Of a stretch of 64,000 bases of DNA, positions 1 to 64,000 are shown piece by piece. Numbering within the stretch: position 1 is the first letter of the stretch; the number at the start of each line of letters is the position of its first letter. Made by a program: the position numbers and the translations under genes. The notes under the pieces were generated by a model, which made no database searches, was not told the origin of the DNA, and was given only the letters and a program-made list of their open reading frames with translations. This DNA is from Luteibacter aegosomatissinici (GTDB lineage: Bacteria; Pseudomonadota; Gammaproteobacteria; Xanthomonadales; Rhodanobacteraceae): the NCBI RefSeq assembly GCF_023078495.1, contig NZ_CP095742.1, positions 496,001 to 560,000 of the forward strand, read 5' to 3'.

Positions 1-132
1 TACGCCAATCACGCCGAGGTCGCTGAATTGCTTATGGCGCAGGATGTGGACGCAGGTGCACCGGGCGATACCGCGTACCTGCATCTTCTCCAGCGGGCCC
101 ATCTCCTTGTCTACCCAGGAGACCGTCCATGA
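1..132 (+). CDS. 3' end of an unidentified gene (5' partial)
   Basis: An open frame enters from upstream and runs through the first 132 bases; only its last 43 residues are visible, ending VYPGDRP. Its TGA shares the four bases ATGA with the start of the next gene, which suggests translational coupling. I do not recognise the fragment. It has no cysteine pair or membrane segment and does not resemble either of the two families repeated downstream. It shows that the unusual gene cluster begins outside this window. Confidence 0.6.
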   Translation, partial: YANHAEVAELLMAQDVDAGAPGDTAYLHLLQRAHLLVYPGDRP

Positions 133-1022
133 GCTTGCGACGCACGCTCGCGCGAGGGGTCCTTGCGGCCTTCCTGGCGCTCCCGCAACTCGCGTCGGCC
201 CAGGCCTTCATCCAGCGCGAAATACGCGACGACCCGCGTGGCAGTGTGATCGCCCGCCTACTTTCGGCCTTCAACGCACATGCAGAGCCGATGTCGCGCT
301 GGTACATCGATGCGCTAGGCGGGCGCCACGTCAACACGGGTGAGTACGCGTCCTTCTCCCGCCAAATGGAGACCGCGACGTTCGTGAGCGCCACCTATGC
401 CTACACGGTGGGGGGTGAAACGCGCCACCGGATATATCACGCGCGAAGTGGCCGCAACGAGCCTGATACCGGGTTGCCAGGCGTGCAAGCATTGCGTAGC
501 TACAGGGATTACGTTGATGCCACGCAGCCGGGCGTCGTCGCCTGGGATCAGATGCCGCCGCCGTCCAGCCACGTCACGCATAGCCCCCTTGACGACGGGA
601 GGCACGCGGACGCTCGCCGACGCGATGCCGAACTGAAGATCGCGCGCCGGATCGAGGCGGATATCCGCGCCGGCGTTGTAGCGATGGGCGGGTGGTTGAA
701 TGTGTACGCGAGCCAGGTGCCGTGTGGTTCGTGCGAGCAGGCTCTGCTGGAACTATCACGCCAGGCCGACATAAGTGTGCACATCGCGTACCTGGGTCGT
801 GGCAGTGCCGCCTATAGACGCTTCCAGCGGCAGCGCGAGGCATTCATGACGACGATCCAGGTGGCTGCCAATGGCGGTCAACGGAATACATTGCACATCG
901 AGTCAACCGTCGCGCTGTGTGACCGCGCCTGCCTTGGCTCGGATGATGCCGCTAACGACCAGTCGAATGAAATTGACGATTCCCCCGCCCGGAGCGGTGC
1001 CGAAAGTGCACCAGGGCCATAA
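129..1022 (+). CDS. Exported deaminase-like protein, A family copy 1 (A1)
   Basis: 297 residues beginning with a typical signal peptide (cleavage near ASA-QA, about residue 25), so the product is probably exported. It belongs to a family present four times here. Conserved parts are a beta-hairpin region ending RIYHARSG, a helix with D166-A-E168, a strand, and P-C199-G-S-C202 at the start of the next helix. Glu-168 and Cys-199 are 31 residues apart, as in all four copies. This order matches the zinc-dependent nucleotide/nucleic acid deaminase fold, with Asp where His or Cys is usual; the assignment is inference. About 90 extra C-terminal residues follow the core and contain another Cys pair. 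The ATGA overlap with the upstream gene and the AGGAGA upstream support the start. The substrate is unknown. Confidence 0.75.
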   Translation: MSLRRTLARGVLAAFLALPQLASAQAFIQREIRDDPRGSVIARLLSAFNAHAEPMSRWYIDALGGRHVNTGEYASFSRQMETATFVSATYAYTVGGETRHRIYHARSGRNEPDTGLPGVQALRSYRDYVDATQPGVVAWDQMPPPSSHVTHSPLDDGRHADARRRDAELKIARRIEADIRAGVVAMGGWLNVYASQVPCGSCEQALLELSRQADISVHIAYLGRGSAAYRRFQRQREAFMTTIQVAANGGQRNTLHIESTVALCDRACLGSDDAANDQSNEIDDSPARSGAESAPGP

Positions 1023-1039
1023 AAGGAGTGATACCTGCC

Positions 1040-2218
1040 ATGAGAAACACAGGGGCGTGCGCCATCGCGGCCACGCTATTGACCATGCTGGCTACCGCAC
1101 CGGCCTCCAGCTTCGCGAGTTCGCGGGTGGGGCCACCGGCCGGCGACATCCTCTCAGCCTGGGTGCGGCAGCGCCTTACCGACGTACCGGCGCACGATCA
1201 ACTGGTAGCCGATAACGCCGTTACGCGCGATATGGTGACGCTGCCCGATTCGATCTACACATGGGTCCGCAACCAGCCCCTCGGATTTCGGGGCAGTGTC
1301 TGGACACGTGCCTTCTCGTCGCTGGCAACGAACGGCACACCCATGACACGTGCCGAGGCCACACAGGCCATCGCCTGGGACCTGGGAATGACAAACGGCT
1401 ATCCCGGAATTGTCGATCCGGTCTTCCCGGTACCCGTCATGGGCGATGCCTGGGCGGGCACCCAGCTCGCGAAGGCGGGCGTGACGGAGGAAATTGCGCG
1501 CAAAGCCCTGGCACTGACTGGACACGGTGCATCCGCGGTCGCTGCGAACTATGCCGTGGCCGTGCAGATCCTTGTCGACAAACTGGCGTGCTTCGATGCG
1601 ACGCAATGGCCCGCGCTGGGCTTGCGCAAGGATGTGCTTGAGCGCTTCATGCTCGCGACGAGTGCGGCGGATCTGCGCAACTACGACCTGGTGTACCTCG
1701 TTCGGCTTTTGCAAGGCGAACTTTCCACGTGGCACGCCGGCGAGATCGCCTCCTCAGGCCGTCGCGAATTACCCACGATGCTACGCGTAGCGCGTGTGGC
1801 CGCCGCGTTCCGTGACATGCAAGGATACGTCGCCGATCCCTGCAATGTTGACGGGTCAGCTCGCCTCGGTGTCGCGGCGACCCACCCGGACGACGCAACC
1901 AACGCCATGTGCATGGTCGCTGCAACCGATCGCGCAGTACTCCGTTGGTACCTGCAAAGCCTCGATCGCCAGACCGATCCGGTGCGGGTTAACTTTGTCA
2001 CTGCGGTAGCCTTGCGCATGAGCAGGTTCCTCCGGCCCATGCGGCCGCTCTGGCTCGGTGTGCTCGGTAAGGACCTGCAAAGTTACGGCTCGCACGTGGA
2101 AGTGACCGAAGCCCTCGTCGCCAGCCAGCTGGTGGATGATGAGTCGACCGAGAGTCGCGCGGAGCGCTACAACGAGCGCTTGGCCATTTTTCTCTGCGAT
2201 AAGGATATCGAAGGATGA
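1040..2218 (+). CDS. Exported protein of unknown function, B family copy 1 (B1)
   Basis: 392 residues with a signal peptide (about residues 1-28). The ATG at 1040 is chosen over the GTG at 1028 because AAGGAG (1023-1028) lies 11 bases before it and the signal peptide then starts normally. I do not recognise the family, but copy B2 is related along most of its length. Shared blocks include LRxDVLERFM (about residues 195-205), an AARVAAAFRDM-like helix, and two cysteines (268 and 291) spaced 23 apart as in B2, which could form a disulfide outside the cytoplasm. It is mostly helical in appearance and has no evident catalytic motif. It sits between two A genes and its TGA overlaps the next A start, so a role as partner or inhibitor of the A proteins is plausible but unproven. 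Confidence 0.7.
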   Translation: MRNTGACAIAATLLTMLATAPASSFASSRVGPPAGDILSAWVRQRLTDVPAHDQLVADNAVTRDMVTLPDSIYTWVRNQPLGFRGSVWTRAFSSLATNGTPMTRAEATQAIAWDLGMTNGYPGIVDPVFPVPVMGDAWAGTQLAKAGVTEEIARKALALTGHGASAVAANYAVAVQILVDKLACFDATQWPALGLRKDVLERFMLATSAADLRNYDLVYLVRLLQGELSTWHAGEIASSGRRELPTMLRVARVAAAFRDMQGYVADPCNVDGSARLGVAATHPDDATNAMCMVAATDRAVLRWYLQSLDRQTDPVRVNFVTAVALRMSRFLRPMRPLWLGVLGKDLQSYGSHVEVTEALVASQLVDDESTESRAERYNERLAIFLCDKDIEG

Positions 2219-3012
2219 AGAAGGTGTTGATTATTCTCGCCATGGCAGGGCTTACAGCTGTGCCACCGGTGGAGGCCTACGAGTGGACAGTGAACGCATT
2301 TGAGTCGGATCCGCGCAACGTGGTCATGGCGCCGCTTATCGAGGCTTTCCGTTTCCACGCGGAGCCAGCCGCCGTGTGGTACCTGGAGCAACTGGATGGT
2401 GACCTGGTCAGCCGCAGGCGGTTCGATACGTTCAGTTACGCGATGGCCCGGGCGACCTACGCAGCGTTCGAGTACACCTACCTGCGCGACGGCGAGAGCG
2501 TCACCCGTATCTACTACGCCATGTCCGGACCGGCAAACCCACCCACGGGGCTGGCTACATCACCCAGTCCACTGGTCAATTACATGGTGGAAGATGCCAC
2601 GCGCATCCATGCCCACCTGCTGGCCGACGACAGCACGAGGCTTGTACCAACGCAGCTGGAAGACGAGCCGACGGAGAGCCTGCACCAGCGTGATGCAGAG
2701 CTGAAAGCCGCTCGCTCAATCGAGCGTGATATCCAGCGTGGCATCATTACCCGTGGTGGCACACTGCACGCGTTCATCAGCCAACCCATGTGCGACTCCT
2801 GCCAGCACATCATGCATCAGCTCGGGCGCTACTACGATATCGATATCAACGTGGTGCACCTGGAAGGAAACCTGAGCCAGGCGTACCGGCAGTTCCGGCT
2901 GATGCTTAATCGGTATATGGATACGGTGCTTGTGCGTATTCAACGCCCCGGTCATCCGCATCCCACGCCGCCGCCATCGGCGGGCATGTGCGCGCGCCTT
3001 TTTGTTCGCTAA
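2215..3012 (+). CDS. Exported deaminase-like protein, A family copy 2 (A2)
   Basis: 265 residues with a signal peptide (MKKVLIILAMAGLTAVPPVEA). It carries the shared A features: the RATYAAFEYTY hairpin, RIYYAMSG, D160-A-E162 and C193-D-S-C196, again with 31 residues from Glu to the first Cys. A strand (IDINVVHL) follows the Cys helix, as expected for the deaminase fold. The start ATG overlaps the stop of B1 (ATGA), so A2 is probably translated by ribosomes finishing B1. It is the copy most like A1. The C-terminal tail is proline- and arginine-rich and has no counterpart in the others. Function is inferred from motif and fold pattern only. Confidence 0.75.
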   Translation: MKKVLIILAMAGLTAVPPVEAYEWTVNAFESDPRNVVMAPLIEAFRFHAEPAAVWYLEQLDGDLVSRRRFDTFSYAMARATYAAFEYTYLRDGESVTRIYYAMSGPANPPTGLATSPSPLVNYMVEDATRIHAHLLADDSTRLVPTQLEDEPTESLHQRDAELKAARSIERDIQRGIITRGGTLHAFISQPMCDSCQHIMHQLGRYYDIDINVVHLEGNLSQAYRQFRLMLNRYMDTVLVRIQRPGHPHPTPPPSAGMCARLFVR

Positions 3013-3055
3013 CCGTCATGACGCCGATGTGCATATGACCACTAAAGGGCGATGT

Positions 3056-3811
3056 ATGACGCGTGTCTCCCATGCGTTTTCGCATGCTTTCGGCGTGCTT
3101 CTCACTACAAGCCCGGTGCACGCCGTCACTGTCACGGATGTCCTTGACGACAGTGGCGGCGCGACCGTAGCCATGCTTCGCGAATCCTATGACATCCATG
3201 TCGAGGCGGCAGGGCGGATGCTTCAGGGCGCTGCGGGTGCGAACCTTGCCACCCCCGAGTTGAACCGCCTGGCCCACCGCTGGATCAGGGCGACGGTGGC
3301 TCGCTTCGAGTACACGTATCACGCAGGCGGGCGCGAGCGTACGAGGGTGTATCACGCGATGTCGGGGCGTGAAGCCGATGAGATCCTCGGCCTGCCCGTA
3401 AGTGAGGCTTCGGGCCAGTACGTGGGCATAGCGGCGAGCCGCCGGGCATCGATCGAAGCGGCAGCCGGTAGCCAACTCGCCGTGCCGGAGCCTGGGCATC
3501 GGCTGGACGCAGAGGTAAAGGGGTTTCGTACGCTTGAGCGTGATCTGGTGGAGGGTAAGGTTCCCGCCCGTGGCCGTCTCCGCATCTGGATCAGTCAGCC
3601 GATCTGCTCGTCCTGCCGGGCCATGGCGTCGTCTTTCGAGACATCGTACGTGATCGACACGACGATTTTTCAGTGGCGGCGGTCCGTGGGCCCCGATGAC
3701 GTAAGCCTGTTTCGCAAGCTTGACCAGCATCGACGGCTCGGAAGTTCGACATTGAGGGCGTGGCGCCGCGCGGGTTCCGGGGTAACGGGTAGGACAGGAT
3801 GTCTCCCCTAG
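3056..3811 (+). CDS. Exported deaminase-like protein, A family copy 3 (A3)
   Basis: 251 residues. The frame is open further upstream, but the ATG at 3056 has AAAGGG six bases before it and gives a short signal peptide ending near VHA. The shared motifs are VARFEYTYHAGG, RVYHAMSG, D151-A-E153 and C184-S-S-C187, with the constant 31-residue spacing. The strand after the Cys helix (IDTTIFQW) is shorter than in A1 and A2, and the last 50 residues are arginine-rich and diverged. It is separated from A2 by 43 bases and begins the second A-B-A triplet. A hairpin spans its stop codon. Confidence 0.7.
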   Translation: MTRVSHAFSHAFGVLLTTSPVHAVTVTDVLDDSGGATVAMLRESYDIHVEAAGRMLQGAAGANLATPELNRLAHRWIRATVARFEYTYHAGGRERTRVYHAMSGREADEILGLPVSEASGQYVGIAASRRASIEAAAGSQLAVPEPGHRLDAEVKGFRTLERDLVEGKVPARGRLRIWISQPICSSCRAMASSFETSYVIDTTIFQWRRSVGPDDVSLFRKLDQHRRLGSSTLRAWRRAGSGVTGRTGCLP

Positions 3812-3822
3812 GCGAGTAGGGG
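3805..3822. promoter_or_regulatory. Hairpin spanning the A3 stop codon
   Basis: CCCCTA (3805-3810) pairs with TAGGGG (3817-3822) around a six-base loop. The stop TAG lies at 3809-3811. There is no T-run, so I do not call it a terminator. Confidence 0.35.
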
Positions 3823-3825
3823 TTC

Positions 3826-3848
3826 GCGGATTCACCTACGGAATCCGC
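3826..3848. promoter_or_regulatory. Inverted repeat between A3 and B2
   Basis: GCGGATTC (3826-3833) and GAATCCGC (3841-3848) are exact reverse complements with seven bases between. It could be an operator or a weak terminator; CTTTTCC follows about 15 bases later. Confidence 0.4.
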
Positions 3849-3897
3849 TTACGGTCCCTTCAGTCTTTTCCTACAGAGCGCGTCGCCTCAGCTGTGC

Positions 3898-3940
3898 TTC
3901 CATAGGCATGGGCTGTGCCATGCAGCCCATACCTATGGAA
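3898..3940. promoter_or_regulatory. Long hairpin in the B2 leader
   Basis: Two 18-base arms (3898-3915 and 3923-3940) are complementary except for one C-A mismatch, with a seven-base loop TGCCATG. The hairpin ends 18 bases before the B2 start and five bases before its AAGGAT ribosome site. A structure this long directly before translation start suggests attenuation or translational control, or processing of the long mRNA. It lacks the T-run of an intrinsic terminator. Confidence 0.55.
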
Positions 3941-3958
3941 AGACAAGGATTGTTAACC

Positions 3959-5065
3959 ATGACCATATACGCACGAAGGCTATGCCTGGCCGTGTGCCTG
4001 GGGCCGGCGGCCGCAATGGCCGATTCAACCGTGACAGATGATCTTCCTGAGCTCCTCGTGCAACTTTCCGTCCAGAAGGAAGGCGATACGCCGAAGATCC
4101 TGGAGGACGACTTCGCACGCAATCTGTTGTTGATTAATCCGGCGTCACCCTATAGCGACAGGCGTGACGCTGATGACATCGTCGGCGATGCTGGGTGGCA
4201 AGGCGTGCCAGCGATGGCGGCCGTCAGTGATCACGAAATTGTGCTGGCTTACGCGCGGAGGATGGGATTAACCAAAGCTCGCCCCGGCATAGACGTCCCT
4301 GTTCATCCGGGTTACGCGCGATACGATGCGTTCATTGGCGCCCAGGCGACGAAGGCGGCCATTGACGAAGACATTTTCCGGCAGGCGCTGGAATACGCAG
4401 GCTATAGTTCCGCGGCGATCGTCGCAACATATGCCGTGGGCGCGCAGGTACTTCGCGACCAGCTCCGGACGGTGCCGGCCTCGAAGCACGAGGGGCTAAA
4501 CCTGCGGCCTGACGTGCTGGAACGCTTCATGGCGCTGACGGCTTCCGATGTGATTGATGATTACGACGGTGAATACCTGCAGAGGCTATACAACAGTCAG
4601 GTTCTCGACTTCAGACCCGGCATATCGCCATCCATGGCCGTACCCTACATTCCCGCACCGTTTCGAGCGGCACGGATCGCGGCTGCCTATCACGATATGT
4701 CCGGATACTTCGGTGGATTTCCCTGCCAGAAGGATGGACGACTCAACCCCGCCTTCGCTGGTACGGGCGAGGAAGGCGATACACGTGCCCTTTGCTTCGT
4801 GGATGCAAACGATCAGGACGTCCACGCGTGGTATGTCGGCCAGCTACAAAACCAACTCGATGGGGTGAAGCGTTATCCGGAGAGCACCAAGGAATCGGCA
4901 CTTTCGAAGCTGCTGAGACCTATCGCCATCATTGGCGAAGTGGCCGGGATTGCGTCTTTCATCAACTTCGCGACGGGTATCCGTGCGTGGGTCAAGGGGA
5001 TGATCCCCTCGAAGCCCGTACGGAACATGTACGGCAACATCGGCCAGAAGGTGTGCAAGCTATGA
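3959..5065 (+). CDS. Exported protein of unknown function, B family copy 2 (B2)
   Basis: 368 residues. The ATG at 3959 follows AAGGAT by eight bases and gives a signal peptide cut near AMA-DS (about residue 21); upstream in-frame ATGs lie inside the leader hairpin. It resembles B1 in blocks such as LRPDVLERFMALT, a YAVGAQVLRDQL-like helix and AARIAAAYHDMSGY, and in C256 and C279, which are 23 residues apart exactly as in B1. The C-terminal 70 residues differ from B1 and include a hydrophobic stretch (IIGEVAGIASFINFATGI) that could insert in a membrane. No catalytic motif is visible. Its stop overlaps the A4 start. Confidence 0.7.
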   Translation: MTIYARRLCLAVCLGPAAAMADSTVTDDLPELLVQLSVQKEGDTPKILEDDFARNLLLINPASPYSDRRDADDIVGDAGWQGVPAMAAVSDHEIVLAYARRMGLTKARPGIDVPVHPGYARYDAFIGAQATKAAIDEDIFRQALEYAGYSSAAIVATYAVGAQVLRDQLRTVPASKHEGLNLRPDVLERFMALTASDVIDDYDGEYLQRLYNSQVLDFRPGISPSMAVPYIPAPFRAARIAAAYHDMSGYFGGFPCQKDGRLNPAFAGTGEEGDTRALCFVDANDQDVHAWYVGQLQNQLDGVKRYPESTKESALSKLLRPIAIIGEVAGIASFINFATGIRAWVKGMIPSKPVRNMYGNIGQKVCKL

Positions 5066-5838
5066 GCCAGTTTCCCCCCAGGGTCCTCATGCAGCGCGCG
5101 AGCGTCATTGTGCTGGCGCTTGCGGCTCAGGCAGCACACGCGGAGCTCGATGTGCAGGCAGTGCCCACCGACGAACCAGCGACCGTCGTCGTGAATACCC
5201 TCGCCAGCTCCGTTGACGCGGAAATCGCCCTATTCACTGATAGACGTGATTTGCTGAAGGGCACGGACAATGAACTGAGTTCACAAAAGACCAGGGACTA
5301 TATCGCCAAGGGACGAAGGGCGACCTACGCCACGGCCGAGTACCGAACCTTAGAAGCGGGTAAGTCCGTGACCTACACCATTTTTGCCCGGTCGGGTGCG
5401 GACGATGCGCCATGGGACCCGAAGAACTATGTCGGGTCCGATCGGAAAATCATCGCCCGGGCCTCACACGGCGAGTTTATCCATCAGGTTCATCACTCGC
5501 CAGGGCTAGACAAGGCGGTCGTCGATGCGGAACTCAAGGTGGCGCGAACCATTGACTATCTTAAGACGACGGCAAAGGTCCCCAGCGCCGGTGACGTTTA
5601 CATGTGGGTGAGTCAGGCTCCGTGCGCGTCCTGTAATACCATTCTGAAGCAGCTCGATACCCGCGTCATACCCGGTAATCGAATCTTGGTCCGCTATCTT
5701 CCAGCTAATGCCAAACGTGACCTCGGCGCTCCTTCGGCCCAATTCAACCTGAAGCGAAACCGTGCCTTGGAGGCCATAGGGAAGCCTGGGTCGAGCCTCG
5801 AACGCCATCCGTCACCCGGCGGCCGTTCCTGTCTCTAA
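5062..5838 (+). CDS. Exported deaminase-like protein, A family copy 4 (A4)
   Basis: 258 residues with a signal peptide cut near AHA-EL (about residue 27). It is the most diverged A copy but keeps the RATYATAEY hairpin, FARSG, D155-A-E157 and P-C188-A-S-C191, with 31 residues between Glu and Cys as in the others. A strand (RILVRYL) follows the Cys helix. The ATG overlaps the B2 stop as ATGA, mirroring the B1/A2 junction. It is the last gene of the cluster; the next gene, rluF, converges on it with a 16-base gap and no obvious terminator. Confidence 0.7.
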   Translation: MSQFPPRVLMQRASVIVLALAAQAAHAELDVQAVPTDEPATVVVNTLASSVDAEIALFTDRRDLLKGTDNELSSQKTRDYIAKGRRATYATAEYRTLEAGKSVTYTIFARSGADDAPWDPKNYVGSDRKIIARASHGEFIHQVHHSPGLDKAVVDAELKVARTIDYLKTTAKVPSAGDVYMWVSQAPCASCNTILKQLDTRVIPGNRILVRYLPANAKRDLGAPSAQFNLKRNRALEAIGKPGSSLERHPSPGGRSCL

Positions 5839-5854
5839 TGGGTGTGCCGGGCCG

Positions 5855-6574
5855 TTACCAGCGCGTACGGCCCGGCAACAACCCCTTCAGCTCCGCCTCG
5901 GTCAGGTTTCGCCACTGCCCCGGTTTGAGGTGACCCAGTTTCACATTGATGATGCGCACCCGGCGCAGCTGCGTGACGCGGTAACCGAATGCCGCCGCCA
6001 TCAGGCGGATCTGCCGGTTCAGGCCCTGGGTCAACGTAATGGCGAAGCCGAACTTGGCAATCTTGCGTACCTTGCACGGCTTGGTCATCTGGTTGTGGAT
6101 ACGCACGCCACGCGCCATCCCGGCCAGGAACTCGTCAGTCACGGCCTTGTTCACCGCCACGAGGTATTCCTTCTCGTGGTGGTTTTCCGCGCGGAGGATC
6201 TCGTTGACGATATCGCCGTTGCTAGTCAACAGGATCAGGCCTTCGGAGTCCTTGTCGAGGCGGCCGATCGGGAAGATACGCTGTGCGTGATCGACGAAGT
6301 CGACGATGTTGCCGTCGACCGTCGTATCGGTGGTGCAGGTGATGCCGACGGGTTTGTTCAGGGCGATGTACACGCCGCGGTTCTTCGCCGATTCCGGGGC
6401 CGCCGTACGCGCTACGACAACCTCGCCATCCACCTTGACGACGTCACCGTCCAGGGCTTTCGAACCCATGCCGACGACTTCATCGTTGATCATGACGCGG
6501 CCGGCCTGCAGCAGCTCATCCGCCTCACGGCGGGAGCACAGGCCGGATTCTGCAATGTACTTGTTGACCCGCAT
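5855..6574 (-). CDS. rluF: 23S rRNA pseudouridine synthase, RluF-like
   Basis: 239 residues. An N-terminal S4 RNA-binding domain (MRVNKYIAESGLCSRREAD, residues 1-60) precedes a RsuA/RluB/E/F-type catalytic domain with the motif GRLDKDSEGL, whose Asp is the catalytic residue in the family. The C-terminal block NRQIRLMAAAFGYRV and following RRVRIINVKL fit RluF, which modifies U2604 of 23S rRNA, better than RluB or RluE, though the exact target is inferred. The start is the MRVNKY methionine; a longer frame upstream lies inside the transporter gene. It follows yadH with a four-base gap, so it is probably in the same transcript. Confidence 0.88.
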   Translation of the reverse strand: MRVNKYIAESGLCSRREADELLQAGRVMINDEVVGMGSKALDGDVVKVDGEVVVARTAAPESAKNRGVYIALNKPVGITCTTDTTVDGNIVDFVDHAQRIFPIGRLDKDSEGLILLTSNGDIVNEILRAENHHEKEYLVAVNKAVTDEFLAGMARGVRIHNQMTKPCKVRKIAKFGFAITLTQGLNRQIRLMAAAFGYRVTQLRRVRIINVKLGHLKPGQWRNLTEAELKGLLPGRTRW

Positions 6575-6578
6575 GGCG

Positions 6579-7346
6579 TTAGGAGCGCAGCCCCACGCCA
6601 CGGCTGAGCAGGCGCAAAGCGACCGCCGTGAGGCCCACGACGAACACCAGCATGACGACGAACGCGGTAACGATGGGTACATCGCTCACGCCTAGCACGC
6701 CAAAGCGGAACGCATTCACCATGTACAGGATGGGATTCACCAGCGAGATGCTGTGCCACGGTTCGCTAAGCAGGTCCACCGAATAGAACACGCCACCGAG
6801 ATAGGTAAGCGGGGTCAGCACAAAGGTGGGAACCAGGGCGATATCGTCGAACTTCTTGGCGAACACCGCGTTGACGAAACCGGCTAGCGAGAACACCGTG
6901 GCCCCCAGCAACACCGAGAAGAACGTGGTGAGCGGGTGTGCGACGTGCAGGTCGGTGAAGAACAGGGCGATGAACAGCACCAGTGCGCCAACAATGAGGC
7001 CACGGGTGACCGCGCCGGTGACATAGCCGAGCAGGATCACCCAGTTAGGCATGGGCGAAACCAGCATCTCTTCGACGAACCTGCCGAACTTGGCACCGAA
7101 GAACGACGACGAAATATTGCCGTAGCTGTTGGTGATGATGCTCATCATGACCAGGCCGGGCACGATGTACTGCATGTAGGTAAAGCCATGCATGGTGCCG
7201 ATGCGGCTACCAATCAGCTTGCCGAAGATGACGAAGTACAGCGTCATCGTGATGGCCGGCGGGATCAGGGTCTGCGTCCAGATGCGCAGGATGCGCACGA
7301 TTTCACGCCGGACGATGGTGCCCAGGGCGACAAGATGGTTGCTCAT
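6579..7346 (-). CDS. yadH: ABC-2 type transporter permease, YadH-like
   Basis: 255 residues, the usual length for YadH, with about six membrane segments. The blocks TLIPPAITMTLYFVIFGKLI, MHGFTYMQYIVPGL and LVPTFVLTPLTYLGGVFYS are typical of the YadH/ABC-2 family, and the protein ends in GLRS as E. coli YadH does. It forms the membrane part of an ABC exporter with the upstream ATPase; the substrate of YadGH is not established. Its start overlaps the stop of the ATPase gene (ATGA). Confidence 0.9.
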   Translation of the reverse strand: MSNHLVALGTIVRREIVRILRIWTQTLIPPAITMTLYFVIFGKLIGSRIGTMHGFTYMQYIVPGLVMMSIITNSYGNISSSFFGAKFGRFVEEMLVSPMPNWVILLGYVTGAVTRGLIVGALVLFIALFFTDLHVAHPLTTFFSVLLGATVFSLAGFVNAVFAKKFDDIALVPTFVLTPLTYLGGVFYSVDLLSEPWHSISLVNPILYMVNAFRFGVLGVSDVPIVTAFVVMLVFVVGLTAVALRLLSRGVGLRS

Positions 7347-8275
7347 GCGGCGCTCTCCCGGCCGTGTTCCACCAGGCGGACGAACAGTTCCTCAAGGCGG
7401 TTGGCCTTGTTGCGCATGGACGTGACCGTGATGCCGTTCGCCGATAGGGCGGCGAACAGTGAATTGAGATCGTGGGCGCGCGACATCTCGGCTTCCAGCG
7501 TATGGTCGTCGATGACGCGCAACGTGACACCGGGCAGGGCGGGCAGGTCGCCGCCAGCGCGGTTCACATCCAGCACGAAGGTTTCGACATCCAGCGTCGA
7601 TAGCAGGCTCTTCATCGTGGTGTTCTTTACGATGCGGCCCTGGTCGATGATCGCGATATTGCGGCAGAGCTGCTCCGCTTCTTCGAGGTAGTGCGTGGTC
7701 AGGATCACGGTGGTGCCGGCGGCATTGATGCCGCTGACGAACTGCCACATGGAGCGGCGGATCTCGATATCGACGCCCGCGGTGGGCTCATCGAGGATCA
7801 GGAGCTTTGGCTCGTTCATCATCGCGCGGGCGATCATGAGGCGGCGCTTCATACCACCGGAAAGCATGCGCGCCTGATGGTGCGCCTTATCCCACAGGCG
7901 CAGCTCCTTCAGGTACTTCTCCGCCCGCTCCGAGGCCTCCGCGCGACCAATGCCGTAGAAGCCGGCCTGGTTCACACAGATATCGAACGGCTTCTCGAAC
8001 TGGTTGAAGTTGATTTCCTGGGGCACCAGGCCGATGAGGCGCATGGCCTCGCTACGGCGCTTGTGAATCGAGACCCCGAATACCTCGGCATCGCCCGATG
8101 AGGCGTTGACCAGGGACGACAGGATGCCGATGAGGGTGGACTTGCCGGCGCCGTTAGGGCCGAGCAGGGCGAAGAAATCCCCCGGCTCAACGGTAAGCGA
8201 AACCCCTTTCAGGGCCTCGACGCCGTTGCCGTAGGTCTTGCGTAAATCTTTGACGTGTAAGGCAGGAGTGGTCAT
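7343..8275 (-). CDS. yadG: ABC transporter ATP-binding protein, YadG-like
   Basis: 310 residues. Walker A is GPNGAGKST, the signature is LSGGMKRR, Walker B is LLILDEP and the switch His is in LTTHYLEEAE. The C-terminal region ending MRNKANRLEELFVRLV is a hallmark of the YadG branch. It energises the YadH permease encoded directly downstream with a four-base overlap. It is first gene of the yadG-yadH-rluF transcript and is divergent from the ferredoxin-NADP reductase gene, leaving 82 bases for both promoters. Confidence 0.92.
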   Translation of the reverse strand: MTTPALHVKDLRKTYGNGVEALKGVSLTVEPGDFFALLGPNGAGKSTLIGILSSLVNASSGDAEVFGVSIHKRRSEAMRLIGLVPQEINFNQFEKPFDICVNQAGFYGIGRAEASERAEKYLKELRLWDKAHHQARMLSGGMKRRLMIARAMMNEPKLLILDEPTAGVDIEIRRSMWQFVSGINAAGTTVILTTHYLEEAEQLCRNIAIIDQGRIVKNTTMKSLLSTLDVETFVLDVNRAGGDLPALPGVTLRVIDDHTLEAEMSRAHDLNSLFAALSANGITVTSMRNKANRLEELFVRLVEHGRESAA

Positions 8276-8357
8276 GGGCTGCGCCGGAATGACAAGCCGC
8301 CTATTATACCGGGCTTTGCCGGGCGACCTTGTTCCCTGGCGTCAACAGAGACTTTCC

Positions 8358-9104
8358 ATGGCCGAACAATTCCAGCTCCGCCTCGCCGATAGCTTCATGC
8401 TCGCCCCCGCGGTGCGGCACATGGCCTTCGAGCGGGTGGACGGCCAACCCCTGGCCTTCGTCCCGGGGCAGTTTCTCCAGGTCCATTTCCACTATGACGA
8501 CGGCAAGGCCACCAAACGCAGCTACTCGGTAGGTACTGTCGGCGACGGCGCGGCGCCGGTCCAGCGAATCGAAATCGCCGTTTCCTACGTGGAAGGTGGG
8601 GCCGCCACCGCGCTGCTGAGCGGCCTGGAAGCGGGCGGGACCATTGATGCCAGCGGCCCCTATGGCCGGTTCTGCCTGATGGATGGCGACCAGAACAAGC
8701 GCTATATCCTGATCGCGACGGGTACCGGCGTGACCCCGTACCGGGCCATGCTGCCCCAGATCGAGGCCCTGATAGCCGCCCGTGGTTGCCGGTTTGTGCT
8801 GCTTTATGGCGCCCGCAACGAGACCGAATTGCTCTATGGCGAGGAATTCGATGCCTTTGCCCGTAAGCACGAGGGTTTCGATTTCCACCCGTGCTTCAGT
8901 CGCGGTGCCCGCCCCAATCCACGCCCGCACGACCGTCTGGGCTACGTGCAGGACATGCTGGCCGAGCTGGAGCCTACCGCCGACCAGGATATCGCCTACC
9001 TGTGTGGCAACCCGAACATGGTGGATGCGGCGTTTGCGGCGCTGAAGGAACACGGCCTGGCCGTGCAGCACATCCGCCGCGAGAAATACATCAGCTCACG
9101 CTGA
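8358..9104 (+). CDS. Ferredoxin-NADP reductase family protein
   Basis: 248 residues. An N-terminal FAD-binding barrel has RSYSVG (about residues 55-60) for flavin contact, followed by an NAD(P)-binding domain with GTGVTP (about residue 121) and LLYGARNETELLY. The ending HIRREKYISSR lacks the aromatic terminus of plant-type FNRs, as is common for bacterial FPR-like enzymes. It moves electrons between NAD(P)H and a ferredoxin or flavodoxin in the cytoplasm; the partner is not identifiable here. The start MAEQFQLRL fits the barrel boundary. Confidence 0.85.
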   Translation: MAEQFQLRLADSFMLAPAVRHMAFERVDGQPLAFVPGQFLQVHFHYDDGKATKRSYSVGTVGDGAAPVQRIEIAVSYVEGGAATALLSGLEAGGTIDASGPYGRFCLMDGDQNKRYILIATGTGVTPYRAMLPQIEALIAARGCRFVLLYGARNETELLYGEEFDAFARKHEGFDFHPCFSRGARPNPRPHDRLGYVQDMLAELEPTADQDIAYLCGNPNMVDAAFAALKEHGLAVQHIRREKYISSR

Positions 9105-9177
9105 TCGATGGCCTGGCGGCCACGGGCGCGAACGGCGTCCCCGCGGGCGCCGTCCCGGGCGGCATATACTGCCGCCC

Positions 9178-10458
9178 ATGCACGCCAAGGCCGAAACCGC
9201 CCCCCTTTCCCCCGAGATGCGCCGCTATGCCGAGCTGGACCAGCGCCTGCTGGCCGCGGTGCGCACGATCCGGATCCTTCCCACGGTGTCCTGGCCGGCA
9301 TCGGTGGAGGAGCGCCTTATCGAGGAGTTCGGCGCAGGTCGGCTCTCGTTACCCGATATTCGCTACCACCGGCCCGAGTTGGGCGAGACCCGGCGCGAGC
9401 TTGAGGCGATTGAAGCCGAGGCCTGCGAGGACCACCCGATTGCCGAGTACCTGCGGCGGACCGCCGAATCGTGGCGGATCGCCACCCAGATGCTCGATGC
9501 TGCGGGCACCGACGGCGTTACCGAGGCCTCCGTGCTGCTTTATGGCCGTCCGGGGGATGCCATTCCCGGTAGCAGCCGGAGCAATCTGGATGCCGCCGCG
9601 TACTTCGTGAACCTGGCCGATGAGCTGGGCGCCGATCTCGAAACGGAGGATGCCGCTGGGCACATTAGTGCCGAAGAACTCCGTCGCGACATGACGGCGA
9701 AGCTCGATGCATTCTTTGCCCCGGGCACCATCGCCGTTGAAGTGGACCCGGAACTCACCGCCAAGGCGGCCGCCGGTGCGACCCGCATCCGCCTGCGTGG
9801 CGGCGCCCGTTTCACCGAGTACGACCGCCACCAGTTGCTCGCACACGAAGCCTTCGTTCACTCGCTGACGGCGTTGAATGGCCGCGAACAGCCCGTGCTG
9901 GCGTCGCTGGCGCGCACCTCGCCGCGCGTTACAGCCACTCAGGAAGGCCTGGCCGTCTTCGCCGAGCTCATGTCGGGCGCCATCGATATCTCTCGCCTGA
10001 AGCGCATCAGCCTGCGCATCCTGGCGATCGACATGGCCATGAATGGCGCGGATTTCGTCGAGGTGTTCCGCTATTTCCGTGTGTGCGGACAGAATGTTCC
10101 CGATAGCTTCCATTCGGCCCAGCGCGTGTTCCGTGGCGTACCGCTGACCGGCGGCTCCGCGTTCGCCAAGGACAACGTGTACCTGACCGGTTTGCTGGCG
10201 GTGCACACGTTCTTCCGTTGGGCCCTCCGCCAGCGCCGCCTGGACCTGTTGCGCAACCTGTTTGCCGGCAAGCTCGCCCTGCACGATGTGATGTCACTGG
10301 AAGCCCATTTCCAGAACGGTGATATCGCCTCGCCCCGCTACCTGCCGCCGTGGATGCAGCACGTGCACGGCCTTGCGGGAAAGCTGGCATTTTCCCTGTT
10401 CGTCAACCACATACACATGGCGGGGGTCGAGGCCGAGGAAATTTCCCTCGGCCTGTAA
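9178..10458 (+). CDS. QEGLA-motif protein (DUF1704, MATCAP-like metallopeptidase fold)
   Basis: 426 residues. The motif TQEGLAVFAEL (about residue 260) is the name-giving feature of the family annotated as 'flavohemoglobin expression-modulating QEGLA motif protein'. HEAFVH (HExxxH, about residue 222) together with the QEGLA Glu is the pattern of zinc ligands in the DUF1704/MATCAP tyrosine carboxypeptidase-like enzymes, so peptidase activity is possible. The bacterial substrate is unknown. It starts 73 bases after the reductase and could share its transcript. Confidence 0.82.
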   Translation: MHAKAETAPLSPEMRRYAELDQRLLAAVRTIRILPTVSWPASVEERLIEEFGAGRLSLPDIRYHRPELGETRRELEAIEAEACEDHPIAEYLRRTAESWRIATQMLDAAGTDGVTEASVLLYGRPGDAIPGSSRSNLDAAAYFVNLADELGADLETEDAAGHISAEELRRDMTAKLDAFFAPGTIAVEVDPELTAKAAAGATRIRLRGGARFTEYDRHQLLAHEAFVHSLTALNGREQPVLASLARTSPRVTATQEGLAVFAELMSGAIDISRLKRISLRILAIDMAMNGADFVEVFRYFRVCGQNVPDSFHSAQRVFRGVPLTGGSAFAKDNVYLTGLLAVHTFFRWALRQRRLDLLRNLFAGKLALHDVMSLEAHFQNGDIASPRYLPPWMQHVHGLAGKLAFSLFVNHIHMAGVEAEEISLGL

Positions 10459-10463
10459 ACGCG

Positions 10464-12074
10464 TCAGCGAATACGGAACGGCGCCGGCGATTCGGCGAAG
10501 AACGGGCGCCAGTCACACGACAGGCGCAGGCGAGCATGCTGTGTCGCCGTACCGGCCGGTAGTGGAATGGCCGCGCTGCCTGTATTCGCCACGTCGCGCG
10601 CTACGGCTTGCCAGGTCGATCCGTCATCCAGGGAAAGCGATGCCTCCAGGAAGTGGCAGGAAATCGGCGCCAGCGACGTTCCGGCAGGATCCCAGCGAAT
10701 GCCAAGCGGCTGGCCTGCGCTGCCGTCCGGTACGGGTTCCATGGCAAAGGCGCGGCCGGTATCTACCACCTGCACGCGTGCGTCGTCGGTCGCCACGGTG
10801 GCCGTTTCGCCGCCGTTGTCGCGCACTGTCAGCCGGAACGACAGCCAGCGTGATCCCTGGGGAAGGCCGGATGTGAATACCCGGCGAGCCGTCGGCCCAG
10901 GGGCCGCCGCGCGGAAGCCATGCTGGCCGTCGAGGTCATCCCAGGCGTAGGAGAGGCGACGCCCCGCGATGCCGGGCTCCACGGTCGCATCGAGCCAGAA
11001 AGGCGTGCGCGCCGGAATCACCGGCGGATCCGCGAGCGATTCCGGATCGATCCACGGCGCGATCGCGTTGATCATGTACTTCCTGGCGCACGCGCCCCCG
11101 CGCGAGGCCAGCCAGTTGCGAACCCGGGCGATGCTCACCCCATCGAACGCAAGGCAGTGCCAACAACGCGTCTCACGAAACGGGGCTCCCAGTTGATTAC
11201 CGAGCACCAGGAGGAAGTTGGCAAAGGCGGCATCCGGATCCGCACCGCCACTCCACGCCGCCGCCTTATGCGTGGCGAGATAGTCCGCGTCCATGGCATC
11301 GCTGCAGCTGGTTCCGGTCTCGGTTTCGCCCCCGTCGAGCCCCAGCAATGCATGGCCGAGGTCGTAGCCGCTGGCGGGGAGGCGTCGGGTGATGAGGTTG
11401 GCCGCTGCAGAACGCGGCTCACCCTCGCGCAGGGGATCACGGCGGTGGTCCGCCACCATGAGGCGATCGTCGTGCGCCGCCAGGGTGAGGTGCACGCCAA
11501 GGTCGTTCTCGAGCACTTCGTTCGCCCGGTTAACCAGGTGAGCCGCCGCGCCAAGCGCCGCCTCCCGCGTGCCGCCGTTCGCGGCAGTGAACGCGCTGCC
11601 GGCGGCCAGCGCGAGGCGGAATTCGTACCTGACGTTACCGGCAGCCGAAGGGGCCAAGGTGTCCATGGTCGCTGGCTGGGGAAGCGTGAGCAATGCCGGT
11701 GCAGCGGACGGTGGCGGCGAAAACGCTGGCAATGGTGACGCGGCCGTTGGCTGCCATTGGCCGTCGGCTTCGCGCAGGCTCATCCGTGCCTGGCCACCTG
11801 CGTAGTCCAGCCGCACGCTGCGCCCTGCGGTATCGCTGCCGCGGAAGCTGCGCATCGTGGGGTAACGGCGCAGCAGGTCGCGCGGCAGCGTGCGCGAATC
11901 CCACAGCGTGAATGCCGAGGTCGCGCCATCGGGCAAAGGGAGCGAAATCACGGTACGAGCCTTGCCATCGGCAGCCAGTTCAAAAAGCCTGGCGCGAGCA
12001 TCGCCAAGCGAATCGGCGGCCGCGGCACACGACCACGGAAGGAGCAGGAGAAAAGCGTGGACAGGGCGTCGCAT
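10464..12074 (-). CDS. Exported reprolysin-like protein with a lost zinc motif
   Basis: 536 residues with a signal peptide (to about residue 20). The propeptide-like part (TLWDSRTLPRDLLRRYPTM, RSFRGSD) and a region with NRANEVLENDLGVHLTL resemble bacterial reprolysin-like M12 metallopeptidases. Where those have HExGHQxGA, this protein reads L289-V-L-G-N293-Q-L-G-A, so both His ligands and the catalytic Glu are gone while the flanking Gly, Gln and Gly-Ala remain. It is therefore probably not an active protease. The C-terminal 200 residues look like beta-sandwich domains as in many secreted proteases. It faces the QEGLA gene with a five-base gap between stops. Confidence 0.65.
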   Translation of the reverse strand: MRRPVHAFLLLLPWSCAAAADSLGDARARLFELAADGKARTVISLPLPDGATSAFTLWDSRTLPRDLLRRYPTMRSFRGSDTAGRSVRLDYAGGQARMSLREADGQWQPTAASPLPAFSPPPSAAPALLTLPQPATMDTLAPSAAGNVRYEFRLALAAGSAFTAANGGTREAALGAAAHLVNRANEVLENDLGVHLTLAAHDDRLMVADHRRDPLREGEPRSAAANLITRRLPASGYDLGHALLGLDGGETETGTSCSDAMDADYLATHKAAAWSGGADPDAAFANFLLVLGNQLGAPFRETRCWHCLAFDGVSIARVRNWLASRGGACARKYMINAIAPWIDPESLADPPVIPARTPFWLDATVEPGIAGRRLSYAWDDLDGQHGFRAAAPGPTARRVFTSGLPQGSRWLSFRLTVRDNGGETATVATDDARVQVVDTGRAFAMEPVPDGSAGQPLGIRWDPAGTSLAPISCHFLEASLSLDDGSTWQAVARDVANTGSAAIPLPAGTATQHARLRLSCDWRPFFAESPAPFRIR

Positions 12075-12292
12075 GGGGGCCTCGTGGCGTCTGTGGGAGG
12101 CCATTCAGCGTACGCACCCGCACGGTTCCGCAATGCAGGTATGCAGCCCGATGATGCGTAGGGGTTGCGTATCACAGCTTGTCGCAAAGCAACACACCGC
12201 ACCGCATGGCGGGCGCTGGCGCGGTGTTAACATCGGGGTCTGCCGCGCGGCCGGGCCGCGCCCCCTGCTACCTATCAGTCCCACAGGATCCC

Positions 12293-14590
12293 ATGGCCAT
12301 TTCAGAGGAACTGAGGCAAGCCGCCCTCGAGTACCACCGCCTTCCCCGTCCGGGCAAGATCAAGGTCACGCCGACCACGTCGCTGCTCACCCAGCGCGAC
12401 CTGTCGCTTGCGTATTCGCCCGGCGTCGCCGCCGCGTGCGATGCCATCGTCGCCGATCCGCGTGAAGCCGCTGAGCTCACCGCGCGTTCCAACCTGGTGG
12501 CGGTGATCAGTAACGGCACCGCGGTGCTCGGCCTGGGCAACATCGGCGCGCTGGCCAGCAAGCCGGTGATGGAAGGCAAGGGCGTGCTGTTCCAGAAGTT
12601 CGCCGGCATCGATGTGTTCGATATCGAGATCAACGAAACCGATCCGGACAAGCTGGTCGATATCATCGCCAGCCTCGAACCCACGTTCGGCGGTATCAAC
12701 CTCGAGGACATCAAGGCGCCGGAGTGCTTCGTCGTTGAGCGCAAGCTGCGCGAACGCATGAAGATCCCGGTGTTCCACGATGACCAGCACGGTACGGCCA
12801 TCATCGTCGGTGCCGCGGTGCTCAACGCGCTGCTGGTTACCGGCAAGAAGATCGAAGACGTCAAGCTCGCGACCACCGGCATGGGCGCTGCAGGCATTTC
12901 CTGCGTCGACATGCTCGTGACCCTGGGCATGAAGAAGGAAAACATCCTGGCGTTCGATCGCGATGGCGTGCTGCATACCGGTCGCACCGATCTGGATCCG
13001 GACAAGCAGCGTTACGCGCGCGATACCGACAAGCGCACGCTGGCCGAGATTGTCGAAGGCGCCGATATCTTCCTGGGCCTTTCCGCCGGCGGCATCCTCA
13101 AGCCGGAGATGGTGGCCACCATGGCCGAGCGCCCCATCATTTTCGCGCTGGCCAATCCGAACCCGGAAATCCTGCCGGAAGACGCGAAGGCGGTACGCCC
13201 GGATTGCATCATGGCCACGGGCCGTTCGGATTACCCGAACCAGGTGAACAACGCACTGTGCTTCCCGTACCTGTTCCGCGGCGCGCTGGATGTCGGCGCG
13301 TCGGTCATTAACGAAGCGATGAAGGTCGCGTGCGTCAAAGCCATCGCCGAACTCGCCCGCCGCGAGTCTTCCGATGTCAGCGCGCGTGCGTACGGCGGCA
13401 AGCCGCCCAGCTTCGGCCCCGAGTACCTCATCCCGCAGCCGTTCGATCCCCGCCTGTTGATCCAGCTGCCGCCGGCGATCGCCCAGGCCGCGATGGATTC
13501 GGGCGTGGCCGAGCGTCCGATCGAGGATTTCCCGGCGTACGTCGAGAAACTCACCAGCTTCGTGTTCCGCACCGGCCTGCTCATGAAGCCGGTGTTCGAT
13601 CGCGCCAAAGCCGATCCGAAGCGCGTGGTGTACGCCGAAGGCGAAGAAGAGACCGTGTTGCGTGCGGTGCAGACCGTGGTCGATGAAGGCCTGGCCCGTC
13701 CCATCCTGGTGGGCCGCCCCGATGTCATCGAAAAGCGCATCGCGCGCGCGGGCCTGCGCCTGAAGCCGGGCGTGGATTTCGAGATGTGCAACATCCACTC
13801 GGATCCGCGCTTCGAAGACTACTGGAAGCTGTACCACTCGATCATGGAGCGCCGTGGCGTCACGCCAGCGTCGGCCAAGGCCGTGGTGCGCTCGCGTCCC
13901 ACCGTGATCGCGGCGCTGATGGTGGAGCGCGGTGAAGCCGATGCCATGATCTGCGGCCTGGTGGGCACGTACCAGAGCAAGCTCGATTACATCCGCGACA
14001 TCATCGGGCTGGACGACAGTGTGTGCGAGGCGTCCGCCATGGCGGCCGTGGCGACGGAGAAGGGCACGTTCTTCTTCCTCGACACCTACGTGCAGGAAGA
14101 CCCGACCGCCGAGCAGATTGCCGAAGCGACCCTGCAGGCGTCGTTGCGCCTGAAGCTGTTTGGCATCCAGCCCAAGATCGCGCTGCTGTCCAACTCCAAC
14201 TTCGGCAGCCGCGAGACGCGTAACTCACGCAAGATGCGCGAGGCCTTGAGCCTGATCCGCGAGCGCGTGCCCAAGCTGGAAGTGGAAGGCGAGATGCAGG
14301 CCGACGTGGCCCTGACCCCCGAACTGCGTGAGCGGATCTTCCCGAACTCGCGGCTGGAAGGTAAGGCCAACGTGTTCGTGTTCCCGAACCTGGACGCGGC
14401 CAACACGGCTTACAACATGGTCCGCGTGTTGTGCGATGGCGTGGTCATTGGCCCCATCCTCATGGGCGTGGCCAAGCCGGCGCACATCCTCACCCCGCAG
14501 GCCACGGTCCGCCGGGTGGTGAACATGACCTCGGTAGCCTGCGTGGAAGCTCAGATCCGCGCGGGTGCTCCCAAGGTTCGCCAGTCGTAA
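12293..14590 (+). CDS. maeB: NADP-dependent malic enzyme with phosphotransacetylase-like domain
   Basis: 765 residues, the normal length of MaeB. Residues 1-180 are the malic enzyme N-terminal domain ([35 protein letters not shown]), 180-430 the NAD(P)-binding domain ([14 protein letters not shown]), and about 440-760 a PTA_PTB domain that regulates rather than catalyses in E. coli MaeB. It converts malate to pyruvate and CO2 with NADP reduction and so feeds the pyruvate dehydrogenase encoded next by aceE. The ATG at 12293 is chosen because [18 protein letters not shown] is the typical family start. Confidence 0.95.
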
Positions 14591-14626
14591 GCTATTGAAA
14601 TGGCGGACTAAACACCGCCGGGCTCT

Positions 14627-14693
14627 TGTAGGAGCGCGCTTGCGCGCGATCGGGGTTGCCACCAGCCCCATCGCGCGCAAGCGCGCTCCTACA
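14627..14693. repeat. REP-like palindrome, copy 1
   Basis: Two exact 24-base arms at 14627-14650 and 14670-14693, beginning TGTAGGAGCGCGC, face each other around a 19-base centre. The same arm occurs at 43628 and 47838. It lies between maeB and aceE, 36 bases after the maeB stop, and could form a strong stem-loop that protects or ends the maeB mRNA. Confidence 0.8.
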
Positions 14694-14850
14694 GGGGCTG
14701 CCGCAAGGCAGTTATGTCAATTTTGATCGATTCAGGTGGGCCGTACGGCCGCGTATGCCGGATCGATGCGATATCATCAGCAGGTTTTCCCGCACCCCAG
14801 CGGCTCTTTCAGTCCCCCATGTGCGCGCCAAGGGCGCAGCCGGAGCTTCC

Positions 14851-17544
14851 ATGGACCAGATCGACGACGTGCTCAACCAGGACCTCGACCCCACCGAAAC
14901 CCGGGAATGGGTTGAATCGCTTAATGCGGTCATCAACCACGATGGCACGGAGCGCGCCCATTACCTCCTGGAGAAGATGGTCGACTCCACGCGTCGTGCC
15001 GGCGGCTACCTGCCGTTCGACCCGACCACGGAATACGTCAACACCATCCCGTCGCACATGGAAGCGCGCAGCCCCGGCGATGCCGCCATCGAATGGCGCA
15101 TCCGTTCGCTGATCCGCTGGAACGCGCTGGCCACCGTCGTGCGCGCCAACCGCAAGCCGGGCGACCTGGGCGGCCACATCTCGAGCTTCGCCTCGTCGGC
15201 CACCCTGTACGACGTGGGCTTCAACCACTTCTGGCGCGCCCCGAGCGAAGACCACCCGGGCGACCTGATTTTCCACCAGGGCCATTCGGCCCCGGGCGTG
15301 TACGCGCGTTCCTTCCTCGAAGGCCGCCTTGGCGAAGACCAGATGGACCTCTTCCGCATGGAAGTGGCCGGCAAGGGCAAGGGCCTGTCGTCGTACCCGC
15401 ACCCGTACCTCATGCCGGATTACTGGCAGGTGCCGACCGTGTCGATGGGCCTCGGCCCCATCCAGGCGATCTACCAGGCCCAGTTCTGGAAGTACCTGGA
15501 GCATCGCGGCCTCATTCCGAAGTCCGATCGCAAGATCTGGTGCTTCATGGGCGATGGCGAATCGGATGAGCCGGAATCGCTCGGCGCGATCGCGCTGGCC
15601 GGCCGCGAAGGCCTCGATAACCTCATCTTCGTGATCAACTGCAACCTGCAGCGCCTGGATGGCCCGGTGCGCGGCAACGGCAAGATCATCCAGGAGCTGG
15701 AAGGCGTGTTCCGTGGCGCCGGCTGGAACGCCATCAAGGTGGTGTGGGGCAGCTACTGGGATCCGCTCCTCGCCCGCGATACCACGGGCAAGCTGCGCCA
15801 GCTGATGATGGAAACCGTCGACGGCGAGTACCAGGCCTGCAAGGCCTTCGGTGGCGCCTATACGCGTGAAAAGTTCTTCGGCAAGTATCCGGAGACGGCC
15901 GCGCTCGTCGCCAACATGTCCGATGACGACATCTGGCGCCTGAACCGTGGCGGCCACGACCCGCACAAGGTGTACGCCGCGTACCACGCTGCCGTGAACA
16001 CCAAGGGCATGCCGACCGTGATCCTCGCCAAGACGGTGAAGGGCTACGGCATGGGCGCCGCGGGTGAATCGCAGAACCCGGCGCACAACCAGAAGAAGAT
16101 GGACACCGATGCGATCCGCGCTTTCCGCGATCGTTTCAACATCCCGGTGCCCGACGACAAGCTCGACGAAGTGCCGTACTACCACCCGGGCAAGGACTCG
16201 GAGGAAGTGCAGTACATGCTCGAGCGCCGTCGCGCGCTGGGCGGTGCACTGCCGCAGCGTCGCCGCAAGGCCGACAAGTCGTTCAGCGCACCGGCGCTGG
16301 AAGCCTTCGAGCAGATCACCAAGGGCACGGGCGATCGTGAGATCTCTACCACCATGGCTCTGGTCCGTGGCATGAACCTCATGCTGCGCGACAAGGAGCT
16401 GGGTCCGCGCATCGTGCCGATCGTGGCCGACGAAGCCCGCACCTTCGGTATGGAAGGCATGTTCCGCCAGATCGGTATCTACGCGCCGTTCGGCCAGAAG
16501 TACCGTCCGCAGGATGCCGACCAGCTGCTGTACTACCGTGAAGACCAGAAGGGCCAGGTGCTGCAGGAAGGCATCAGCGAAGCCGGCGGCATGAGCGCCT
16601 GGCTGGCAGCTGCCACCAGCTACAGCATCAGCAACACCCCGATGCTGCCGTTCTTCATCTACTACTCGATGTTCGGCTTCCAGCGCATCGGCGACCTCTG
16701 CTGGGCCGCTGGCGACATGCGCGCGCGCGGCTTCCTCATCGGTGGTACCTCGGGCCGCACCACGCTGAACGGCGAAGGCCTGCAGCACGAGGATGGCCAC
16801 TCGCACCTGCTCTCCGGTGCGATCCCGAACGTGATCTCGTACGACCCGACCTTCTCCTACGAGCTGGCGGTCATCCTGCAGGATGGCACCCGCCGCATGA
16901 TGCAGGAGCAGGAAGACGTCTATTACTACCTGACGGTAATGAACGAGAACTATGCCCACCCCGACATGCCCAAGGGCAGCGAGGAAGGCATTATCAAGGG
17001 CATGTACCTGTTCAAGGATGCGGGCAAGGCGAAGAAGAACGAGCCGCGCGTGCAGCTGCTGGGTTCGGGCACGATCCTGCGCGAAGTGATCGCTGCCGCT
17101 GAACTGCTGGAGAAGGATTTCGGCGTCAGCGCCGATATCTGGTCGGTGCCGAGCTTCTCGGAAGTCCGTCGCGAAGGCTTTGACGCCGAGCGCTGGAACC
17201 GCCTGCATCCGGAAGCGGAGCAGCGCGTGCCGTACATCACCGGCCTGCTGGCCGATCGCCAGGGTCCGGCTATCGCTGCCACGGATTATGTCCGTGAGTT
17301 CGCCGACCAGGTGCGCGCATTCATGCCGGACGGCATGCGTTACACGGTGCTGGGTACCGACGGCTACGGCCGTAGCGATACCCGAGCCAACCTGCGTTCG
17401 CATTTCGAAGTGGACCGCTACTGGATCGCCCACGCCGCCCTGGCCGCCCTCGCGAAGGATGGCAAGGTCAACGCGAAGGACGTCAGCCGCGCCATCAAGG
17501 AATACAAGCTGGACCAGGACAAGCCGAACCCGCTGTACGCGTAA
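14851..17544 (+). CDS. aceE: Pyruvate dehydrogenase E1 component, homodimeric type
   Basis: 897 residues, the expected size. The thiamine diphosphate motif is GDGESDEPES...INCN (about residues 232-260), and the whole sequence reads as AceE, with QRLDGPVRGNGKIIQELEG and HEDGHSHLLSGAIPN. It decarboxylates pyruvate in the PDH complex; E2 and E3 genes are not in this window. The start MDQIDDVLNQDLDPTETREW has GGAG five bases upstream; the longer open frame runs through the REP element and is not used. A strong terminator follows. Confidence 0.96.
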   Translation: MDQIDDVLNQDLDPTETREWVESLNAVINHDGTERAHYLLEKMVDSTRRAGGYLPFDPTTEYVNTIPSHMEARSPGDAAIEWRIRSLIRWNALATVVRANRKPGDLGGHISSFASSATLYDVGFNHFWRAPSEDHPGDLIFHQGHSAPGVYARSFLEGRLGEDQMDLFRMEVAGKGKGLSSYPHPYLMPDYWQVPTVSMGLGPIQAIYQAQFWKYLEHRGLIPKSDRKIWCFMGDGESDEPESLGAIALAGREGLDNLIFVINCNLQRLDGPVRGNGKIIQELEGVFRGAGWNAIKVVWGSYWDPLLARDTTGKLRQLMMETVDGEYQACKAFGGAYTREKFFGKYPETAALVANMSDDDIWRLNRGGHDPHKVYAAYHAAVNTKGMPTVILAKTVKGYGMGAAGESQNPAHNQKKMDTDAIRAFRDRFNIPVPDDKLDEVPYYHPGKDSEEVQYMLERRRALGGALPQRRRKADKSFSAPALEAFEQITKGTGDREISTTMALVRGMNLMLRDKELGPRIVPIVADEARTFGMEGMFRQIGIYAPFGQKYRPQDADQLLYYREDQKGQVLQEGISEAGGMSAWLAAATSYSISNTPMLPFFIYYSMFGFQRIGDLCWAAGDMRARGFLIGGTSGRTTLNGEGLQHEDGHSHLLSGAIPNVISYDPTFSYELAVILQDGTRRMMQEQEDVYYYLTVMNENYAHPDMPKGSEEGIIKGMYLFKDAGKAKKNEPRVQLLGSGTILREVIAAAELLEKDFGVSADIWSVPSFSEVRREGFDAERWNRLHPEAEQRVPYITGLLADRQGPAIAATDYVREFADQVRAFMPDGMRYTVLGTDGYGRSDTRANLRSHFEVDRYWIAHAALAALAKDGKVNAKDVSRAIKEYKLDQDKPNPLYA

Positions 17545-17561
17545 TCAGTCGGTGCAGGGCG

Positions 17562-17590
17562 AAAAAAGGGCGCTTCGGCGCCCTTTTTTT
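17562..17590 (+). terminator. Intrinsic terminator of aceE
   Basis: GGGCGC (17568-17573), a TTCG tetraloop and GCGCCC (17578-17583) are followed by seven T; the six A before it would also make it work on the other strand. Confidence 0.9.
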
Positions 17591-17707
17591 GTTCATTACG
17601 CCACCTGTAGGGGCGCGCTTCTTTGCCCAGTCGCCGACACAGCGGTGGCGCGGCATGTCCGCGCATGCATCTACGTCACATTGCGTGCATGGTGTTGTAA
17701 GCGAGTT

Positions 17708-17728
17708 GCTGGTATTCCTGATACCAGC
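17708..17728. promoter_or_regulatory. Inverted repeat upstream of the DUF4377 lipoprotein gene
   Basis: GCTGGTAT (17708-17715) and ATACCAGC (17721-17728) are exact reverse complements with a five-base spacer, 19 bases before the ATG and just ahead of the AAGGA ribosome site. An operator or a leader hairpin is possible. The 160 bases before it hold a decayed half of the TGTAGG repeat near 17607 and nothing else I can name. Confidence 0.4.
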
Positions 17729-17747
17729 TCTCAAGGAATCACCGCCG

Positions 17748-18095
17748 ATGCGTCACGCACTCATCTCCCTGGCGACCCTGGCACTCGCCGCCTGCGCCAC
17801 CACCAGCGATCACCACGGCTCGCGCGAGCGGCTTGTCTACATCGCTGCGGAAAAGGCACCCTGCAGCGCCGGCGTGATGAAGACCGAGTGCCTGCAATAC
17901 CGCGACCAGCCCAATCAACCCTGGCAGTTGAACTACGCACCCATCGATAACTTCGATTGGAAGCCCGGCAACGAGTACCTGGTGAAGATCACCGAACTGG
18001 AAGTGAAGAATCCCCCGGCAGACGCATCACGCATTCACTGGCGCGTGGAGAAGATCGTGGAGCAGCATCCTGTTGATAAACCACCGGTGCCGTAA
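17748..18095 (+). CDS. DUF4377-like lipoprotein
   Basis: 115 residues. The N-terminus is a lipoprotein signal with the lipobox LALAAC (Cys at residue 16), so the product is probably anchored in a membrane facing the periplasm. The rest (LVYIAAEKAPCSAGVMKTECLQYR, then EYLVKITELEV and HWRVEKIVE) resembles DUF4377, a small domain found alone or beside HslJ/META domains; its function is unknown. Two cysteines are spaced 8 apart and may form a disulfide. The ATG at 17748 is set by the signal sequence and AAGGA upstream. Confidence 0.7.
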   Translation: MRHALISLATLALAACATTSDHHGSRERLVYIAAEKAPCSAGVMKTECLQYRDQPNQPWQLNYAPIDNFDWKPGNEYLVKITELEVKNPPADASRIHWRVEKIVEQHPVDKPPVP

Positions 18096-18146
18096 GGGCC
18101 GGCGCTTGCGCCCAAACGAAGGCACTCACCGTTATGTGACCGCCGC

Positions 18147-20423
18147 TCAACGCCATTGGTCGGCATCGTCGAGTACGAGGCGGACCATGCGCCAGGGATT
18201 AAACCCAAACGTTACCTCGTGTCGTCCCGCTGGCACACAGATCGCGCGCAACAGCCCATTTGCGCGATAGTGGCTTGCTGGAACGCTGTCGACCTCGGCC
18301 TGCCAACCCGGGAAGTCGAGGTCTGACAGGACGATCCACGCGGCACGATGCGCTTCAACCTGCAAGGTCACGCGGACGTTTGTCGTATGCCCATTCTTCA
18401 CGGTGGCTGAGCCGCCCGCGCAGTTCTCGACCGCCTGACGCAGGTTCGCGACTTCTCCCTGTGATCGGGGTGTCAGGAAGACGGTGTTGGCAAGGTTCGC
18501 GCTGGCGAACGCCTCGGGCGAAGGATTTTGCCGCACGTCCAGGATCGTCGCGTTCCTAGGACTGAATGCGCGAGGCAAAGCGTCGACCTCCAGGACCTGA
18601 GAATGTGCATCGGCGTGGATCTGTCGCAACGGCGGCGATGTCCACGCCGAAATGTCCGCCGCCGCCGGCGCAACGATGTAGCGGACCCCCAGGAGCCGGT
18701 TGAGGTTGCTCGTCGGGTCAGGGTTATAGGGGGAGGTCGGCCGGGGCCCGTTTCCGTCCGCGTAGGGCCCGTACCATCGGTCCCACATGGCCCATCGGAG
18801 CGGACCGTATCCTTGCGTTGCGGGGATGGCCCTGAGGATGACGTTGTTCTTCCAGTTGGCTGGCAGATCTGCGGCCTCTATGCGAGGGCCGAGCGCCAAA
18901 CGCGCGGGTCCGTCGGATCCACCCGATGCCAAAGCGGCGGCGACCGCTCCCGCCGCACCGTTCTTCATGAATTTGGCTGTCCGATCGCCACGTTGATTGA
19001 ATTCACCGTTCAGGCTGAACGCACGGTAGTCGGCCACGATAACGAAAGCCACGGCCCACAAGACCCCTTGCTGGCTTATCTGGCGCCGAAGGAGGATGGC
19101 CGCTGAGAGCGAGACGATGGGGGCCACGATGGTTGCTGCCTGCCAGCCTTCTAGCTCGCCACGCATCGTCAGGCTAGCCAGGAGTAGCCACGCAGTCGTG
19201 CCGGTCAGGGTGGCTACACGGACGCTGCGGGAGCTCAGGTCAACGTGACTTGATGCGATGCCAACGGCTAGCGCCACCGCGAGGTTCAGAAGATAGCCCG
19301 CATCGGACGGCCGCCGGAACTGCTTTACGCCGGGGAGTGCATAGTAAAGAGCCTCATAAAATCCCGTGTGTCTTCCGAGCATGAACAGCATCGAGGTGAT
19401 GGCGACGGCGAGAAAGAAGAGGAGGTAGCCCCGGTGCGATGACTCTCTCCACGCCTTCTTTGCCCCTAGCAATGAAAGAAGTAAAGGGAGCGCGCCAATC
19501 CAGTAAAAGGTCTCGATAGCATCGGCCGGCCCCGCGTAGCTTCCCCGAAGATTGTGTAGTGCGTTCGGTAACAGGAACGTCTGAAGGGTCGACCACGTGA
19601 TACTCAACTCGGTCGCTGCGCCCAATGTCAGTTCTGGCCTGTTCGATATGGCGACGAAGGCGTAGGTGAACAGAAGTTGTGGCGCAGCCAGCAGGAGCGC
19701 TACGACAGCGGCGAATGCAAGACCACCCAGATACGTCTCTCGCGCCCGTCTGCACCAGGTGGGCCATCGCCGTATGGCAAGTGCGGCCGCGAAGCCGGCG
19801 AGCATGATGCCGGTGAGGTACGTGAGTTGCACTGGAACGACCAGGAGCATGGCGGCAACAGCACCTAGGGCCAGCGCACGAGGCCAGGTGGGTGCGTTTG
19901 CCAGGCGAAGGACGCAGAACATCGCCAGCGGGGCAAGGCTATAAACGATGAGGATGGGGACATGCTGGATGCGCGAAGCGGCTACGCCGCCTGCCATGAA
20001 AACGGCCGTGCCTACTAATGTCCCGACATCGTTCACCCTCAACTGCCGTAGCAAGGCCAGCATGCTCAGGCCGCCGACATAGAGATGAAGCAGGGCGCCG
20101 ATGACGAACCACGACATGGTGGGCTCAGATCGCAGCAGCATCCAGCCCGTGAGGAGTGGCGAAAACAGCATCGCCTGGGGATCGGCGATCTGTGGGTAAC
20201 CGGCGAAGATATACGGGTTCCACCATGGCGCTACACCCTCACGAAGGGAGTGAGCATTGAAGTATGCCATGGGGAAGAATTCGAATAGCGCGTCCCCCGG
20301 CAGAACGCGTATGCCAAGAAGAAGGGGGAGGTGAAGAGCGCCCCAAAGTACCGCTACCACGAGAGCCATGCGGCGGAAGGAAAGGGTTGCCACGCTGTCG
20401 CTCGTGATCTGGCGAAGGAGCAA
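18147..20423 (-). CDS. YfhO-like polytopic membrane protein
   Basis: 758 residues with about 11-13 membrane segments in the first 470 residues and a soluble C-terminal part. The N-terminal loop GDALFEFFPMAYFNAHSLREG...PWWNPYIFAGYPQIADPQ matches the YfhO family, which has a GT-C glycosyltransferase-like fold; in Gram-positives YfhO helps to glycosylate teichoic acids. In this Gram-negative host the acceptor is unknown. The extracytoplasmic tail contains PGWQAEVDSVPASHYRANGLLRA, usual for the family. Base composition is somewhat lower in GC than the neighbours. Confidence 0.8.
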   Translation of the reverse strand: MLLRQITSDSVATLSFRRMALVVAVLWGALHLPLLLGIRVLPGDALFEFFPMAYFNAHSLREGVAPWWNPYIFAGYPQIADPQAMLFSPLLTGWMLLRSEPTMSWFVIGALLHLYVGGLSMLALLRQLRVNDVGTLVGTAVFMAGGVAASRIQHVPILIVYSLAPLAMFCVLRLANAPTWPRALALGAVAAMLLVVPVQLTYLTGIMLAGFAAALAIRRWPTWCRRARETYLGGLAFAAVVALLLAAPQLLFTYAFVAISNRPELTLGAATELSITWSTLQTFLLPNALHNLRGSYAGPADAIETFYWIGALPLLLSLLGAKKAWRESSHRGYLLFFLAVAITSMLFMLGRHTGFYEALYYALPGVKQFRRPSDAGYLLNLAVALAVGIASSHVDLSSRSVRVATLTGTTAWLLLASLTMRGELEGWQAATIVAPIVSLSAAILLRRQISQQGVLWAVAFVIVADYRAFSLNGEFNQRGDRTAKFMKNGAAGAVAAALASGGSDGPARLALGPRIEAADLPANWKNNVILRAIPATQGYGPLRWAMWDRWYGPYADGNGPRPTSPYNPDPTSNLNRLLGVRYIVAPAAADISAWTSPPLRQIHADAHSQVLEVDALPRAFSPRNATILDVRQNPSPEAFASANLANTVFLTPRSQGEVANLRQAVENCAGGSATVKNGHTTNVRVTLQVEAHRAAWIVLSDLDFPGWQAEVDSVPASHYRANGLLRAICVPAGRHEVTFGFNPWRMVRLVLDDADQWR

Positions 20424-20515
20424 GGGATCGTAATGGCGCTCGGCTTCCGAACAAGTCAGCCATGAGCTATGAAATCTGTAAGGGATTTCTCTCTTCTGTA
20501 GCTACCACGTACGCA

Positions 20516-20546
20516 CAAAAAAAGGCCGGGATTGCTCCCGGCCTTC
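20516..20546 (-). terminator. Intrinsic terminator of the DUF883-like gene
   Basis: AAGGCCGGGA (20522-20531), loop TTGC and TCCCGGCCTT (20536-20545) form a ten-base stem. On the minus strand it is followed by a run of T, so it serves the gene ending at 20567. Confidence 0.85.
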
Positions 20547-20566
20547 CCCTGTCCCTAGCGACAGGT

Positions 20567-20890
20567 TCAATCGTCGTCGCGCAGCGCGTGACGGATGAGC
20601 AGGAAGGTGCCGATGGCCGCCGCGGCGATGCCAATGGTGATCGCCGGATTGCGGCGTACCTGCTTGCGGAGGCGGCGGTACTGGTAGGTCGCCTCGTCGG
20701 CAAAATCCTCTGCCATGTAGCGAATCTTCTGGCCGCTGTTCTTGCGGGCGAACTTGTTGGTGACACGGCGCGTGCGGTCGAGCAGGTCGCGACCGGTGTC
20801 ATAGGCCTCATCGCCGTAGTGACGGACGCGACCCGATACACCGTTGACGGCGCTCTCGACCTGACGCGCGAATTCGCGGTTTCTGCTCAT
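20567..20890 (-). CDS. Small membrane-anchored protein, ElaB/YqjD/DUF883-like
   Basis: 107 residues. A long charged amphipathic region rich in Arg, Asp and Gln (about 1-80) is followed by one C-terminal membrane segment (NPAITIGIAAAAIGTFLLI) and a short charged tail. That layout is characteristic of the DUF883/ElaB/YqjD proteins, some of which bind ribosomes at the inner membrane in stationary phase. Assignment rests on architecture more than on clear sequence identity. It has its own terminator. Confidence 0.65.
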   Translation of the reverse strand: MSRNREFARQVESAVNGVSGRVRHYGDEAYDTGRDLLDRTRRVTNKFARKNSGQKIRYMAEDFADEATYQYRRLRKQVRRNPAITIGIAAAAIGTFLLIRHALRDDD

Positions 20891-20994
20891 CGGACGGCTT
20901 CCTCTGCAAAGCGTTACGGTCGGGTAACGACTTTGCTGGGCCGTCCGTGATTGCCGTGTAAACAGGCTAGGGGCGGGTTGAGCGGCGTTCAGCC

Positions 20995-21672
20995 TTATCG
21001 AGGGGATGCGAATGCGTACTCACCGCCGCGCGCCAGGGCGGCCTGGAATGCGGGGCGCGCGTGGATCTTCTGCAGCCACGCCCACAGGTGGGGGCGGGAG
21101 GCGTCCAACCCGCCACGGCTGGAGGCCGCCTCGATGGGGAAGCTCATCTGGATGTCGGCAGCGCTGAATTCGCTGCCTGCGAACCAGCCGGTCTTGCCGA
21201 TTTCGCCTTCCAGGTAGTCGAGGTGGGTCTTGAGCTGGGGATCGACGAAGGCCTTCTGGGCGCCGCGGGCGAGCATGCGCGCCACGGGCTTGGCGAAGAA
21301 CGGCACCGGGGCGGTCTCCATCCGTACGAAGACGAGTTTGAGCAGTAGGGGCGGCATGGCCGATCCCTCCGCGTAATGCATGAAATACGTGAAGCGCAGG
21401 CTTTCGGGTGTGCCGGGCGCCGGTTTTAGCCGGCCGTTGCCATAGCGATCCACCAGGTACTCCACGATGGCACCGGACTCCGCCAGGACCAGGTCGCCGT
21501 CGACCACGACGGGCGACTTGCCCAGCGGGTGGATGTCACGCAACGCCTTCGGAGCCAGCATGGTCTTCGGATCACGCTCGTAGCGCATGATCTCGTACGG
21601 AAGGCCAAGCTCCTCCAGCAGCCAGAGGACACGCTGGGAGCGGGAGTTGTTCAGGTGGTGGACAACGATCAT
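20995..21672 (-). CDS. Glutathione S-transferase family protein
   Basis: 225 residues. The thioredoxin-like N-terminal domain begins MIVVHHLNNSRSQRVLWLLEELGLPYE and contains the glutathione gamma-glutamyl contact LAESGAIVEYL (about residues 63-73) after the cis-proline in KSPVVVDGD. A helical C-terminal domain follows (FSAADIQMSFPIEA). The active residue is likely Ser-10 of NNSRS. It would conjugate or reduce small electrophiles; the substrate is unknown. The start is the methionine before IVVHHL; the 15 earlier codons lack a ribosome site. Confidence 0.88.
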   Translation of the reverse strand: MIVVHHLNNSRSQRVLWLLEELGLPYEIMRYERDPKTMLAPKALRDIHPLGKSPVVVDGDLVLAESGAIVEYLVDRYGNGRLKPAPGTPESLRFTYFMHYAEGSAMPPLLLKLVFVRMETAPVPFFAKPVARMLARGAQKAFVDPQLKTHLDYLEGEIGKTGWFAGSEFSAADIQMSFPIEAASSRGGLDASRPHLWAWLQKIHARPAFQAALARGGEYAFASPR

Positions 21673-21782
21673 GACGACGCTCGATACGGAAAAGGCGCGC
21701 GCAGCGTAGCAGTGCACTACGTCGACATTCCATCGACACCAGCGGAGTAGCTTCTGGGCCTGCCTTCCCGAGGAGCCAGGCC

Positions 21783-22091
21783 ATGGGCCGCGAAGCCGAT
21801 ACCGTTCACACCGATCCGGGGTCCATACAGCGGCTGCAAGCCCTGGTGGGCGAGTTAAGGGACAACGCGAAAGTCAGGGTGCACCTGCGTGATGGGTCCA
21901 GCATGACAGGCATCGTTGCCGTCGTGCCTACGGTGCAGAGCTTTGTTGATGCCCATGGCACCGAGGGCATCAACGGCGTGGTGAAGCTGATTGACAACGA
22001 CAGGCCGGACTGGTCAGCGATGGTGTCGCTGGATACCATTTTCCGCGTGGAGCACTTGGATAGCGTGGCCTACGGCACATCGCAGACGTGA
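21783..22091 (+). CDS. DUF3247 protein with Sm-like fold
   Basis: 102 residues. The central part (KVRVHLRDGSSMTGIVAVVPTVQ, then FVDAHGTEGINGVVKL) reads as the small beta-barrel of DUF3247, a family described from Xanthomonas campestris as having an Sm-like motif. RNA binding has been suggested for that fold but is not established. The gene is isolated between two minus-strand genes. Its presence supports a xanthomonad-type host. Confidence 0.72.
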   Translation: MGREADTVHTDPGSIQRLQALVGELRDNAKVRVHLRDGSSMTGIVAVVPTVQSFVDAHGTEGINGVVKLIDNDRPDWSAMVSLDTIFRVEHLDSVAYGTSQT

Positions 22092-22099
22092 GTCCACCA

Positions 22100-22145
22100 G
22101 CTTTACCGGCTGTTCACGCGCTTGCCTGCGAACAGCCGGTAAAGC
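22100..22145. terminator. Perfect 16-bp hairpin between convergent genes
   Basis: The arms 22100-22115 and 22130-22145 are exact reverse complements around a 14-base loop, between two genes that end at 22091 and 22161. It lacks a T-run on either side, so it is more likely an mRNA-end stabiliser or a factor-dependent terminator than an intrinsic one. Confidence 0.55.
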
Positions 22146-22160
22146 GGTCAAGCGGCTAAC

Positions 22161-23459
22161 TCACGACTTCAACGTATCCTCCAGCTTCTTCGTCTGCTCA
22201 GGGAATGCTTTCCCATCGGCGGCGACCGTCTGTGCGACCAGCTTCTTCGCCTCGTCATCGCGATTGAGCGCGCGCAGTGCCTTCACGCGATACGTGGCCA
22301 CGGAGAAGCGGTTCGCACCGTAGGCTTTCTTTGCAGCGGCCTCGAGATACGGCAGGCCTTCGGCCGCCTTGCCGCTTTCGACAAGCCGGCGGCCGTAGCG
22401 GTAGTTGTAGACGTAGTCTTCCGGATAGGCCGCGATCAGCTGCTTCTCCAGCGTGTCCAGCTCATCGCCGGCCTTGGCGCGCACGAGGTATACACGCAGG
22501 TTGTCCGCCGCGTTGCGATCACTCTTTAGATCGCCGTGCAGCTTGGCCTTGCTGGAATCGACGCCCTTGCGCAGCACCGCTTGCTCGGCGGCCGTATCGC
22601 CAATGGCCGCATCCAGATCCGCGCCGGCAAGCACCGAGCTACGCTCGTCCGCGCACGCCGGCGAGGGCGAGAACACCTGGGTGGTGAGGAACTGATCGTA
22701 GGTTGCTTTCTGGGGCGTAAGGAGCGCCTTGCGTGCATCCGCCGCTTGCGTTTCGGTGGCGCCGATCAGGTCGTCGAGCACGTAAGCACGGTCGCAACCG
22801 ATATCGCCCGCCAGCAGCCTGGTGGCCGCATCGCTGATGCCTGCATTGTCCTTGTTGGCCTTGGCCTGAAGAAGCAGCAACCGCTGCTTGGCCACGGCGA
22901 CGCGCTTGTCCTTGTCCGATACGTTGCGAACCATCGGTGGCAGCGTCTCGAACCAGGCCATGCCTTCCGCGCCGGCATAGCGCAGGTTGTAGGTTTCAAG
23001 CACCTCGGCCACGGCAGCCATCGATCCCTTGGTGGCATCGGCCTTGAGCTTTGAAAGCTTCGCATCGCCGGAAAGGATGCCGTTGATCTCGGGGTAGAAC
23101 TTGTCGCGCGGGCGTTCGGCAAGGATGCGGCCGAGCTCTTCACCGTCCGGGCCAATGGCGACGTACGTGGGAAGGAAATGCACGGTCCATTTCTTCATGT
23201 ACGCCTGGTCAGCCGGCTTGTCGGCATCGGCTTCGTAGAAGATCACCTTCTTCGAAAGATCATTCCACTCCTTGCCGTTAAGCACGTGGCTGGCCATGAA
23301 GTAGCACGAGTAACACCACACCGCCTGGAAATCGACGAGGACCGGCTTGTGCTCGCGCTTGCCCTGGGCAAGGGCGGCATCGAGACTGGCGGGACCTTCG
23401 TGCGCTGCCCACGCAGGGGCGGCGGCAGCGAGCAGGGCGGCGGCGAGCACGTACTTCAT
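22161..23459 (-). CDS. Exported thioredoxin-fold protein with TPR-like C-terminus
   Basis: 432 residues with a signal peptide cut near AWA-AH. Residues about 25-130 form a thioredoxin-like domain with the active-site motif WCYSC, preceded by KPVLVDFQAVW, and a cis-proline in HFLPTYVAI. The remaining 300 residues are helical and repeat-like (YNYRYGRRLVESGKAAEGLPYLEAA, a TPR-type unit). It probably handles disulfides of exported proteins in the periplasm, and the helical part may bind clients. A gene upstream is divergent in role (MFS) and 58 bases away. Confidence 0.78.
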   Translation of the reverse strand: MKYVLAAALLAAAAPAWAAHEGPASLDAALAQGKREHKPVLVDFQAVWCYSCYFMASHVLNGKEWNDLSKKVIFYEADADKPADQAYMKKWTVHFLPTYVAIGPDGEELGRILAERPRDKFYPEINGILSGDAKLSKLKADATKGSMAAVAEVLETYNLRYAGAEGMAWFETLPPMVRNVSDKDKRVAVAKQRLLLLQAKANKDNAGISDAATRLLAGDIGCDRAYVLDDLIGATETQAADARKALLTPQKATYDQFLTTQVFSPSPACADERSSVLAGADLDAAIGDTAAEQAVLRKGVDSSKAKLHGDLKSDRNAADNLRVYLVRAKAGDELDTLEKQLIAAYPEDYVYNYRYGRRLVESGKAAEGLPYLEAAAKKAYGANRFSVATYRVKALRALNRDDEAKKLVAQTVAADGKAFPEQTKKLEDTLKS

Positions 23460-23517
23460 GACGAACTTCCCCTTGGCGGTATAGACGTCCATGTCATACC
23501 ACGTTTTTTGCGCCCTG

Positions 23518-24774
23518 TCAGATCGTGTTGCTGGCGCCCTCGACCGGTTCGGGGTCATCGGCCAGGCCCTGGCGGCGGCGCAGGGAGGGGAACCACCACA
23601 TCCACAGGCCCACCACTACCAGGGTGCCGAGACCACCGATCAGGGTGGCGTTTACGGCACCGAGGGCGGCGGCAAGGATGCCGGACTCGAACTCACCCAG
23701 CTGGTTGGAGGTATTGATGAAGATGGCATTGACGGCACTGACGCGACCTCGCATGTCATCGGGCGTATCCAGCTGCACCAGTGCGCCGCGAATCACCATG
23801 CTCACCATGTCGAATGCGCCGAGGGCGAACAGGGCGCCCATGGACAGCCACAACGAGGTGGATACCGCGAATACCAGGGTGGCGACGCCGAAGCCGGCGA
23901 CGGACGCGAACATGATCGGTCCCACGCGTCGCTTGAGGCTATGCGACGAGAGCCAGATCGACATGAGCAGGGCGCCCACGGCCGGCGCCGCGCGCAACAG
24001 GCCCAGGCCCCAGGGGCCCGTGTGCAGGATGTCTTTTGCGAAGATGGGAAGCAGCGCGGTGGCGCCGCCAAGTAATACGGCGAACAGATCCAGCGAGATG
24101 ACGCCGAGGACAGCCGGGCGGCTGCGGATGAAGTGCACGCCAGCGAACAGCGTTTTCAACGTAGCCGGTTCGCGCCGCGGCGGGGCGTGGTCGTAGCGCA
24201 GGCGCGACATGAAGACCAACGCACCCAGATAAAGAAACGCCGAGACGCCATACACGACGGCTGGGCCGGCCACGTAGAGCAAGCCGCCCAGTGCGGGGCC
24301 GGCGATCATGGCGGCCTGCCCTGCGGCGGCACTGGCTGCGGTGGCCCGTGGCAGGATCGTGAGCGGCACCAGCGCCGGCAACATCGATTGCATGGCCGGG
24401 AATTCGAAGGCCTTGGCCACGCCGACCACGAAGACCAGCGCGAGGATGCCTGCTTCGTTGATGTGGCCACTGAACGTGAAAGCGGCGAGCAGGGCGATAG
24501 CCAACCACTCGATCGCCTGGCACGTGCGCACGATGCGCCGGCGGTCGAACTGGTCGGCTACGTGGCCGGCGGGCAGCGCGAGCAGTACGGAAGGAATGAA
24601 CTGCACCAGGCCAATCAGGCCCAGGTCCAGGGCGCGGCCGGTGATCGAATAGATCTGCCAGCCCACGGCGACGGACATCATCTGGAAGCCGAAACTCGAG
24701 GCGTTCTTGGCAAACCAGAACTGGATGAACGCGGGGTAGCGGAAGAGGGAGGTCTCTTGGGAAGTCGACGACAT
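23518..24774 (-). CDS. MFS transporter, DHA3/EntS-like
   Basis: 418 residues with about 12 membrane segments. LFRYPAFIQFWFAKNASSFGFQMMSVAVGWQIY and the loop ALPAGHVADQFDRRRIVR (the MFS motif between helices 2 and 3) place it with the enterobactin exporter-like DHA3 group. The conserved DTPDDMRGRVSAVNAIFI block near helix 10 supports this. It probably exports small hydrophobic compounds by proton antiport; the substrate is unknown. It could be cotranscribed with the thioredoxin-like gene downstream. Confidence 0.82.
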   Translation of the reverse strand: MSSTSQETSLFRYPAFIQFWFAKNASSFGFQMMSVAVGWQIYSITGRALDLGLIGLVQFIPSVLLALPAGHVADQFDRRRIVRTCQAIEWLAIALLAAFTFSGHINEAGILALVFVVGVAKAFEFPAMQSMLPALVPLTILPRATAASAAAGQAAMIAGPALGGLLYVAGPAVVYGVSAFLYLGALVFMSRLRYDHAPPRREPATLKTLFAGVHFIRSRPAVLGVISLDLFAVLLGGATALLPIFAKDILHTGPWGLGLLRAAPAVGALLMSIWLSSHSLKRRVGPIMFASVAGFGVATLVFAVSTSLWLSMGALFALGAFDMVSMVIRGALVQLDTPDDMRGRVSAVNAIFINTSNQLGEFESGILAAALGAVNATLIGGLGTLVVVGLWMWWFPSLRRRQGLADDPEPVEGASNTI

Positions 24775-24884
24775 GGGGCGTCCTTGGGGCGTCCGCCGAT
24801 TTTACGCTCGTTTTAGGCCACGCCTTGCCAGTGGCGCCGTTTGCGCGCGAAGCTACGGCCTTTCACGCCGGGAACCGCAATATC

Positions 24885-25598
24885 ATGCGCCGCATCGCCG
24901 CCATCATCGCCCTTACCGCACTCGCCAGCGCCTGTTCGCAGCAAGCGGACCAGCAAGCTGCCCAACAGCAGGCCCCGGCCGAAGATGCCAATGCCGAGGC
25001 GGCGAAGAAGCTCGAGACCTACAACCAGCTTCTGAAGCTGCACAACGATGGCCTGGCGGTGCAGGCCGGCCACGAGATCGTCGACAAGTACCCCGATTCG
25101 CCAGCGGCGGCGGAGGTGAAGAAGACGCTCGAGCCGATGGAGAAGGCCTACAAGGAAACGACCGAGAAGAATCGACTGGCGGCGTTGTGGCTCTACCAGG
25201 TGTCGCCAATGCAGGGCGGTACGCAGAGTACGGCCACCATCCAGTCATCGCGACCCACGGGCGAGGAGCAGGTACGCCTGATCCTGCGCAGGCATACGGA
25301 CTGGGGCCAGAGCGTGTTCCTGTATGCGGTGGCCGGCAAGGGCTTCGTGTGCAAGGGCGATTGCTCGCTCAAGGCCAGCTTTGATGGCAAGGCCAAGGTG
25401 ATCAAGGCGTTCCGCCCGCCGACCGGCGAGCCGGCGCTGCTGTTCCGCAACGATGCCCAGTTCCTGAAGGATCTGGCCGGCACGAAACGCCTGGAGATCA
25501 ACGTGGTGACGGTGTCCCGCGGCGAGACCACGCTGGTGTTTGAGACCGGCGGGTACGATTCGGCGAAGTGGCAGGACCTGCCGAAGAAGAAAAAATAG
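24885..25598 (+). CDS. Putative lipoprotein of unknown function
   Basis: 237 residues with a lipoprotein signal and lipobox ALASAC (Cys about residue 17), then a Gln/Ala-rich linker and a helical segment (KLETYNQLLKLHNDGLAVQAG). The C-terminal part is beta-rich (VRLILRRHTDWGQSVFLYAV, LVFETGGYDSAKW) and has a CKGDC cysteine pair. I do not recognise a family. The start at 24885 is set by the lipobox. No operon partner is evident. Confidence 0.68.
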   Translation: MRRIAAIIALTALASACSQQADQQAAQQQAPAEDANAEAAKKLETYNQLLKLHNDGLAVQAGHEIVDKYPDSPAAAEVKKTLEPMEKAYKETTEKNRLAALWLYQVSPMQGGTQSTATIQSSRPTGEEQVRLILRRHTDWGQSVFLYAVAGKGFVCKGDCSLKASFDGKAKVIKAFRPPTGEPALLFRNDAQFLKDLAGTKRLEINVVTVSRGETTLVFETGGYDSAKWQDLPKKKK

Positions 25599-25605
25599 CC
25601 GCATG

Positions 25606-25699
25606 CAGGAGCTCACCCTGTGAGCGAGGCTGTTCGCGGAAGCACCGCAGGTTTGCGGTATTGTCGCGAAAAGATGTCGCCCACGGGGTGGGCTCCTAC
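25606..25699. repeat. Paired REP-like elements of a second type
   Basis: CAGGAGCTCACCCTGTGAGC (25606-25625) and, in opposite orientation, GTCGCCCACGGGGTGGGCTC (25676-25695, continuing to 25699) each form a short hairpin, GCTCAC/GTGAGC and CCCAC/GTGGG. Together they look like an inverted REP pair between two convergent genes, distinct from the TGTAGGAGCGCGC type. Confidence 0.55.
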
Positions 25700-25710
25700 G
25701 GGTGGCGTAT

Positions 25711-26532
25711 CTAGTGCAGGAACAGCTTTTCGGTGATGCGCGTCAGCGGCTTCTCGAGGAAGCTGTTTACGCGCGCCGGCAGATCCAGCGGGCGCAGCAG
25801 CATCTTTACCGTCATTTCCGCCGGGATATGCCGCTTCAACATGCCCTCGGCCTTGGTCGTGACGCGGCGGAATTCCGCATCGTCGTGGGCCTTGTCCGGG
25901 TAGCGCGTGTTGAACACGTGGCGTAGCGCGATATCGCTGTCCTCGTTCTTGATCTCGCTCAGGCGCTTGAGCAGCGTGCGCAACGTGCTGAAGCGGCTGA
26001 TGCGGTCACGCTCGCGGTAAATGCGGAACGCCTGGTAGAAGTGCTTGTAGTGGCGCACCTCATCGCTCTTGATGCGATTGGTGAGGTCGCGCAGCACGGG
26101 TTCGTCGGTCACGTCGTTGAGCGCCCGGTACAGGCTGGCCGTGCCGGTCTCCACGACGCAGCGCGCCGCGAGTTCGAGCCCGCGGTTCGGCTCCAGCTCT
26201 TCGGACGTGCACACGGAGCCGTAGTGGGCGAAGAACGCCTTGAAGCCGGCATCCCAGTCGAACTCGGGCCAGACATGGCGCACGTAAGCCGCCAGCGCGC
26301 GACCGTGCTGGAGCTCCTCGTGTTCCCAGTGGTCGCGCAGCCACCCCTGGAGTTCGTCATCGCCGGCAAAATGGTCGACGAGGTTATGCGTGTAAAGGTC
26401 GGAGCCGCTCTCCACGAACGATGAGCTGCACAGTAGAAAGAAAAGGTCTTCGTTTTCCCGGACTTTCGAGACGTCGATCTGCGAGAAGTCCAATGATTCG
26501 AGCGTCCATGGCAAGGTGGCAACGTAGCTCAC
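25711..26532 (-). CDS. Ferritin-like diiron-type protein
   Basis: 273 residues, mainly helical. EHEELQHG (about residues 69-76) and KSDEVRHYKHF (about 156) are ExxH-type metal-binding motifs on separate helices, with further Glu residues (ELEPNRGLELAARCVVE) placed as in ferritin-like diiron carboxylate proteins. The function is not known; similar uncharacterised proteins occur in many proteobacteria. The start MSYVATLPW is the only suitable ATG. It is followed by a REP pair. Confidence 0.68.
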   Translation of the reverse strand: MSYVATLPWTLESLDFSQIDVSKVRENEDLFFLLCSSSFVESGSDLYTHNLVDHFAGDDELQGWLRDHWEHEELQHGRALAAYVRHVWPEFDWDAGFKAFFAHYGSVCTSEELEPNRGLELAARCVVETGTASLYRALNDVTDEPVLRDLTNRIKSDEVRHYKHFYQAFRIYRERDRISRFSTLRTLLKRLSEIKNEDSDIALRHVFNTRYPDKAHDDAEFRRVTTKAEGMLKRHIPAEMTVKMLLRPLDLPARVNSFLEKPLTRITEKLFLH

Positions 26533-26648
26533 TGCTGGTGTTCCTCGATCGCTTAGCTGGTTCGCCCTCTGGGGGGCGTCTGACCGAATTGTGACAAAGC
26601 CACGCGAACGTGGCTATGAGCCCCTTGCCGCACCCCGTCCGCGGCGAC

Positions 26649-27062
26649 TTACCGAACCACCGTGACCGGCACCCGGGCCTTGGCCAGGACATCCGTGGAG
26701 GTGGACCCGACCAACCAGCGGGCCAGGGCCCCCCGTTCGGTATGGCCGATCACGATATGGTCGGCCCCGTTTTGGGCCACATAGCTCAGCAACGCATCGC
26801 CGGGGCTGCCGTGTACCAACTGGACATCCAGGTCGACTCCCGGGCTGGCTTTGAGGGCGGCAAGCTCAGCCTGGATGGCCGCCAGACGCTCCTTGCTGCT
26901 GTCGGCCATCATCAGCGCGGCGGTGTCAGCCCCGTTTTCCATCTGGTAGACCGACACGACGGAGACCCGGGCGCCGGCGCAAGCGCCTAGTTCCAGGGCA
27001 AAAAGGTAAGCCCGGCGGGCGGTTTCCGAGCCGTCGTAACCGACCAGGATGTGCTTGGGCAT
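26649..27062 (-). CDS. Universal stress protein, UspA family
   Basis: 137 residues. It begins MPKHILVGYDGSETARRA and ends with the ATP-binding motif GHTERGALARWLVGSTSTDVL, the GxxG-x(9)-G(S/T) pattern of ATP-binding USPs. Single-domain cytoplasmic protein that probably dimerises and responds to stress. The longer frame upstream has no ribosome site and starts in poorly conserved sequence, so the MPKH methionine is used. Confidence 0.9.
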   Translation of the reverse strand: MPKHILVGYDGSETARRAYLFALELGACAGARVSVVSVYQMENGADTAALMMADSSKERLAAIQAELAALKASPGVDLDVQLVHGSPGDALLSYVAQNGADHIVIGHTERGALARWLVGSTSTDVLAKARVPVTVVR

Positions 27063-27257
27063 AGCTGCGCTCCCTGTTTCGTGAGACTTGGCCCGATGGT
27101 AGGCCGGACGCCCGTCTCCGGCGAGTGGATTCACGAGGAGTCCACCAAACCGTTTCATTCCTGAACAGGCGGAAGGCGCCTCCAAGTTTCTTCACATTCG
27201 TGAGTGGAGAATCCTCCCACCGCAGTTTCCTGCCACCAACACACACGGAGAACCCTC

Positions 27258-27710
27258 ATGATCAAGCGCATTACCGGTATGGCTGTCCTGGCTCTGGCGG
27301 CGGCAGGGGCTTTCGCGGCCCAGCCGGCGCAGGCGGCGGAAGCGGCGACCAAATGCCACATGACCTTCAGCACCTCGGGTTGGGCAGCCATCTACAAGAA
27401 GGCCGACGGCCGCGGCCACGTGCGCTGCGATAACGGCCAGAGCGCCGATGTGATCATCCACGTCCGCGGCGGTGGCCTCACGGCCGGCAAGTTCAGCATC
27501 GAAGGCGGCAAGGGCGAGTTCACCAACGTCAAGGGCATCAGCGAGATCTACGGCTCCTATGCCAGCGGTGGTGCCAACGCCGGCGTCGTAAAGAGCGCCG
27601 AGAGCGCCGCCATGACCAAGGGCGAAGTCTCGCTGGCCGTTACCGGTACGGGCCGTGGCTTCAACCTCGGCGTGGACCTGAGCAGCTTCGAGATCGAACG
27701 CCTGAAGTAA
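27258..27710 (+). CDS. Small exported protein of unknown function
   Basis: 150 residues with a clear signal peptide (cut near AQA-AE, about residue 27). The mature part is beta-rich and glycine-rich (TKCHMTFSTSGW, GHVRCDNGQSADV, VAVTGTGRGFNLGVDLSSFEI) with two cysteines about 24 apart that may pair. It resembles small periplasmic or outer-membrane-associated proteins common in xanthomonads, but I cannot name a family. CGGAGAA lies upstream of the ATG and a terminator follows. Confidence 0.7.
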   Translation: MIKRITGMAVLALAAAGAFAAQPAQAAEAATKCHMTFSTSGWAAIYKKADGRGHVRCDNGQSADVIIHVRGGGLTAGKFSIEGGKGEFTNVKGISEIYGSYASGGANAGVVKSAESAAMTKGEVSLAVTGTGRGFNLGVDLSSFEIERLK

Positions 27711-27728
27711 TCGCGGGTGCGGTTCGAA

Positions 27729-27763
27729 GAAAAGGGGCGTCCACGCGGGCGCCCCTTTTCTTT
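27729..27763 (+). terminator. Intrinsic terminator
   Basis: GAAAAGGGGCG (27729-27739) pairs with CGCCCCTTTTC (27750-27760) around a ten-base loop, followed by TTT. It ends the gene stopping at 27710. Confidence 0.8.
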
Positions 27764-27838
27764 GCCCGGCCCACGTCGCAACCTTTGCGGCGCGGCGAGT
27801 ACACTCACGCGATCCCACCCCACTGAGGTTGCCTCCCC

Positions 27839-28363
27839 ATGCGCCGTTTCCTTAGCCTCGTCGCCCTCTGCCTCGTAACCGCCACGGCCTGGGCCGCTGC
27901 CCCCGTCGAGGGCGACAAGGCCCCCGATTTCAACCTGCAGGACCAGAACGGCAAGTGGCATACCCTGGATACCGAGAAAGGCCAGTGGCTGGTGCTCTAC
28001 TTCTATCCGAAGGATTTCACGGCCGGCTGCACCACCGAGGTCTGCACGTACCGCGATGACACCGCCAAGCTGCACAAGGCCGGCGCCCAGGTGCTGGGCG
28101 TGAGCCTCGATGATGTGAAGTCGCATGCCGAGTTCGCCGAGAAGTACCACGTGCCGTTCCCGCTGCTGTCCGATGCCGACAGCGCCGTGGCAGCGAAGTA
28201 CGGCGTGCTCACCGAAAAGATGGGCATGAAGTACGCCCGCCGCGAAACCTTCCTGATCGATCCCAGCGGCAAGATCGTCAAGGTGTACAAGGACGTGGAC
28301 CCGGAAAAGAACTCCGGCCAGGTGCTTGCTGACATCGCCGCCCTGAAGGCCAAGGGCGCCTGA
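27839..28363 (+). CDS. Exported peroxiredoxin, BCP/PrxQ type
   Basis: 174 residues. A signal peptide (to about residue 19, AWA-AA) precedes a peroxiredoxin domain. YPKDFTAGCTTEVC has the peroxidatic Cys and a resolving Cys five residues later, the mark of the BCP/PrxQ group. It reduces hydroperoxides, here in the periplasm if the signal peptide works, using a thioredoxin-like partner. The gene is followed after two bases by a GTG-start membrane protein gene, so these two are cotranscribed. Confidence 0.9.
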   Translation: MRRFLSLVALCLVTATAWAAAPVEGDKAPDFNLQDQNGKWHTLDTEKGQWLVLYFYPKDFTAGCTTEVCTYRDDTAKLHKAGAQVLGVSLDDVKSHAEFAEKYHVPFPLLSDADSAVAAKYGVLTEKMGMKYARRETFLIDPSGKIVKVYKDVDPEKNSGQVLADIAALKAKGA

Positions 28364-28365
28364 GC

Positions 28366-28902
28366 GTGTTCGAAGCGAAAAAAGGCCCCGGCCAGGGCCG
28401 CCCCTTCGCACCCTGGCGTATCGTCGTGTGGCTGGTGATGCTGCTGGCTGCCGTCGGCTTCGTGATCAATGGCTATGCCGCCGTGGTGATTGGCCAGGCG
28501 GTGCTCGCCATGTCCGATCCGGTCGCCGCGGATATGAACCCGAAGATTGCCCTGGCCTGGTCCGTGGGTTATGCCATCGCCGCCTTCATTACGATGGCCA
28601 TTGCGCTTTCGACGCTTCGCTGGCGTGAGCGCGCCCGCGGCGTCATGCGGGTCATCGCCACCCTCCTCGCGGTCTGGGCCGCCTGGACGGCGTGGATCGC
28701 GTTCGGCCAATGGGAGCAGCTTGGCGTCGTGCTGGGCCAGGCCGGGCTTCCGCCCGACCTGCTCGCCGCCGGGACCAAGCACCGCAACATCCTGTTCGTC
28801 GGGCTGTTGCTCAAGGCCGTGTCGGTGCCCGTCCTGGCCTGGCTGTCCTGGGTGCTCGGTACCGTTCGTGTTCGCCAGCAGTTCGCCGCACCGGCCCTGT
28901 GA
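28366..28902 (+). CDS. Four-helix membrane protein of unknown function
   Basis: 178 residues, GTG start two bases after the peroxiredoxin stop. Four membrane segments are visible (WRIVVWLVMLLAAVGFVI, IALAWSVGYAIAAFITMAI, VMRVIATLLAVWAAWTAWI and ILFVGLLLKAVSVPVLAWL). No family is recognised. Tight linkage suggests translation coupled to the peroxiredoxin gene. Confidence 0.68.
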   Translation: MFEAKKGPGQGRPFAPWRIVVWLVMLLAAVGFVINGYAAVVIGQAVLAMSDPVAADMNPKIALAWSVGYAIAAFITMAIALSTLRWRERARGVMRVIATLLAVWAAWTAWIAFGQWEQLGVVLGQAGLPPDLLAAGTKHRNILFVGLLLKAVSVPVLAWLSWVLGTVRVRQQFAAPAL

Positions 28903-28961
28903 TGGTTCAGCGGGCATTCGCCCGGCCAGCGCTATCGAAGGGGTTTCGCCCCGGATCGCCC

Positions 28962-29714
28962 ATGACCGCACGTCTGTTCGCCCTGGCTGTCGCCGCCTGC
29001 TTTGCAGGCGGCGCGGCCGCCCAGGACCTGGGCACCACCTGCAACCTCGCCAGCACCTACGACCTCACGGTGCGCCCCGATAGCCTGGCGTTCGACCGAG
29101 CTGACGTGGCACCACGAAACGTGCGCATGCATGACGGCAGCCTCACCACGGACGGCCGTGCGGTTTCGCTGCGCCCTGATGAACAGGACCGGGTAGCCCT
29201 GTTCGAGAGCAACGTGCGGGCCCTGTTGCCCAAGGTGAAGGCCATCGCCAGTGACGGCGTGGATATCGCTGCCCGCGCCGTGCGCCAGGAGGCGGCTACG
29301 GCGGCTCCGGGTGCCGCTGCCAGCGGCGAGCTGGACCGTGTGTTGAATACCCGCGTGGCGGACATCAAGCGGCGGATCGCCGCCAGTCAGAGCACCCGCG
29401 ATTGGCAGGAAGATGCCATGCGCGAGTACGCCCAGGAAATCGTTTCGGACATCATGCCGTTGCTGACCCAGGATGTCGGCAGCGAAGCCATGCAGCTGGC
29501 CATGAACGGCGATCTGCAGGGCGCGGCCGACTTGCGTGACCGCGTCAGTGCAGTCTCCACGGGGGCCCAGGGCCGGGTGGCCGCCAAGGTCACCTCGGCA
29601 TTGCGGCCGCGGGTCCAGGCCCTCTGCCCGCAGGTCCGCCAGCTGGGCGAACTCCAGTCGGGCCTTCACGACGCGGCGGGCAAGCCCCTACTCCTGCTGG
29701 AAACCGGTGGATGA
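28962..29714 (+). CDS. DUF2884 (YggN-like) exported protein, copy 1
   Basis: 250 residues with a signal peptide (cut near AAA-QD). The N-terminal part (TCNLASTYDLTVRPDSLAFDR, MHDGSLTTDGRAVSL, ESNVRALLPKVKAI) matches DUF2884, a periplasmic family that includes E. coli YggN, function unknown. It is paralogous to the product at 31417-32229, sharing the HDG-L--DGR block and a helical second half ending in a CPQVRQLGELQ Cys segment. A long upstream open frame is a shadow; the start is set by the signal peptide. Confidence 0.76.
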   Translation: MTARLFALAVAACFAGGAAAQDLGTTCNLASTYDLTVRPDSLAFDRADVAPRNVRMHDGSLTTDGRAVSLRPDEQDRVALFESNVRALLPKVKAIASDGVDIAARAVRQEAATAAPGAAASGELDRVLNTRVADIKRRIAASQSTRDWQEDAMREYAQEIVSDIMPLLTQDVGSEAMQLAMNGDLQGAADLRDRVSAVSTGAQGRVAAKVTSALRPRVQALCPQVRQLGELQSGLHDAAGKPLLLLETGG

Positions 29715-29781
29715 CCGGCGGATAACCACCGGTTTCGCCGTTTAGGGGCGGCTAAGTCCGCCAGCGCTAACGTTTCACCCC

Positions 29782-30216
29782 ATGGAACGCAGCTCGATCC
29801 GTGTCGTGAATGGCCTCATCCGCCGAGTCATTGCGGATCGTGACCTGTATGAGCAGGCTGCCCGGGGTGTCCGGGAGCCCGGCCTGAAAGCCATCCTCAA
29901 GGAATCGGCCGAATCGCTCACCACCATCGCCGGTGAATTGCAGGGCGCCGTCCAGGCCACCGGTGGCCGGCCGGCCCGGGCCGGTGGCCCCATGAGCGGC
30001 GTGCGCCGCACCATGATGGAGGCCTCGGTCAAGCTCTCCAGCGATCCCGATGTCACCTATATCCGCACCCTGGAACACATGGAGCGCCGCCTGCTCGATG
30101 TCTTCCTGCGCCTGGAGGCGACATCGCCCGATCGCGCCACCATCGGCCGCCATATCGCTCGCCTGCGCCTGCTGCACCTGGACATGACCAACCTGGGCGG
30201 CGCCACCGGTCGCTGA
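29782..30216 (+). CDS. DUF2383-like four-helix protein
   Basis: 144 residues, wholly helical, beginning NGLIRRVIADRDLYEQAARGV and containing LKAILKESAESLTTIAGELQ. This pattern is like the DUF2383 (PA2169-type) four-helix bundle proteins. The function of the family is unknown. It is soluble and lacks a signal peptide. It lies between the DUF2884 gene and a small minus-strand gene and has no clear partner. Confidence 0.6.
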   Translation: MERSSIRVVNGLIRRVIADRDLYEQAARGVREPGLKAILKESAESLTTIAGELQGAVQATGGRPARAGGPMSGVRRTMMEASVKLSSDPDVTYIRTLEHMERRLLDVFLRLEATSPDRATIGRHIARLRLLHLDMTNLGGATGR

Positions 30217-30232
30217 GTACCAGGTCGCGCGC

Positions 30233-30454
30233 CTACGCGGCAGCCCGCAACTCCCGCAATGCCCGATGCAATCCCGCATCCGCCGTCACTCTCACCGGTA
30301 CCGGTGCGATCAGCGTCTCCCGATCGGCAAAGAAATTCGCAAACGCGATCGCATCCACTTCGTCCTCACGCACGCCAATTTGCGTGCCATCACGAAAGAT
30401 GCCCCACGCGTGACCCATGGCCGCGATGTGATATTCGATGTATTGCCCGCTCAT
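30233..30454 (-). CDS. Small hypothetical protein
   Basis: 73 residues. MSGQYIEYHIAAMGHAWGIF, then DGTQIGVREDEVDAIAFA, suggests a small alpha/beta domain like those that read as 'DUF2188-type' short proteins, but the match is weak. It is supported by its own non-overlapping position and by the palindrome upstream at 30513. A chance frame in GC-rich DNA is possible. Confidence 0.5.
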   Translation of the reverse strand: MSGQYIEYHIAAMGHAWGIFRDGTQIGVREDEVDAIAFANFFADRETLIAPVPVRVTADAGLHRALRELRAAA

Positions 30455-30512
30455 AAAGCACGATTCCTTTGTCCGCTCGTTACAGGATTCCTTCTCCAGC
30501 GCACAAATAAAA

Positions 30513-30526
30513 TCAGACTAGTCTGA
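30513..30526. promoter_or_regulatory. Perfect 14-bp palindrome, candidate operator
   Basis: TCAGACTAGTCTGA stands in the A/T-rich stretch between the divergent small gene (start 30454) and the response regulator (start 30668). It is well suited as a dimer binding site; the binding protein is unknown. Confidence 0.45.
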
Positions 30527-30667
30527 AAAATCGCAGCGATATTTGAGGCATTTCGTACGCGCCGTGCATCAGTCCATGCATTAGCGGCACGAAACAAATG
30601 CGCGCGATGTGTTTGCGCTACTCTCCGCGCTCTTCACGCATCGGGCACACGGAGGGCAGCCGCATCC

Positions 30668-31303
30668 ATGCATTTGCGAACGATCATTGCCGACGATCAT
30701 CCTGTCGTACTTATGGGGACGCGCGCCGCGCTGGAAGCAGCCGGGATCGAAGTCGTTGGCGAGGCCGCCAATGGCGATCATCTGCTGGATCTGCTCGCCA
30801 GCCGTCCCTGCGATGTCATCGTCACCGATTTCTCGATGCCCGGTGGCCGCCACGGCGATGGCTTGCTCCTCCTCGACACCATCCGTCGCAGGTATCCGCG
30901 CCTGCCCATCGTCGTGCTCACCATGGTGACCAACACCGCTGTCCTGCAGACCATGCGCGCGCGGGGCGCGTCGTGCCTGTGTGACAAGCGTGCGCCGCTG
31001 CGTGAGGTGGCAGTCGGGGTGCGGTATGCCGTGGCGGGCCGAACCTTCCTGAGCGACACCATTCGCCAGCAGTTCGAGGAATACTTCGTGGGGAACGCGC
31101 TGGATGACGTTCGCCTGTCCGCGCGTGAGATCGAGGTCGTGCGCCTTTACGTCAGCGGCATGTCGATCACCCAGATTGCAGAGCGCCTGAGTCGCAGCGT
31201 GAAGACGGTGAGCCGGCAGAAGCGCGATGCGATGCGCAAGCTGGGTGTCGACCACGACAGCCGGCTGTCCGAGTACGCCCGGGAGCGCGGCCTGGCGTCC
31301 TGA
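30668..31303 (+). CDS. NarL/RcsB-type response regulator
   Basis: 211 residues. The receiver domain has the acidic pair in IIADDHP, phosphorylatable D54 in VTDFSMPG, Thr in VVLTM and the conserved Lys in CDKRAP. The C-terminal LuxR-type helix-turn-helix is LSAREIEVVRLYVSGMSITQIAERLSRSVKTVSRQKRDAMRKLG. The FSMPGGRHGDG insertion is like RcsB-type regulators. No sensor kinase gene is adjacent, so its signal is unknown; it is an orphan. The upstream palindrome could be its operator. Confidence 0.9.
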   Translation: MHLRTIIADDHPVVLMGTRAALEAAGIEVVGEAANGDHLLDLLASRPCDVIVTDFSMPGGRHGDGLLLLDTIRRRYPRLPIVVLTMVTNTAVLQTMRARGASCLCDKRAPLREVAVGVRYAVAGRTFLSDTIRQQFEEYFVGNALDDVRLSAREIEVVRLYVSGMSITQIAERLSRSVKTVSRQKRDAMRKLGVDHDSRLSEYARERGLAS

Positions 31304-31416
31304 CCCTGCCGGAAGTCAGGGGGTGACCAACCACCCATGCAATCAGGTGGGCGGAGGCTTAAACCATACCTGCGCCACGGGCATCAGAGCCGGCGACCAC
31401 CTTGGGGAGAAGGACC

Positions 31417-32229
31417 ATGCGTCATCTGTTTGCCACTGCCGGCCTCGCCGCTGCCCTTGCCCTGAGTGCCGGGACCGCCGCCGCGTCAGGCAATTTCAAC
31501 TTCAGCACGGATAGCTGCAACCACGACTACAGCACGCGCTACGACGTGGACGTGACCCCGGGCGGGCTCAGCTTCCACCGGACGGAAGGCGCCCCGACGA
31601 AGATCTTCCTGCACGACGGCGCTCTCAAGGTGGATGGCCGCGACGTGGCGGTATCCGCCAGCGATGCACAGGCCCTGCGCCGCTACGAGGACACGGTGCG
31701 CAAGCTGCTCCCCGAGATCGCCGCGGTATCCCGGGCTGGCGTTTCCATGGGCTTTGATGCGATGACCACCGTGACCATGACCTTCGCGGAAGCGGACCAG
31801 CGCGAAGCCATCCTGGCCAAGTTGAAGCGCAAGCAGGCCCAGGCGCTCAAGGAAATCGACGAAGGCGTGGGCAGCGGCCACTGGTCATCCGATCGCATGA
31901 CCGAGACCGTGGCGGGCTCCGTGTCCGATTCCGTGGGCGAACTGGTGGGCTCCGTCACTTCGAGTGCCGTCTCCGCGGCCCTGTCAGGCGATAGCGCGAA
32001 GATGGAAGCCCTCACGGCGCGCGCCAATGCGCTCGACAAGAGCATCAACCGTGAAATGGACAAGCGCTCGAAGGACCTTGAGGCCCGGGCCAATGGCATC
32101 TGCCCGCGCCTGAACGATCTGGCGGACCTCCAGCAGGGCTGGAAGATCCGGCTGCCGGATGGCAAGCCGCTGGAGCTGATGACGATCAAGCCGAAGGAAA
32201 AGGACGGCAAGGACGTCGCTAGCTATTGA
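31417..32229 (+). CDS. DUF2884 (YggN-like) exported protein, copy 2
   Basis: 270 residues with a signal peptide (cut near AAA-SG, about residue 23). Key blocks are SCNHDYSTRYDVDVTPGGLSF, FLHDGALKVDGRDVAV and RRYEDTVRKLLPEIAAV. The second half is helical, with a small-residue stretch (SVSDSVGELVGSVTSSAVSAA) and a final GICPRLNDLADLQQGW segment. It is the better match of the two copies to DUF2884. AGAAGGA precedes the ATG at 31417. Its 3' end overlaps that of the convergent dehydrogenase gene by 11 bases. Confidence 0.8.
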   Translation: MRHLFATAGLAAALALSAGTAAASGNFNFSTDSCNHDYSTRYDVDVTPGGLSFHRTEGAPTKIFLHDGALKVDGRDVAVSASDAQALRRYEDTVRKLLPEIAAVSRAGVSMGFDAMTTVTMTFAEADQREAILAKLKRKQAQALKEIDEGVGSGHWSSDRMTETVAGSVSDSVGELVGSVTSSAVSAALSGDSAKMEALTARANALDKSINREMDKRSKDLEARANGICPRLNDLADLQQGWKIRLPDGKPLELMTIKPKEKDGKDVASY

Positions 32230-33172
32230 GCTTGCCGATCCAGTCGACCACGTTGCGCACCGTATCGCCGTAGAACGTTCGGTACATCTCTTCGCTGACG
32301 TAGCCGACATGCGGCGTGGCGAGCACGTTGGGCAAGCGGCGGAAGGGGTGGTCGGCGGCGAGCGGTTCGGGATCGTAGACATCGATCGCAGCGCCGGCCA
32401 AGGCGCCACGGGTTAGTGCCTCGATCAGCGCGGCCTCATCGACGATGGGGCCGCGCGACGTGTTCACGAGGCGCGCGGTGGGTTTCATCCACGCCAGCTG
32501 TTCCGCGCCGACGAGACCCAGCGTGCGTTCGCTCAGGCGTACGTGGATGCTGAGCACATCGGCACGCGCGAACAGATCCCGTTTCTCCACGCGCTCCACG
32601 CCGTGTTCCGCGGCGGCCTCGGCAGTGAGATTCTGGCTCCACGCGATCACGTTCATGCCGAACGCCTGGCCGATACGCGCCACGGCCGATCCGATCCGGC
32701 CCAGCCCGAGCAGGGCCAGTGTCTTGCCCGACAGTTCCATGCCCACCCCTTGCTGCCAACCGCCTGCGCGCACCGATGCCGTCTCGTTGGCGAGGTTGCG
32801 AGCCAGGCCAAGGATGGCCGCCCACGTGAACTCGATGGTGGGTGTCGAGGCATAGTTTGTGTGGCACACAGCGATACCGTGCGCTGCGGCCGCTTCAAGG
32901 TCGATCGACGCGTTCGCCCGACCCGTGGACGCAATGAGCTTCAAGCGCGGCAAGGCACTGAGCAGCGATGCCGTCATCGGTGTGCGCTCGCGCATCACGC
33001 AAACGACATCGAAGGGCGACAGGCGGCGGGCCAGCTCGGCCTCGTCGGCCACGTGGTCATGGAATACGACGACATCGGCCACGGCATCCAGGGGTGACCA
33101 GTCAGCCATCTGCCTGGCGACGTGCTGGTAATCATCCAGCACGGCTACACGAATGCGCTCGTTCATGCTCAT
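32219..33172 (-). CDS. D-2-hydroxyacid dehydrogenase family protein
   Basis: 317 residues. The Rossmann motif is LGLGRIGSAVARI (about residue 152), and the family residues appear in NTSRGPIVDEAAL (Arg), the following Glu segment and the catalytic His of TPHVGYVSEE. It interconverts 2-hydroxy and 2-oxo acids with NAD(P)H; the substrate cannot be told. It begins with ATG at 33172, overlapping the VOC gene stop by four bases. Confidence 0.88.
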   Translation of the reverse strand: MSMNERIRVAVLDDYQHVARQMADWSPLDAVADVVVFHDHVADEAELARRLSPFDVVCVMRERTPMTASLLSALPRLKLIASTGRANASIDLEAAAAHGIAVCHTNYASTPTIEFTWAAILGLARNLANETASVRAGGWQQGVGMELSGKTLALLGLGRIGSAVARIGQAFGMNVIAWSQNLTAEAAAEHGVERVEKRDLFARADVLSIHVRLSERTLGLVGAEQLAWMKPTARLVNTSRGPIVDEAALIEALTRGALAGAAIDVYDPEPLAADHPFRRLPNVLATPHVGYVSEEMYRTFYGDTVRNVVDWIGKLNS

Positions 33173-33567
33173 GCCCTCTGGCGCTTTGGCTGGATCAGAT
33201 CCCAGCCGTTGCCGTAGAGGTCTTCAAACACCACGACGCTGCCGTACACCTCGTGGCGCGGCTCCTCACGAAAACGTACGCCGTGAGCGAGCATGTGCGC
33301 ATGATCGCCTGCGAAGTCATCTGTCTCCAGAAAAAGGAATACGCGGCCGCCGCCTTGCTTGCCAACGTGCGCGCGTTGCTCATCATTGATGGCGCGAGCC
33401 AGGAGCAGTCGCGTGCCCTGGGAGCCCCGCGGCGCGACGGTTACCCAGCGCTTGTCGTTACCCTGCGGTGTATCTTCCACCAGATCGAAGCGCAGCGCCT
33501 TGGTGAAGAACGCGATGGCTTCATCGTAGTCGTGGACCAGGAAGGTGAGGGCGCCGAGAGAGGGCAT
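33169..33567 (-). CDS. VOC family (glyoxalase-like) protein
   Basis: 132 residues. It starts MPSLGALTFLVHDYDEAIAFFTKALRFDLVED, the typical first beta-alpha-beta module of vicinal oxygen chelate proteins, with Glu in FLFLETDDFA and a final EDLYGNGWDLIQP. Such proteins bind a metal and act on diverse small molecules, or give resistance to them. It is cotranscribed with the dehydrogenase and is divergent from the AraC gene, which may regulate it. Confidence 0.85.
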   Translation of the reverse strand: MPSLGALTFLVHDYDEAIAFFTKALRFDLVEDTPQGNDKRWVTVAPRGSQGTRLLLARAINDEQRAHVGKQGGGRVFLFLETDDFAGDHAHMLAHGVRFREEPRHEVYGSVVVFEDLYGNGWDLIQPKRQRA

Positions 33568-33760
33568 GAGAAGGGGTTCCTTGGGCGGACGAGGCAGCCA
33601 TTATGCGCCACCATGCGTCGTGCCAGTGGCGAATGAGGGCATGGCGCGTGGCCACGCTATCGATTGAGGAAACTTGGCGTTGCCTTGATAGCAACGTCAT
33701 TTTCCTTGTGCGTGCAAGGTGTTGCGGAGACGATGATCGCGAGCTTCAACGATTATCTGA

Positions 33761-34495
33761 ATGATGCAACTCGCAACATCCGTAGAACCGCGTCTTGGCT
33801 TCCTCGTCGATCCGAACGGGCTGTCCACGACCTGCCGCTCCGACGCTTTCCTGGATCGCACGCTCGCCGCGCTGCAGGCGCGCCAGGCCCTGGACGTGCT
33901 CGACTATCCGGGGAGCGCTGGCACTTTACCCATGTTGGTTGCCTACGGTGCGGCCGAGGCGGAGTGGGGCATCCTGCTCAGGGAGTGCCCTGAACGATGC
34001 GACCGTGCGCAACGCGCGCCCGTCGATACCCTGTGTGCCTTGCTGGCGAAGCTGGCCGACCAGCATCTTTTCGCTGGCGCGGTATTCGCCGAGGTAGCGT
34101 TGGCGCTGCGCGCAGCGCACGCGCCGGGTCGCGTCGATACTGTGGCGTGGCGCATCCCCGGTGGCCTCGCGCCCTGGCAGAGCGAACGCGCGACGACCTG
34201 GATGGACGATCGACTCGATTCCGCATTCACCTCGGCCGAGGTCGCTGCGCTCTTCGGCATGTCGTCGGGCCACTTCACCCGCGCGTTCCGCATCACTCAC
34301 GGTATCTCACCGCGGCAATGGATCTTGCAGCGCCGCGTTGAGCGCGCCAAAGGGTTGCTACCCGATGCGAACGTATCGCTGACCGATATTGCGCTGATGT
34401 GCGGCTTCTCCGAACAAAGCCATTTCACTCGTGTTTTCACGCGACTGGTTGGTGTGCCTCCCGGGGCGTGGCGCAGGCGGCTGCGCCACGCGTGA
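33761..34495 (+). CDS. AraC family transcriptional regulator
   Basis: 244 residues. The C-terminal 100 residues contain two helix-turn-helix units: FTSAEVAALFGMSSGHFTRAFRITHGISPRQW and SLTDIALMCGFSEQSHFTRVFTRLVGVPPG. The N-terminal half (VDPNGLSTTCRSDAFLD, LLRECPERCDRAQRAPV) is not a clear cupin sensor and I do not recognise it. Probable targets are the divergent VOC-dehydrogenase genes, an inference from position. The ATG at 33761 is followed by a second ATG; either may be used. Confidence 0.85.
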   Translation: MMQLATSVEPRLGFLVDPNGLSTTCRSDAFLDRTLAALQARQALDVLDYPGSAGTLPMLVAYGAAEAEWGILLRECPERCDRAQRAPVDTLCALLAKLADQHLFAGAVFAEVALALRAAHAPGRVDTVAWRIPGGLAPWQSERATTWMDDRLDSAFTSAEVAALFGMSSGHFTRAFRITHGISPRQWILQRRVERAKGLLPDANVSLTDIALMCGFSEQSHFTRVFTRLVGVPPGAWRRRLRHA

Positions 34496-34515
34496 GTGAG
34501 CCAACGCGGACGGAT

Positions 34516-35517
34516 TCAGAAGCCTTCGAGGACGAGCTTCCCCCGTGCGCGGCCACTCTCGACCAGCGCATGGGCCTTGCGCAGGTTCTCGGCGCTGATC
34601 TTGCCCATGTGTTCGCCCAGCGTCGTCTTGAGGGTGCCGTCGTCGATAAGCCGGGCGACGTCGGTCAGGATTTGATGCTGCCGGATCATGTCATTCGTCT
34701 CGAACAGCGAGCGCGTGAACATCAGTTCCCAATGCAGCGAGATGGCCTTGCGCTTCAATGGCACCACGTCGAGCACCTCCGGGTCATCGATCAGGCCAAG
34801 CTTGCCTTGCGGGGCCAGGGCTTCGATCAATTGCGGGTAATGTGATGCCGTGTGGGTCAGGCCGGCGACGTAGCGGACCTGTGGCACACCGGCGGCGCGC
34901 AGGCCCTCGAGAAGCGGTTGGCTGTGGTCGATCACGTCATGGGCGCCCAGCTTGCGCACCCATTCGCGGGTGTCGGCGCGCGAGGCCGTACCAATCACGC
35001 GCAGCTTCGTGAGCCGAGATGCAAGCTGGGTAAGGATGGAGCCGACGCCGCCAGCGGCGCCCACGATCAGCAATTCCCCTTCGTCATCGGGCTTTACCTC
35101 CAGCCGATCGAACAGTAGCTCCCATGCGGTGAGTGAGGTGAGGGGCAGTGCGGCCGCATCGCCGAACGACAGCGATGTGGGTTTCAGCGCGGCGATGCGT
35201 TCGTCGACCAGCCCGAACTCGGCATAGGAGCCAGGGCGCGCGATGGAGCCGGCGTACCAGACCTCGTCGCCCGGCTTGAACAGGGTGACCCCGGGGCCGA
35301 TCGCCTCGACGACACCAGCAGCGTCCCACCCGAGGATGCGCGGCGTGTCGGTGGGGCTGCCGCGGCGGAGCTTGGTGTCGACAGGGTTCACCGATACGGC
35401 ATGAATACGCACCAGCAGATCGCGTGGGCCGGGTACGGGTGTCGGCAGGTCCATCTCGGTCAGGGAGTGCGGATCGGTGGCCGGCAGGCCGCTCTGGGTG
35501 TAGACGATGGCTTTCAT
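34516..35517 (-). CDS. Zinc-type alcohol dehydrogenase-like / quinone oxidoreductase (MDR)
   Basis: 333 residues. An N-terminal GroES-like domain (SVNPVDTKLRRG, GWDAAGVVEAIGPGV) and a Rossmann domain with VGAAGGVGSILTQLASRL place it in the medium-chain reductase superfamily, group of NADPH:quinone reductase-like zinc-free enzymes. It likely reduces quinones or enones with NADPH. Its start MKAIVYTQSGLP is divergent from the LysR gene at 35614, which probably regulates it; 96 bases lie between. Confidence 0.88.
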   Translation of the reverse strand: MKAIVYTQSGLPATDPHSLTEMDLPTPVPGPRDLLVRIHAVSVNPVDTKLRRGSPTDTPRILGWDAAGVVEAIGPGVTLFKPGDEVWYAGSIARPGSYAEFGLVDERIAALKPTSLSFGDAAALPLTSLTAWELLFDRLEVKPDDEGELLIVGAAGGVGSILTQLASRLTKLRVIGTASRADTREWVRKLGAHDVIDHSQPLLEGLRAAGVPQVRYVAGLTHTASHYPQLIEALAPQGKLGLIDDPEVLDVVPLKRKAISLHWELMFTRSLFETNDMIRQHQILTDVARLIDDGTLKTTLGEHMGKISAENLRKAHALVESGRARGKLVLEGF

Positions 35518-35613
35518 GATGGGTCCTTGGGGTGGCCGGGCATTTAGCATCGGTGCTCCGCGTTTGTGGAAAAAGCCATAAACTCCGCCAGGACTTATCC
35601 GGTTTTCATACAA

Positions 35614-36546
35614 ATGATCAAAACCGACGATCTTGAGCTCTTTGTACGCGCGGCGGCGCTGGGCAGCTTCTCGAGTGCCGCCCGCGAGGCCTCCCTGGCG
35701 CCTGGCCAGGTCAGCGTCGCTATCCAGCGCCTGGAGGAACAGGTGGGAATCCGGCTGTTCGCACGGTCCACGCGCAGCCTGAAGCTGACGGAGGAGGGCG
35801 CACGTTACCTACCCTATGCGGAGGAGGCGCTGGCCATGCTGCGCGAAGGCCGCGAGCAGTTGCACGGCGAGCAACGTACGTTGCAAGGGACCCTGCGCGT
35901 CGCCGCGCCATCGGACATCGGCAGGAACGTCCTGCTCCCCTGGCTCTCCGATTTTCGTGATCAACACCCTGATCTGGTCCTGAAGGTCTTCCTCTCCGAT
36001 TCGGTGACCGATGTGTTTCGCGATCCGGTCGATATCGCCATCCGCTACGGTGTCCCCGACAACGCCAGCTACGTGGCACTGCCATTGGTGGCGGATAACC
36101 GGCGCGTGCTCGTGGCGTCGCCTGCGTACATCGCTGAGCACGGGCGCCTGCAAACGCTCGACGACCTCGTGTCCCACCGTTGCCTGCTGTATTCGCTGAG
36201 CGGCAAGACGTACGACCGCTGGATATTTCCCGCACCGGAGGGGCGCCGGCAGATCACCGTGCGTGGCGGCTTGCTGTGCGACGACGGTGATGTGGCAAGG
36301 CGCTGGGCAGTGGACGGTCGTGGTATCGCGTACAAATCGTGGCTCGACGTACGCGAGGATGTCATCGCCGGTCGTCTCGACGTGTTGCTGCCCGATCAAC
36401 CGGGCGAAGCAGCGCCATTAAGCCTCGTATGCCCGCACAGGCGTCAATTTTCCCCGGCGGTTCGTGAGTTGCATGCGTTGCTCGCCGCGCGCCTCGATGC
36501 GATGACAAACGCGTTGCACAAAGCTGAACGAACGCGCGTTCGTTAA
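35614..36546 (+). CDS. LysR family transcriptional regulator
   Basis: 310 residues. The winged HTH is at the N-terminus (DDLELFVRAAALGSFSSAAREASLAPGQVSVAIQRLEEQVGIRLFARSTR), followed by the substrate-binding domain (LRVAAPSDIGRNVLLPWL, IAIRYGVPDNASYVALPL). The start is the methionine before IKTDDLELF. It sits divergently beside the quinone reductase-like gene, the usual arrangement for a LysR protein and its target. The effector is unknown. Confidence 0.9.
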   Translation: MIKTDDLELFVRAAALGSFSSAAREASLAPGQVSVAIQRLEEQVGIRLFARSTRSLKLTEEGARYLPYAEEALAMLREGREQLHGEQRTLQGTLRVAAPSDIGRNVLLPWLSDFRDQHPDLVLKVFLSDSVTDVFRDPVDIAIRYGVPDNASYVALPLVADNRRVLVASPAYIAEHGRLQTLDDLVSHRCLLYSLSGKTYDRWIFPAPEGRRQITVRGGLLCDDGDVARRWAVDGRGIAYKSWLDVREDVIAGRLDVLLPDQPGEAAPLSLVCPHRRQFSPAVRELHALLAARLDAMTNALHKAERTRVR

Positions 36547-36577
36547 GCGTACAAAATTGCGTTGTTGCGCGGGTTCG

Positions 36578-36599
36578 CACATTTGGACGGCCAAATGTG
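36578..36599. promoter_or_regulatory. Inverted repeat downstream of lysR
   Basis: CACATTTGG and CCAAATGTG are exact reverse complements separated by ACGG. No T-run follows. It may be an operator for the protease gene at 36743 or end the lysR mRNA. Confidence 0.4.
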
Positions 36600-36611
36600 A
36601 CCTGCGTCAAA
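36596..36611. promoter_or_regulatory. Candidate Clp/CRP site upstream of the protease gene
   Basis: TGTGA-CCTGCG-TCAAA matches the CRP/Clp consensus TGTGA-N6-TCACA at nine of ten positions. It lies about 140 bases before the S53 protease start. A Clp-type regulator is encoded at 49071-49766, and Clp is known to control extracellular enzymes in Xanthomonas. The link here is inference. Confidence 0.4.
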
Positions 36612-36742
36612 CCTGTGCATGCGCAGGCATCGTAATTTGCTAGTGCTGATCACTCTGACGCCAGGCAGTGTCTGTGGGGAGCCCGGATGGGGAGCAGGGA
36701 GCTCGGCGGAGATCCTTCACTTCGCCCAAGGGAGTTCATTGC

Positions 36743-39700
36743 ATGTCTTGCAGGTTTTCAGCATGGCTCGCGTTCGCGAGCCTGACGGCAGGTTGCGCCC
36801 TGTCGTTACCCATTGCCGCGGCCGATTTCAGTACGTCTGTGAAATCCGCCGCCAACCCGGCGACACCGCGGCTCACGTCCAACATAAGCGGTGCGAGCAC
36901 CGCGGCGATCGCCGGCTCGCGCCCACGCCAGGCACTTGCAGCGAAAGACGCAGGCGCCGTGCCGTCCAGCCAGGCGATCAGCAACATCACGCTGGTGCTC
37001 AAGCGCGACGATGACCACGAGAAGGCCTTCCGCGCCCTGCTGGCGCGCCAGACGAATCCCGCCTCGCCCGACTTCCACCAATGGCTGACCGGCAAGCAGA
37101 TCGGTGAACGCTTCGGGCCATCCACGCAGGATGTCCAGGCGGTGCGCCAGTGGTTGCAGGGGCAGGGTCTCACCGTCAATGGCGTATCGCAGGATCGCAT
37201 GCGTGTGTCCGTGTCGGGCAACGCAGCCGCCGTGGCGAAGGCTTTTGCTACCGAGATCCATGCCTATCAGGCCGACGGCAAGCAGCATTTCGCCAATGCG
37301 ACGGATGCGCACGTCCCTTCGGCGCTGACGCCGATCGTCCAGGGCGTGTCGTTGCACAACTTCTTCCCCGTGCCGCAGCACACGGCCATCGCCAAGGCAC
37401 GCTTTGACACGAAACATGGCAAGTGGAGCACGGCCGCGGCCGACAACCCGGACTTCACCGTGCCGCCGGGCACCACCGATCCGAACACCACCTATGACAT
37501 GGTGCCGGCCGACTTTAACACCGTGTACAACGTGAAGCCGCTCTGGCAGCGCGATACACCGGTGCGCGGCGCGGGCCAGAGCATCGTGGTGCTCGAACGC
37601 ACCAACGTGCAGCCGGACGATGTAGCGCATTTCCGTGCGGCATTCCTGCCCAACGATGCGCGCGGTACGTTCTCCATCCTCCATCCCAGCGGCGCGGAGG
37701 GCGCTCCGTGCGCGGATCCGGGTCTGAACGGCGATGAGGGCGAAGCCGCGCTCGATGCCGAGTGGGCCGGTGCCGCTGCGCCAGATGCGGACATCGTCCT
37801 GGCATCGTGTGCCGACTCGGGTGCCACCTTCGGTCCGTTCATGGCCGCCGCACGCCTGCTGGATACGACGACGGGCCTGCCGCCGCCGATCTGGAGCCTC
37901 AGCTACGGCGCGTGTGAGAGCGCGGATGCCTCAGACGCCTACCTCGCCGACATCCTCTGGTCGTCCGCCGCGGCGCAGGGCGTGACCGTGTATGTCTCGT
38001 CGGGTGATGGCGGATCCACCCAGTGTGACCAGGGTGCGTTGTTCTGGTCGCAGAACGGTGCCGCGATCAACGGCCTTGCCTCATCCACCTCCGCCGTAGC
38101 GATTGGTGGCACCGACTTCAACGATCGCGGCAAGCTGTCGACGTACTGGACCTCGACCAACCTGCCGAAGTACCAGTCGGCGGTAACCTATATCCCGGAG
38201 ATGACCTGGAACAACAGCTGCGCCAGCAGCCATCTGTACACCTTGCTGGGTTACCAGGACGGCATCACCGCCTGTAACGACGACCAGGGCCGTGGTTCGG
38301 ACTTCCTGCAGGTCGGTGGCGGCGGCGGTGGCCCCAGCACGTTGTTCGCCCAGCCGGAAGCGCAGATCGGCATCCACGGTTCCACCAACCACACCTCGCG
38401 CACCATCCCGGATATCTCGCTGTTCTCGGCCAATGGCATCTATGGCCACGCGCTGGTCTTCTGCATGTCGGATACCGACAACGGCGGGACGGCGTGCGAC
38501 TTCCGCGATCCGGATTCGGTGTTCGCCAATTCGGCCGGCGGTACCTCGTTCGCCGCGCCGGCCATGGCGGGGGTGCAGGCGCTGCTCAACCAGGTGAATG
38601 GCGACCGCGTCGGTAACCCGCTGCCGGCGTTCTACGGTATCGCCGCACGCCAGTTCGGCACGGTCGGTTCGCCGAACAATACAGTGCTCACCGCGTGCAA
38701 TTCGAGCAACGGCAACACCATTGCTTCCACCTGCGTGTTCAACAACGTGACCGAAGGCGACATCGTGCAGCCGTGCGCGGCGGGCTCGGTGAACTGCGAT
38801 AGCGGCACCAAGCTCAATAACGTCGTGGGCATCGTGGAAGGTGGCGACACCACCACGCACACGCTGGTGCCGGCGTGGAAGACCAACGTGGGCTACAGCA
38901 TGGCCACGGGCCTGGGCTCGATCAACGCGGCCAACCTGGCCGACGCGGTGAAGGCGTGGAGTGCCCCGGCCAAGCGGAATTATGCCGTGCCGGCGGATTT
39001 CCTTTCGTTGAATAACCTGTTCACCAACGATGGCTACAGCGACTTTGCCTATGTCGATGGCGGCATGCTGCACTCGGTATCGATGAAGGGCGCCGTCAGC
39101 CTGTACGACCAGGCGCAGGCGATCGATCCGTCGCTAACCGTGGTGGGTTACGGTGACGTCGTGCCGGGACTGGACGCTTTGTCATTGAAGTCCGGCGAAC
39201 TTCTGTTGATGGATGCGAACCACAAGCTCAATGTGTGGGTCTCGACCGGTACCGGTGGTTACTTCACCTTCGTGGTGAACCGCGATATCCCGGCGGGCTG
39301 GAAACTGCTGGGCGTGGGCGTCCACGATGCCAGTGGCGTGCAGAAGCTGGTGTGGTTCGATACCGCCACGTCGGAAATCGTCTGGTGGGCCCTGGACCTG
39401 GATCCGGTCACCCAGAACGACATCATCGTGACCGGCCAGTCGTGGCCGAAGCAGGGCATCGCCGGTGGCGTGCCGGTGCTGGCCGATGTGGATGGCGACG
39501 GCTACACGGATATCGTGTGGACCCGCAACAGCTCCAACGGTACCGCCGTGTGGGTGGATGATCGTCGCGATGGCTACGTGGCCCATGCGTTGCCGGATCA
39601 CCCGGCGGGCGCGGTGCTGCAGGGCGTGGGTGATGTGGATGGTAACGGCACCACCGACCTGCTCTGGACCAATGCCGCGGGGACGCAGCTCACGTGGTGG

Positions 39701-39970
39701 ACCATAAACGGCTTCGCGGTCACCGCGCAGAAGAGCCAGGCCATTCCGGCAGGTGCAACGCTGGCAGGCATTGGTGATTACGACGGCGATGGCATCGCCG
39801 ACATCCTGTGGCGTGGTGCGAACAACCGCCTCGTGGATTGGCAGGGCACGGGGAGCGGCTTCGCCGCTTCGAACGTGGCCGACGCGTTTGGTACGCCGTT
39901 GGCGTTGACCACCACGGCGACTGTGCCGGCTAACCGGTTCCAGGGGAGCCGGCGGTTGGCGACGAAGTAA
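36743..39970 (+). CDS. Exported S53 (sedolisin/kumamolisin) protease with FG-GAP repeats
   Basis: 1075 residues. A signal peptide (to about residue 28) is followed by a pro-kumamolisin activation domain (about 70-215; FRALLARQTNPASPDFHQWL) and an S53 catalytic domain. The catalytic residues can be placed: E334 and D338 in GEAALDAEW, oxyanion D422 in SSGDGGS, and S602 in GGTSFAAPAMAG. From about 770 on there are FG-GAP/VCBS-type repeats (DVDGDGYTDIVW, DVDGNGTTDLLW, DYDGDGIADILW) that bind calcium and may attach the enzyme to surfaces. It should self-process and act outside the cell at acid pH. AAGGGAG lies before the ATG; a terminator follows. Confidence 0.92.
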   Translation: MSCRFSAWLAFASLTAGCALSLPIAAADFSTSVKSAANPATPRLTSNISGASTAAIAGSRPRQALAAKDAGAVPSSQAISNITLVLKRDDDHEKAFRALLARQTNPASPDFHQWLTGKQIGERFGPSTQDVQAVRQWLQGQGLTVNGVSQDRMRVSVSGNAAAVAKAFATEIHAYQADGKQHFANATDAHVPSALTPIVQGVSLHNFFPVPQHTAIAKARFDTKHGKWSTAAADNPDFTVPPGTTDPNTTYDMVPADFNTVYNVKPLWQRDTPVRGAGQSIVVLERTNVQPDDVAHFRAAFLPNDARGTFSILHPSGAEGAPCADPGLNGDEGEAALDAEWAGAAAPDADIVLASCADSGATFGPFMAAARLLDTTTGLPPPIWSLSYGACESADASDAYLADILWSSAAAQGVTVYVSSGDGGSTQCDQGALFWSQNGAAINGLASSTSAVAIGGTDFNDRGKLSTYWTSTNLPKYQSAVTYIPEMTWNNSCASSHLYTLLGYQDGITACNDDQGRGSDFLQVGGGGGGPSTLFAQPEAQIGIHGSTNHTSRTIPDISLFSANGIYGHALVFCMSDTDNGGTACDFRDPDSVFANSAGGTSFAAPAMAGVQALLNQVNGDRVGNPLPAFYGIAARQFGTVGSPNNTVLTACNSSNGNTIASTCVFNNVTEGDIVQPCAAGSVNCDSGTKLNNVVGIVEGGDTTTHTLVPAWKTNVGYSMATGLGSINAANLADAVKAWSAPAKRNYAVPADFLSLNNLFTNDGYSDFAYVDGGMLHSVSMKGAVSLYDQAQAIDPSLTVVGYGDVVPGLDALSLKSGELLLMDANHKLNVWVSTGTGGYFTFVVNRDIPAGWKLLGVGVHDASGVQKLVWFDTATSEIVWWALDLDPVTQNDIIVTGQSWPKQGIAGGVPVLADVDGDGYTDIVWTRNSSNGTAVWVDDRRDGYVAHALPDHPAGAVLQGVGDVDGNGTTDLLWTNAAGTQLTWWTINGFAVTAQKSQAIPAGATLAGIGDYDGDGIADILWRGANNRLVDWQGTGSGFAASNVADAFGTPLALTTTATVPANRFQGSRRLATK

Positions 39971-39990
39971 CGCAGGAAATTGCGATATCG

Positions 39991-40021
39991 GACGGCCGGG
40001 CTCATCAGCCCGGCCGTCTTT
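39991..40021 (+). terminator. Intrinsic terminator of the S53 protease gene
   Basis: GACGGCCGGGCT (39991-40002), loop CATC and AGCCCGGCCGTC (40007-40018) make a 12-base stem followed by TTT. Confidence 0.85.
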
Positions 40022-40084
40022 GCGTGCGGCACGGATTGCGTCACTATGCGCTCCTCAAAAGCAGCAGAGCATAGGGATTAGTCG

Positions 40085-40376
40085 ATGTTGCGAGCTTTTC
40101 TTTTCCCGATGCTGGTGGCGTCGTCGTACGCGCTGCTGCAGCTTATCTTTTCGAGATCTCGTGGCATTCCCGAGAGGACGCACCCGGTGTTTCGCTTCTC
40201 GACGGGGTTGGTGGTCTTCCTCTCTCGGAGCCGTCGGATTTGCCCTGATGCCGGTCGCGATATTTTGGCCGCACTTGCAGCGAATCGATATGACGAGCTG
40301 GATATCGTCCGGCTTGCTTTCATTTGTCGAAGTCATGGGCGCTATTTATGCAAAGTACTCTGATGGTCAGGCTTGA
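40085..40376 (+). pseudogene. Frameshifted small membrane protein gene
   Basis: The frame from the ATG at 40085 reads MLRAFLFPMLVASSYALLQL and on to FSTGLVVFL, clearly a membrane protein start, then degenerates. The frame one base later reads GAVGFALMPVAIFWPHL and ends ...YAKYSDGQA at 40376, ten bases before the next gene. Joining the two near 40212-40222 (TTCCTCTCTCGG, a CT repeat) gives about 97 residues with two membrane segments. One extra base in the repeat is the simplest reason: a true mutation, a sequencing error, or less likely programmed slippage. The family is not recognised. Confidence 0.55.
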
Positions 40377-40385
40377 GGAACTGAT

Positions 40386-40919
40386 ATGCATTTTGAGCTT
40401 TCGGCAGCTGCGGTGGCGGTCCTGCTCTCTGTCGTATCCGTACTAAGGGGGAGAGAGAGGTCGAGATACAAGTCCCTTGGTGAGGTCTACAAGATGGAGA
40501 AGACCCTCATCTATCCGTGCCTGTGCGTATCATTCTTGATGCTCGCCCTTGCAATATTTCTATCGCTCCAAGCGACCTATTACGGTGGGAGTCATGGAGG
40601 CGACGCAGGCGTTCCGGCCTTTGTCGGAGTTGCTGCTTCTTTCTGCGCATTGACTTGGTCAGTGTATGAAGTCCGACTCGATGCCACTTCCATCAAAATT
40701 GGTTTGGTCGCGCGACTAGCCTTGCAGTATGCAGAGATAAAAGAAATCCGAGACATCAGAAATCAAGGGAGCCCTCGAGCTGTCTTGATAAGTGGCGATG
40801 GCAAAAGGTTCAATGTATGGAGCAACCTGCTTGGGTATGACGATTTGATAGGTAAGCTTAAAGCGCGGTGTCCGGCAGCCTCATACCATCTTGTTGAGGG
40901 CCGAAACAGTCGGCGATAG
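40386..40919 (+). CDS. Membrane protein of unknown function
   Basis: 177 residues. It has one N-terminal hydrophobic stretch, then two membrane segments (YPCLCVSFLMLALAIFLSL and VPAFVGVAASFCALTWSVY) and a soluble C-terminal part (LDATSIKIGLVARLALQYAEIKEI ... FNVWSNLLGYDDLIGKLK) that looks like a bacterial PH-type domain. It starts nine bases after the frameshifted gene, and both have lower GC than the surroundings, suggesting that they arrived together. Function unknown. Confidence 0.65.
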   Translation: MHFELSAAAVAVLLSVVSVLRGRERSRYKSLGEVYKMEKTLIYPCLCVSFLMLALAIFLSLQATYYGGSHGGDAGVPAFVGVAASFCALTWSVYEVRLDATSIKIGLVARLALQYAEIKEIRDIRNQGSPRAVLISGDGKRFNVWSNLLGYDDLIGKLKARCPAASYHLVEGRNSRR

Positions 40920-41150
40920 CGAGGGCAAACACGTATGTCTACCAGTTGCGTTTCGCTCATAGTTTGCGCGTCCGTGACGAAGCTGCCTAATTAATGCGTG
41001 TAGATCAAGGGTGTAGTTGGCTTTATCGCTACGTAGGCGCCAACCCATGCGTGAATTCGTCAATAGTTTGGCGATGACGCCCAACTATTGGTTATTGCAT
41101 ACGAGCCGTCGCGCTGACCGGTCAGGCGACGGCAGGAACGTTCGAAGCCT

Positions 41151-41162
41151 AACTTGCAAGTT
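41151..41162. promoter_or_regulatory. Palindromic operator candidate for the MarR operon
   Basis: AACTTGCAAGTT is a perfect 12-base palindrome 39 bases before the marR start, with a second CTTGCAA at 41166-41172. MarR dimers bind such short palindromes over their own promoters, so autorepression is likely. The stretch 40920-41150 shows nothing else that I can support. Confidence 0.6.
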
Positions 41163-41201
41163 TACCTTGCAATCACGCCGGGCCGGCCTTAACTTTATGG
41201 C

Positions 41202-41657
41202 ATGCCCAAGTCCCCGCCGTCGCCCGTCGATATCGCCGCCAGTGACCTGCTTACTGCATGCGGCCTCCTTGTGCGCCGTGTGCGTGCCGAATCCAACAAC
41301 CTCGGCCTGACCTGGTCGCAGGCAGCCGTGCTGGCACGGCTGGAGGCTTCCGGGCCTACGTCTACCGCGGATCTCGCCCGGGCCGAGGCGGTGAAGCCGC
41401 AATCGATGGGCGTCACGCTGGCGACCATGGAGCAGGATGGGCTGGTAGCACGCGAGCCGCACCCGACGGATGGGCGGCAGTTCCTTTATGCGCTGACCGA
41501 AGAAGGCATTGAAGCGCGGCGCCGCGTTAAGGCGGCAAAGCATGCCTGGCTGTCCGAGGCGATCTCGCGCATGTCGCCGCACGATCGCGATGACCTTGCG
41601 GTCGCCGCCCGCGTGATCCGGAACCTGGCGGAAACGAGCACGCAGGATCCGGCGTGA
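41202..41657 (+). CDS. MarR family transcriptional regulator
   Basis: 151 residues. The winged HTH is LTWSQAAVLARLEASGPTSTADLARAEAVKPQSMGVTLATMEQDGLVAREPHPTDGRQ in outline, with the wing motif DGRQFLYALTEEG, flanked by dimerisation helices. It probably represses this operon until a small phenolic or oxidising ligand releases it. Its stop overlaps the GTG start of the MFS gene (GTGA), so both are translated together. Confidence 0.92.
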   Translation: MPKSPPSPVDIAASDLLTACGLLVRRVRAESNNLGLTWSQAAVLARLEASGPTSTADLARAEAVKPQSMGVTLATMEQDGLVAREPHPTDGRQFLYALTEEGIEARRRVKAAKHAWLSEAISRMSPHDRDDLAVAARVIRNLAETSTQDPA

Positions 41658-43051
41658 CCACGGCCGCTGGCAGCGCTGTCGCTGCCAATCCTTTTGGCGT
41701 GCGCTTCCTTTTGCCCCTGGCACTGGGCTCCTGCCTCAACCCCATCAATTCCACGATGATTGCCACGGCCCTGGTGCCGATCGCGACGGAGTTCCATGCG
41801 AGTGTCGCGCAGACCGGCTGGCTGATTGCGGCGCTGTACCTGGTCTGTGCCGTCGCGCAGCCGACCCTGGGGCGCATCGCGGACCTCGTCGGCGCACGTC
41901 GCGTGTATCTGGCATCGCTCGTGCTGGTCATGATCGCCGGTATCGGCGGCCGCGTCGCGCCGTCGCTGGGCTGGCTGGTGGTCGTGCGCATGCTGCTCGG
42001 TATCGGTACGTCGGGTGCTTACCCATCGGCCATGCGCTTGTTCCGTGAGCGTGCCGACGCGACGGGAAGCCCGCCGCCACGTACGGCGATGGGTCTACTC
42101 TCGCTCATGGGTGTCGCCACGGCGGCCGTCGGCCCGGTGCTCGGTGGTGTACTGACGGGTGCCTTCGGTTGGCATGCGATCTTCACCGTGAACGTGCCGC
42201 TGGCGCTGCTCACGCTCCTCCTGGTGCTCGCGTGGATACCGAAGGATCCGCCGCGCAGGGAGCGCCGCTCGTTGTGGAAGGAGCTGGACATCGCCGGTAT
42301 CGGGCTGTTCTCTGGCGCCCTGCTTGCGCTCATGGTCTTCCTGCTGGACATTGACCACCCGCGCAGGATGGCGTTGCCCGTCGCCGCGGTGTGCGCTGTT
42401 CTTCTGGCGTGGCACTCGCTCCGCCGCGCGGATCCGTTCATCGATCTGCGCATGCTGGCGAAGCACAAACCGCTCAGCATCACGTACCTTCGCGCGACGC
42501 TGGCGTTCACCGTTGTCTACTGTGTGTTTTACGGCTTCGCGCAGTGGGTGGAAGGCGCCGGTGGCTATTCGGCGGCGCAAGCCGGTATCGCTACGTTGCC
42601 ACTATCGATTCTTGCCGGCGTCGGCTCCGTCGCCGGTGCGCGCACCAAAGGCCTTCGCGGCCCGTTCCTCCTCGCGTTTGCCTGCTCCATTGCGGGCGCT
42701 ATCGCCTTGCTGTGTATCGACGCTACATCACCCTTGTGGTTGATGGCAGCCGCCGTGGCGGCGTTCGGCATTCCGCAGGGCCTCGTGTCCGTGACCACGC
42801 AGGCGGCGGTGTACATCCAGGCGCCGCCGGGGCAGATCGGTACGGCCTCGGGCCTGCAGCGCACGTTCTCTTACGTCGGCGCGATGGCCGCCACGGCGGT
42901 GATCGGTGCCTGCTACGGCCACCAACCCACCGACCACGGCTTGCATGCCCTCGCCGCGGCCATGGCCGGCGTTTCCGCGCTGCTGCTCGTAGCCACCTTT
43001 TTCGACCGCACGCTCCCGCGTGTGGATGACGTTTCCAAACCCAACTCCTGA
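41654..43051 (+). CDS. MFS transporter, DHA2 type
   Basis: 465 residues with 12-14 membrane segments. LNPINSTMIATALVPIATEF and LGRIADLVGARRVYLASLVL (MFS motif A) and the helix-5 block GVATAAVGPVLGGVLTGAFGWHAIFTVNVPLAL (antiporter motif C) place it in the DHA2 drug:proton antiporter group. The GTG start overlaps the marR stop. It presumably exports the compound sensed by the MarR protein. Confidence 0.9.
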   Translation: MTTAAGSAVAANPFGVRFLLPLALGSCLNPINSTMIATALVPIATEFHASVAQTGWLIAALYLVCAVAQPTLGRIADLVGARRVYLASLVLVMIAGIGGRVAPSLGWLVVVRMLLGIGTSGAYPSAMRLFRERADATGSPPPRTAMGLLSLMGVATAAVGPVLGGVLTGAFGWHAIFTVNVPLALLTLLLVLAWIPKDPPRRERRSLWKELDIAGIGLFSGALLALMVFLLDIDHPRRMALPVAAVCAVLLAWHSLRRADPFIDLRMLAKHKPLSITYLRATLAFTVVYCVFYGFAQWVEGAGGYSAAQAGIATLPLSILAGVGSVAGARTKGLRGPFLLAFACSIAGAIALLCIDATSPLWLMAAAVAAFGIPQGLVSVTTQAAVYIQAPPGQIGTASGLQRTFSYVGAMAATAVIGACYGHQPTDHGLHALAAAMAGVSALLLVATFFDRTLPRVDDVSKPNS

Positions 43052-43063
43052 AGGAGCATCCCC

Positions 43064-43615
43064 ATGGCACTTACCCAACTCGACGCCAACGCCGCGCTGA
43101 TCGTCATCGACCTGCAGCAGGGCATCGTGAGCCTCCCCGTGGCGACGCCCGCCGCGCCCGTCGTCGCCAAGGCGGCGTCCATTGCCCGTGCGTTCCGCGA
43201 TACGCGCCGCCCCGTCGTTCTCGTGAACGTGGATGCAGCCGCACCTGGTCGCACCGATAGCGGCGTACCGCAGATCCCGCAGGATCCGTCGTTCAAGGCC
43301 TTCGTGCCGGAGCTTGAGCAGGCGCCCACCGATCACGTCGTGACAAAGAAGCGCTGGGGCGCGTTCCAGACCACCGACCTAGACCGCACGCTGCGTGGCC
43401 TGAACGTGGAGCAGGTCGTGATCCTCGGTATCGCCACCAGCATCGGCGTGGAATCCACGGCACGTTATGCCAGCGAGCTGGGTTACAACGTGGTGCTCGT
43501 GACCGATGCCATGGCCGATCTGAAGGCCGATGCGCACGAGAACAGCATCAAGAACATCTTCCCGCGCCTTGGCGAAACCACGTCGACTGAAGAGCTTCTG
43601 GCGAAGATCAGCTAA
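43064..43615 (+). CDS. Isochorismatase-like hydrolase lacking the catalytic Cys
   Basis: 183 residues. The fold is that of the isochorismatase/cysteine hydrolase family: NAALIVIDLQQGIV with the first catalytic Asp, a Lys in VVTKKRWGAF, and the loop LGIATSIGVESTAR, where the nucleophilic Cys of the amidase members is replaced by G128. The enzyme therefore cannot use the nicotinamidase-type mechanism; isochorismatase-type vinyl ether hydrolysis does not need that Cys in the same way. It follows the MFS gene by 12 bases, with AGGAG upstream of the ATG, and is the third gene of the marR operon. Confidence 0.85.
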   Translation: MALTQLDANAALIVIDLQQGIVSLPVATPAAPVVAKAASIARAFRDTRRPVVLVNVDAAAPGRTDSGVPQIPQDPSFKAFVPELEQAPTDHVVTKKRWGAFQTTDLDRTLRGLNVEQVVILGIATSIGVESTARYASELGYNVVLVTDAMADLKADAHENSIKNIFPRLGETTSTEELLAKIS

Positions 43616-43627
43616 CGAAGCAGCTGT

Positions 43628-43724
43628 TGTAGGAGCGCGCTTGCGCGCGATCGGGGTGTCGAAAGCGCCGCGGTTAGGTGCGGCAATCCCGCACCACCCG
43701 ATCGCGCGCAAGCGCGCTCCTACA
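43628..43724. repeat. REP-like palindrome, copy 2
   Basis: The same 24-base arm as at 14627 occurs at 43628-43651 and, inverted, at 43701-43724; pairing extends about four further bases inside. It lies between two convergent genes, 12 bases after the isochorismatase stop and just before the stop of the next. Confidence 0.8.
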
Positions 43725-43730
43725 GGTTTT

Positions 43731-44465
43731 CTATCGGTGTGGCGATAGCTCGTCATCGTCGGTGGAGGACAAGCCGTGGCCGATGCCGATGCCTGCGCCT
43801 GCACCGGCGGCCATGCCGCCACCCATGCCGCCTCCGCCCATGCCGCCGCCACCTCCGGCGCCGCCGCCACCTTTCCCACCGCCGCCTTCACCGCTACCGC
43901 CGCCCTTGCCACCCTGGCCGGCTGTCCGCGCGGGGCCTTGCTTCGGAATCGGCACGCTTGTGGGAATGGGATCGAGATCGAGCACCTCGCGGATGAAGTC
44001 GCGCAGCGAGATCACCAGCTCATCGGTATGAATGGGCCGCCCGGCGACGAGCTCATTGGCTGCACGCGCCGCCAACTCCACCTGCTTCTCCGTGCCCAGC
44101 AGCACGATGTCCGAAAGCGCCGCCTCCACCGCATCACGCACACGCCGCGCCCGGTCATTGCCGGAAGCAGCCGAGAGCAGCAGCGCCGCGGCTGGATCCC
44201 CGTCACCGCGCTCGCGCAATTGCCGCAGGTGCGTCGGATCGACCGCCAGGTTCCCGGTGAACGATCCCCCTAGCGTCTTGTAGGCCGCGATCAGTGTGCG
44301 CAGCCGCTCATTGATCTGCCGGTTTGCCCGCTCGCGCCGCTGCTGCACGGTCTGCATGGCCAGCAGGCGGATGCCGACACCGATCAGGGTGATGATGGCG
44401 AGCCCCACCAGGGTGGATAGCAGGCCCTGCCAGGAACTGAAGTCGAGGTTTCGCATGCGCGGCAT
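43731..44465 (-). CDS. Single-pass membrane protein with glycine-rich tail
   Basis: 244 residues. One N-terminal membrane segment (LLSTLVGLAIITLIGVGIRLL) is followed by a charged helical domain (about 40-165; LRTLIAAYKTLGGSFTG, VRDAVEAALSDIVLLGTEKQVELA) and a tail of about 55 residues made of Gly with some Lys, Met and Ala, then a charged end (SSTDDDELSPHR). No family is recognised. The Gly tail is low-complexity, so its length could vary between strains. The gene is divergent from trpG. Confidence 0.62.
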   Translation of the reverse strand: MPRMRNLDFSSWQGLLSTLVGLAIITLIGVGIRLLAMQTVQQRRERANRQINERLRTLIAAYKTLGGSFTGNLAVDPTHLRQLRERGDGDPAAALLLSAASGNDRARRVRDAVEAALSDIVLLGTEKQVELAARAANELVAGRPIHTDELVISLRDFIREVLDLDPIPTSVPIPKQGPARTAGQGGKGGGSGEGGGGKGGGGAGGGGGMGGGGMGGGMAAGAGAGIGIGHGLSSTDDDELSPHR

Positions 44466-44562
44466 CCTGTCGCCCGGCGGGCGAAAGCATTGTGAGCAGG
44501 GTAGGGCAGGAGGAGGCTAGAATGGCAGGCCCACCCCCGATTCAGACCCGGCAGGCCCCGCC

Positions 44563-45159
44563 ATGCTCCTCATGATCGACAACTACGACTCCTTTACCTT
44601 CAACCTCGTCCAGTACCTCGGCGAGCTGGGGCAGGAGGTCAAGGTGGTCCGGAACGATGCGCTGACCGTGGCCGATATCCGGGCCCTTAAGCCCTCGCGG
44701 ATCATGATTTCCCCGGGGCCGGGCACACCGGATGATTCGGGTGTCTCGATCGATATCCTGAAGGAACTGGCCGGCGAGCTGCCCATCTTCGGCGTTTGCC
44801 TGGGCCACCAGGCCATCGGCCAGGTGTTTGGCGGCAAGGTCATCCGGGCGCGCGAGATCATGCACGGCAAGACCTCCCCGGTGAAGCACCTGGGCAAGGG
44901 CGTGTTCGCCGGCCTGCCCAACCCGTTCGAGGCCACCCGTTACCACTCGCTTGTGGTCGAGAAGGATTCGGTGCCCGATTGCCTGGAAGTGACCGCGTGG
45001 ACCGAGCGCGAGGACGGTTCCATCGACGAGATCATGGGCCTGCGCCACCGCACGCTCGATATCGAGGGCGTGCAGTTCCATCCCGAGTCGATCCTTACCC
45101 AGCACGGCCACGACCTGCTGCGTAACTTCCTTGGCATGCCGCTGCCGCTCGCCGCCTGA
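44563..45159 (+). CDS. trpG: Anthranilate synthase component II (glutamine amidotransferase)
   Basis: 198 residues. Class I glutamine amidotransferase with the nucleophile in [11 protein letters not shown] (Cys about residue 79) and the His/Glu pair in [12 protein letters not shown]. It supplies ammonia to TrpE for anthranilate; TrpE is not in this window. The start [21 protein letters not shown] is typical. It is followed by trpD after 20 bases. The protein might also serve aminodeoxychorismate synthesis as PabA, as is common where one subunit serves both. Confidence 0.94.
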
Positions 45160-45179
45160 TCCACGTTCCGGGACGCTCC

Positions 45180-46211
45180 ATGCCGATCACTCCTTCCGAG
45201 GCGCTCCAGCGCACTATCGAACACCGCGAGATCTTCCATGACGAGATGATCGAGCTCATGCACCAGATCATGCGCGGTGACGTGAGCCCGCTCATGACGG
45301 CCGCGATCCTGACCGGCCTGCGGGTGAAGAAGGAAACGGTGGGCGAGATCACCGGCGCGGCACGCGTGATGCGCGATCTCTCGGCGAAGGTGGAGGCGAC
45401 GCCCCACCCGCATTTCATCGATATCGTGGGCACCGGTGGTGATGGCGCCTCGTCGTTCAATATTTCCACGGCATCCATGTTCGTGGCGGCGGCTGCTGGT
45501 GCGCGCGTGGCCAAGCACGGTGGCCGCAGCGTGTCATCCAAGTCGGGCAGTGCCGATGTGCTGGAGGCGCTGGGCGCCCGCATCGAGCTGCTGCCGGCCC
45601 AGGTGGCCGTGTGCATGGATGAGGTCGATATCGGCTTCATGTTCGCGCCCAACCACCATCCGGCGATGAAGGTGGTCTCGCCGGTACGCCGCGAAATGGG
45701 CGTCCGCACCATCTTCAACATCCTGGGCCCGCTGACGAATCCGGCAGGCGCTCAGAACATCCTCATGGGTGTCTTCCATCCCGACCTGGTCGGTATCCAG
45801 GTGCGCGTCCTGCAGGCCCTTGGCGCAAAGCACGCGCTGGTCGTGTGGGGCCGCGACGGCATGGACGAGATCTCGCTGGGCGCCGCCACCCTGGTGGGCG
45901 AGCTGCGCGACGGCAAGGTCACCGAGTACGAGGTGGAGCCGGAGGATTTTGGCCTGTCCATGGCCTCCAGCCGCAACCTTCGTGTCGAAAATGCGGACGA
46001 ATCCAGGGCCATGCTGCTGGATGCCATCTCTGGCGTCCCCGGCGTGCCCCACGATATCGTCTGCCTGAATGCGGGCGCGGCGCTGTATACCGCTGATGTG
46101 GCCCCCAGCATCCAGGCGGGTATCGACCTGGCCCGGGCGACCATTGCCAGCGGCGCGGCTCGTGTAAAATTGGAAGCATTCGTGGCCGCGACGCAGCGGC
46201 TCGGCGCCTGA
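45180..46211 (+). CDS. trpD: Anthranilate phosphoribosyltransferase
   Basis: 343 residues, the usual size. The PRPP-binding motif is [17 protein letters not shown] (about residues 80-95), followed by [21 protein letters not shown], and [26 protein letters not shown]. It joins anthranilate to PRPP, second step of tryptophan synthesis. Cotranscribed with trpG and trpC. Confidence 0.96.
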
Positions 46212-46259
46212 TATCGTCGGGTTACCCCACCCCCGGCCTTACCCTAGGAAGCGACACCG

Positions 46260-47111
46260 ATGCCCGACATCCTCCACCGTATTCTCGACCGCAAACTGGA
46301 AGAGATCGCCGAGCGCAGCCGCACGCGCACGATGGACGACCTGGCTGCGCAGATCGCGGACCTCGAGGAAACTCGTGGCTTCGTCGCCGCCATCGATGCC
46401 CGCCTGTATGAAGGCAAGCCCGCGGTTATCGCCGAGGTCAAGAAGGCCAGCCCTTCCAAGGGCCTGATCCGGCCCGATTTCGATCCCGCCGCCATCGCGC
46501 GCAGTTACGAAGCCGGCGGCGCTACCTGCCTGTCGGTGCTCACCGATGCCGACTTCTTCCAGGGCCACGAGGATTACCTGCGCCAGGCCCGCGAAGCCTG
46601 CAACCTGCCGATCCTGCGCAAGGATTTCATCATCGACGAGTATCAGGTGTACGAAGCGCGCGTCATCGGCGCCGACTGCATCCTGCTGATCGTCTCCGCG
46701 TTCGGTTCGAAGTACGGCGATGGTGAGGTGGTGTACGACGAAAGCCGGCTCACCGAGCTGTCGCTGCTCGCCGCCGAACTCGACCTGGATGTACTCGTCG
46801 AAGTGCACAACGAGGAAGAACTCGAAATCGCGCTGGGCATGCCTGCACCGTTGATCGGCGTGAACAACCGCAACCTGCGCACGTTCGAGACCTCGCTCGG
46901 CACCTCGCTGAAGCTGAAGGATCGGGTGGGTCCCGATACCGCCATCGTCGCCGAATCCGGCATCCACACGCCGGAAGACGTGCGCACCCTGCGCGAGAAG
47001 GGCATCCATACGTTCCTCGTGGGCGAAGCGTTCATGCGCGCGGCCGATCCGGGCGCGGAGCTGCAGAAACTGTTCGGCAAGCACGCGCCGACCCACACGC
47101 ACAAACACTGA
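46260..47111 (+). CDS. trpC: Indole-3-glycerol-phosphate synthase
   Basis: 283 residues, a single-function TrpC without a fused TrpF. It has AEVKKASPSKGLIR (catalytic Lys), ILRKDFIIDEYQVYEAR and the phosphate-binding VAESGIHTPEDV. It closes the indole ring in tryptophan synthesis. It is third in the trpGDC cluster and is followed after seven bases by a HAD phosphatase gene. Confidence 0.96.
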   Translation: MPDILHRILDRKLEEIAERSRTRTMDDLAAQIADLEETRGFVAAIDARLYEGKPAVIAEVKKASPSKGLIRPDFDPAAIARSYEAGGATCLSVLTDADFFQGHEDYLRQAREACNLPILRKDFIIDEYQVYEARVIGADCILLIVSAFGSKYGDGEVVYDESRLTELSLLAAELDLDVLVEVHNEEELEIALGMPAPLIGVNNRNLRTFETSLGTSLKLKDRVGPDTAIVAESGIHTPEDVRTLREKGIHTFLVGEAFMRAADPGAELQKLFGKHAPTHTHKH

Positions 47112-47118
47112 GCACGGC

Positions 47119-47826
47119 ATGACACAGGGGAATGAGGCGGGGGGGCCAGACACCGCCGCCGGCGATGCACGACGCGTCGCGCTGTTCGATTTCGATGGCG
47201 TGATCGTCCGCCACCAGACGTTGGAACTGTACTTTCGCGAGCGGCTTTCCGGCTTTGGCCGGTGGCGCCTCCTGCTGGCGTTGCCGTGGCTCCCGTTCGT
47301 GCCATTCATGATCCGTAGCGCCGCCGGGACGCGCATCCTGGGGCGCGTCTTCCTGCGCGTGGTGACGTTCGGGCGCAGTGAAAAAAACTACAAACGCCTG
47401 GTCACCGAGTTTGCACGCACGTACGCGCGCCGGCCGGGCGTGTTCGTGCGTGATGGCGTGGCGACACTACGCCGGCACATCGAGGCGGGCGACCGGGTCG
47501 TCATCGTCACTGGCAACGACGGCACCCTGGTACAGGCCATCCTGGATGAGGTGAACCTGCAGGGCCCCGAACTCATCGCATCGCAGGTCCGCGGTGGTGT
47601 CCTTGGCGTGCACTTCGTGCGCCATAACGTGGATGCCATGAAGGTGAAAGCGGTGGAAAGGGCGGGTATTGCCCGGCCATGGGCGGTTGCGTATGGCGAT
47701 TCCGTATCGGACCTGGCGATGCTGAAGGCTGCCGATGCGGCGAAGCTGGTGAATCCAAGCAAGCGGACATTGAAGAAGATGCGCAAGCCGCTGGGGGACA
47801 AGCTTGAGGTGTTGGGCTGGTACTGA
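47119..47826 (+). CDS. HAD-IB family phosphatase
   Basis: 235 residues. HAD motifs are DFDGVIV (nucleophile Asp; residues about 24-30), VIVTGNDG (motif II), a Lys in the KVKAVERAG region and AYGDSVSDLAML (motif IV). The helical cap lies between motifs I and II, as in subfamily IB (SerB-like). Substrate unknown; linkage to trpC is tight but a role in tryptophan synthesis is not shown. Confidence 0.87.
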   Translation: MTQGNEAGGPDTAAGDARRVALFDFDGVIVRHQTLELYFRERLSGFGRWRLLLALPWLPFVPFMIRSAAGTRILGRVFLRVVTFGRSEKNYKRLVTEFARTYARRPGVFVRDGVATLRRHIEAGDRVVIVTGNDGTLVQAILDEVNLQGPELIASQVRGGVLGVHFVRHNVDAMKVKAVERAGIARPWAVAYGDSVSDLAMLKAADAAKLVNPSKRTLKKMRKPLGDKLEVLGWY

Positions 47827-47837
47827 GTCCAGCTCCT

Positions 47838-47860
47838 TCGCGCGCAAGCGCGCTCCTACA
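47838..47860. repeat. Single REP-like arm, copy 3
   Basis: One arm of the TGTAGGAGCGCGC repeat, inverted, 11 bases after the HAD stop. No facing arm is present. The rest of the 208-base gap to 48035 shows no clear promoter. Confidence 0.75.
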
Positions 47861-48034
47861 GGCGCAGTTTTGGGCTGGCCGGGAAAACCGGGCCTGGTTC
47901 AGTAAGGGTGGACCGCGGTCGAGGGTATGCCGCGAACGCCGTGGGCGGTGAAAGATGTTGCGGTGTCGCTTGCGTGCGGCATCCCGCGAACGCTAGCCTG
48001 ATCGCCTGCGCCCCGTACTCCCCATGGATGCCCG

Positions 48035-48985
48035 ATGTACCTGTCTTCACTGCGCGAGCTTGCTATTGGCAGCCGCCTCAAGGCCTTGAGCGATTATTTC
48101 TACCAGGCCGTGGACGAGGTCTACCGCGCGAGCGGGGCGGGTATCGAATCGCGCTGGTTTCCGGTCATGCGCTTCCTGCGCGATGTGGGCCCCACGACGG
48201 TGACGGAGGTGGCCACGGCGATCGGGCAGACCCATTCGGCGGTGAGCCAGCTGGCCGATCGCCTGGTCGAAGCCGGCATGGTGGTCCGCCAGCGCGACCC
48301 GGGCGATGGGCGCCGCAGCGTGCTGGCGCTTACCGACGCGGGCGAGCGGGCCCTGGGTGCCCTTGGCCCGGTGTGGCTGGCCTTGCGCCGGGGGATGGCC
48401 GAATCGATGGGGCCGCGCATGGCGGCGCTGCTCGACGCGATCGATGACTGCGAACAGGCGCTGGCCGAGAAGCCGCTGGTTGCCGCGGTGCTCGAGCAGC
48501 GTGCGGCACTGGCCCGCGAGGGTGTGAGCGTGGTGCCCTGGGATCCGGCTTACGCCGACCACTTCCGTCGCCTCAACCAGCAATGGCTGGAGCGCCACTT
48601 CCGTGTCGAGGACGTGGACAGGGCCCTGTTCGCGGATCCCGAAACCCTCGTAATCAAGCCTGGCGGCGCCATCTTCTTCGCCCTGTATGCGGGCGAGGTG
48701 GTCGGCACCTGCGCGCTGCTGCATGAAGGAAACGGGATCTACGAGCTCTCGAAGATGGGCGTGGACGAGAACTTCCGCGGCCTGGGCGCCGGTCGCAAGT
48801 TGCTTGATGCCGCCATCGGCGCCTGGCGTGAGCAGGGCGGTGCGCGGTTGTTCCTGGAATCCAACAGCCGGCTCGGCCGTGCACTGGGCATGTACGAGCG
48901 CGCGGGATTCCGCCGGCAGGAGGCCATCCGCCCCGGCTCGCACTATGAGCGTGCGGACGTCTACATGGTGTACGAAGGGGCCTGA
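48035..48985 (+). CDS. MarR HTH - GNAT acetyltransferase fusion
   Basis: 316 residues. Residues about 35-105 are a MarR winged HTH (TTVTEVATAIGQTHSAVSQLADRLVEAGMV, DPGDGRRSVLALTDAG). Residues about 160-316 are a GNAT domain with the acetyl-CoA motif VDENFRGLGAGRKLLDAAIGAW and LFLESNSRLGRALGMYERAGF. It is the known bifunctional helix-turn-helix/GNAT type. The substrate is unknown. A bidirectional terminator separates it from clp. Confidence 0.88.
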   Translation: MYLSSLRELAIGSRLKALSDYFYQAVDEVYRASGAGIESRWFPVMRFLRDVGPTTVTEVATAIGQTHSAVSQLADRLVEAGMVVRQRDPGDGRRSVLALTDAGERALGALGPVWLALRRGMAESMGPRMAALLDAIDDCEQALAEKPLVAAVLEQRAALAREGVSVVPWDPAYADHFRRLNQQWLERHFRVEDVDRALFADPETLVIKPGGAIFFALYAGEVVGTCALLHEGNGIYELSKMGVDENFRGLGAGRKLLDAAIGAWREQGGARLFLESNSRLGRALGMYERAGFRRQEAIRPGSHYERADVYMVYEGA

Positions 48986-49023
48986 CGGCTTCCCCGGGGC
49001 CGTTTTTTGCGGGTCCGAGGCAC

Positions 49024-49060
49024 AAAAAAAGGGCAGGCACGCAGGTGCCTGCCCTTTCTT
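49024..49060. terminator. Bidirectional terminator
   Basis: GGGCAGGCAC (49031-49040), loop GCAG and GTGCCTGCCC (49045-49054) form a perfect stem flanked by seven A and by TTTCTT, so it can end both the HTH/GNAT gene and clp. Confidence 0.92.
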
Positions 49061-49070
49061 GTGTCCGCGG

Positions 49071-49766
49071 TTAGCGCGTGCCGCGCACCACGATGGTCTT
49101 GCCGGACACGTCGATCATCCGTTCCTCTTCCAGCTGCTTGAGGACGCGGCCCACCATTTCGCGGGAGCAGCCGACGATCCGGCTCACTTCCTGGCGGGAG
49201 ATCCGGATCTGGGTGCCGTCCGGGTGGGTCATGGCATCGGGCTCGGTGCACAGGTCCAGCAGCGTGCGCGAGACGCGGTTGGTCACGTCCATGAACGCCA
49301 TGCGGCTGACCTGGCGCGACGTGCGCAGCAGGCGGTGGGTGAGCTGCGAGCCGATCGCGAAGAGCAGCTTCGGGCATTCGGCGGCCAGCGGGCCCTCCAG
49401 GAGCTGGAAGAGCCGCTCGTAGCTGATCTCGGCCATTTCGACCGCCGTGCGGGTGCGCACCAGCGATTCACGCTGGGCCTGCTCGACGAACAGCCCCATT
49501 TCGCCGATGAACTGGCCACGGTTGATGTAGGCAAGAATCAGCTCGCGGCCCTCCTCGTCCTCCGTGCAGACGGCCAGCGAGCCTTCCACCACGTAGTAAA
49601 GGGTATTGGCCGGGTCACCCGGGCGGATGATCGCGGTCTTGCCCGGGTAGCGCCGCCGGTGGCAGGCATCCAGGAACCGACCCATCGACGCCGGGTCTGG
49701 CGCGAAGCTCAAAGGAGCCTGCGACCGTTCGAACGCCTGTTGCAACAGATATTTAAGTTGAGCCAC
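49071..49766 (-). CDS. clp: CRP-like global regulator Clp
   Basis: 231 residues with the GTG start at 49766, close to the 230 of Xanthomonas Clp; the frame is open further but the extra part is not conserved. The cyclic nucleotide-binding barrel includes RRRYPGKTAIIRPGDPANTLYYVVEGS and GQFIGEMGLFVE, and the HTH is ISRQEVSRIVGCSREMVGRVLKQLEE. In Xanthomonas, Clp activates extracellular enzyme and virulence genes and is inhibited by c-di-GMP. Here it may control exported proteins such as the S53 protease. It is divergent from speD. Confidence 0.93.
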   Translation of the reverse strand: MAQLKYLLQQAFERSQAPLSFAPDPASMGRFLDACHRRRYPGKTAIIRPGDPANTLYYVVEGSLAVCTEDEEGRELILAYINRGQFIGEMGLFVEQAQRESLVRTRTAVEMAEISYERLFQLLEGPLAAECPKLLFAIGSQLTHRLLRTSRQVSRMAFMDVTNRVSRTLLDLCTEPDAMTHPDGTQIRISRQEVSRIVGCSREMVGRVLKQLEEERMIDVSGKTIVVRGTR

Positions 49767-49882
49767 AGCAGATTCCGTTGAGCCTTCTATGGCATGGCGC
49801 CCCCAAATCGGCGGCTTGCCGACGGTTTTCCGTCGGGCGTCGCTGACTCGCCATGTCCCCGGCCGGATTATTGCAGACAAAG

Positions 49883-49899
49883 GGTGGACAAAATCCACC
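49883..49899. promoter_or_regulatory. Inverted repeat in the clp-speD intergenic region
   Basis: GGTGGA and TCCACC flank CAAAA. It is the only clear symmetry in the 345-base gap 49767-50111 between the divergent clp and speD genes, about 117 bases before the clp start. Operator function is a guess. Confidence 0.35.
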
Positions 49900-49924
49900 A
49901 TAAATGACGATCCGTCCCAAGTTG

Positions 49925-49953
49925 TTCAAATTCTCGCCACTTTGCCCCATAAT
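49925..49953 (+). promoter_or_regulatory. Candidate sigma-70 promoter of speD
   Basis: TTCAAA and CATAAT are 17 bases apart in an A/T-rich patch, 159 bases before the speD start. The -35 is weak. The leader from about 49960 to 50111 shows no other structure that I can name. Confidence 0.4.
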
Positions 49954-50111
49954 TTTACCCCCTCGGAGCCTGGACCCCTGTCTCAGGCTGTTCATAAACG
50001 AGGGGCAGACTGATCGTCTGGCCGATCGCCATCCAATTCCTTTTTTGCGGGGACCCTTGCTGCTAACCCGTGTCTGCTGCTGGCCGTCATCACCGGCCTC
50101 GGAGAGTCGCT

Positions 50112-50897
50112 GTGGTCAAACCGCTTCCCCGCCTTCGCCTGCAGGGTTTCAACAACCTCACCAAGGCGTTGAGCTTCAACATTTACGATATCTGCTATGC
50201 CGTCTCGGAACAGCAGCGCCAGAACTACATCGAGTACATCGATGAGCAGTACGACGCTGACCGCCTGACCCAGATCCTGACGGACGTGGCCGAGATCATC
50301 GGTGCGAACATCCTGAATATCGCGCGTCAGGATTACGATCCGCAGGGCGCCTCGGTCACCATCCTCATTTCCGAGGAGCCGGTGGTCGAGAAGCTGGGCC
50401 GCGATACGATCTCGGGCGCCGTCGTGGCGCACATGGACAAGAGCCACATCACTGTCCATACCTACCCGGAAACGCACCCGCACAACGGTATCGCCACGTT
50501 CCGCGCGGATATCGACGTGGCCACCTGCGGCGTTATCTCTCCGCTGAAGGCCCTGAATTACCTGATCGACAGCTTCGAGTCGGATATCGTCATCGCCGAT
50601 TACCGCGTGCGCGGCTTCACCCGCGACGTGAAGGGCAAGAAGCACTTCATCGATCACAAGATCAACTCGGTGCAGGATTACCTGGCGAAGCACATCCGTC
50701 AGAAGTACGAGATGTTCGACGTGAACGTGTACCAGGAAAACATCTTCCACACGAAGATGCACATCAAGGACTTCGACCTCGATACGTACCTGTTCGAGGC
50801 CCAGGCCGACGATCTTTCGTTCAAGGAGCGCCAGCGCATCGAATCGCTGCTCCGCCGCGAGATCGAGGAACTCTTCCACGGCCGCAACCTGATGTAA
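50112..50897 (+). CDS. speD: S-adenosylmethionine decarboxylase proenzyme
   Basis: 261 residues (E. coli SpeD has 264). The self-cleavage site is [11 protein letters not shown], where the Ser becomes the pyruvoyl group; ending [11 protein letters not shown] is typical. The enzyme makes the aminopropyl donor for spermidine. The GTG at 50112 has GGAGAG five bases upstream and gives the family start [22 protein letters not shown]-like sequence. A strong terminator follows. Confidence 0.95.
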
Positions 50898-50898
50898 C

Positions 50899-50928
50899 AA
50901 AAAGCCCCGCGAAAGCGGGGCTTTTTTT
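50899..50928. terminator. Bidirectional terminator between speD and coq7
   Basis: AGCCCCGC, a GAAA tetraloop and GCGGGGCT are flanked by five A and seven T, directly between two convergent stops. Confidence 0.93.
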
Positions 50929-50929
50929 G

Positions 50930-51571
50930 TCAGATCCTGTAAGCAACCGCCTTCATCACCGCCGACGCCGCATGCATCAACCGCGGAATGGGGAAGGGCA
51001 GGTCAATGCCGCCCCGTGCCTCGGCCGCCTCGGCATGCCGCACCTCATCCTCCTGCATCTGCCGCAGAATCGCGCGCGAGCGATCGTCCTGGGCGGGCAG
51101 GCGCTCCAGGTGTTCAGCCAGGTGGGCCTCCACCTGTCTCTCGGTTTCCACCACGAAACCCAGGCTGATCGGGTCGCCCACGGCCGCGGCGGCCACGCCG
51201 ATGGCATAACTGCCGGCGTACCACAGCGGGTTGAGCAGGCTCGGGCGGCTATCCAGCTGCTTCAGGCGCTCGGCGCACCAGGCCAGGTGGTCGGTCTCCT
51301 CCTGGGCGGCGTGCAGCAGGTGCTGGCGGGTATCGTCCGTACGGGCCAGCGCGGCCTGGCCCATGTAGAGCGCCTGGGCGCATACCTCACCCACATGGTT
51401 GATCCGCATCAGGCCGGCCGCATGGCGGCGGTCCGCTTCCTCCATGGGCGCATCCGCCACGGTGTCCCCGGGGGAGCGGCGGTGGGCCTCCGGGGAGCCC
51501 GACACGGCCTCCATGGCGCGCTCCAGCCCGGCCAGCAAGCGGTCGAGCGGGGTAAAGGTACGGACGGCCAC
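50930..51571 (-). CDS. coq7: Demethoxyubiquinone hydroxylase
   Basis: 213 residues. Diiron ligands are in [37 protein letters not shown] and [11 protein letters not shown], in the two-repeat pattern of Coq7. It hydroxylates the ring in late ubiquinone synthesis at the inner membrane. The GTG at 51571 is chosen because AAAGGAG stands six bases before it; earlier codons of the open frame are not conserved. Confidence 0.95.
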
Positions 51572-51684
51572 GGGTGGCTCCTTTGAATGTGGGGACCTGC
51601 ACACGGTACAATGCCCGGGCACCCTACCGGGATGCACGCGCTGCGGCTGCTTGTCGCGCCCGGCGTACCTGCCACTGGCAGGGC

Positions 51685-51715
51685 TTGTGTAAAGACCGCG
51701 TCATTCTGCTATCAT
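51685..51715 (+). promoter_or_regulatory. Candidate promoter of rplM-rpsI
   Basis: TG-C-TATCAT (51707-51715) is an extended -10, with TTGTGT at 51685-51690 upstream (19-base spacing). The 130-base leader that follows is long for a coding gene and could carry L13 autoregulation, as reported for rplM in E. coli. Confidence 0.4.
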
Positions 51716-51845
51716 TGTTGGCCCGAAGCTCACCTGCATGGTGGGCTTGCGCGACGCAGGATAAGTCAGTTATTCTCTCGCGTCTTTGCTTTCACCGATT
51801 CCGTGTTCCGTCCCTTTGTTGGGCGGCAAACCAGGTATTTTCGAA

Positions 51846-52274
51846 ATGAAAACGTTCAGCGCCAAGCCGGAGAGCGTCAAGCGCGATTGGTTCGTGATCG
51901 ACGCCACGAACAAGACCCTGGGTCGTCTGTCGACCGAGGTCGCGCGCCGTCTCCGCGGCAAGCATAAGCCCGAGTTCACCCCGCACGTCGATACCGGCGA
52001 TTACATCGTCGTGATCAACGCCGAGAAGGTGGCTGTCACCGGTGCGAAGCTGGACGACAAGATGTACCACCGCTTCACCGGCTACGTCGGCAACCTGAAG
52101 ACCACGAGTCTCAAGGATCTGCTGGCCACGCACCCGGAGCGCGTGATCGAGATCGCCGTCAAGGGCATGCTGCCGAAGAACCCGCTGGGTCGCGCCATGT
52201 ACCGCAAGCTCAAGGTGTACGGCGGTGCCGAGCACCCGCACACCGCCCAGCAGCCGCAGCAGCTGGACATCTAA
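51846..52274 (+). CDS. rplM: 50S ribosomal protein L13
   Basis: 142 residues, the standard length. [20 protein letters not shown] and the end [17 protein letters not shown] are typical of L13, with [20 protein letters not shown] in between. It is an early-assembling protein of the large subunit and is encoded upstream of rpsI, nine bases apart, as in most proteobacteria. Confidence 0.98.
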
Positions 52275-52283
52275 GGAATCGCC

Positions 52284-52676
52284 ATGGCTATCCAGCAGAA
52301 TTACGGTACCGGTCGTCGCAAGACCTCGGCAGCTCGCGTGTTCCTTCGCAAGGGCACCGGTGGCATCGTCGTCAACGGCAAGCCGCTCGACGCTTTCTTC
52401 GGCCGCGAAACCTCGCGCATGATCGTCCGTCAGCCGCTTGAGCTGACCGACAACGTCGAGAAGTTCGACATCATGGTGACGGTTGCCGGCGGTGGTATCA
52501 CCGGCCAGGCCGGCGCTATCCGCCTCGGCATCGCTCGCGCCCTCGTCGAATACGACGAAGCGCTGAAGTCGCCGCTGCGCAAGGCTGGTTTCATGACCCG
52601 CGATGCTCGTGAAGTCGAGCGTAAGAAGGTCGGTCTCCACAAGGCTCGCCGCGCAACCCAGTTCTCCAAGCGCTAA
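52284..52676 (+). CDS. rpsI: 30S ribosomal protein S9
   Basis: 130 residues. [21 protein letters not shown] and the end [17 protein letters not shown], whose Lys-Arg tail reaches the P-site tRNA, are diagnostic. AAGGAAT precedes the ATG. Cotranscribed with rplM. Confidence 0.98.
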
Positions 52677-52727
52677 TCACGCGCTACAATTCGAAGCACG
52701 AAGGTCAGAGCGCTTCGATAGGTTTCT

Positions 52728-52801
52728 TGGGAGATCGTCTAACGGTAGGACAACGGACTCTGACTCCGTTTATCTAGGTTCGAATCCTAGTCTCCCAGCC
52801 A
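52728..52801 (+). tRNA. tRNA-Gln (anticodon CTG)
   Basis: Acceptor arms TGGGAGA (52728-52734) and TCTCCCA (52791-52797) pair fully. The anticodon arm is ACGGA-CTCTGAC-TCCGT, placing CTG at the anticodon, and the T arm is CTAGG-TTCGAAT-CCTAG. The CCA end is encoded. It lies 51 bases after rpsI. Confidence 0.96.
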
Positions 52802-52808
52802 AAACCGG

Positions 52809-52846
52809 AAAGGGCCCTGAGCAATCAGGGCCCTTTCTCTTTTTCT
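52809..52846 (+). terminator. Intrinsic terminator after tRNA-Gln
   Basis: AAAGGGCCCTGA (52809-52820), loop GCAA and TCAGGGCCCTTT (52825-52836) make a 12-base stem followed by CTCTTTTTC. Confidence 0.92.
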
Positions 52847-52918
52847 GCTCTATGCGTTTGCAACGCCTGCGCGGCACTGTGGCACTTACGACGACACCGT
52901 CGGCCGGAGCCACCGGGC

Positions 52919-54013
52919 ATGAGTTACCGCAACATCCAGGGCATGCGTGCCATCGCCGCGCTGATGGTGGTGTCGTGCCACATGTTCTGGAGCCTGGTGC
53001 CCATGCGTACGCACTGGGCCAAGCCCTTCTTCGCTGACGTAGGCCCCGCGGGCGTCGATGTCTTCTTCGTCATTTCAGGCTTCATCATCTACCACGTGAT
53101 CCAGCGATCCATCGCGAGCATGGATCAGGTTGGCCGTGGCAGGGCGGTGTTTACCTTCGCCGCAAAGCGATTTATCCGGATCTATCCGCTGTACTGGATT
53201 GCCTTTGCCGTCGCGTGCCTGGTCATGGTCTGGTCGCCACCGACCGCGTTACCGCTGAAGAGGCCGATCATCGCGTTGCTCACCCTCGTCGATAGCATTC
53301 CCAACTACGTGGTCGGGGTCGCCTGGACGCTCACCTATGAGGTGTACTTTTACGCCGTGGCAGCCCTAAGCCTTCTGATCCTGGGCAAGCGGGCGCAATG
53401 GGGGCTGGCGATCTGGTTCAGTGTGCTCACAGGAGCAGCCGTTGTTAGCGCCTGGCACGCCTGGTCAGCTCCCCTCGACTACCTGTTCGCGCCTATCCTC
53501 CTCGAGTTCCTCCTGGGTGCGGCCGTCGGGATGCTCGTTGAAAGGGGCGTGCGCGTATTTCACGGCGCGATGTTCCTGGTCGCGATGGCGTGGATCGCTA
53601 TCGGTACCTGGTTCGTCGCCCGCGATCCCGCCTCCTATCCACTGCGGGTGCTCTGCTGGGGTATACCGGCGGCCGTGTTTATCTATGGGGTGGCCACGCT
53701 CGAAGTACGCAGGCGCTGGATCATGCCGCGCTCACTCCAGTACCTCGGCGATGCCTCATTCTCGATCTACCTGTGGCATGTCATCGTGTTCGACGCCATG
53801 GTCGGCGCGTACGCGCGGTTGGGCTGGGTAGGGGCGGTAAACCCGGCCGCCCTGACGGCCCTCATGGTCGCAGCCGCCATGGGCATCGGCCTGCTCAGTT
53901 ATCATTACCTTGAGAAGCCCCTGCTGCGGCGCCTCGGACAGTGGTTCGTGGGCCAGCGCGTGGCTTCCAACGCATTGGGAACGGAGGCGCACGCCGGCAA
54001 TCTCGCCGCCTGA
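52919..54013 (+). CDS. Acyltransferase 3 family membrane protein (OafA-like)
   Basis: 364 residues with about ten membrane segments. YRNIQGMRAIAALMVVSCHMF, with the family Arg and the catalytic-type His, and GVDVFFVISGFII are the hallmarks of acyltransferase 3. These proteins O-acetylate or O-acylate surface polysaccharides. No polysaccharide operon is nearby. The gene is the first after the tRNA and its terminator. Confidence 0.9.
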   Translation: MSYRNIQGMRAIAALMVVSCHMFWSLVPMRTHWAKPFFADVGPAGVDVFFVISGFIIYHVIQRSIASMDQVGRGRAVFTFAAKRFIRIYPLYWIAFAVACLVMVWSPPTALPLKRPIIALLTLVDSIPNYVVGVAWTLTYEVYFYAVAALSLLILGKRAQWGLAIWFSVLTGAAVVSAWHAWSAPLDYLFAPILLEFLLGAAVGMLVERGVRVFHGAMFLVAMAWIAIGTWFVARDPASYPLRVLCWGIPAAVFIYGVATLEVRRRWIMPRSLQYLGDASFSIYLWHVIVFDAMVGAYARLGWVGAVNPAALTALMVAAAMGIGLLSYHYLEKPLLRRLGQWFVGQRVASNALGTEAHAGNLAA

Positions 54014-54071
54014 GACCTCCGCACCGTAGGTTATTGGCTTCTGTCGCATGGCAGGCGGCAGCGGAGTGGTG

Positions 54072-56450
54072 ATGAGCAAATCCAAGGGTATCTCCGAACG
54101 GCGCAGCGAAAAGTTGCTCGATGAGCTGCTTGGCGCCCAGGGGTGGAACCCGAGGAAGCCCCCCGTCGGCGATGTGCTGCTGCAGAACGAATACGCTGCC
54201 TTCCCGCTGATCGAGAAAGCCCTGAAGCAGGCCAGCAAGACCGGCGGCGGCAGTGGCTACCCCGAGGCGCTGCTGATCGACAAGGTCACGGAAAAAGTGC
54301 TGGCCGTGGTCGAGGCCAAGAAGCTCAGCAGCGAACACGGCAAGGCGCTGCGCGAGGCACAGCATTACGCCGAGCGTTTTGCACGCAAGGGCTACGCGCC
54401 GCTGGCGATCGGCCTGGCGGGGACCTCCGACGATAGCTTCGAGCTGCGCGTATCGCGCTATGCCGATGGCGAGTGGTCGATCGTCACTTACGGCGGCAAG
54501 CCGGTGTCGTGGATTCCGAACCGCGCGGATCTGGAACGCGTCGCCTCACCGCACGGCCGCCCGGAACTGCGCCCGACCATTCCGCCACCGGAGGTATTGG
54601 CACGCCGGGCGGAGGAGATCAACCGCCTGCTGCGCGAGGCGAAGATCAAGGACGAATTCCGCCCTGCCGTTGTCGCCGCCATCATGCTGGCACTTGCCAG
54701 TTCCAAGGGGCGGATTCGCCGCGACGAGGACCACATCCTCAGCGACATCAATGCCGAATGCCTGCGTGCATTCGAGAAAGCCGGTAAGCCAGCGCTCGGC
54801 CGCAGCCTGCACGTGGAGGAGGCAAACGCCAAGCTCGCCACGCGCGCGGTCGAGATCGCCCGCATCCTCGAAAAGCTCAACGTCAGCGTGCTTACCGCCG
54901 AGCACGATTACCTGGGCCAGCTCTACGAAACCTTCTTCCGCTACACCGGCGGCAACACGATCGGCCAGTACTTCACACCCCGCCATATCGCGCAGTTCAT
55001 GGCCGATGTGTGCGAAGTGGGGCCGAAGGATCATGTGCTGGATCCGGCCTGCGGCACTGGCGGCTTCCTCGTCGCTGCGATGGACCGCCTGCTGCGCGCC
55101 CATGACCTGAGCCGCGCCGAGATGGTGAAGGTGGCGCGCAAGCAGCTTTATGGCTTTGAGACCGAGCCGGTCACCGCGGCACTGTGCGTCGCGAACATGA
55201 TCCTGCGCGGTGACGGTGCCACCCAGATCCATCAGGAAGACTGCTTCACCGCGCCCGATTTCCCGGAAGGGAACGTGGATGTGGTGCTGATGAACCCGCC
55301 GTTCCCGCACAAGGCCTCCGATACGCCGTCGGAAGATTTCGTCGATCGCGCGCTGGAGGCGTTGAAGCACCGTGGCAAGGTGGCCGTGGTGCTGCCGACC
55401 AGCCTTATCGTGAAAAAGAGCAAGGGTGCCTGGCGGCAGAAGATCCTGAAGCACCACCGCCTGCTTGCCGTGTGCCAGTTGCCGGACGAGCTGTTCCAGC
55501 CCTATGCCTCGGCAACCACCTCCGTCGTGGTCCTCGAAAAGGGCGTGAAGCACGATCCGAACATCGCCACGGTATTCGTGCGCTTGCATCACGATGGCCT
55601 GACCCTGCGCAAGGGTATCCGCGTGGAGCGGCCGACGGAGCCGAACGACATTCCGCAGGCGGTGGATGCCATCGTCAACAAGCGTGCCATCCCCGGGTTC
55701 TCGGGGCTCGGCCACGTATCGGGTGAGCGCGAGTGGGCCGCGGGTGCCTACGTCGCATCCGCGCCGCCCAGCCGCGAGGAAGTGCAGGATGCGGTGGATG
55801 TGCATCTACGCCGGCTTGCTTCCTTCTACGCGCGCTACTCGCGCGAGGTGACGGTGCAGCGTGAGCAGGTTCGCCAGGGTGGCATTCGCATGTCGGGCTA
55901 CCGAAGCCTCATGTCGCAGGCGAAAAAAGACAATGCCAAGGCGCTTTCCGATGCTGCCCGGCCGGGCACGATCGGTGATGCGTTCGATATCGTTTACGGC
56001 ATGAAAGAGCTGCACAGCCGCGATGGCATCGCCGATGGCGAAACGCTCGTCATTTCGCCCACCGAGGCCTACAACGGTTGCTATGGCTGGCTGGAGTTCG
56101 GCCAGGTGATGCAGCCGCCGTTTGTCACGGTGGCGCAGACCGGTTCGATCGGCGAAGCCTTCGTGCAGTTCGAACCGTGCGCGGTCAATGACGACTGCCT
56201 GGTGCTGCTGCCGCGAAAGAAGCTTAGCGAGGCCATGCTGGTGATCGCGGCCGCGTGCCTGCATGAGGAGAAATGGCGCTTCTCGTACGGCCGAAAGTTG
56301 ACGCCGGCGCGCATCGCCGAATTCGTCTTGCCGAACGATCCATTGCTTGAAGCGTGGGTGGAAGAGCGCCTGGCGCAGACGCGGCGCGTGGTGCTTACGG
56401 CACTGACCGGGTATGCGGGTGCCGAGGATGCGGCGTTTTTTGTTGAGTAA
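54072..56450 (+). CDS. Single-chain restriction-modification protein (nuclease-methylase-TRD)
   Basis: 792 residues. The N-terminal 160 residues have a PD-(D/E)xK-like site, D70 and E81-A-K83, in a restriction-type nuclease domain. A helical region (about 195-300) leads to an N6-adenine methylase with motif I DPACGTGG (from D324) and motif IV N408-P-P-F. From about 590 on, the sequence (TIGDAFDIVYGMKELHSR, YGRKLTPARIAEFVLP) resembles a type I HsdS-like recognition domain. No separate hsdR or hsdS lies nearby, so it may work alone like type IIG enzymes. ATG 54072 follows GGAG by five bases; 54048 is a possible earlier start. Confidence 0.8.
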   Translation: MSKSKGISERRSEKLLDELLGAQGWNPRKPPVGDVLLQNEYAAFPLIEKALKQASKTGGGSGYPEALLIDKVTEKVLAVVEAKKLSSEHGKALREAQHYAERFARKGYAPLAIGLAGTSDDSFELRVSRYADGEWSIVTYGGKPVSWIPNRADLERVASPHGRPELRPTIPPPEVLARRAEEINRLLREAKIKDEFRPAVVAAIMLALASSKGRIRRDEDHILSDINAECLRAFEKAGKPALGRSLHVEEANAKLATRAVEIARILEKLNVSVLTAEHDYLGQLYETFFRYTGGNTIGQYFTPRHIAQFMADVCEVGPKDHVLDPACGTGGFLVAAMDRLLRAHDLSRAEMVKVARKQLYGFETEPVTAALCVANMILRGDGATQIHQEDCFTAPDFPEGNVDVVLMNPPFPHKASDTPSEDFVDRALEALKHRGKVAVVLPTSLIVKKSKGAWRQKILKHHRLLAVCQLPDELFQPYASATTSVVVLEKGVKHDPNIATVFVRLHHDGLTLRKGIRVERPTEPNDIPQAVDAIVNKRAIPGFSGLGHVSGEREWAAGAYVASAPPSREEVQDAVDVHLRRLASFYARYSREVTVQREQVRQGGIRMSGYRSLMSQAKKDNAKALSDAARPGTIGDAFDIVYGMKELHSRDGIADGETLVISPTEAYNGCYGWLEFGQVMQPPFVTVAQTGSIGEAFVQFEPCAVNDDCLVLLPRKKLSEAMLVIAAACLHEEKWRFSYGRKLTPARIAEFVLPNDPLLEAWVEERLAQTRRVVLTALTGYAGAEDAAFFVE

Positions 56451-56452
56451 CG

Positions 56453-56482
56453 AGGGCGCGGTGTTGGTCACCGCGCCCTTTT
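56453..56482 (+). terminator. Intrinsic terminator
   Basis: GGGCGCGGTG (56454-56463), loop TTGGT and CACCGCGCCC (56469-56478) followed by TTTT, between two convergent stops. Confidence 0.85.
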
Positions 56483-56485
56483 CCC

Positions 56486-58891
56486 TTACTTCGCCTTGGG
56501 GAGTGCCCAGGCCATCACGTAGTCACCGCGGTCGGGCGACTGGCGTGCTCCACCCACCGTGAGCACGATGTACTGGCGGCCGGTCTTCGGCGAAACGTAG
56601 GTCATGGGGCCACCCTGGCTGCCCACCGGCAGGCGCGCCTTCCATACCTCCTTGCCCGTGGATTCGTCGAATGCGCGCAGGTAGTAGTCCTGGGTGCCCG
56701 CGAAGAACACCAGGCCCGAACGTGTTGCCAGTGATGCGCCAAGGGTGGGCATGCCAATCGGCATTGGCAGGTGCAGCTTCACGCCCATCGGGCCGGTATC
56801 ACGTACCGTACCGACAGGTACCTGCCAGGCAATCTTGCGCGTGGCCAGGTTGATCGCGGTCATGGTGCCAAACGGAGGTTCCTGGCAGGGAATGCCCGCT
56901 GGCGACATGAATCGATTGCGGTCCGACCAGTACGGCGTGCCGTACATCGAGGCCAGGCCCATCTCCACGCCGCCACCACTGCCTTTCACGGCGTCGCGCG
57001 GAATAAGCCGCGTCCACAGGCCGATGCGCATGTCGTTGACGAACATCAGGCCGTTCGCCTCATCGATGGAGACCCCACCCCAGTTCATCCCGCCCAGTGA
57101 GCCGGGCCACTGCAGCGAGATATCTTCGCCAGGCGCCGTGAACGGACCCTCGTAGCGCATCTTCCTGAACTGGATGCGGCAATAGAGCTGATCGAACGGC
57201 GTGGCGCCCCACATGGAGGACTCGGTGAGATGCTGCGTGCCGATCATGGGCATGCCCACGGAGAACGGCTGCGTGGGCGAATACCGTTCGCCCTTCGCAT
57301 GGCCCACGGCCACTGGCTTCTCCACCACATCGGCGATCGGCTCGCCGGTCGCGCGGTTCAGCATGAAGATCTGTCCCTGCTTTGTCACCTGCACCAGCGC
57401 GGGCAACGTGCCGCCCCTGCCGTCGGGCACATCGACCAGGGCAGGTTGCGCGGGCAGGTCGTAGTCCCACAAATCATGATGCGTGGTCTGGAAATGCCAG
57501 CGCACCTTGCCCGTCGCGGCATCCAGCGCGACCACCGACGAGCTGTACTTGTCGTCAGCCGGCGTGCGTTCACCACCCCATTGGTCGGGCGTGGTGTTAC
57601 CGGTGGGCAGGTAGACGAGGTTGAGCTTCGGGTCATACGCCATGGCCGTCCACACGTTCGGCGTGGCCCGGGTGTAGGTGCCGTCCGGACGGGGCGGCGC
57701 CTTGACGTCTTCATCGCCCGGGTTCCATGCCCAGGTCATCGCACCGGTATGCACATCGAAGGCACGCACGGCACCGGTCGGCTCATCGGTCTCGATGTTG
57801 TCTGCCACGCGGCCACCAATGACCACCAGATCACCAGCGACGAGTGGTGCGGAGGTGATCGTGTAGAAGCCCGGCTTCACGAGTCCAAGGCCCTCGCGCA
57901 GGTTCACTTCGCCGTTTGTGCCGAAGCCGATGCAACGCTTGCCGGATTCCGCATCCAGTGCAATCAGCCGCGCATCGATCGTCGTCTCGATGATCCTGCG
58001 GCGGCACTCGCCCATCGTGGCCGATGCTGCCGGCGTTGCGCTGGCGCTGCCAATGGCATCCTCGTGGAAGCCGAGGCCACGGCAGCGTTGCCAGTTAGGC
58101 GCCACGCTCCTGGGATCGAATCGCCAGCGCTGTTCGCCCGTGTCGGCATCCAGGGCGATCACCTCGTTGTGCGGCGTGCACACGTACAGCGTATGGCCGA
58201 TCTGCAGTGGCGTATCCTGGTCCTCGGCGCCAAAGCCATTGCTCTTCGGGATATCGCCGGTGCGGAACGTCCAGGCCAACTGAAGATCCCGTACGTTCTG
58301 CTTGTTGATCGCGGTATGCGCGCTGTAGTGGGTGCCTGCAGGTGTTCCTGCCCACGCTGTCCAGTCAGCCACGTGCGCGTCCGCTGCCGTCGCGGTACCA
58401 GGTACTTGTGCGGCATCCAGCGTCACGCCGTGCCGGGTGAACATCGATGCGACGGCAAACGCCACGGCCACGGCAAGCAGTGCCGTGGCGAGCGGTGCCT
58501 TGCGGCTCACCGGCGCCCCCTTGCGCCGTTTCAGCGCGGGATACACCGCGCCTGCCAGCACGCCCACGCCGGCGAAGGTAAGCAGCCGCGAGATGAGGCC
58601 CCAGTAATCGAAGCCCGTGTCGTACAGCGACCACGCAGCCGTTCCGACCAGCGCCACGGCGTACACCTTCACACCCAGGGGCTGTGCCGCGACGAGCAGC
58701 GCACCCGCCACCAGTAGCGCCACGCCCATGGCGATGAAGTACACGCTGCCACCGAGCGCAGCCAGCGTGATGCCGCCCCACAGCAAGCCCGCACCCATCA
58801 ACGCGACAAGCACGCCCAATGCGCGAGCCAGCCAGATCGGCACGGCCGATAACCCTTTGCTCTTGTTCACTGTTACCACCTTTCGATTCAT
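56486..58891 (-). CDS. Membrane-bound PQQ-dependent dehydrogenase, glucose/quinate/shikimate family
   Basis: 801 residues. Five membrane segments in the first 140 residues (WLARALGVLVALMGAGLLW and others) anchor an eight-bladed propeller with VADWTAWAGTPAGTHYSAHTAINKQNV and WGGERTPADDKYSSSVVALD. It oxidises a sugar or cyclic acid in the periplasm and passes electrons to ubiquinone. Glucose, quinate and shikimate are all possible. The porin gene upstream recalls the quinate dehydrogenase gene pairs of Xanthomonas and Acinetobacter. The ATG overlaps the porin stop (ATGA). Confidence 0.92.
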   Translation of the reverse strand: MNRKVVTVNKSKGLSAVPIWLARALGVLVALMGAGLLWGGITLAALGGSVYFIAMGVALLVAGALLVAAQPLGVKVYAVALVGTAAWSLYDTGFDYWGLISRLLTFAGVGVLAGAVYPALKRRKGAPVSRKAPLATALLAVAVAFAVASMFTRHGVTLDAAQVPGTATAADAHVADWTAWAGTPAGTHYSAHTAINKQNVRDLQLAWTFRTGDIPKSNGFGAEDQDTPLQIGHTLYVCTPHNEVIALDADTGEQRWRFDPRSVAPNWQRCRGLGFHEDAIGSASATPAASATMGECRRRIIETTIDARLIALDAESGKRCIGFGTNGEVNLREGLGLVKPGFYTITSAPLVAGDLVVIGGRVADNIETDEPTGAVRAFDVHTGAMTWAWNPGDEDVKAPPRPDGTYTRATPNVWTAMAYDPKLNLVYLPTGNTTPDQWGGERTPADDKYSSSVVALDAATGKVRWHFQTTHHDLWDYDLPAQPALVDVPDGRGGTLPALVQVTKQGQIFMLNRATGEPIADVVEKPVAVGHAKGERYSPTQPFSVGMPMIGTQHLTESSMWGATPFDQLYCRIQFRKMRYEGPFTAPGEDISLQWPGSLGGMNWGGVSIDEANGLMFVNDMRIGLWTRLIPRDAVKGSGGGVEMGLASMYGTPYWSDRNRFMSPAGIPCQEPPFGTMTAINLATRKIAWQVPVGTVRDTGPMGVKLHLPMPIGMPTLGASLATRSGLVFFAGTQDYYLRAFDESTGKEVWKARLPVGSQGGPMTYVSPKTGRQYIVLTVGGARQSPDRGDYVMAWALPKAK

Positions 58892-60192
58892 AGCGTCGCT
58901 TTCAGCTGCACGCCGAAAGCGATCACGTTCTGCGTACGGCGCTGTGAGAACGCGCCCGGGTCCATCACGTACTGGATATCGGGGCGCACGAGGAACCACC
59001 GGTTCACGCGCCAGCCGTAACTCAGCTCGACCACGCTTTCCGCATCCGGCAGTGTGTTGAGGAACGCATCCTGCACAGGCTCGTCCTGGGTGGCGCGCCA
59101 GGCGCGATCGATCCTTGGGTTGATCACGGCGCGGACATAGCCGAGGGCAACCGTGTCCTGGTCACGGCTGGGAAACGTGCCCTGGTAGATCGCGTCCGCG
59201 GAGTACCACGCGGTCATCTGCGCGCTGCGTGCATCGGCCTTCATGACTTCGGCGGCCAACGTCAGGCCACGCCGTGGATCGCGCGTTTCCTGGTAGACAC
59301 GTTGTGTAGCCAGCGCATACACGCCGTAGCGTCCCCTGGCGTATCCGGGTCCACCCTGCCGCGCAACGCGGCTGGTGTCGTAATAAGTGCCCAGCTTCAG
59401 TTCGCCGGCATGGGCTTCCTGTGCATCGCGGCTATGCAGATCCAGTTCCACGGGCAACATCGTGCCCGTGGCGCCGCGCGCATGCAGGGAAAAGGCGTGG
59501 TCTTCGGTGCTGTACCCGGGGTTGACCTGGAAGGCGCCTGCGCGAATATCGATCCGTGGCGACACGTGCCACTGGACGCGGATGCCGGGCCGGGCATTCG
59601 GGTAATTGCCCCAGCCACTGCCGGCCGACATCGCCAGCGGATGCGCGCAGAAGGCGGCATTGACCAGTTCGCACAGGATGGGCAGGCCACCGAAGTCGTT
59701 CCCCATGGCCCACAAGCCCACCTTCACGTTGGCGCGATGGCCCGCGATATCCTGGTCGTAACTAAGCTCGGTCAGCTTGAGGAACTGGCTGCTGTAGACC
59801 TCCTGGATCGGCATGCGGTTGCCCGCCAGGTCCGTGGTGACGCCGCGTCCGGCACGATCATTGAGCGTGATGTGGAACGTGCCCTGCGCCCAGCCGGCCG
59901 CCTTGCGCATGTCGATATCGAGTCCGGCGCGCAGCTGCTGTGCGTAGCGCGTGCCTTGTTCAAGGCCGCCACTGGCAACGCGGAAGGTCTCCGAAACGTA
60001 ATCCCCGCGCACCGTCACACCGTGCTTTTCCCAACGGCTGCGAATGCCTGCGGCGCTCTCGGTAGGTGTATCGGCATCGTCTGCGCTGGCGCCGCCGCCA
60101 AACGACGCCATCGCCATGAACACGCTCGCGCTCCATAACGCCTTCCGGCGGCGGCGTGATACGCGCGCCGGGGCCCGTGAACTGCACTGCAT
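58888..60192 (-). CDS. Carbohydrate porin, OprB family
   Basis: 434 residues with a signal peptide (cut near ASA-DD). The mature protein begins GIRSRWEKHGVTVRGDYVSETF and ends VRPDIQYVMDPGAFSQRRTQNVIAFGVQLKATL-like, the last strands and aromatic-poor end of OprB-type barrels. It should let the dehydrogenase substrate cross the outer membrane. The ATG at 60192 has AGGTGAGG just upstream. It is coupled to the PQQ dehydrogenase gene. Confidence 0.88.
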   Translation of the reverse strand: MQCSSRAPARVSRRRRKALWSASVFMAMASFGGGASADDADTPTESAAGIRSRWEKHGVTVRGDYVSETFRVASGGLEQGTRYAQQLRAGLDIDMRKAAGWAQGTFHITLNDRAGRGVTTDLAGNRMPIQEVYSSQFLKLTELSYDQDIAGHRANVKVGLWAMGNDFGGLPILCELVNAAFCAHPLAMSAGSGWGNYPNARPGIRVQWHVSPRIDIRAGAFQVNPGYSTEDHAFSLHARGATGTMLPVELDLHSRDAQEAHAGELKLGTYYDTSRVARQGGPGYARGRYGVYALATQRVYQETRDPRRGLTLAAEVMKADARSAQMTAWYSADAIYQGTFPSRDQDTVALGYVRAVINPRIDRAWRATQDEPVQDAFLNTLPDAESVVELSYGWRVNRWFLVRPDIQYVMDPGAFSQRRTQNVIAFGVQLKATL

Positions 60193-60359
60193 AAACCTCA
60201 CCTGGCATATCGCAGCCCGCACGCCGCCAGCCGGCACGTGGATGACGGCCGGGGAAGGGTGCACGCCGGTTGGGATGCAAATCAGGCGCGTAAGGGGAGG
60301 ATCGTGGGGTGCGACCAAATGCCGTTTTGACGGCGCCGGGCGCGTCTGCTTTGCTTGAA

Positions 60360-60383
60360 TGACAATCTACGCTTGCATTGTCA
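60360..60383. promoter_or_regulatory. LysR-type binding site candidate
   Basis: TGACAAT and ATTGTCA are exact reverse complements separated by ten bases, in the 249-base gap between the divergent porin and lysR genes. The site includes the T-N11-A core of LysR operators and lies 59-82 bases before the lysR start. Confidence 0.6.
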
Positions 60384-60441
60384 GGCATACAATTGTTATT
60401 TCGACAAAGTAAGCTTGCCTACCCGGCAACCAGGGGCCGCC

Positions 60442-61422
60442 ATGTATAAGCACGTAAACCTCCTCGCCCTGCGTTTGTTCGTGCGCGTCGCAACCCATGG
60501 GAGCTTTTCCCAGGCGGCCGCGGAGCTGAACCTGCTGCCTTCGTCCGCGTCCCGGCATATCGCCGCACTTGAGCACGCGCTGGGGCAGGCCCTGTTCACC
60601 CGCCACTCGCGCGCCGTACGCCTGACCGATGCCGGGCAGCGTTATTACGAGTCCGTACGTGAGGCGATCGAACAGATCGACCAGGCCGGCGAGCACATCG
60701 GGGAAGAGGACGAGCCGCGCGGGCGGCTGAAGATCAGCGCTCCGCCCGCATTCGCGCGCAGGCACCTGGCCCCGATCCTCATGGCATTCCAGGAACGCCA
60801 CCCGGGGGTGGAGCTCGATCTGTGGCTGACCGATACGTTCTCCGACCCCGTCGAGGCAGGTATCGATGTCTCCATCCGCATCGGTGCGTTGAACGATTCG
60901 CGCTTGCTGGCCAGGTTGCTGGCCGTGCAAACCTTCGCCTTGTGCGCGTCGCCTAGCTATCTCGAAGCGCATGGGACCCCGCGTGTGCCTGCCGATCTCG
61001 CACAACACAATTGCCTGGTGTACCAGGCGCCGTACGGGCCGCAAAAGTGGCACTACCGGCAGGGCGAGAGCTCGTTCGTGGCAGCGGAAGCTGATGGCAA
61101 CGTACGGAGCAACTACATCGAGTACTTGCTCGAGATGGCGCGTGGTGGCAAAGGCATCGTGTGCTTCCCGACGTGGCTCGCCAGCCGGTACCTCGAGCGG
61201 GGCGAGCTGGTTCCCGTGCTCGCGGAACACACCTGGGCACTGGAGCCCGACGCGCTCGGCATCCACGCGGTGTACCCCGCGAACCGCCAGCGTTCGCGCA
61301 AGACCCAGAGCTTTCTTCAGTTCCTCGGCGATGCGATTGGCGAGCCGCCTTACTGGGACCAGTGGCAGGGTGAACGGCGGGGTGGTGCGATGCCGCGCCG
61401 CCGCCCGGTGTCTAAAGGCTGA
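60442..61422 (+). CDS. LysR family transcriptional regulator
   Basis: 326 residues. The N-terminal HTH is LLALRLFVRVATHGSFSQAAAELNLLPSSASRHIAALEHALGQ in outline, and the effector domain has LKISAPPAFARRHLAPILMAF and DVSIRIGALNDSRLLARLL. ATG 60442 is the family-typical start. Its target is most likely the divergent porin-dehydrogenase operon. Its 3' end overlaps that of the next, convergent gene by 11 bases. Confidence 0.92.
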   Translation: MYKHVNLLALRLFVRVATHGSFSQAAAELNLLPSSASRHIAALEHALGQALFTRHSRAVRLTDAGQRYYESVREAIEQIDQAGEHIGEEDEPRGRLKISAPPAFARRHLAPILMAFQERHPGVELDLWLTDTFSDPVEAGIDVSIRIGALNDSRLLARLLAVQTFALCASPSYLEAHGTPRVPADLAQHNCLVYQAPYGPQKWHYRQGESSFVAAEADGNVRSNYIEYLLEMARGGKGIVCFPTWLASRYLERGELVPVLAEHTWALEPDALGIHAVYPANRQRSRKTQSFLQFLGDAIGEPPYWDQWQGERRGGAMPRRRPVSKG

Positions 61423-62014
61423 CGGCTGCCCGTTGCTCTTGAGCGGCTAGCCACCCATGCGCGACATCCACGGCGCCCAGCGCCTCACGCAGGGCGCCAG
61501 CGGTCACGAGTGACGAGGCGATGCGCAACAGAACGGCTGTCAGCACCCGCCATCCTTCCTCGTCATCGGGGCCCAGCGCGCGCATCCGCCGCTGGAATGC
61601 AGGCGACGCGCCCCAGCGCCGGATGGCCGCTTCGATGCGCGCTTCCGCAAGGCGCAGCGGCCTCACGCGTGCAAGCATCACGTAGCCACGTTTGCGTACC
61701 GTCGCGATGTATCGCGGCACCTTTGTACTGTCGCCTAACGCGCGGCGAAGCATCGCGACAGCCTTGTGCACCGGGTTATCGCCGTAGAAGCCGCCACCCC
61801 AGCAGGTATCCAGCAAGTGTTCGAGGCTGATGACCTCACCGGCATGGCTGGCCAGGGCGCAGAGGACATCCATGTGTCGTGGTTCGAGCAACAGGACCTC
61901 GCCGCGACGGCTGATAGAGCGTTGCCTGGGGTGCACGATCCAGTCGCCAATGAGAAAGGGAGAAGATGCGAGGGAGTGCTGCATGCCGCCGTGAGCGGTT
62001 GCCGATGCAGGCAA
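61412..62014 (-). CDS. OmpR/CadC-type winged-helix regulator without receiver
   Basis: 200 residues. Residues about 20-115 are a Trans_reg_C winged helix (RRGEVLLLEPRHMDVLCALASHAGEVIS, VHKAVAMLRRALGDS, YIATVRKRGYVM). There is no receiver domain before it and no membrane segment after it; the last 85 residues are helical and unrecognised. How it senses a signal is unknown. An inner start at MQHSLASS (61984) is possible. It is divergent from the response regulator at 62118. Confidence 0.8.
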   Translation of the reverse strand: MPASATAHGGMQHSLASSPFLIGDWIVHPRQRSISRRGEVLLLEPRHMDVLCALASHAGEVISLEHLLDTCWGGGFYGDNPVHKAVAMLRRALGDSTKVPRYIATVRKRGYVMLARVRPLRLAEARIEAAIRRWGASPAFQRRMRALGPDDEEGWRVLTAVLLRIASSLVTAGALREALGAVDVAHGWLAAQEQRAAVSL

Positions 62015-62117
62015 CTACTTGAAGTGATGGGGTTTTGTAAGTCCGTAAGGTTACCGGAAGGACGTGAGAATGTTCTCTCCCTGACGGTAGGCACCTGCCC
62101 AAACCAGGAGTAGGTAG

Positions 62118-62816
62118 ATGCAAGGGAACCATGTAGGCGGCCACCGTGCGGACGGCATTCTGTCACAGCGGGCGATGCGGCCCGTGCGGGTCGTTCTGGC
62201 CGATGACCAGGAACTGATGCGCGAGGGGCTTGCCGCCCTGCTGGAGGCGCAGCCGCGCTTCGAGGTGGTCGGCAGTACGGGAGACGGGCGCGAATGCCTG
62301 CGCCTGTGCGTGGATCGCAAACCCGATCTGCTCGTCTTCAATGACAGCATGCCTGGCTTGAACGGCATCGAGGCCGCCCGGCGTGTCGCGGCGCGTTGCC
62401 CCGATACGCGTATGTTATGTCTCGCCGAGACGGGGGACCGGCCCTGCGTCCGCGCAGCCTTTGATGCGGGTGCGCACGGATATGTACTGAAGCGCTGCAC
62501 GCTGGCGCATCTCATCGATGGTATCGACAGCGTGCTTTCGGCGCGTTACCACGTCAGTCCCGAACTTGCCCACATTCTCGTCGGCGCATTTCGCCATGAC
62601 GATGATCCCGCGGCCGTACTTACACCGCGTGAAAAGGAGATCGCGCAGCATTATGCCGAAGGCCTCTCCACGCGGCAGATCGCCGAACGATTGCATATCA
62701 GCATGAAGACAGTGGGTACCCATCGTGAACATATCCAGGCCAAACTGGGCGTGGAGGGCATTGCCGACCTGACGCGCTTTGCCTTGCGCGTGGGCCTTGT
62801 CACGCTGGACAGCTAA
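62118..62816 (+). CDS. LuxR-type response regulator with atypical receiver
   Basis: 232 residues. The receiver domain keeps the acidic pair (VVLADDQE) and the Lys (GYVLKRC), but the phosphorylation position three residues before MPG is N75 (VFNDSMPG), with an Asp one residue later, and the usual Thr/Ser after strand 4 is replaced (MLCLAET). The LuxR HTH is intact (LTPREKEIAQHYAEGLSTRQIAERLHISMKTVGTHREHIQAKLG). It may work without phosphorylation. AGGAG stands seven bases before the ATG. No kinase gene is near. Confidence 0.88.
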   Translation: MQGNHVGGHRADGILSQRAMRPVRVVLADDQELMREGLAALLEAQPRFEVVGSTGDGRECLRLCVDRKPDLLVFNDSMPGLNGIEAARRVAARCPDTRMLCLAETGDRPCVRAAFDAGAHGYVLKRCTLAHLIDGIDSVLSARYHVSPELAHILVGAFRHDDDPAAVLTPREKEIAQHYAEGLSTRQIAERLHISMKTVGTHREHIQAKLGVEGIADLTRFALRVGLVTLDS

Positions 62817-62936
62817 GCGCGGATGGAAAAATCCGCACATGCGCGAGGCGCATCTCAGGCCATCGCTGATAGCCCTCGCTCGATAGCGTGGCGATACTGC
62901 AAACACGGCCAAATACACGGACCAGAGGAGACACGG

Positions 62937-62987
62937 ATGCCCACGACGACGAATGCCGGGTGCAACGGCGTAAGCACGCGACGATGA
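62937..62987 (+). CDS. 16-residue leader frame before the DUF2589 gene
   Basis: ATG at 62937 has the excellent ribosome site AGAGGAG six bases upstream and reads MPTTTNAGCNGVSTRR, then TGA. That TGA overlaps the ATG at 62984 (ATGA). The DUF2589 start itself lacks a ribosome site, so translation is probably handed on from this leader. Expression of the peptide is not shown. Confidence 0.5.
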   Translation: MPTTTNAGCNGVSTRR

Positions 62988-63517
62988 CAGCCACACCTCT
63001 GGAAGGCCTGATCGAAGCCATGGCCGGTGCCGTGGTCGAGGCACAGGCCCGGATCGAACAGGCCCAGGTAGCCAGGCTTGGCGACTACTTTGACGATGAC
63101 AACCGGCCGAAAAGCGTGATTATCCGCATGCCATCGATGCAACCCGGTTCCCGGGACGGGGACGAGGATCTGTACCGCGCACCGATCTTGCCCCTCGTGC
63201 CAAGTACATCCTTGAGGATCAAGGATGTCGAGATCTGTTTCGATGCAGAGCTTGGTCCATTTCACGATGAGGATCCCAGTGCGCGCGGCGTCGAAGGCGT
63301 GACGGATGTTGGAGAAAGCCGATGGGCCTTCCTGTCGAAGGTGCGCAAACGATCGGTTGCCCTGGACACGACGGCACGGCGACGTGATAACGGGCTCGGC
63401 AAGGTGCAGGTAAAGCTACGCGTCGAGGGCGTGGATCCCAGCGACGGCGTGGCGCGGCTCGCCAACCATTTAGCGATGACCCAAGGGGTCTTCCAGACGT
63501 TCAGGCCGGGCGACTAA
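62984..63517 (+). CDS. DUF2589 protein, copy 1
   Basis: 177 residues. It has an N-terminal amphipathic helix (LEGLIEAMAGAVVEAQARIEQAQ), then a beta-rich part with LPLVPSTSLRIKDVEICFDAEL and a later VQVKLRVEGVDPSDGVARL. The helix followed by a strand pair of the form LxxV-P-x-L-x-(I/V)-x-x-V-x-(I/V)-x-F-D matches DUF2589, function unknown, and the gene at 63595 is a paralogue. A GTG at 62888 would give a longer protein but lies before the ribosome site of the leader frame. Confidence 0.75.
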   Translation: MTATPLEGLIEAMAGAVVEAQARIEQAQVARLGDYFDDDNRPKSVIIRMPSMQPGSRDGDEDLYRAPILPLVPSTSLRIKDVEICFDAELGPFHDEDPSARGVEGVTDVGESRWAFLSKVRKRSVALDTTARRRDNGLGKVQVKLRVEGVDPSDGVARLANHLAMTQGVFQTFRPGD

Positions 63518-63594
63518 CCCTCCCCCACACCCGGTCGAACCCCGTGGCGCATGAGGCGCGGCGGGTCAATGTCGATACGTAAAGGAGTGACGTT

Positions 63595-64000
63595 ATGACG
63601 ATTTCAGAACAGTTCCGCGGACTGCCGATGGGCGATCTGGTGGGCGCGCCGCTTATGGCCGCCTGCGAGGCGCAGGTACGCCTGGCCCAGGCCACTGCGG
63701 ACTTCATCAACAAAGTGGGCTTCGAGCAGAACGCGGAGGGTAAGAGTACGGGCACGACGCGAACCTCCGCGTTCAAGTTCAGTCGCCCCGTACAGAACGC
63801 CGAGGGCGAATGGATCGATGAGGCTGTCGAGCTGAATGTGCCGCTGCTCTCCATCGTGAAGGTACCTACGCTGGCCGTGGAGAACGTGGATATCACGTTC
63901 GATATGGAGGTGAAGGCGGCCTCGCACGACAAGAGCTCGCTGGATGTCGGTGCGACCGTCAATGCGTCCTGGGGCGGATTCGGTGCGAAGGTATCGGTGC
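63595..64000 (+). CDS. DUF2589 protein, copy 2 (3' partial)
   Basis: The 135 visible residues start MTISEQFRGLPMGDLVGAPL and continue AACEAQVRLAQATADFINKVGF, the best DUF2589 match here, then VPLLSIVKVPTLAVENVDITF. AAAGGAG lies seven bases before the ATG. The gene runs off the end of the window. It is 77 bases after copy 1 and probably in the same operon. Function is unknown. Confidence 0.85.
   Translation, partial: MTISEQFRGLPMGDLVGAPLMAACEAQVRLAQATADFINKVGFEQNAEGKSTGTTRTSAFKFSRPVQNAEGEWIDEAVELNVPLLSIVKVPTLAVENVDITFDMEVKAASHDKSSLDVGATVNASWGGFGAKVSV

Follow-up and report, generated by a model that had tools for sequence, protein, structure and literature searches.

The exported deaminase-like proteins (family A) encoded at the start of the 64,000-nucleotide stretch of Luteibacter aegosomatissinici DNA analysed here (the window) belong to a unit larger than their own genes, since nearly every A is made with a second exported protein (family B). 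B-A modules were found at one site in all 23 of the 23 Luteibacter genomes examined. Genus-wide we counted 71 A and 67 B genes, with one to five matches per genome in a search with A2 only; loci L083-L092 were taken as identical to ten of the G genomes and counted once. Sequence profiles support membership of A in the BURPS668_1122 (PF14424) clade of toxin deaminases, and B, on the same kind of evidence, is an exported protein outside the known families. Nearly all A and most B carry a cysteine in the tail, a new feature absent from the classical PF14424 domains, as none of eight such domains from elsewhere has a cysteine after CxxC. Our best model, to which we give slightly less than an even chance, is a disulfide-linked secreted deaminase toxin made up of two chains, A and B.

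The window array has the order B0-A1-B1-A2-A3-B2-A4, with all genes on the forward strand. The earlier note had described four adjacent A genes beginning at position 129. The four copies were recovered, but A alternates with B and only A2 and A3 touch, and the first gene is B0, which begins before the window and ends at window position 132. Most of B0 (3' end at 1..132, identified by a B profile match; open frame L062:4918-6132) precedes the window. The stop codon of B0 overlaps the start ATG of A1, and the tail of the protein is without the terminal cysteine usual for B. A1 (129..1022, 297 aa, PF14424 E 1.6e-3) carries DxE..CxxC at 624-734 (Glu/first Cys 168/199) and tail cysteines at residues 264 and 268. 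It is followed by B1 (1040..2218, about 392 aa, start ATG 1040 with GTG 1028 possible, tail Cys codon 2195-2197) and A2 (2215..3012, 265 aa, PF14424 E 1.3e-5, DxE..CxxC at 2692-2802, Glu/first Cys 162/193, tail Cys codon 2989-2991), the start of A2 overlapping the stop of B1 by 4 bases. A3 (3056..3811, 251 aa, DxE..CxxC at 3506-3616, Glu/first Cys 153/184, tail Cys codon 3800-3802) has no B of its own; it matches A2 at E 1.9e-18 and, searched alone against Pfam, matched no deaminase model. B2 (3959..5065, 368 aa, start ATG 3959 with ATG 3908 possible, tail Cys codon 5054-5056) and A4 (5062..5838, 258 aa, PF14424 E 9.9e-5, DxE..CxxC at 5524-5634, Glu/first Cys 157/188, tail Cys codon 5830-5832) again overlap by 4 bases at stop and start. 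The largest intergenic gap in the array is 147 bases, so that a third gene of the usual size does not fit.

DxE and CxxC were found in each of the four window A genes, with exactly 31 residues from Glu to the first Cys, as the earlier note had it. Genus-wide this distance is 31 in 66 of the 71 A, 33 in three and 35 in one, the remaining member being a fragment without the DxE part (L043_6688), which was included in counts of 71 and excluded from the 70-row alignment and the profile scans. The exact pattern D.E.{30}C..C occurs in 65/71 A against an expectation of 7e-5 per composition-shuffled sequence, and is absent from all 1217 other ORFs of 150 aa or more at these loci. The only invariant columns of the 70-member alignment are E, G, C and C. 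The catalytic residues are kept throughout (D in 69/70, E in 70/70, both cysteines in 71/71) and are also invariant in all eight PF14424 domains from elsewhere. Signal-peptide-like N-termini, the proposed export signals, were detected in 65/71 A and 57/67 B by a simple heuristic (not SignalP) that selects the most favourable start codon and is therefore generous.

The zinc-dependent deaminase layout proposed for A held up in sequence profile tests with controls. PF14424 was matched at E<=0.01 by 38 of the 70 A members, and the remaining Pfam matches were to the deaminase families Pput2613 (five), SNAD4 (five), APOBEC1 (one) and Bd3614 (one), apart from one stray DUF; four array members exceeded the curated Pfam cut-off for PF14424, the four window copies lying below it. 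Profile comparison by hhalign of A with an alignment of the eight outside PF14424 domains gave a probability of 96.3 (E 1.9e-9) with DxE and CxSC in register, whereas the control comparisons of B with the same alignment and of A with B gave probabilities of 0.1 and 0.3, respectively. These eight are all the comparison domains used, four of seven plasmid matches (Klebsiella, Serratia, Moraxella, Bergeyella) having been left out. The match of A to cytidine/tRNA-type deaminases of its own genome was weak (probability 41, E 2.8e-4) and pairs DAE with HAE and CxxC with PCxxC. In a PDB sequence search the best hit for A was an APOBEC3G-type chain (E 0.15, not significant), and a PADLOC match of a single member (1/70, 0.0047) was disregarded. 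On the basis of these profiles, A is predicted to be a zinc-dependent enzyme within the BURPS668_1122 clade of toxin deaminases and probably adopts a deaminase fold.

Of the 67 B genes, 66 lie directly 5' of an A, and one pair has the reversed order A-B. Depending on the chosen start, the 66 junctions show a 4-base stop/start overlap in 34 cases, a 1-base overlap in nine and a start within 9 bases in 18, which suggests translational coupling of B and A. Intact A genes without their own B are A3 and two others; one more orphan A is the fragment. Identity matrices of the partners correlate strongly (r 0.83, compared with a mean of 0.18 and a maximum of 0.375 in 500 within-locus re-pairings), a co-divergence that simple duplication of modules as units would also produce. 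Antitoxin genes often lie upstream of their toxins with overlapping start and stop. This resemblance, the co-divergence and the lack of space in the window array for another immunity gene candidate speak for the main rival reading, in which B is a co-exported inhibitor or an immunity or escort protein that is made first and holds A harmless in the periplasm, the whole being an antibacterial toxin-inhibitor arsenal. We consider this a serious possibility, at roughly one chance in three. It is opposed by the predicted export of B, since protection from a nucleic-acid deaminase would be expected in the cytosol while most B are signal-peptide-like by the heuristic above, by the higher conservation of B than of A (mean pairwise identity among paired copies 31% and 25%, respectively), and by the charges of the partners, which are not opposite (correlation -0.18, both mostly acidic).

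The lack of a Pfam immunity match for B also counts against an inhibitor. Pfam includes Imm2 and Imm3 models, and at E<=0.01 the 67 B matched no immunity family, the only hits being DUF6197 (two) and VMAP-M4 (one). The DUF6197 identity (2/67, best E 9.6e-5) was judged to be chance because the model matches weakly, scattered in the genus as well as in 3 of 14 control genomes, and never above cut-off; VMAP-M4 for B1 (E 0.009) was rejected likewise. Imm2, Imm3 and SUKH, the immunity families named for the BURPS668_1122 clade in the pertinent part of PMC3482391, were not found adjoining A among the 67 B. No binding or translocation domain was recognisable in B, and its best hit in a PDB sequence search had an E of 1 (not significant). 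One further B search was built from 11 close B sequences and reaches close relatives only.

Cysteines are placed in both families far more regularly than composition predicts. An extra cysteine after CxxC, mostly near the C-terminus, is present in 70/71 A (exactly one in 67/71), and 68/71 A have a cysteine in the last 16 residues compared with 11.6 expected by shuffling; for one strain with a continuous A-B frame the A part was cut by hand for the tail-Cys count. Similarly, 61/67 B have a cysteine in the last 7 residues, with 3.9 expected by shuffling. Three cysteines are found in 53/67 B, two of them invariant, and nine of the 67 carry a fourth. The two invariant cysteines of B would close on each other in the periplasm, and the tail cysteines of A and B appear to be unpaired within their own chains. 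Given the conservation of these lone C-terminal cysteines, a disulfide bond may link the A and B chains; an A homodimer or a B homodimer would also account for them. The terminal cysteine is absent from six of the 67 B, including B0 of the window. A retains the ordinary single tail cysteine in three of the six pairs concerned, and one A with two tail cysteines is paired with an ordinary B. Partners may lose or gain the cysteine together (exceptions in A in 3/6 as opposed to 1/60 pairs, Fisher p 0.0017), in a comparison of few cases that ignores relatedness.

The secretin gene gspD was located near the array in 22 of the 23 genomes, the contig of the 23rd ending inside hrpB, and in three genomes gspD is immediately followed by a B-A pair of the same orientation. 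Type II genes E, F, G, K and L as well as the secretin were confirmed by Pfam in the window genome; closeness to gspD is no proof of type II export. In the two-chain toxin model, A and B would be exported via Sec-type signal peptides, as the heuristic predicts, and fold in the periplasm, where the lone C-terminal cysteines would link the chains. The pair would then probably exit through the type II secretion system whose genes lie nearby, B would bind A or carry it into a neighbouring cell, and the reducing cytosol of the target would release A, leading to deamination of nucleic acid. The array probably grows via duplication of whole B-A modules followed by quick divergence, as expected of an arsenal directed at diverse targets, with fungi or other microbes as plausible candidates. 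Against this model speak the lack of a recognisable binding or translocation domain in B, the A genes without a B, the one A-B pair, and the B that lack the terminal cysteine or carry a fourth. Luteibacter species are soil and plant-associated, and some live inside fungal hyphae. The more specific proposal of an unrecognised class of secreted two-chain toxins, in which a nucleic-acid deaminase chain is joined C-terminally by a disulfide to a co-evolving carrier, has no cytosolic immunity gene and would therefore be aimed at other cell kinds such as fungi, is put forward as tentative, and we hold it to be rather unlikely.

Exported enzymes close to a type II secretion operon would also fit a role in nutrition, with A as scavenging enzymes outside the cell, acting by deamination on free nucleosides or on nucleic acid, and B as a dedicated folding partner. 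We regard this as improbable, since the closest relatives of A are toxin domains and the low mean identity, the variable number of matches per genome and the fast divergence would be unusual for a metabolic enzyme. In one strain pair, three A and three B genes gave dN/dS values of 0.16-0.31 compared with 0.04-0.13 for four neighbours, placing A and B under purifying selection looser than that of their neighbours. These values, well below 1, together with the retained catalytic residues make it very improbable that the array is a degenerating collection of toxin cassettes that no longer serve a function, a reading for which the A fragment adjoining rluB in G109 (L043:6691-6978) could be cited.

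Eukaryotic editing enzymes have been proposed to descend from bacterial toxin deaminases, which are also being turned into base editors; most known examples are domains within larger toxins. The genus-wide set of 71 small exported, cysteine-tailed deaminase-like A, with about 25% mean identity among paired copies, represents many new candidate enzymes, which as exported proteins must withstand an oxidising compartment. As a nearly obligate partner B may offer a new fold to explore, and whether it acts as carrier or inhibitor is directly testable.

The pairing of small exported copies with a second exported family, which the earlier note had considered undescribed, extends across the genus, but its novelty stands only in part, given the exported pairs MafA/MafB and SitB/SitA, as far as the cited parts of their descriptions go, and the three of eight PF14424 domains in short frames. 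Those PF14424 domains resemble A with DxE...CxSC in register. Five of the eight sit at the end of long frames, none shorter than 643 aa (complete frames measured 694, 3645 and 3486 aa). The other three occupy short frames (162-243 aa), of which two show no signal-peptide-like start; the Glu-Cys distance is 30 in five of the eight and otherwise 29, 35 or 43, whereas in A it is mostly 31. Unlike these domains, A is an exported stand-alone protein with a tail cysteine and an exported partner. MafB/MafA of Neisseria, as presented in the sections of PMC3482391 on this system, is similar in being a genus-restricted exported toxin with an exported partner gene upstream. It differs in that MafA is described there as lipid-anchored and lacking polymorphism, whereas B is polymorphic and co-diverges with A, and in that MafB combines a constant N-terminal domain with varied C-terminal toxin domains, whereas A has one catalytic domain throughout. 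Members found with the A profile all carry this one catalytic domain, in contrast to the polymorphic-toxin layout of a constant N-terminal delivery domain with swapped C-terminal toxin domains. SitA/SitB of myxobacteria, following the excerpted account in PMC8546572, are likewise exported polymorphic toxins with sitB immediately upstream raising delivery; SitA are lipoproteins with nuclease domains that are moved by outer-membrane exchange and have a SitI immunity gene in the operon, whereas the window A have no N-terminal cysteine and no third gene follows. The interbacterial DNA toxins DddA and SsdA share the deaminase superfamily with A but, according to the relevant passages of PMC7901873, belong to other subfamilies (SCP1.201-like and DYW-like) with specific immunity proteins, DddA being delivered via a type VI system. 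The SNADs, animal AID/APOBEC-like proteins, are also secreted deaminases with additional C-terminal cysteines; in the portions of PMC11004436 devoted to them their three-Cys cluster is thought to bond within the protein and no partner is mentioned. The five A matches to the SNAD4 model were weak.

Outside the genus, the samples searched gave weak or plain deaminase matches only, with the best 6-12 candidates per genome scored. In a 200-genome phylum sample scored in this way, the A profile detected only two frames outside the window's genome, one of 3486 aa with a PF14424 domain and one that we read as TadA/CDA-like. No relatives were found in plasmids, phages and viral contigs or in a single-protein scan of genome contigs. 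A PF14424 scan of a 274-genome class sample gave no match at E<=1e-6; its controls likewise had no match, and the scan is hence uninformative. A gene of about 1.4 kb that lies between modules in many genomes (14 compared) was considered as a third component and taken to be a housekeeping neighbour, because it is well conserved and its L060 frame, in a translation read by eye, reads as a DEAD-box RNA helicase.

The earlier note had described four adjacent genes in the window, A1 to A4, as exported deaminase-like proteins with exactly 31 residues from the catalytic Glu to the first Cys. Re-checking the window sequence confirmed the positions of these genes, and the distance of 31 was re-measured in each of them. 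Across the genus Luteibacter, the corresponding pattern D.E.{30}C..C was present in 65/71 members of family A. Shuffled sequences would carry it at a rate of 7e-5 each, and it was absent from all 1217 other array-locus ORFs with a length of 150 aa or more; the pattern is thus not due to chance. The only columns invariant in the alignment of 70 A sequences were E, G, C and C. The 31-residue spacing is peculiar to family A relative to eight other domains of the toxin-deaminase family PF14424 (BURPS668_1122), in which it was 30 (5/8), 29, 35 and 43.

The deaminase reading of family A was backed by Pfam as well as profile-profile matches with the motifs in register, which point to a probable deaminase of the BURPS668_1122 clade. 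In Pfam scans of single sequences A1, A2 and A4 matched PF14424 with scores under the curated cut-off and A3 gave no PF14424 match. PF14424 was matched at E<=0.01 by 38 of 70 A members (best E 7.3e-9), and the remaining Pfam matches among the 70 were, with one exception, to deaminase families. Comparison of the A profile with an alignment of the eight other PF14424 domains aligned the DxE and CxxC motifs with each other at a probability of 96.3 (E 1.9e-9), while the controls, the B profile against the same alignment and the A profile against the B profile, reached 0.1 and 0.3, respectively. The cytidine/tRNA-type deaminases of the window's own genome were matched weakly, again in register. A PF14424 search revealed matches in 20 of 23 Luteibacter genomes and in 0/14 control genomes, with four array loci passing the curated cut-off. 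In two genomes of the genus, PF14424 domains above the cut-off terminated frames of 694 and 3645 aa (L093:4450-6534 and L094:3885-14822) off the array contigs.

With A2 as the query, A was found in all 23 genomes of the genus and was absent from 210 other genomes of the family (26 genera). The order and phylum samples are sparse, so that A or B may also occur outside the genus. Among 398 genomes sampled from the order, the A profile matched 20 Luteibacter genomes, plus a stretch of 34 residues (E 9e-4) in a genome from another family. In the phylum sample it matched 3/200 genomes: the window's own, one in which a frame of 3486 aa contains a PF14424 domain, and one whose matching frame has HAE and PCxxC and reads as TadA/CDA-like. 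The B profile matched 14 of 299 genomes, every one in the genus, and in the phylum sample only the window's own genome (1/200); B relatives in named records were from Luteibacter at 10/10 loci. The 67 B proteins share eight invariant residues, two of which are Cys, and had no family match in Pfam, NCBIfam or PDB above what is taken as chance. Among paired genes, pairwise identity averaged 31% in B and 25% in A. The array was not found announced among the listed matches in the open PMC literature, which is weak evidence of absence.

The modules were located between hrpB and an rluB-like pseudouridine synthase gene in 23/23 genomes, with the secretin gene gspD beyond hrpB in 22; the contig of the 23rd stops inside hrpB. 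In the window's genome (single contig, 4.99 Mb) Pfam confirmed T2SS E, F, G, K, L and secretin, HrpB helicase, pseudouridine synthase and ABC genes; gspD was the only T2SS gene sought elsewhere. Number and direction of modules differed between genomes. Three genomes (L039, L045, L052) carried an extra B-A pair with the same orientation as gspD, located between this gene and hrpB, and three modules (L044, L050, L055) lay away from the main site. Luteibacter sp. 9135 and 9143 appear as endohyphal bacteria in Table 1 of PMC5361626, and PMC9040847 states that strain 9143 possesses type I, II, IV and VI secretion systems.

B was immediately 5' of A in 66/67 cases. Based on the start codons chosen in this analysis, A overlapped the B stop by four bases in 34/66 and by one base in 9/66, and 18 further A started within 9 bases of it. 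One couple had the order A-B; its A, one fragment and three intact copies including A3 were the five A without a preceding B. The best match of A3 (3056-3811) in locus L052 of another genome (12024-12770, 55% identical) is likewise an orphan behind a B-A module, and the A-A arrangement is therefore common to both genomes. At L056:12128-14260 (-), neither a stop nor an obvious signal peptide separates an A frame from the B frame that follows, a possible natural A-B fusion. A C-terminal A remnant lies beside the pseudouridine synthase gene in genome G109 (L043:6691-6978). Identity matrices of A and B partners correlated with r 0.83, compared to at most 0.375 across 500 within-locus re-pairings. 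This demonstrates that the A and B of a module move and diverge together; by itself the correlation does not prove A-B contact.

Beyond CxxC, exactly one Cys was present in 67/71 A, two in 3/71 and none in 1/71; all eight other PF14424 domains lacked a Cys in this part. Of the 71 A, 20 had their final Cys at the very end, 62 among the last 7 residues and 68 among the last 16, for which 11.6 were expected. Similarly, 61/67 B carried a Cys near the C-terminus, with 2-6 residues after it; the expectation for the last 7 residues was 3.9. A fourth Cys was present in 9/67 B. Each chain usually has one putatively free Cys besides the zinc pair of A or the invariant pair of B, so that an A-B disulfide would be the simplest reading of these residues. 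Exceptions tended to coincide (3/6 pairs with B lacking the tail Cys vs 1/60 others, p 0.0017, a statistic that ignores relatedness) and lean weakly towards this disulfide. In one pair both chains lacked the tail Cys, while in window B0-A1 and one pair of genome G103 B lacked it and A had two. Three further B (two short) without it were each paired with an ordinary A, and one A with two tail Cys was paired with an ordinary B. The L052 ortholog of B0-A1 (A 55%, B 44% identical) has one in each chain.

In two-chain toxins, an interchain disulfide is opened in the reducing cytosol of the target. Such a scheme would fit here because A, as a putative zinc deaminase, would have to act on nucleic acid within a cell and because no immunity gene was seen; the A-B disulfide would likewise be opened by the target's cytosol. 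SitB, which raises SitA delivery, and MafA have been described as exported upstream partners, and B resembles both in being exported and encoded upstream of the toxin. The chief rival is that B inhibits A, which the gene order suits as well as it does a carrier. Because B is predicted to be exported and a cytosolic protector was not seen, B as a carrier is ranked above B as an inhibitor, though only modestly.

Between the close strains G107 and G117, the one pair analyzed, dN/dS was 0.16-0.22 for three A, 0.16-0.31 for three B and 0.04-0.13 for four neighbours; A and B are constrained, more loosely than neighbour genes. Identity between the window and G103 was 96-98% for rluB and the ABC genes, 86% for hrpB and 81% for gspD, and for best pairs 55% for A and 63% for B.

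Elsewhere in the window, a 758-aa open frame at 18147-20423 (-) had no Pfam match at 1e-5. ORF 9178-10458 (+) strongly matched Pfam MATCAP (tyrosine carboxypeptidase, E 2.3e-110), a family named from a microtubule-associated enzyme, and ORFs 10464-12104 (-; reprolysin-like, E 3.5e-6) and 36668-39970 (+; pro-kumamolisin/subtilase with FG-GAP repeats) encode putative secreted proteases.
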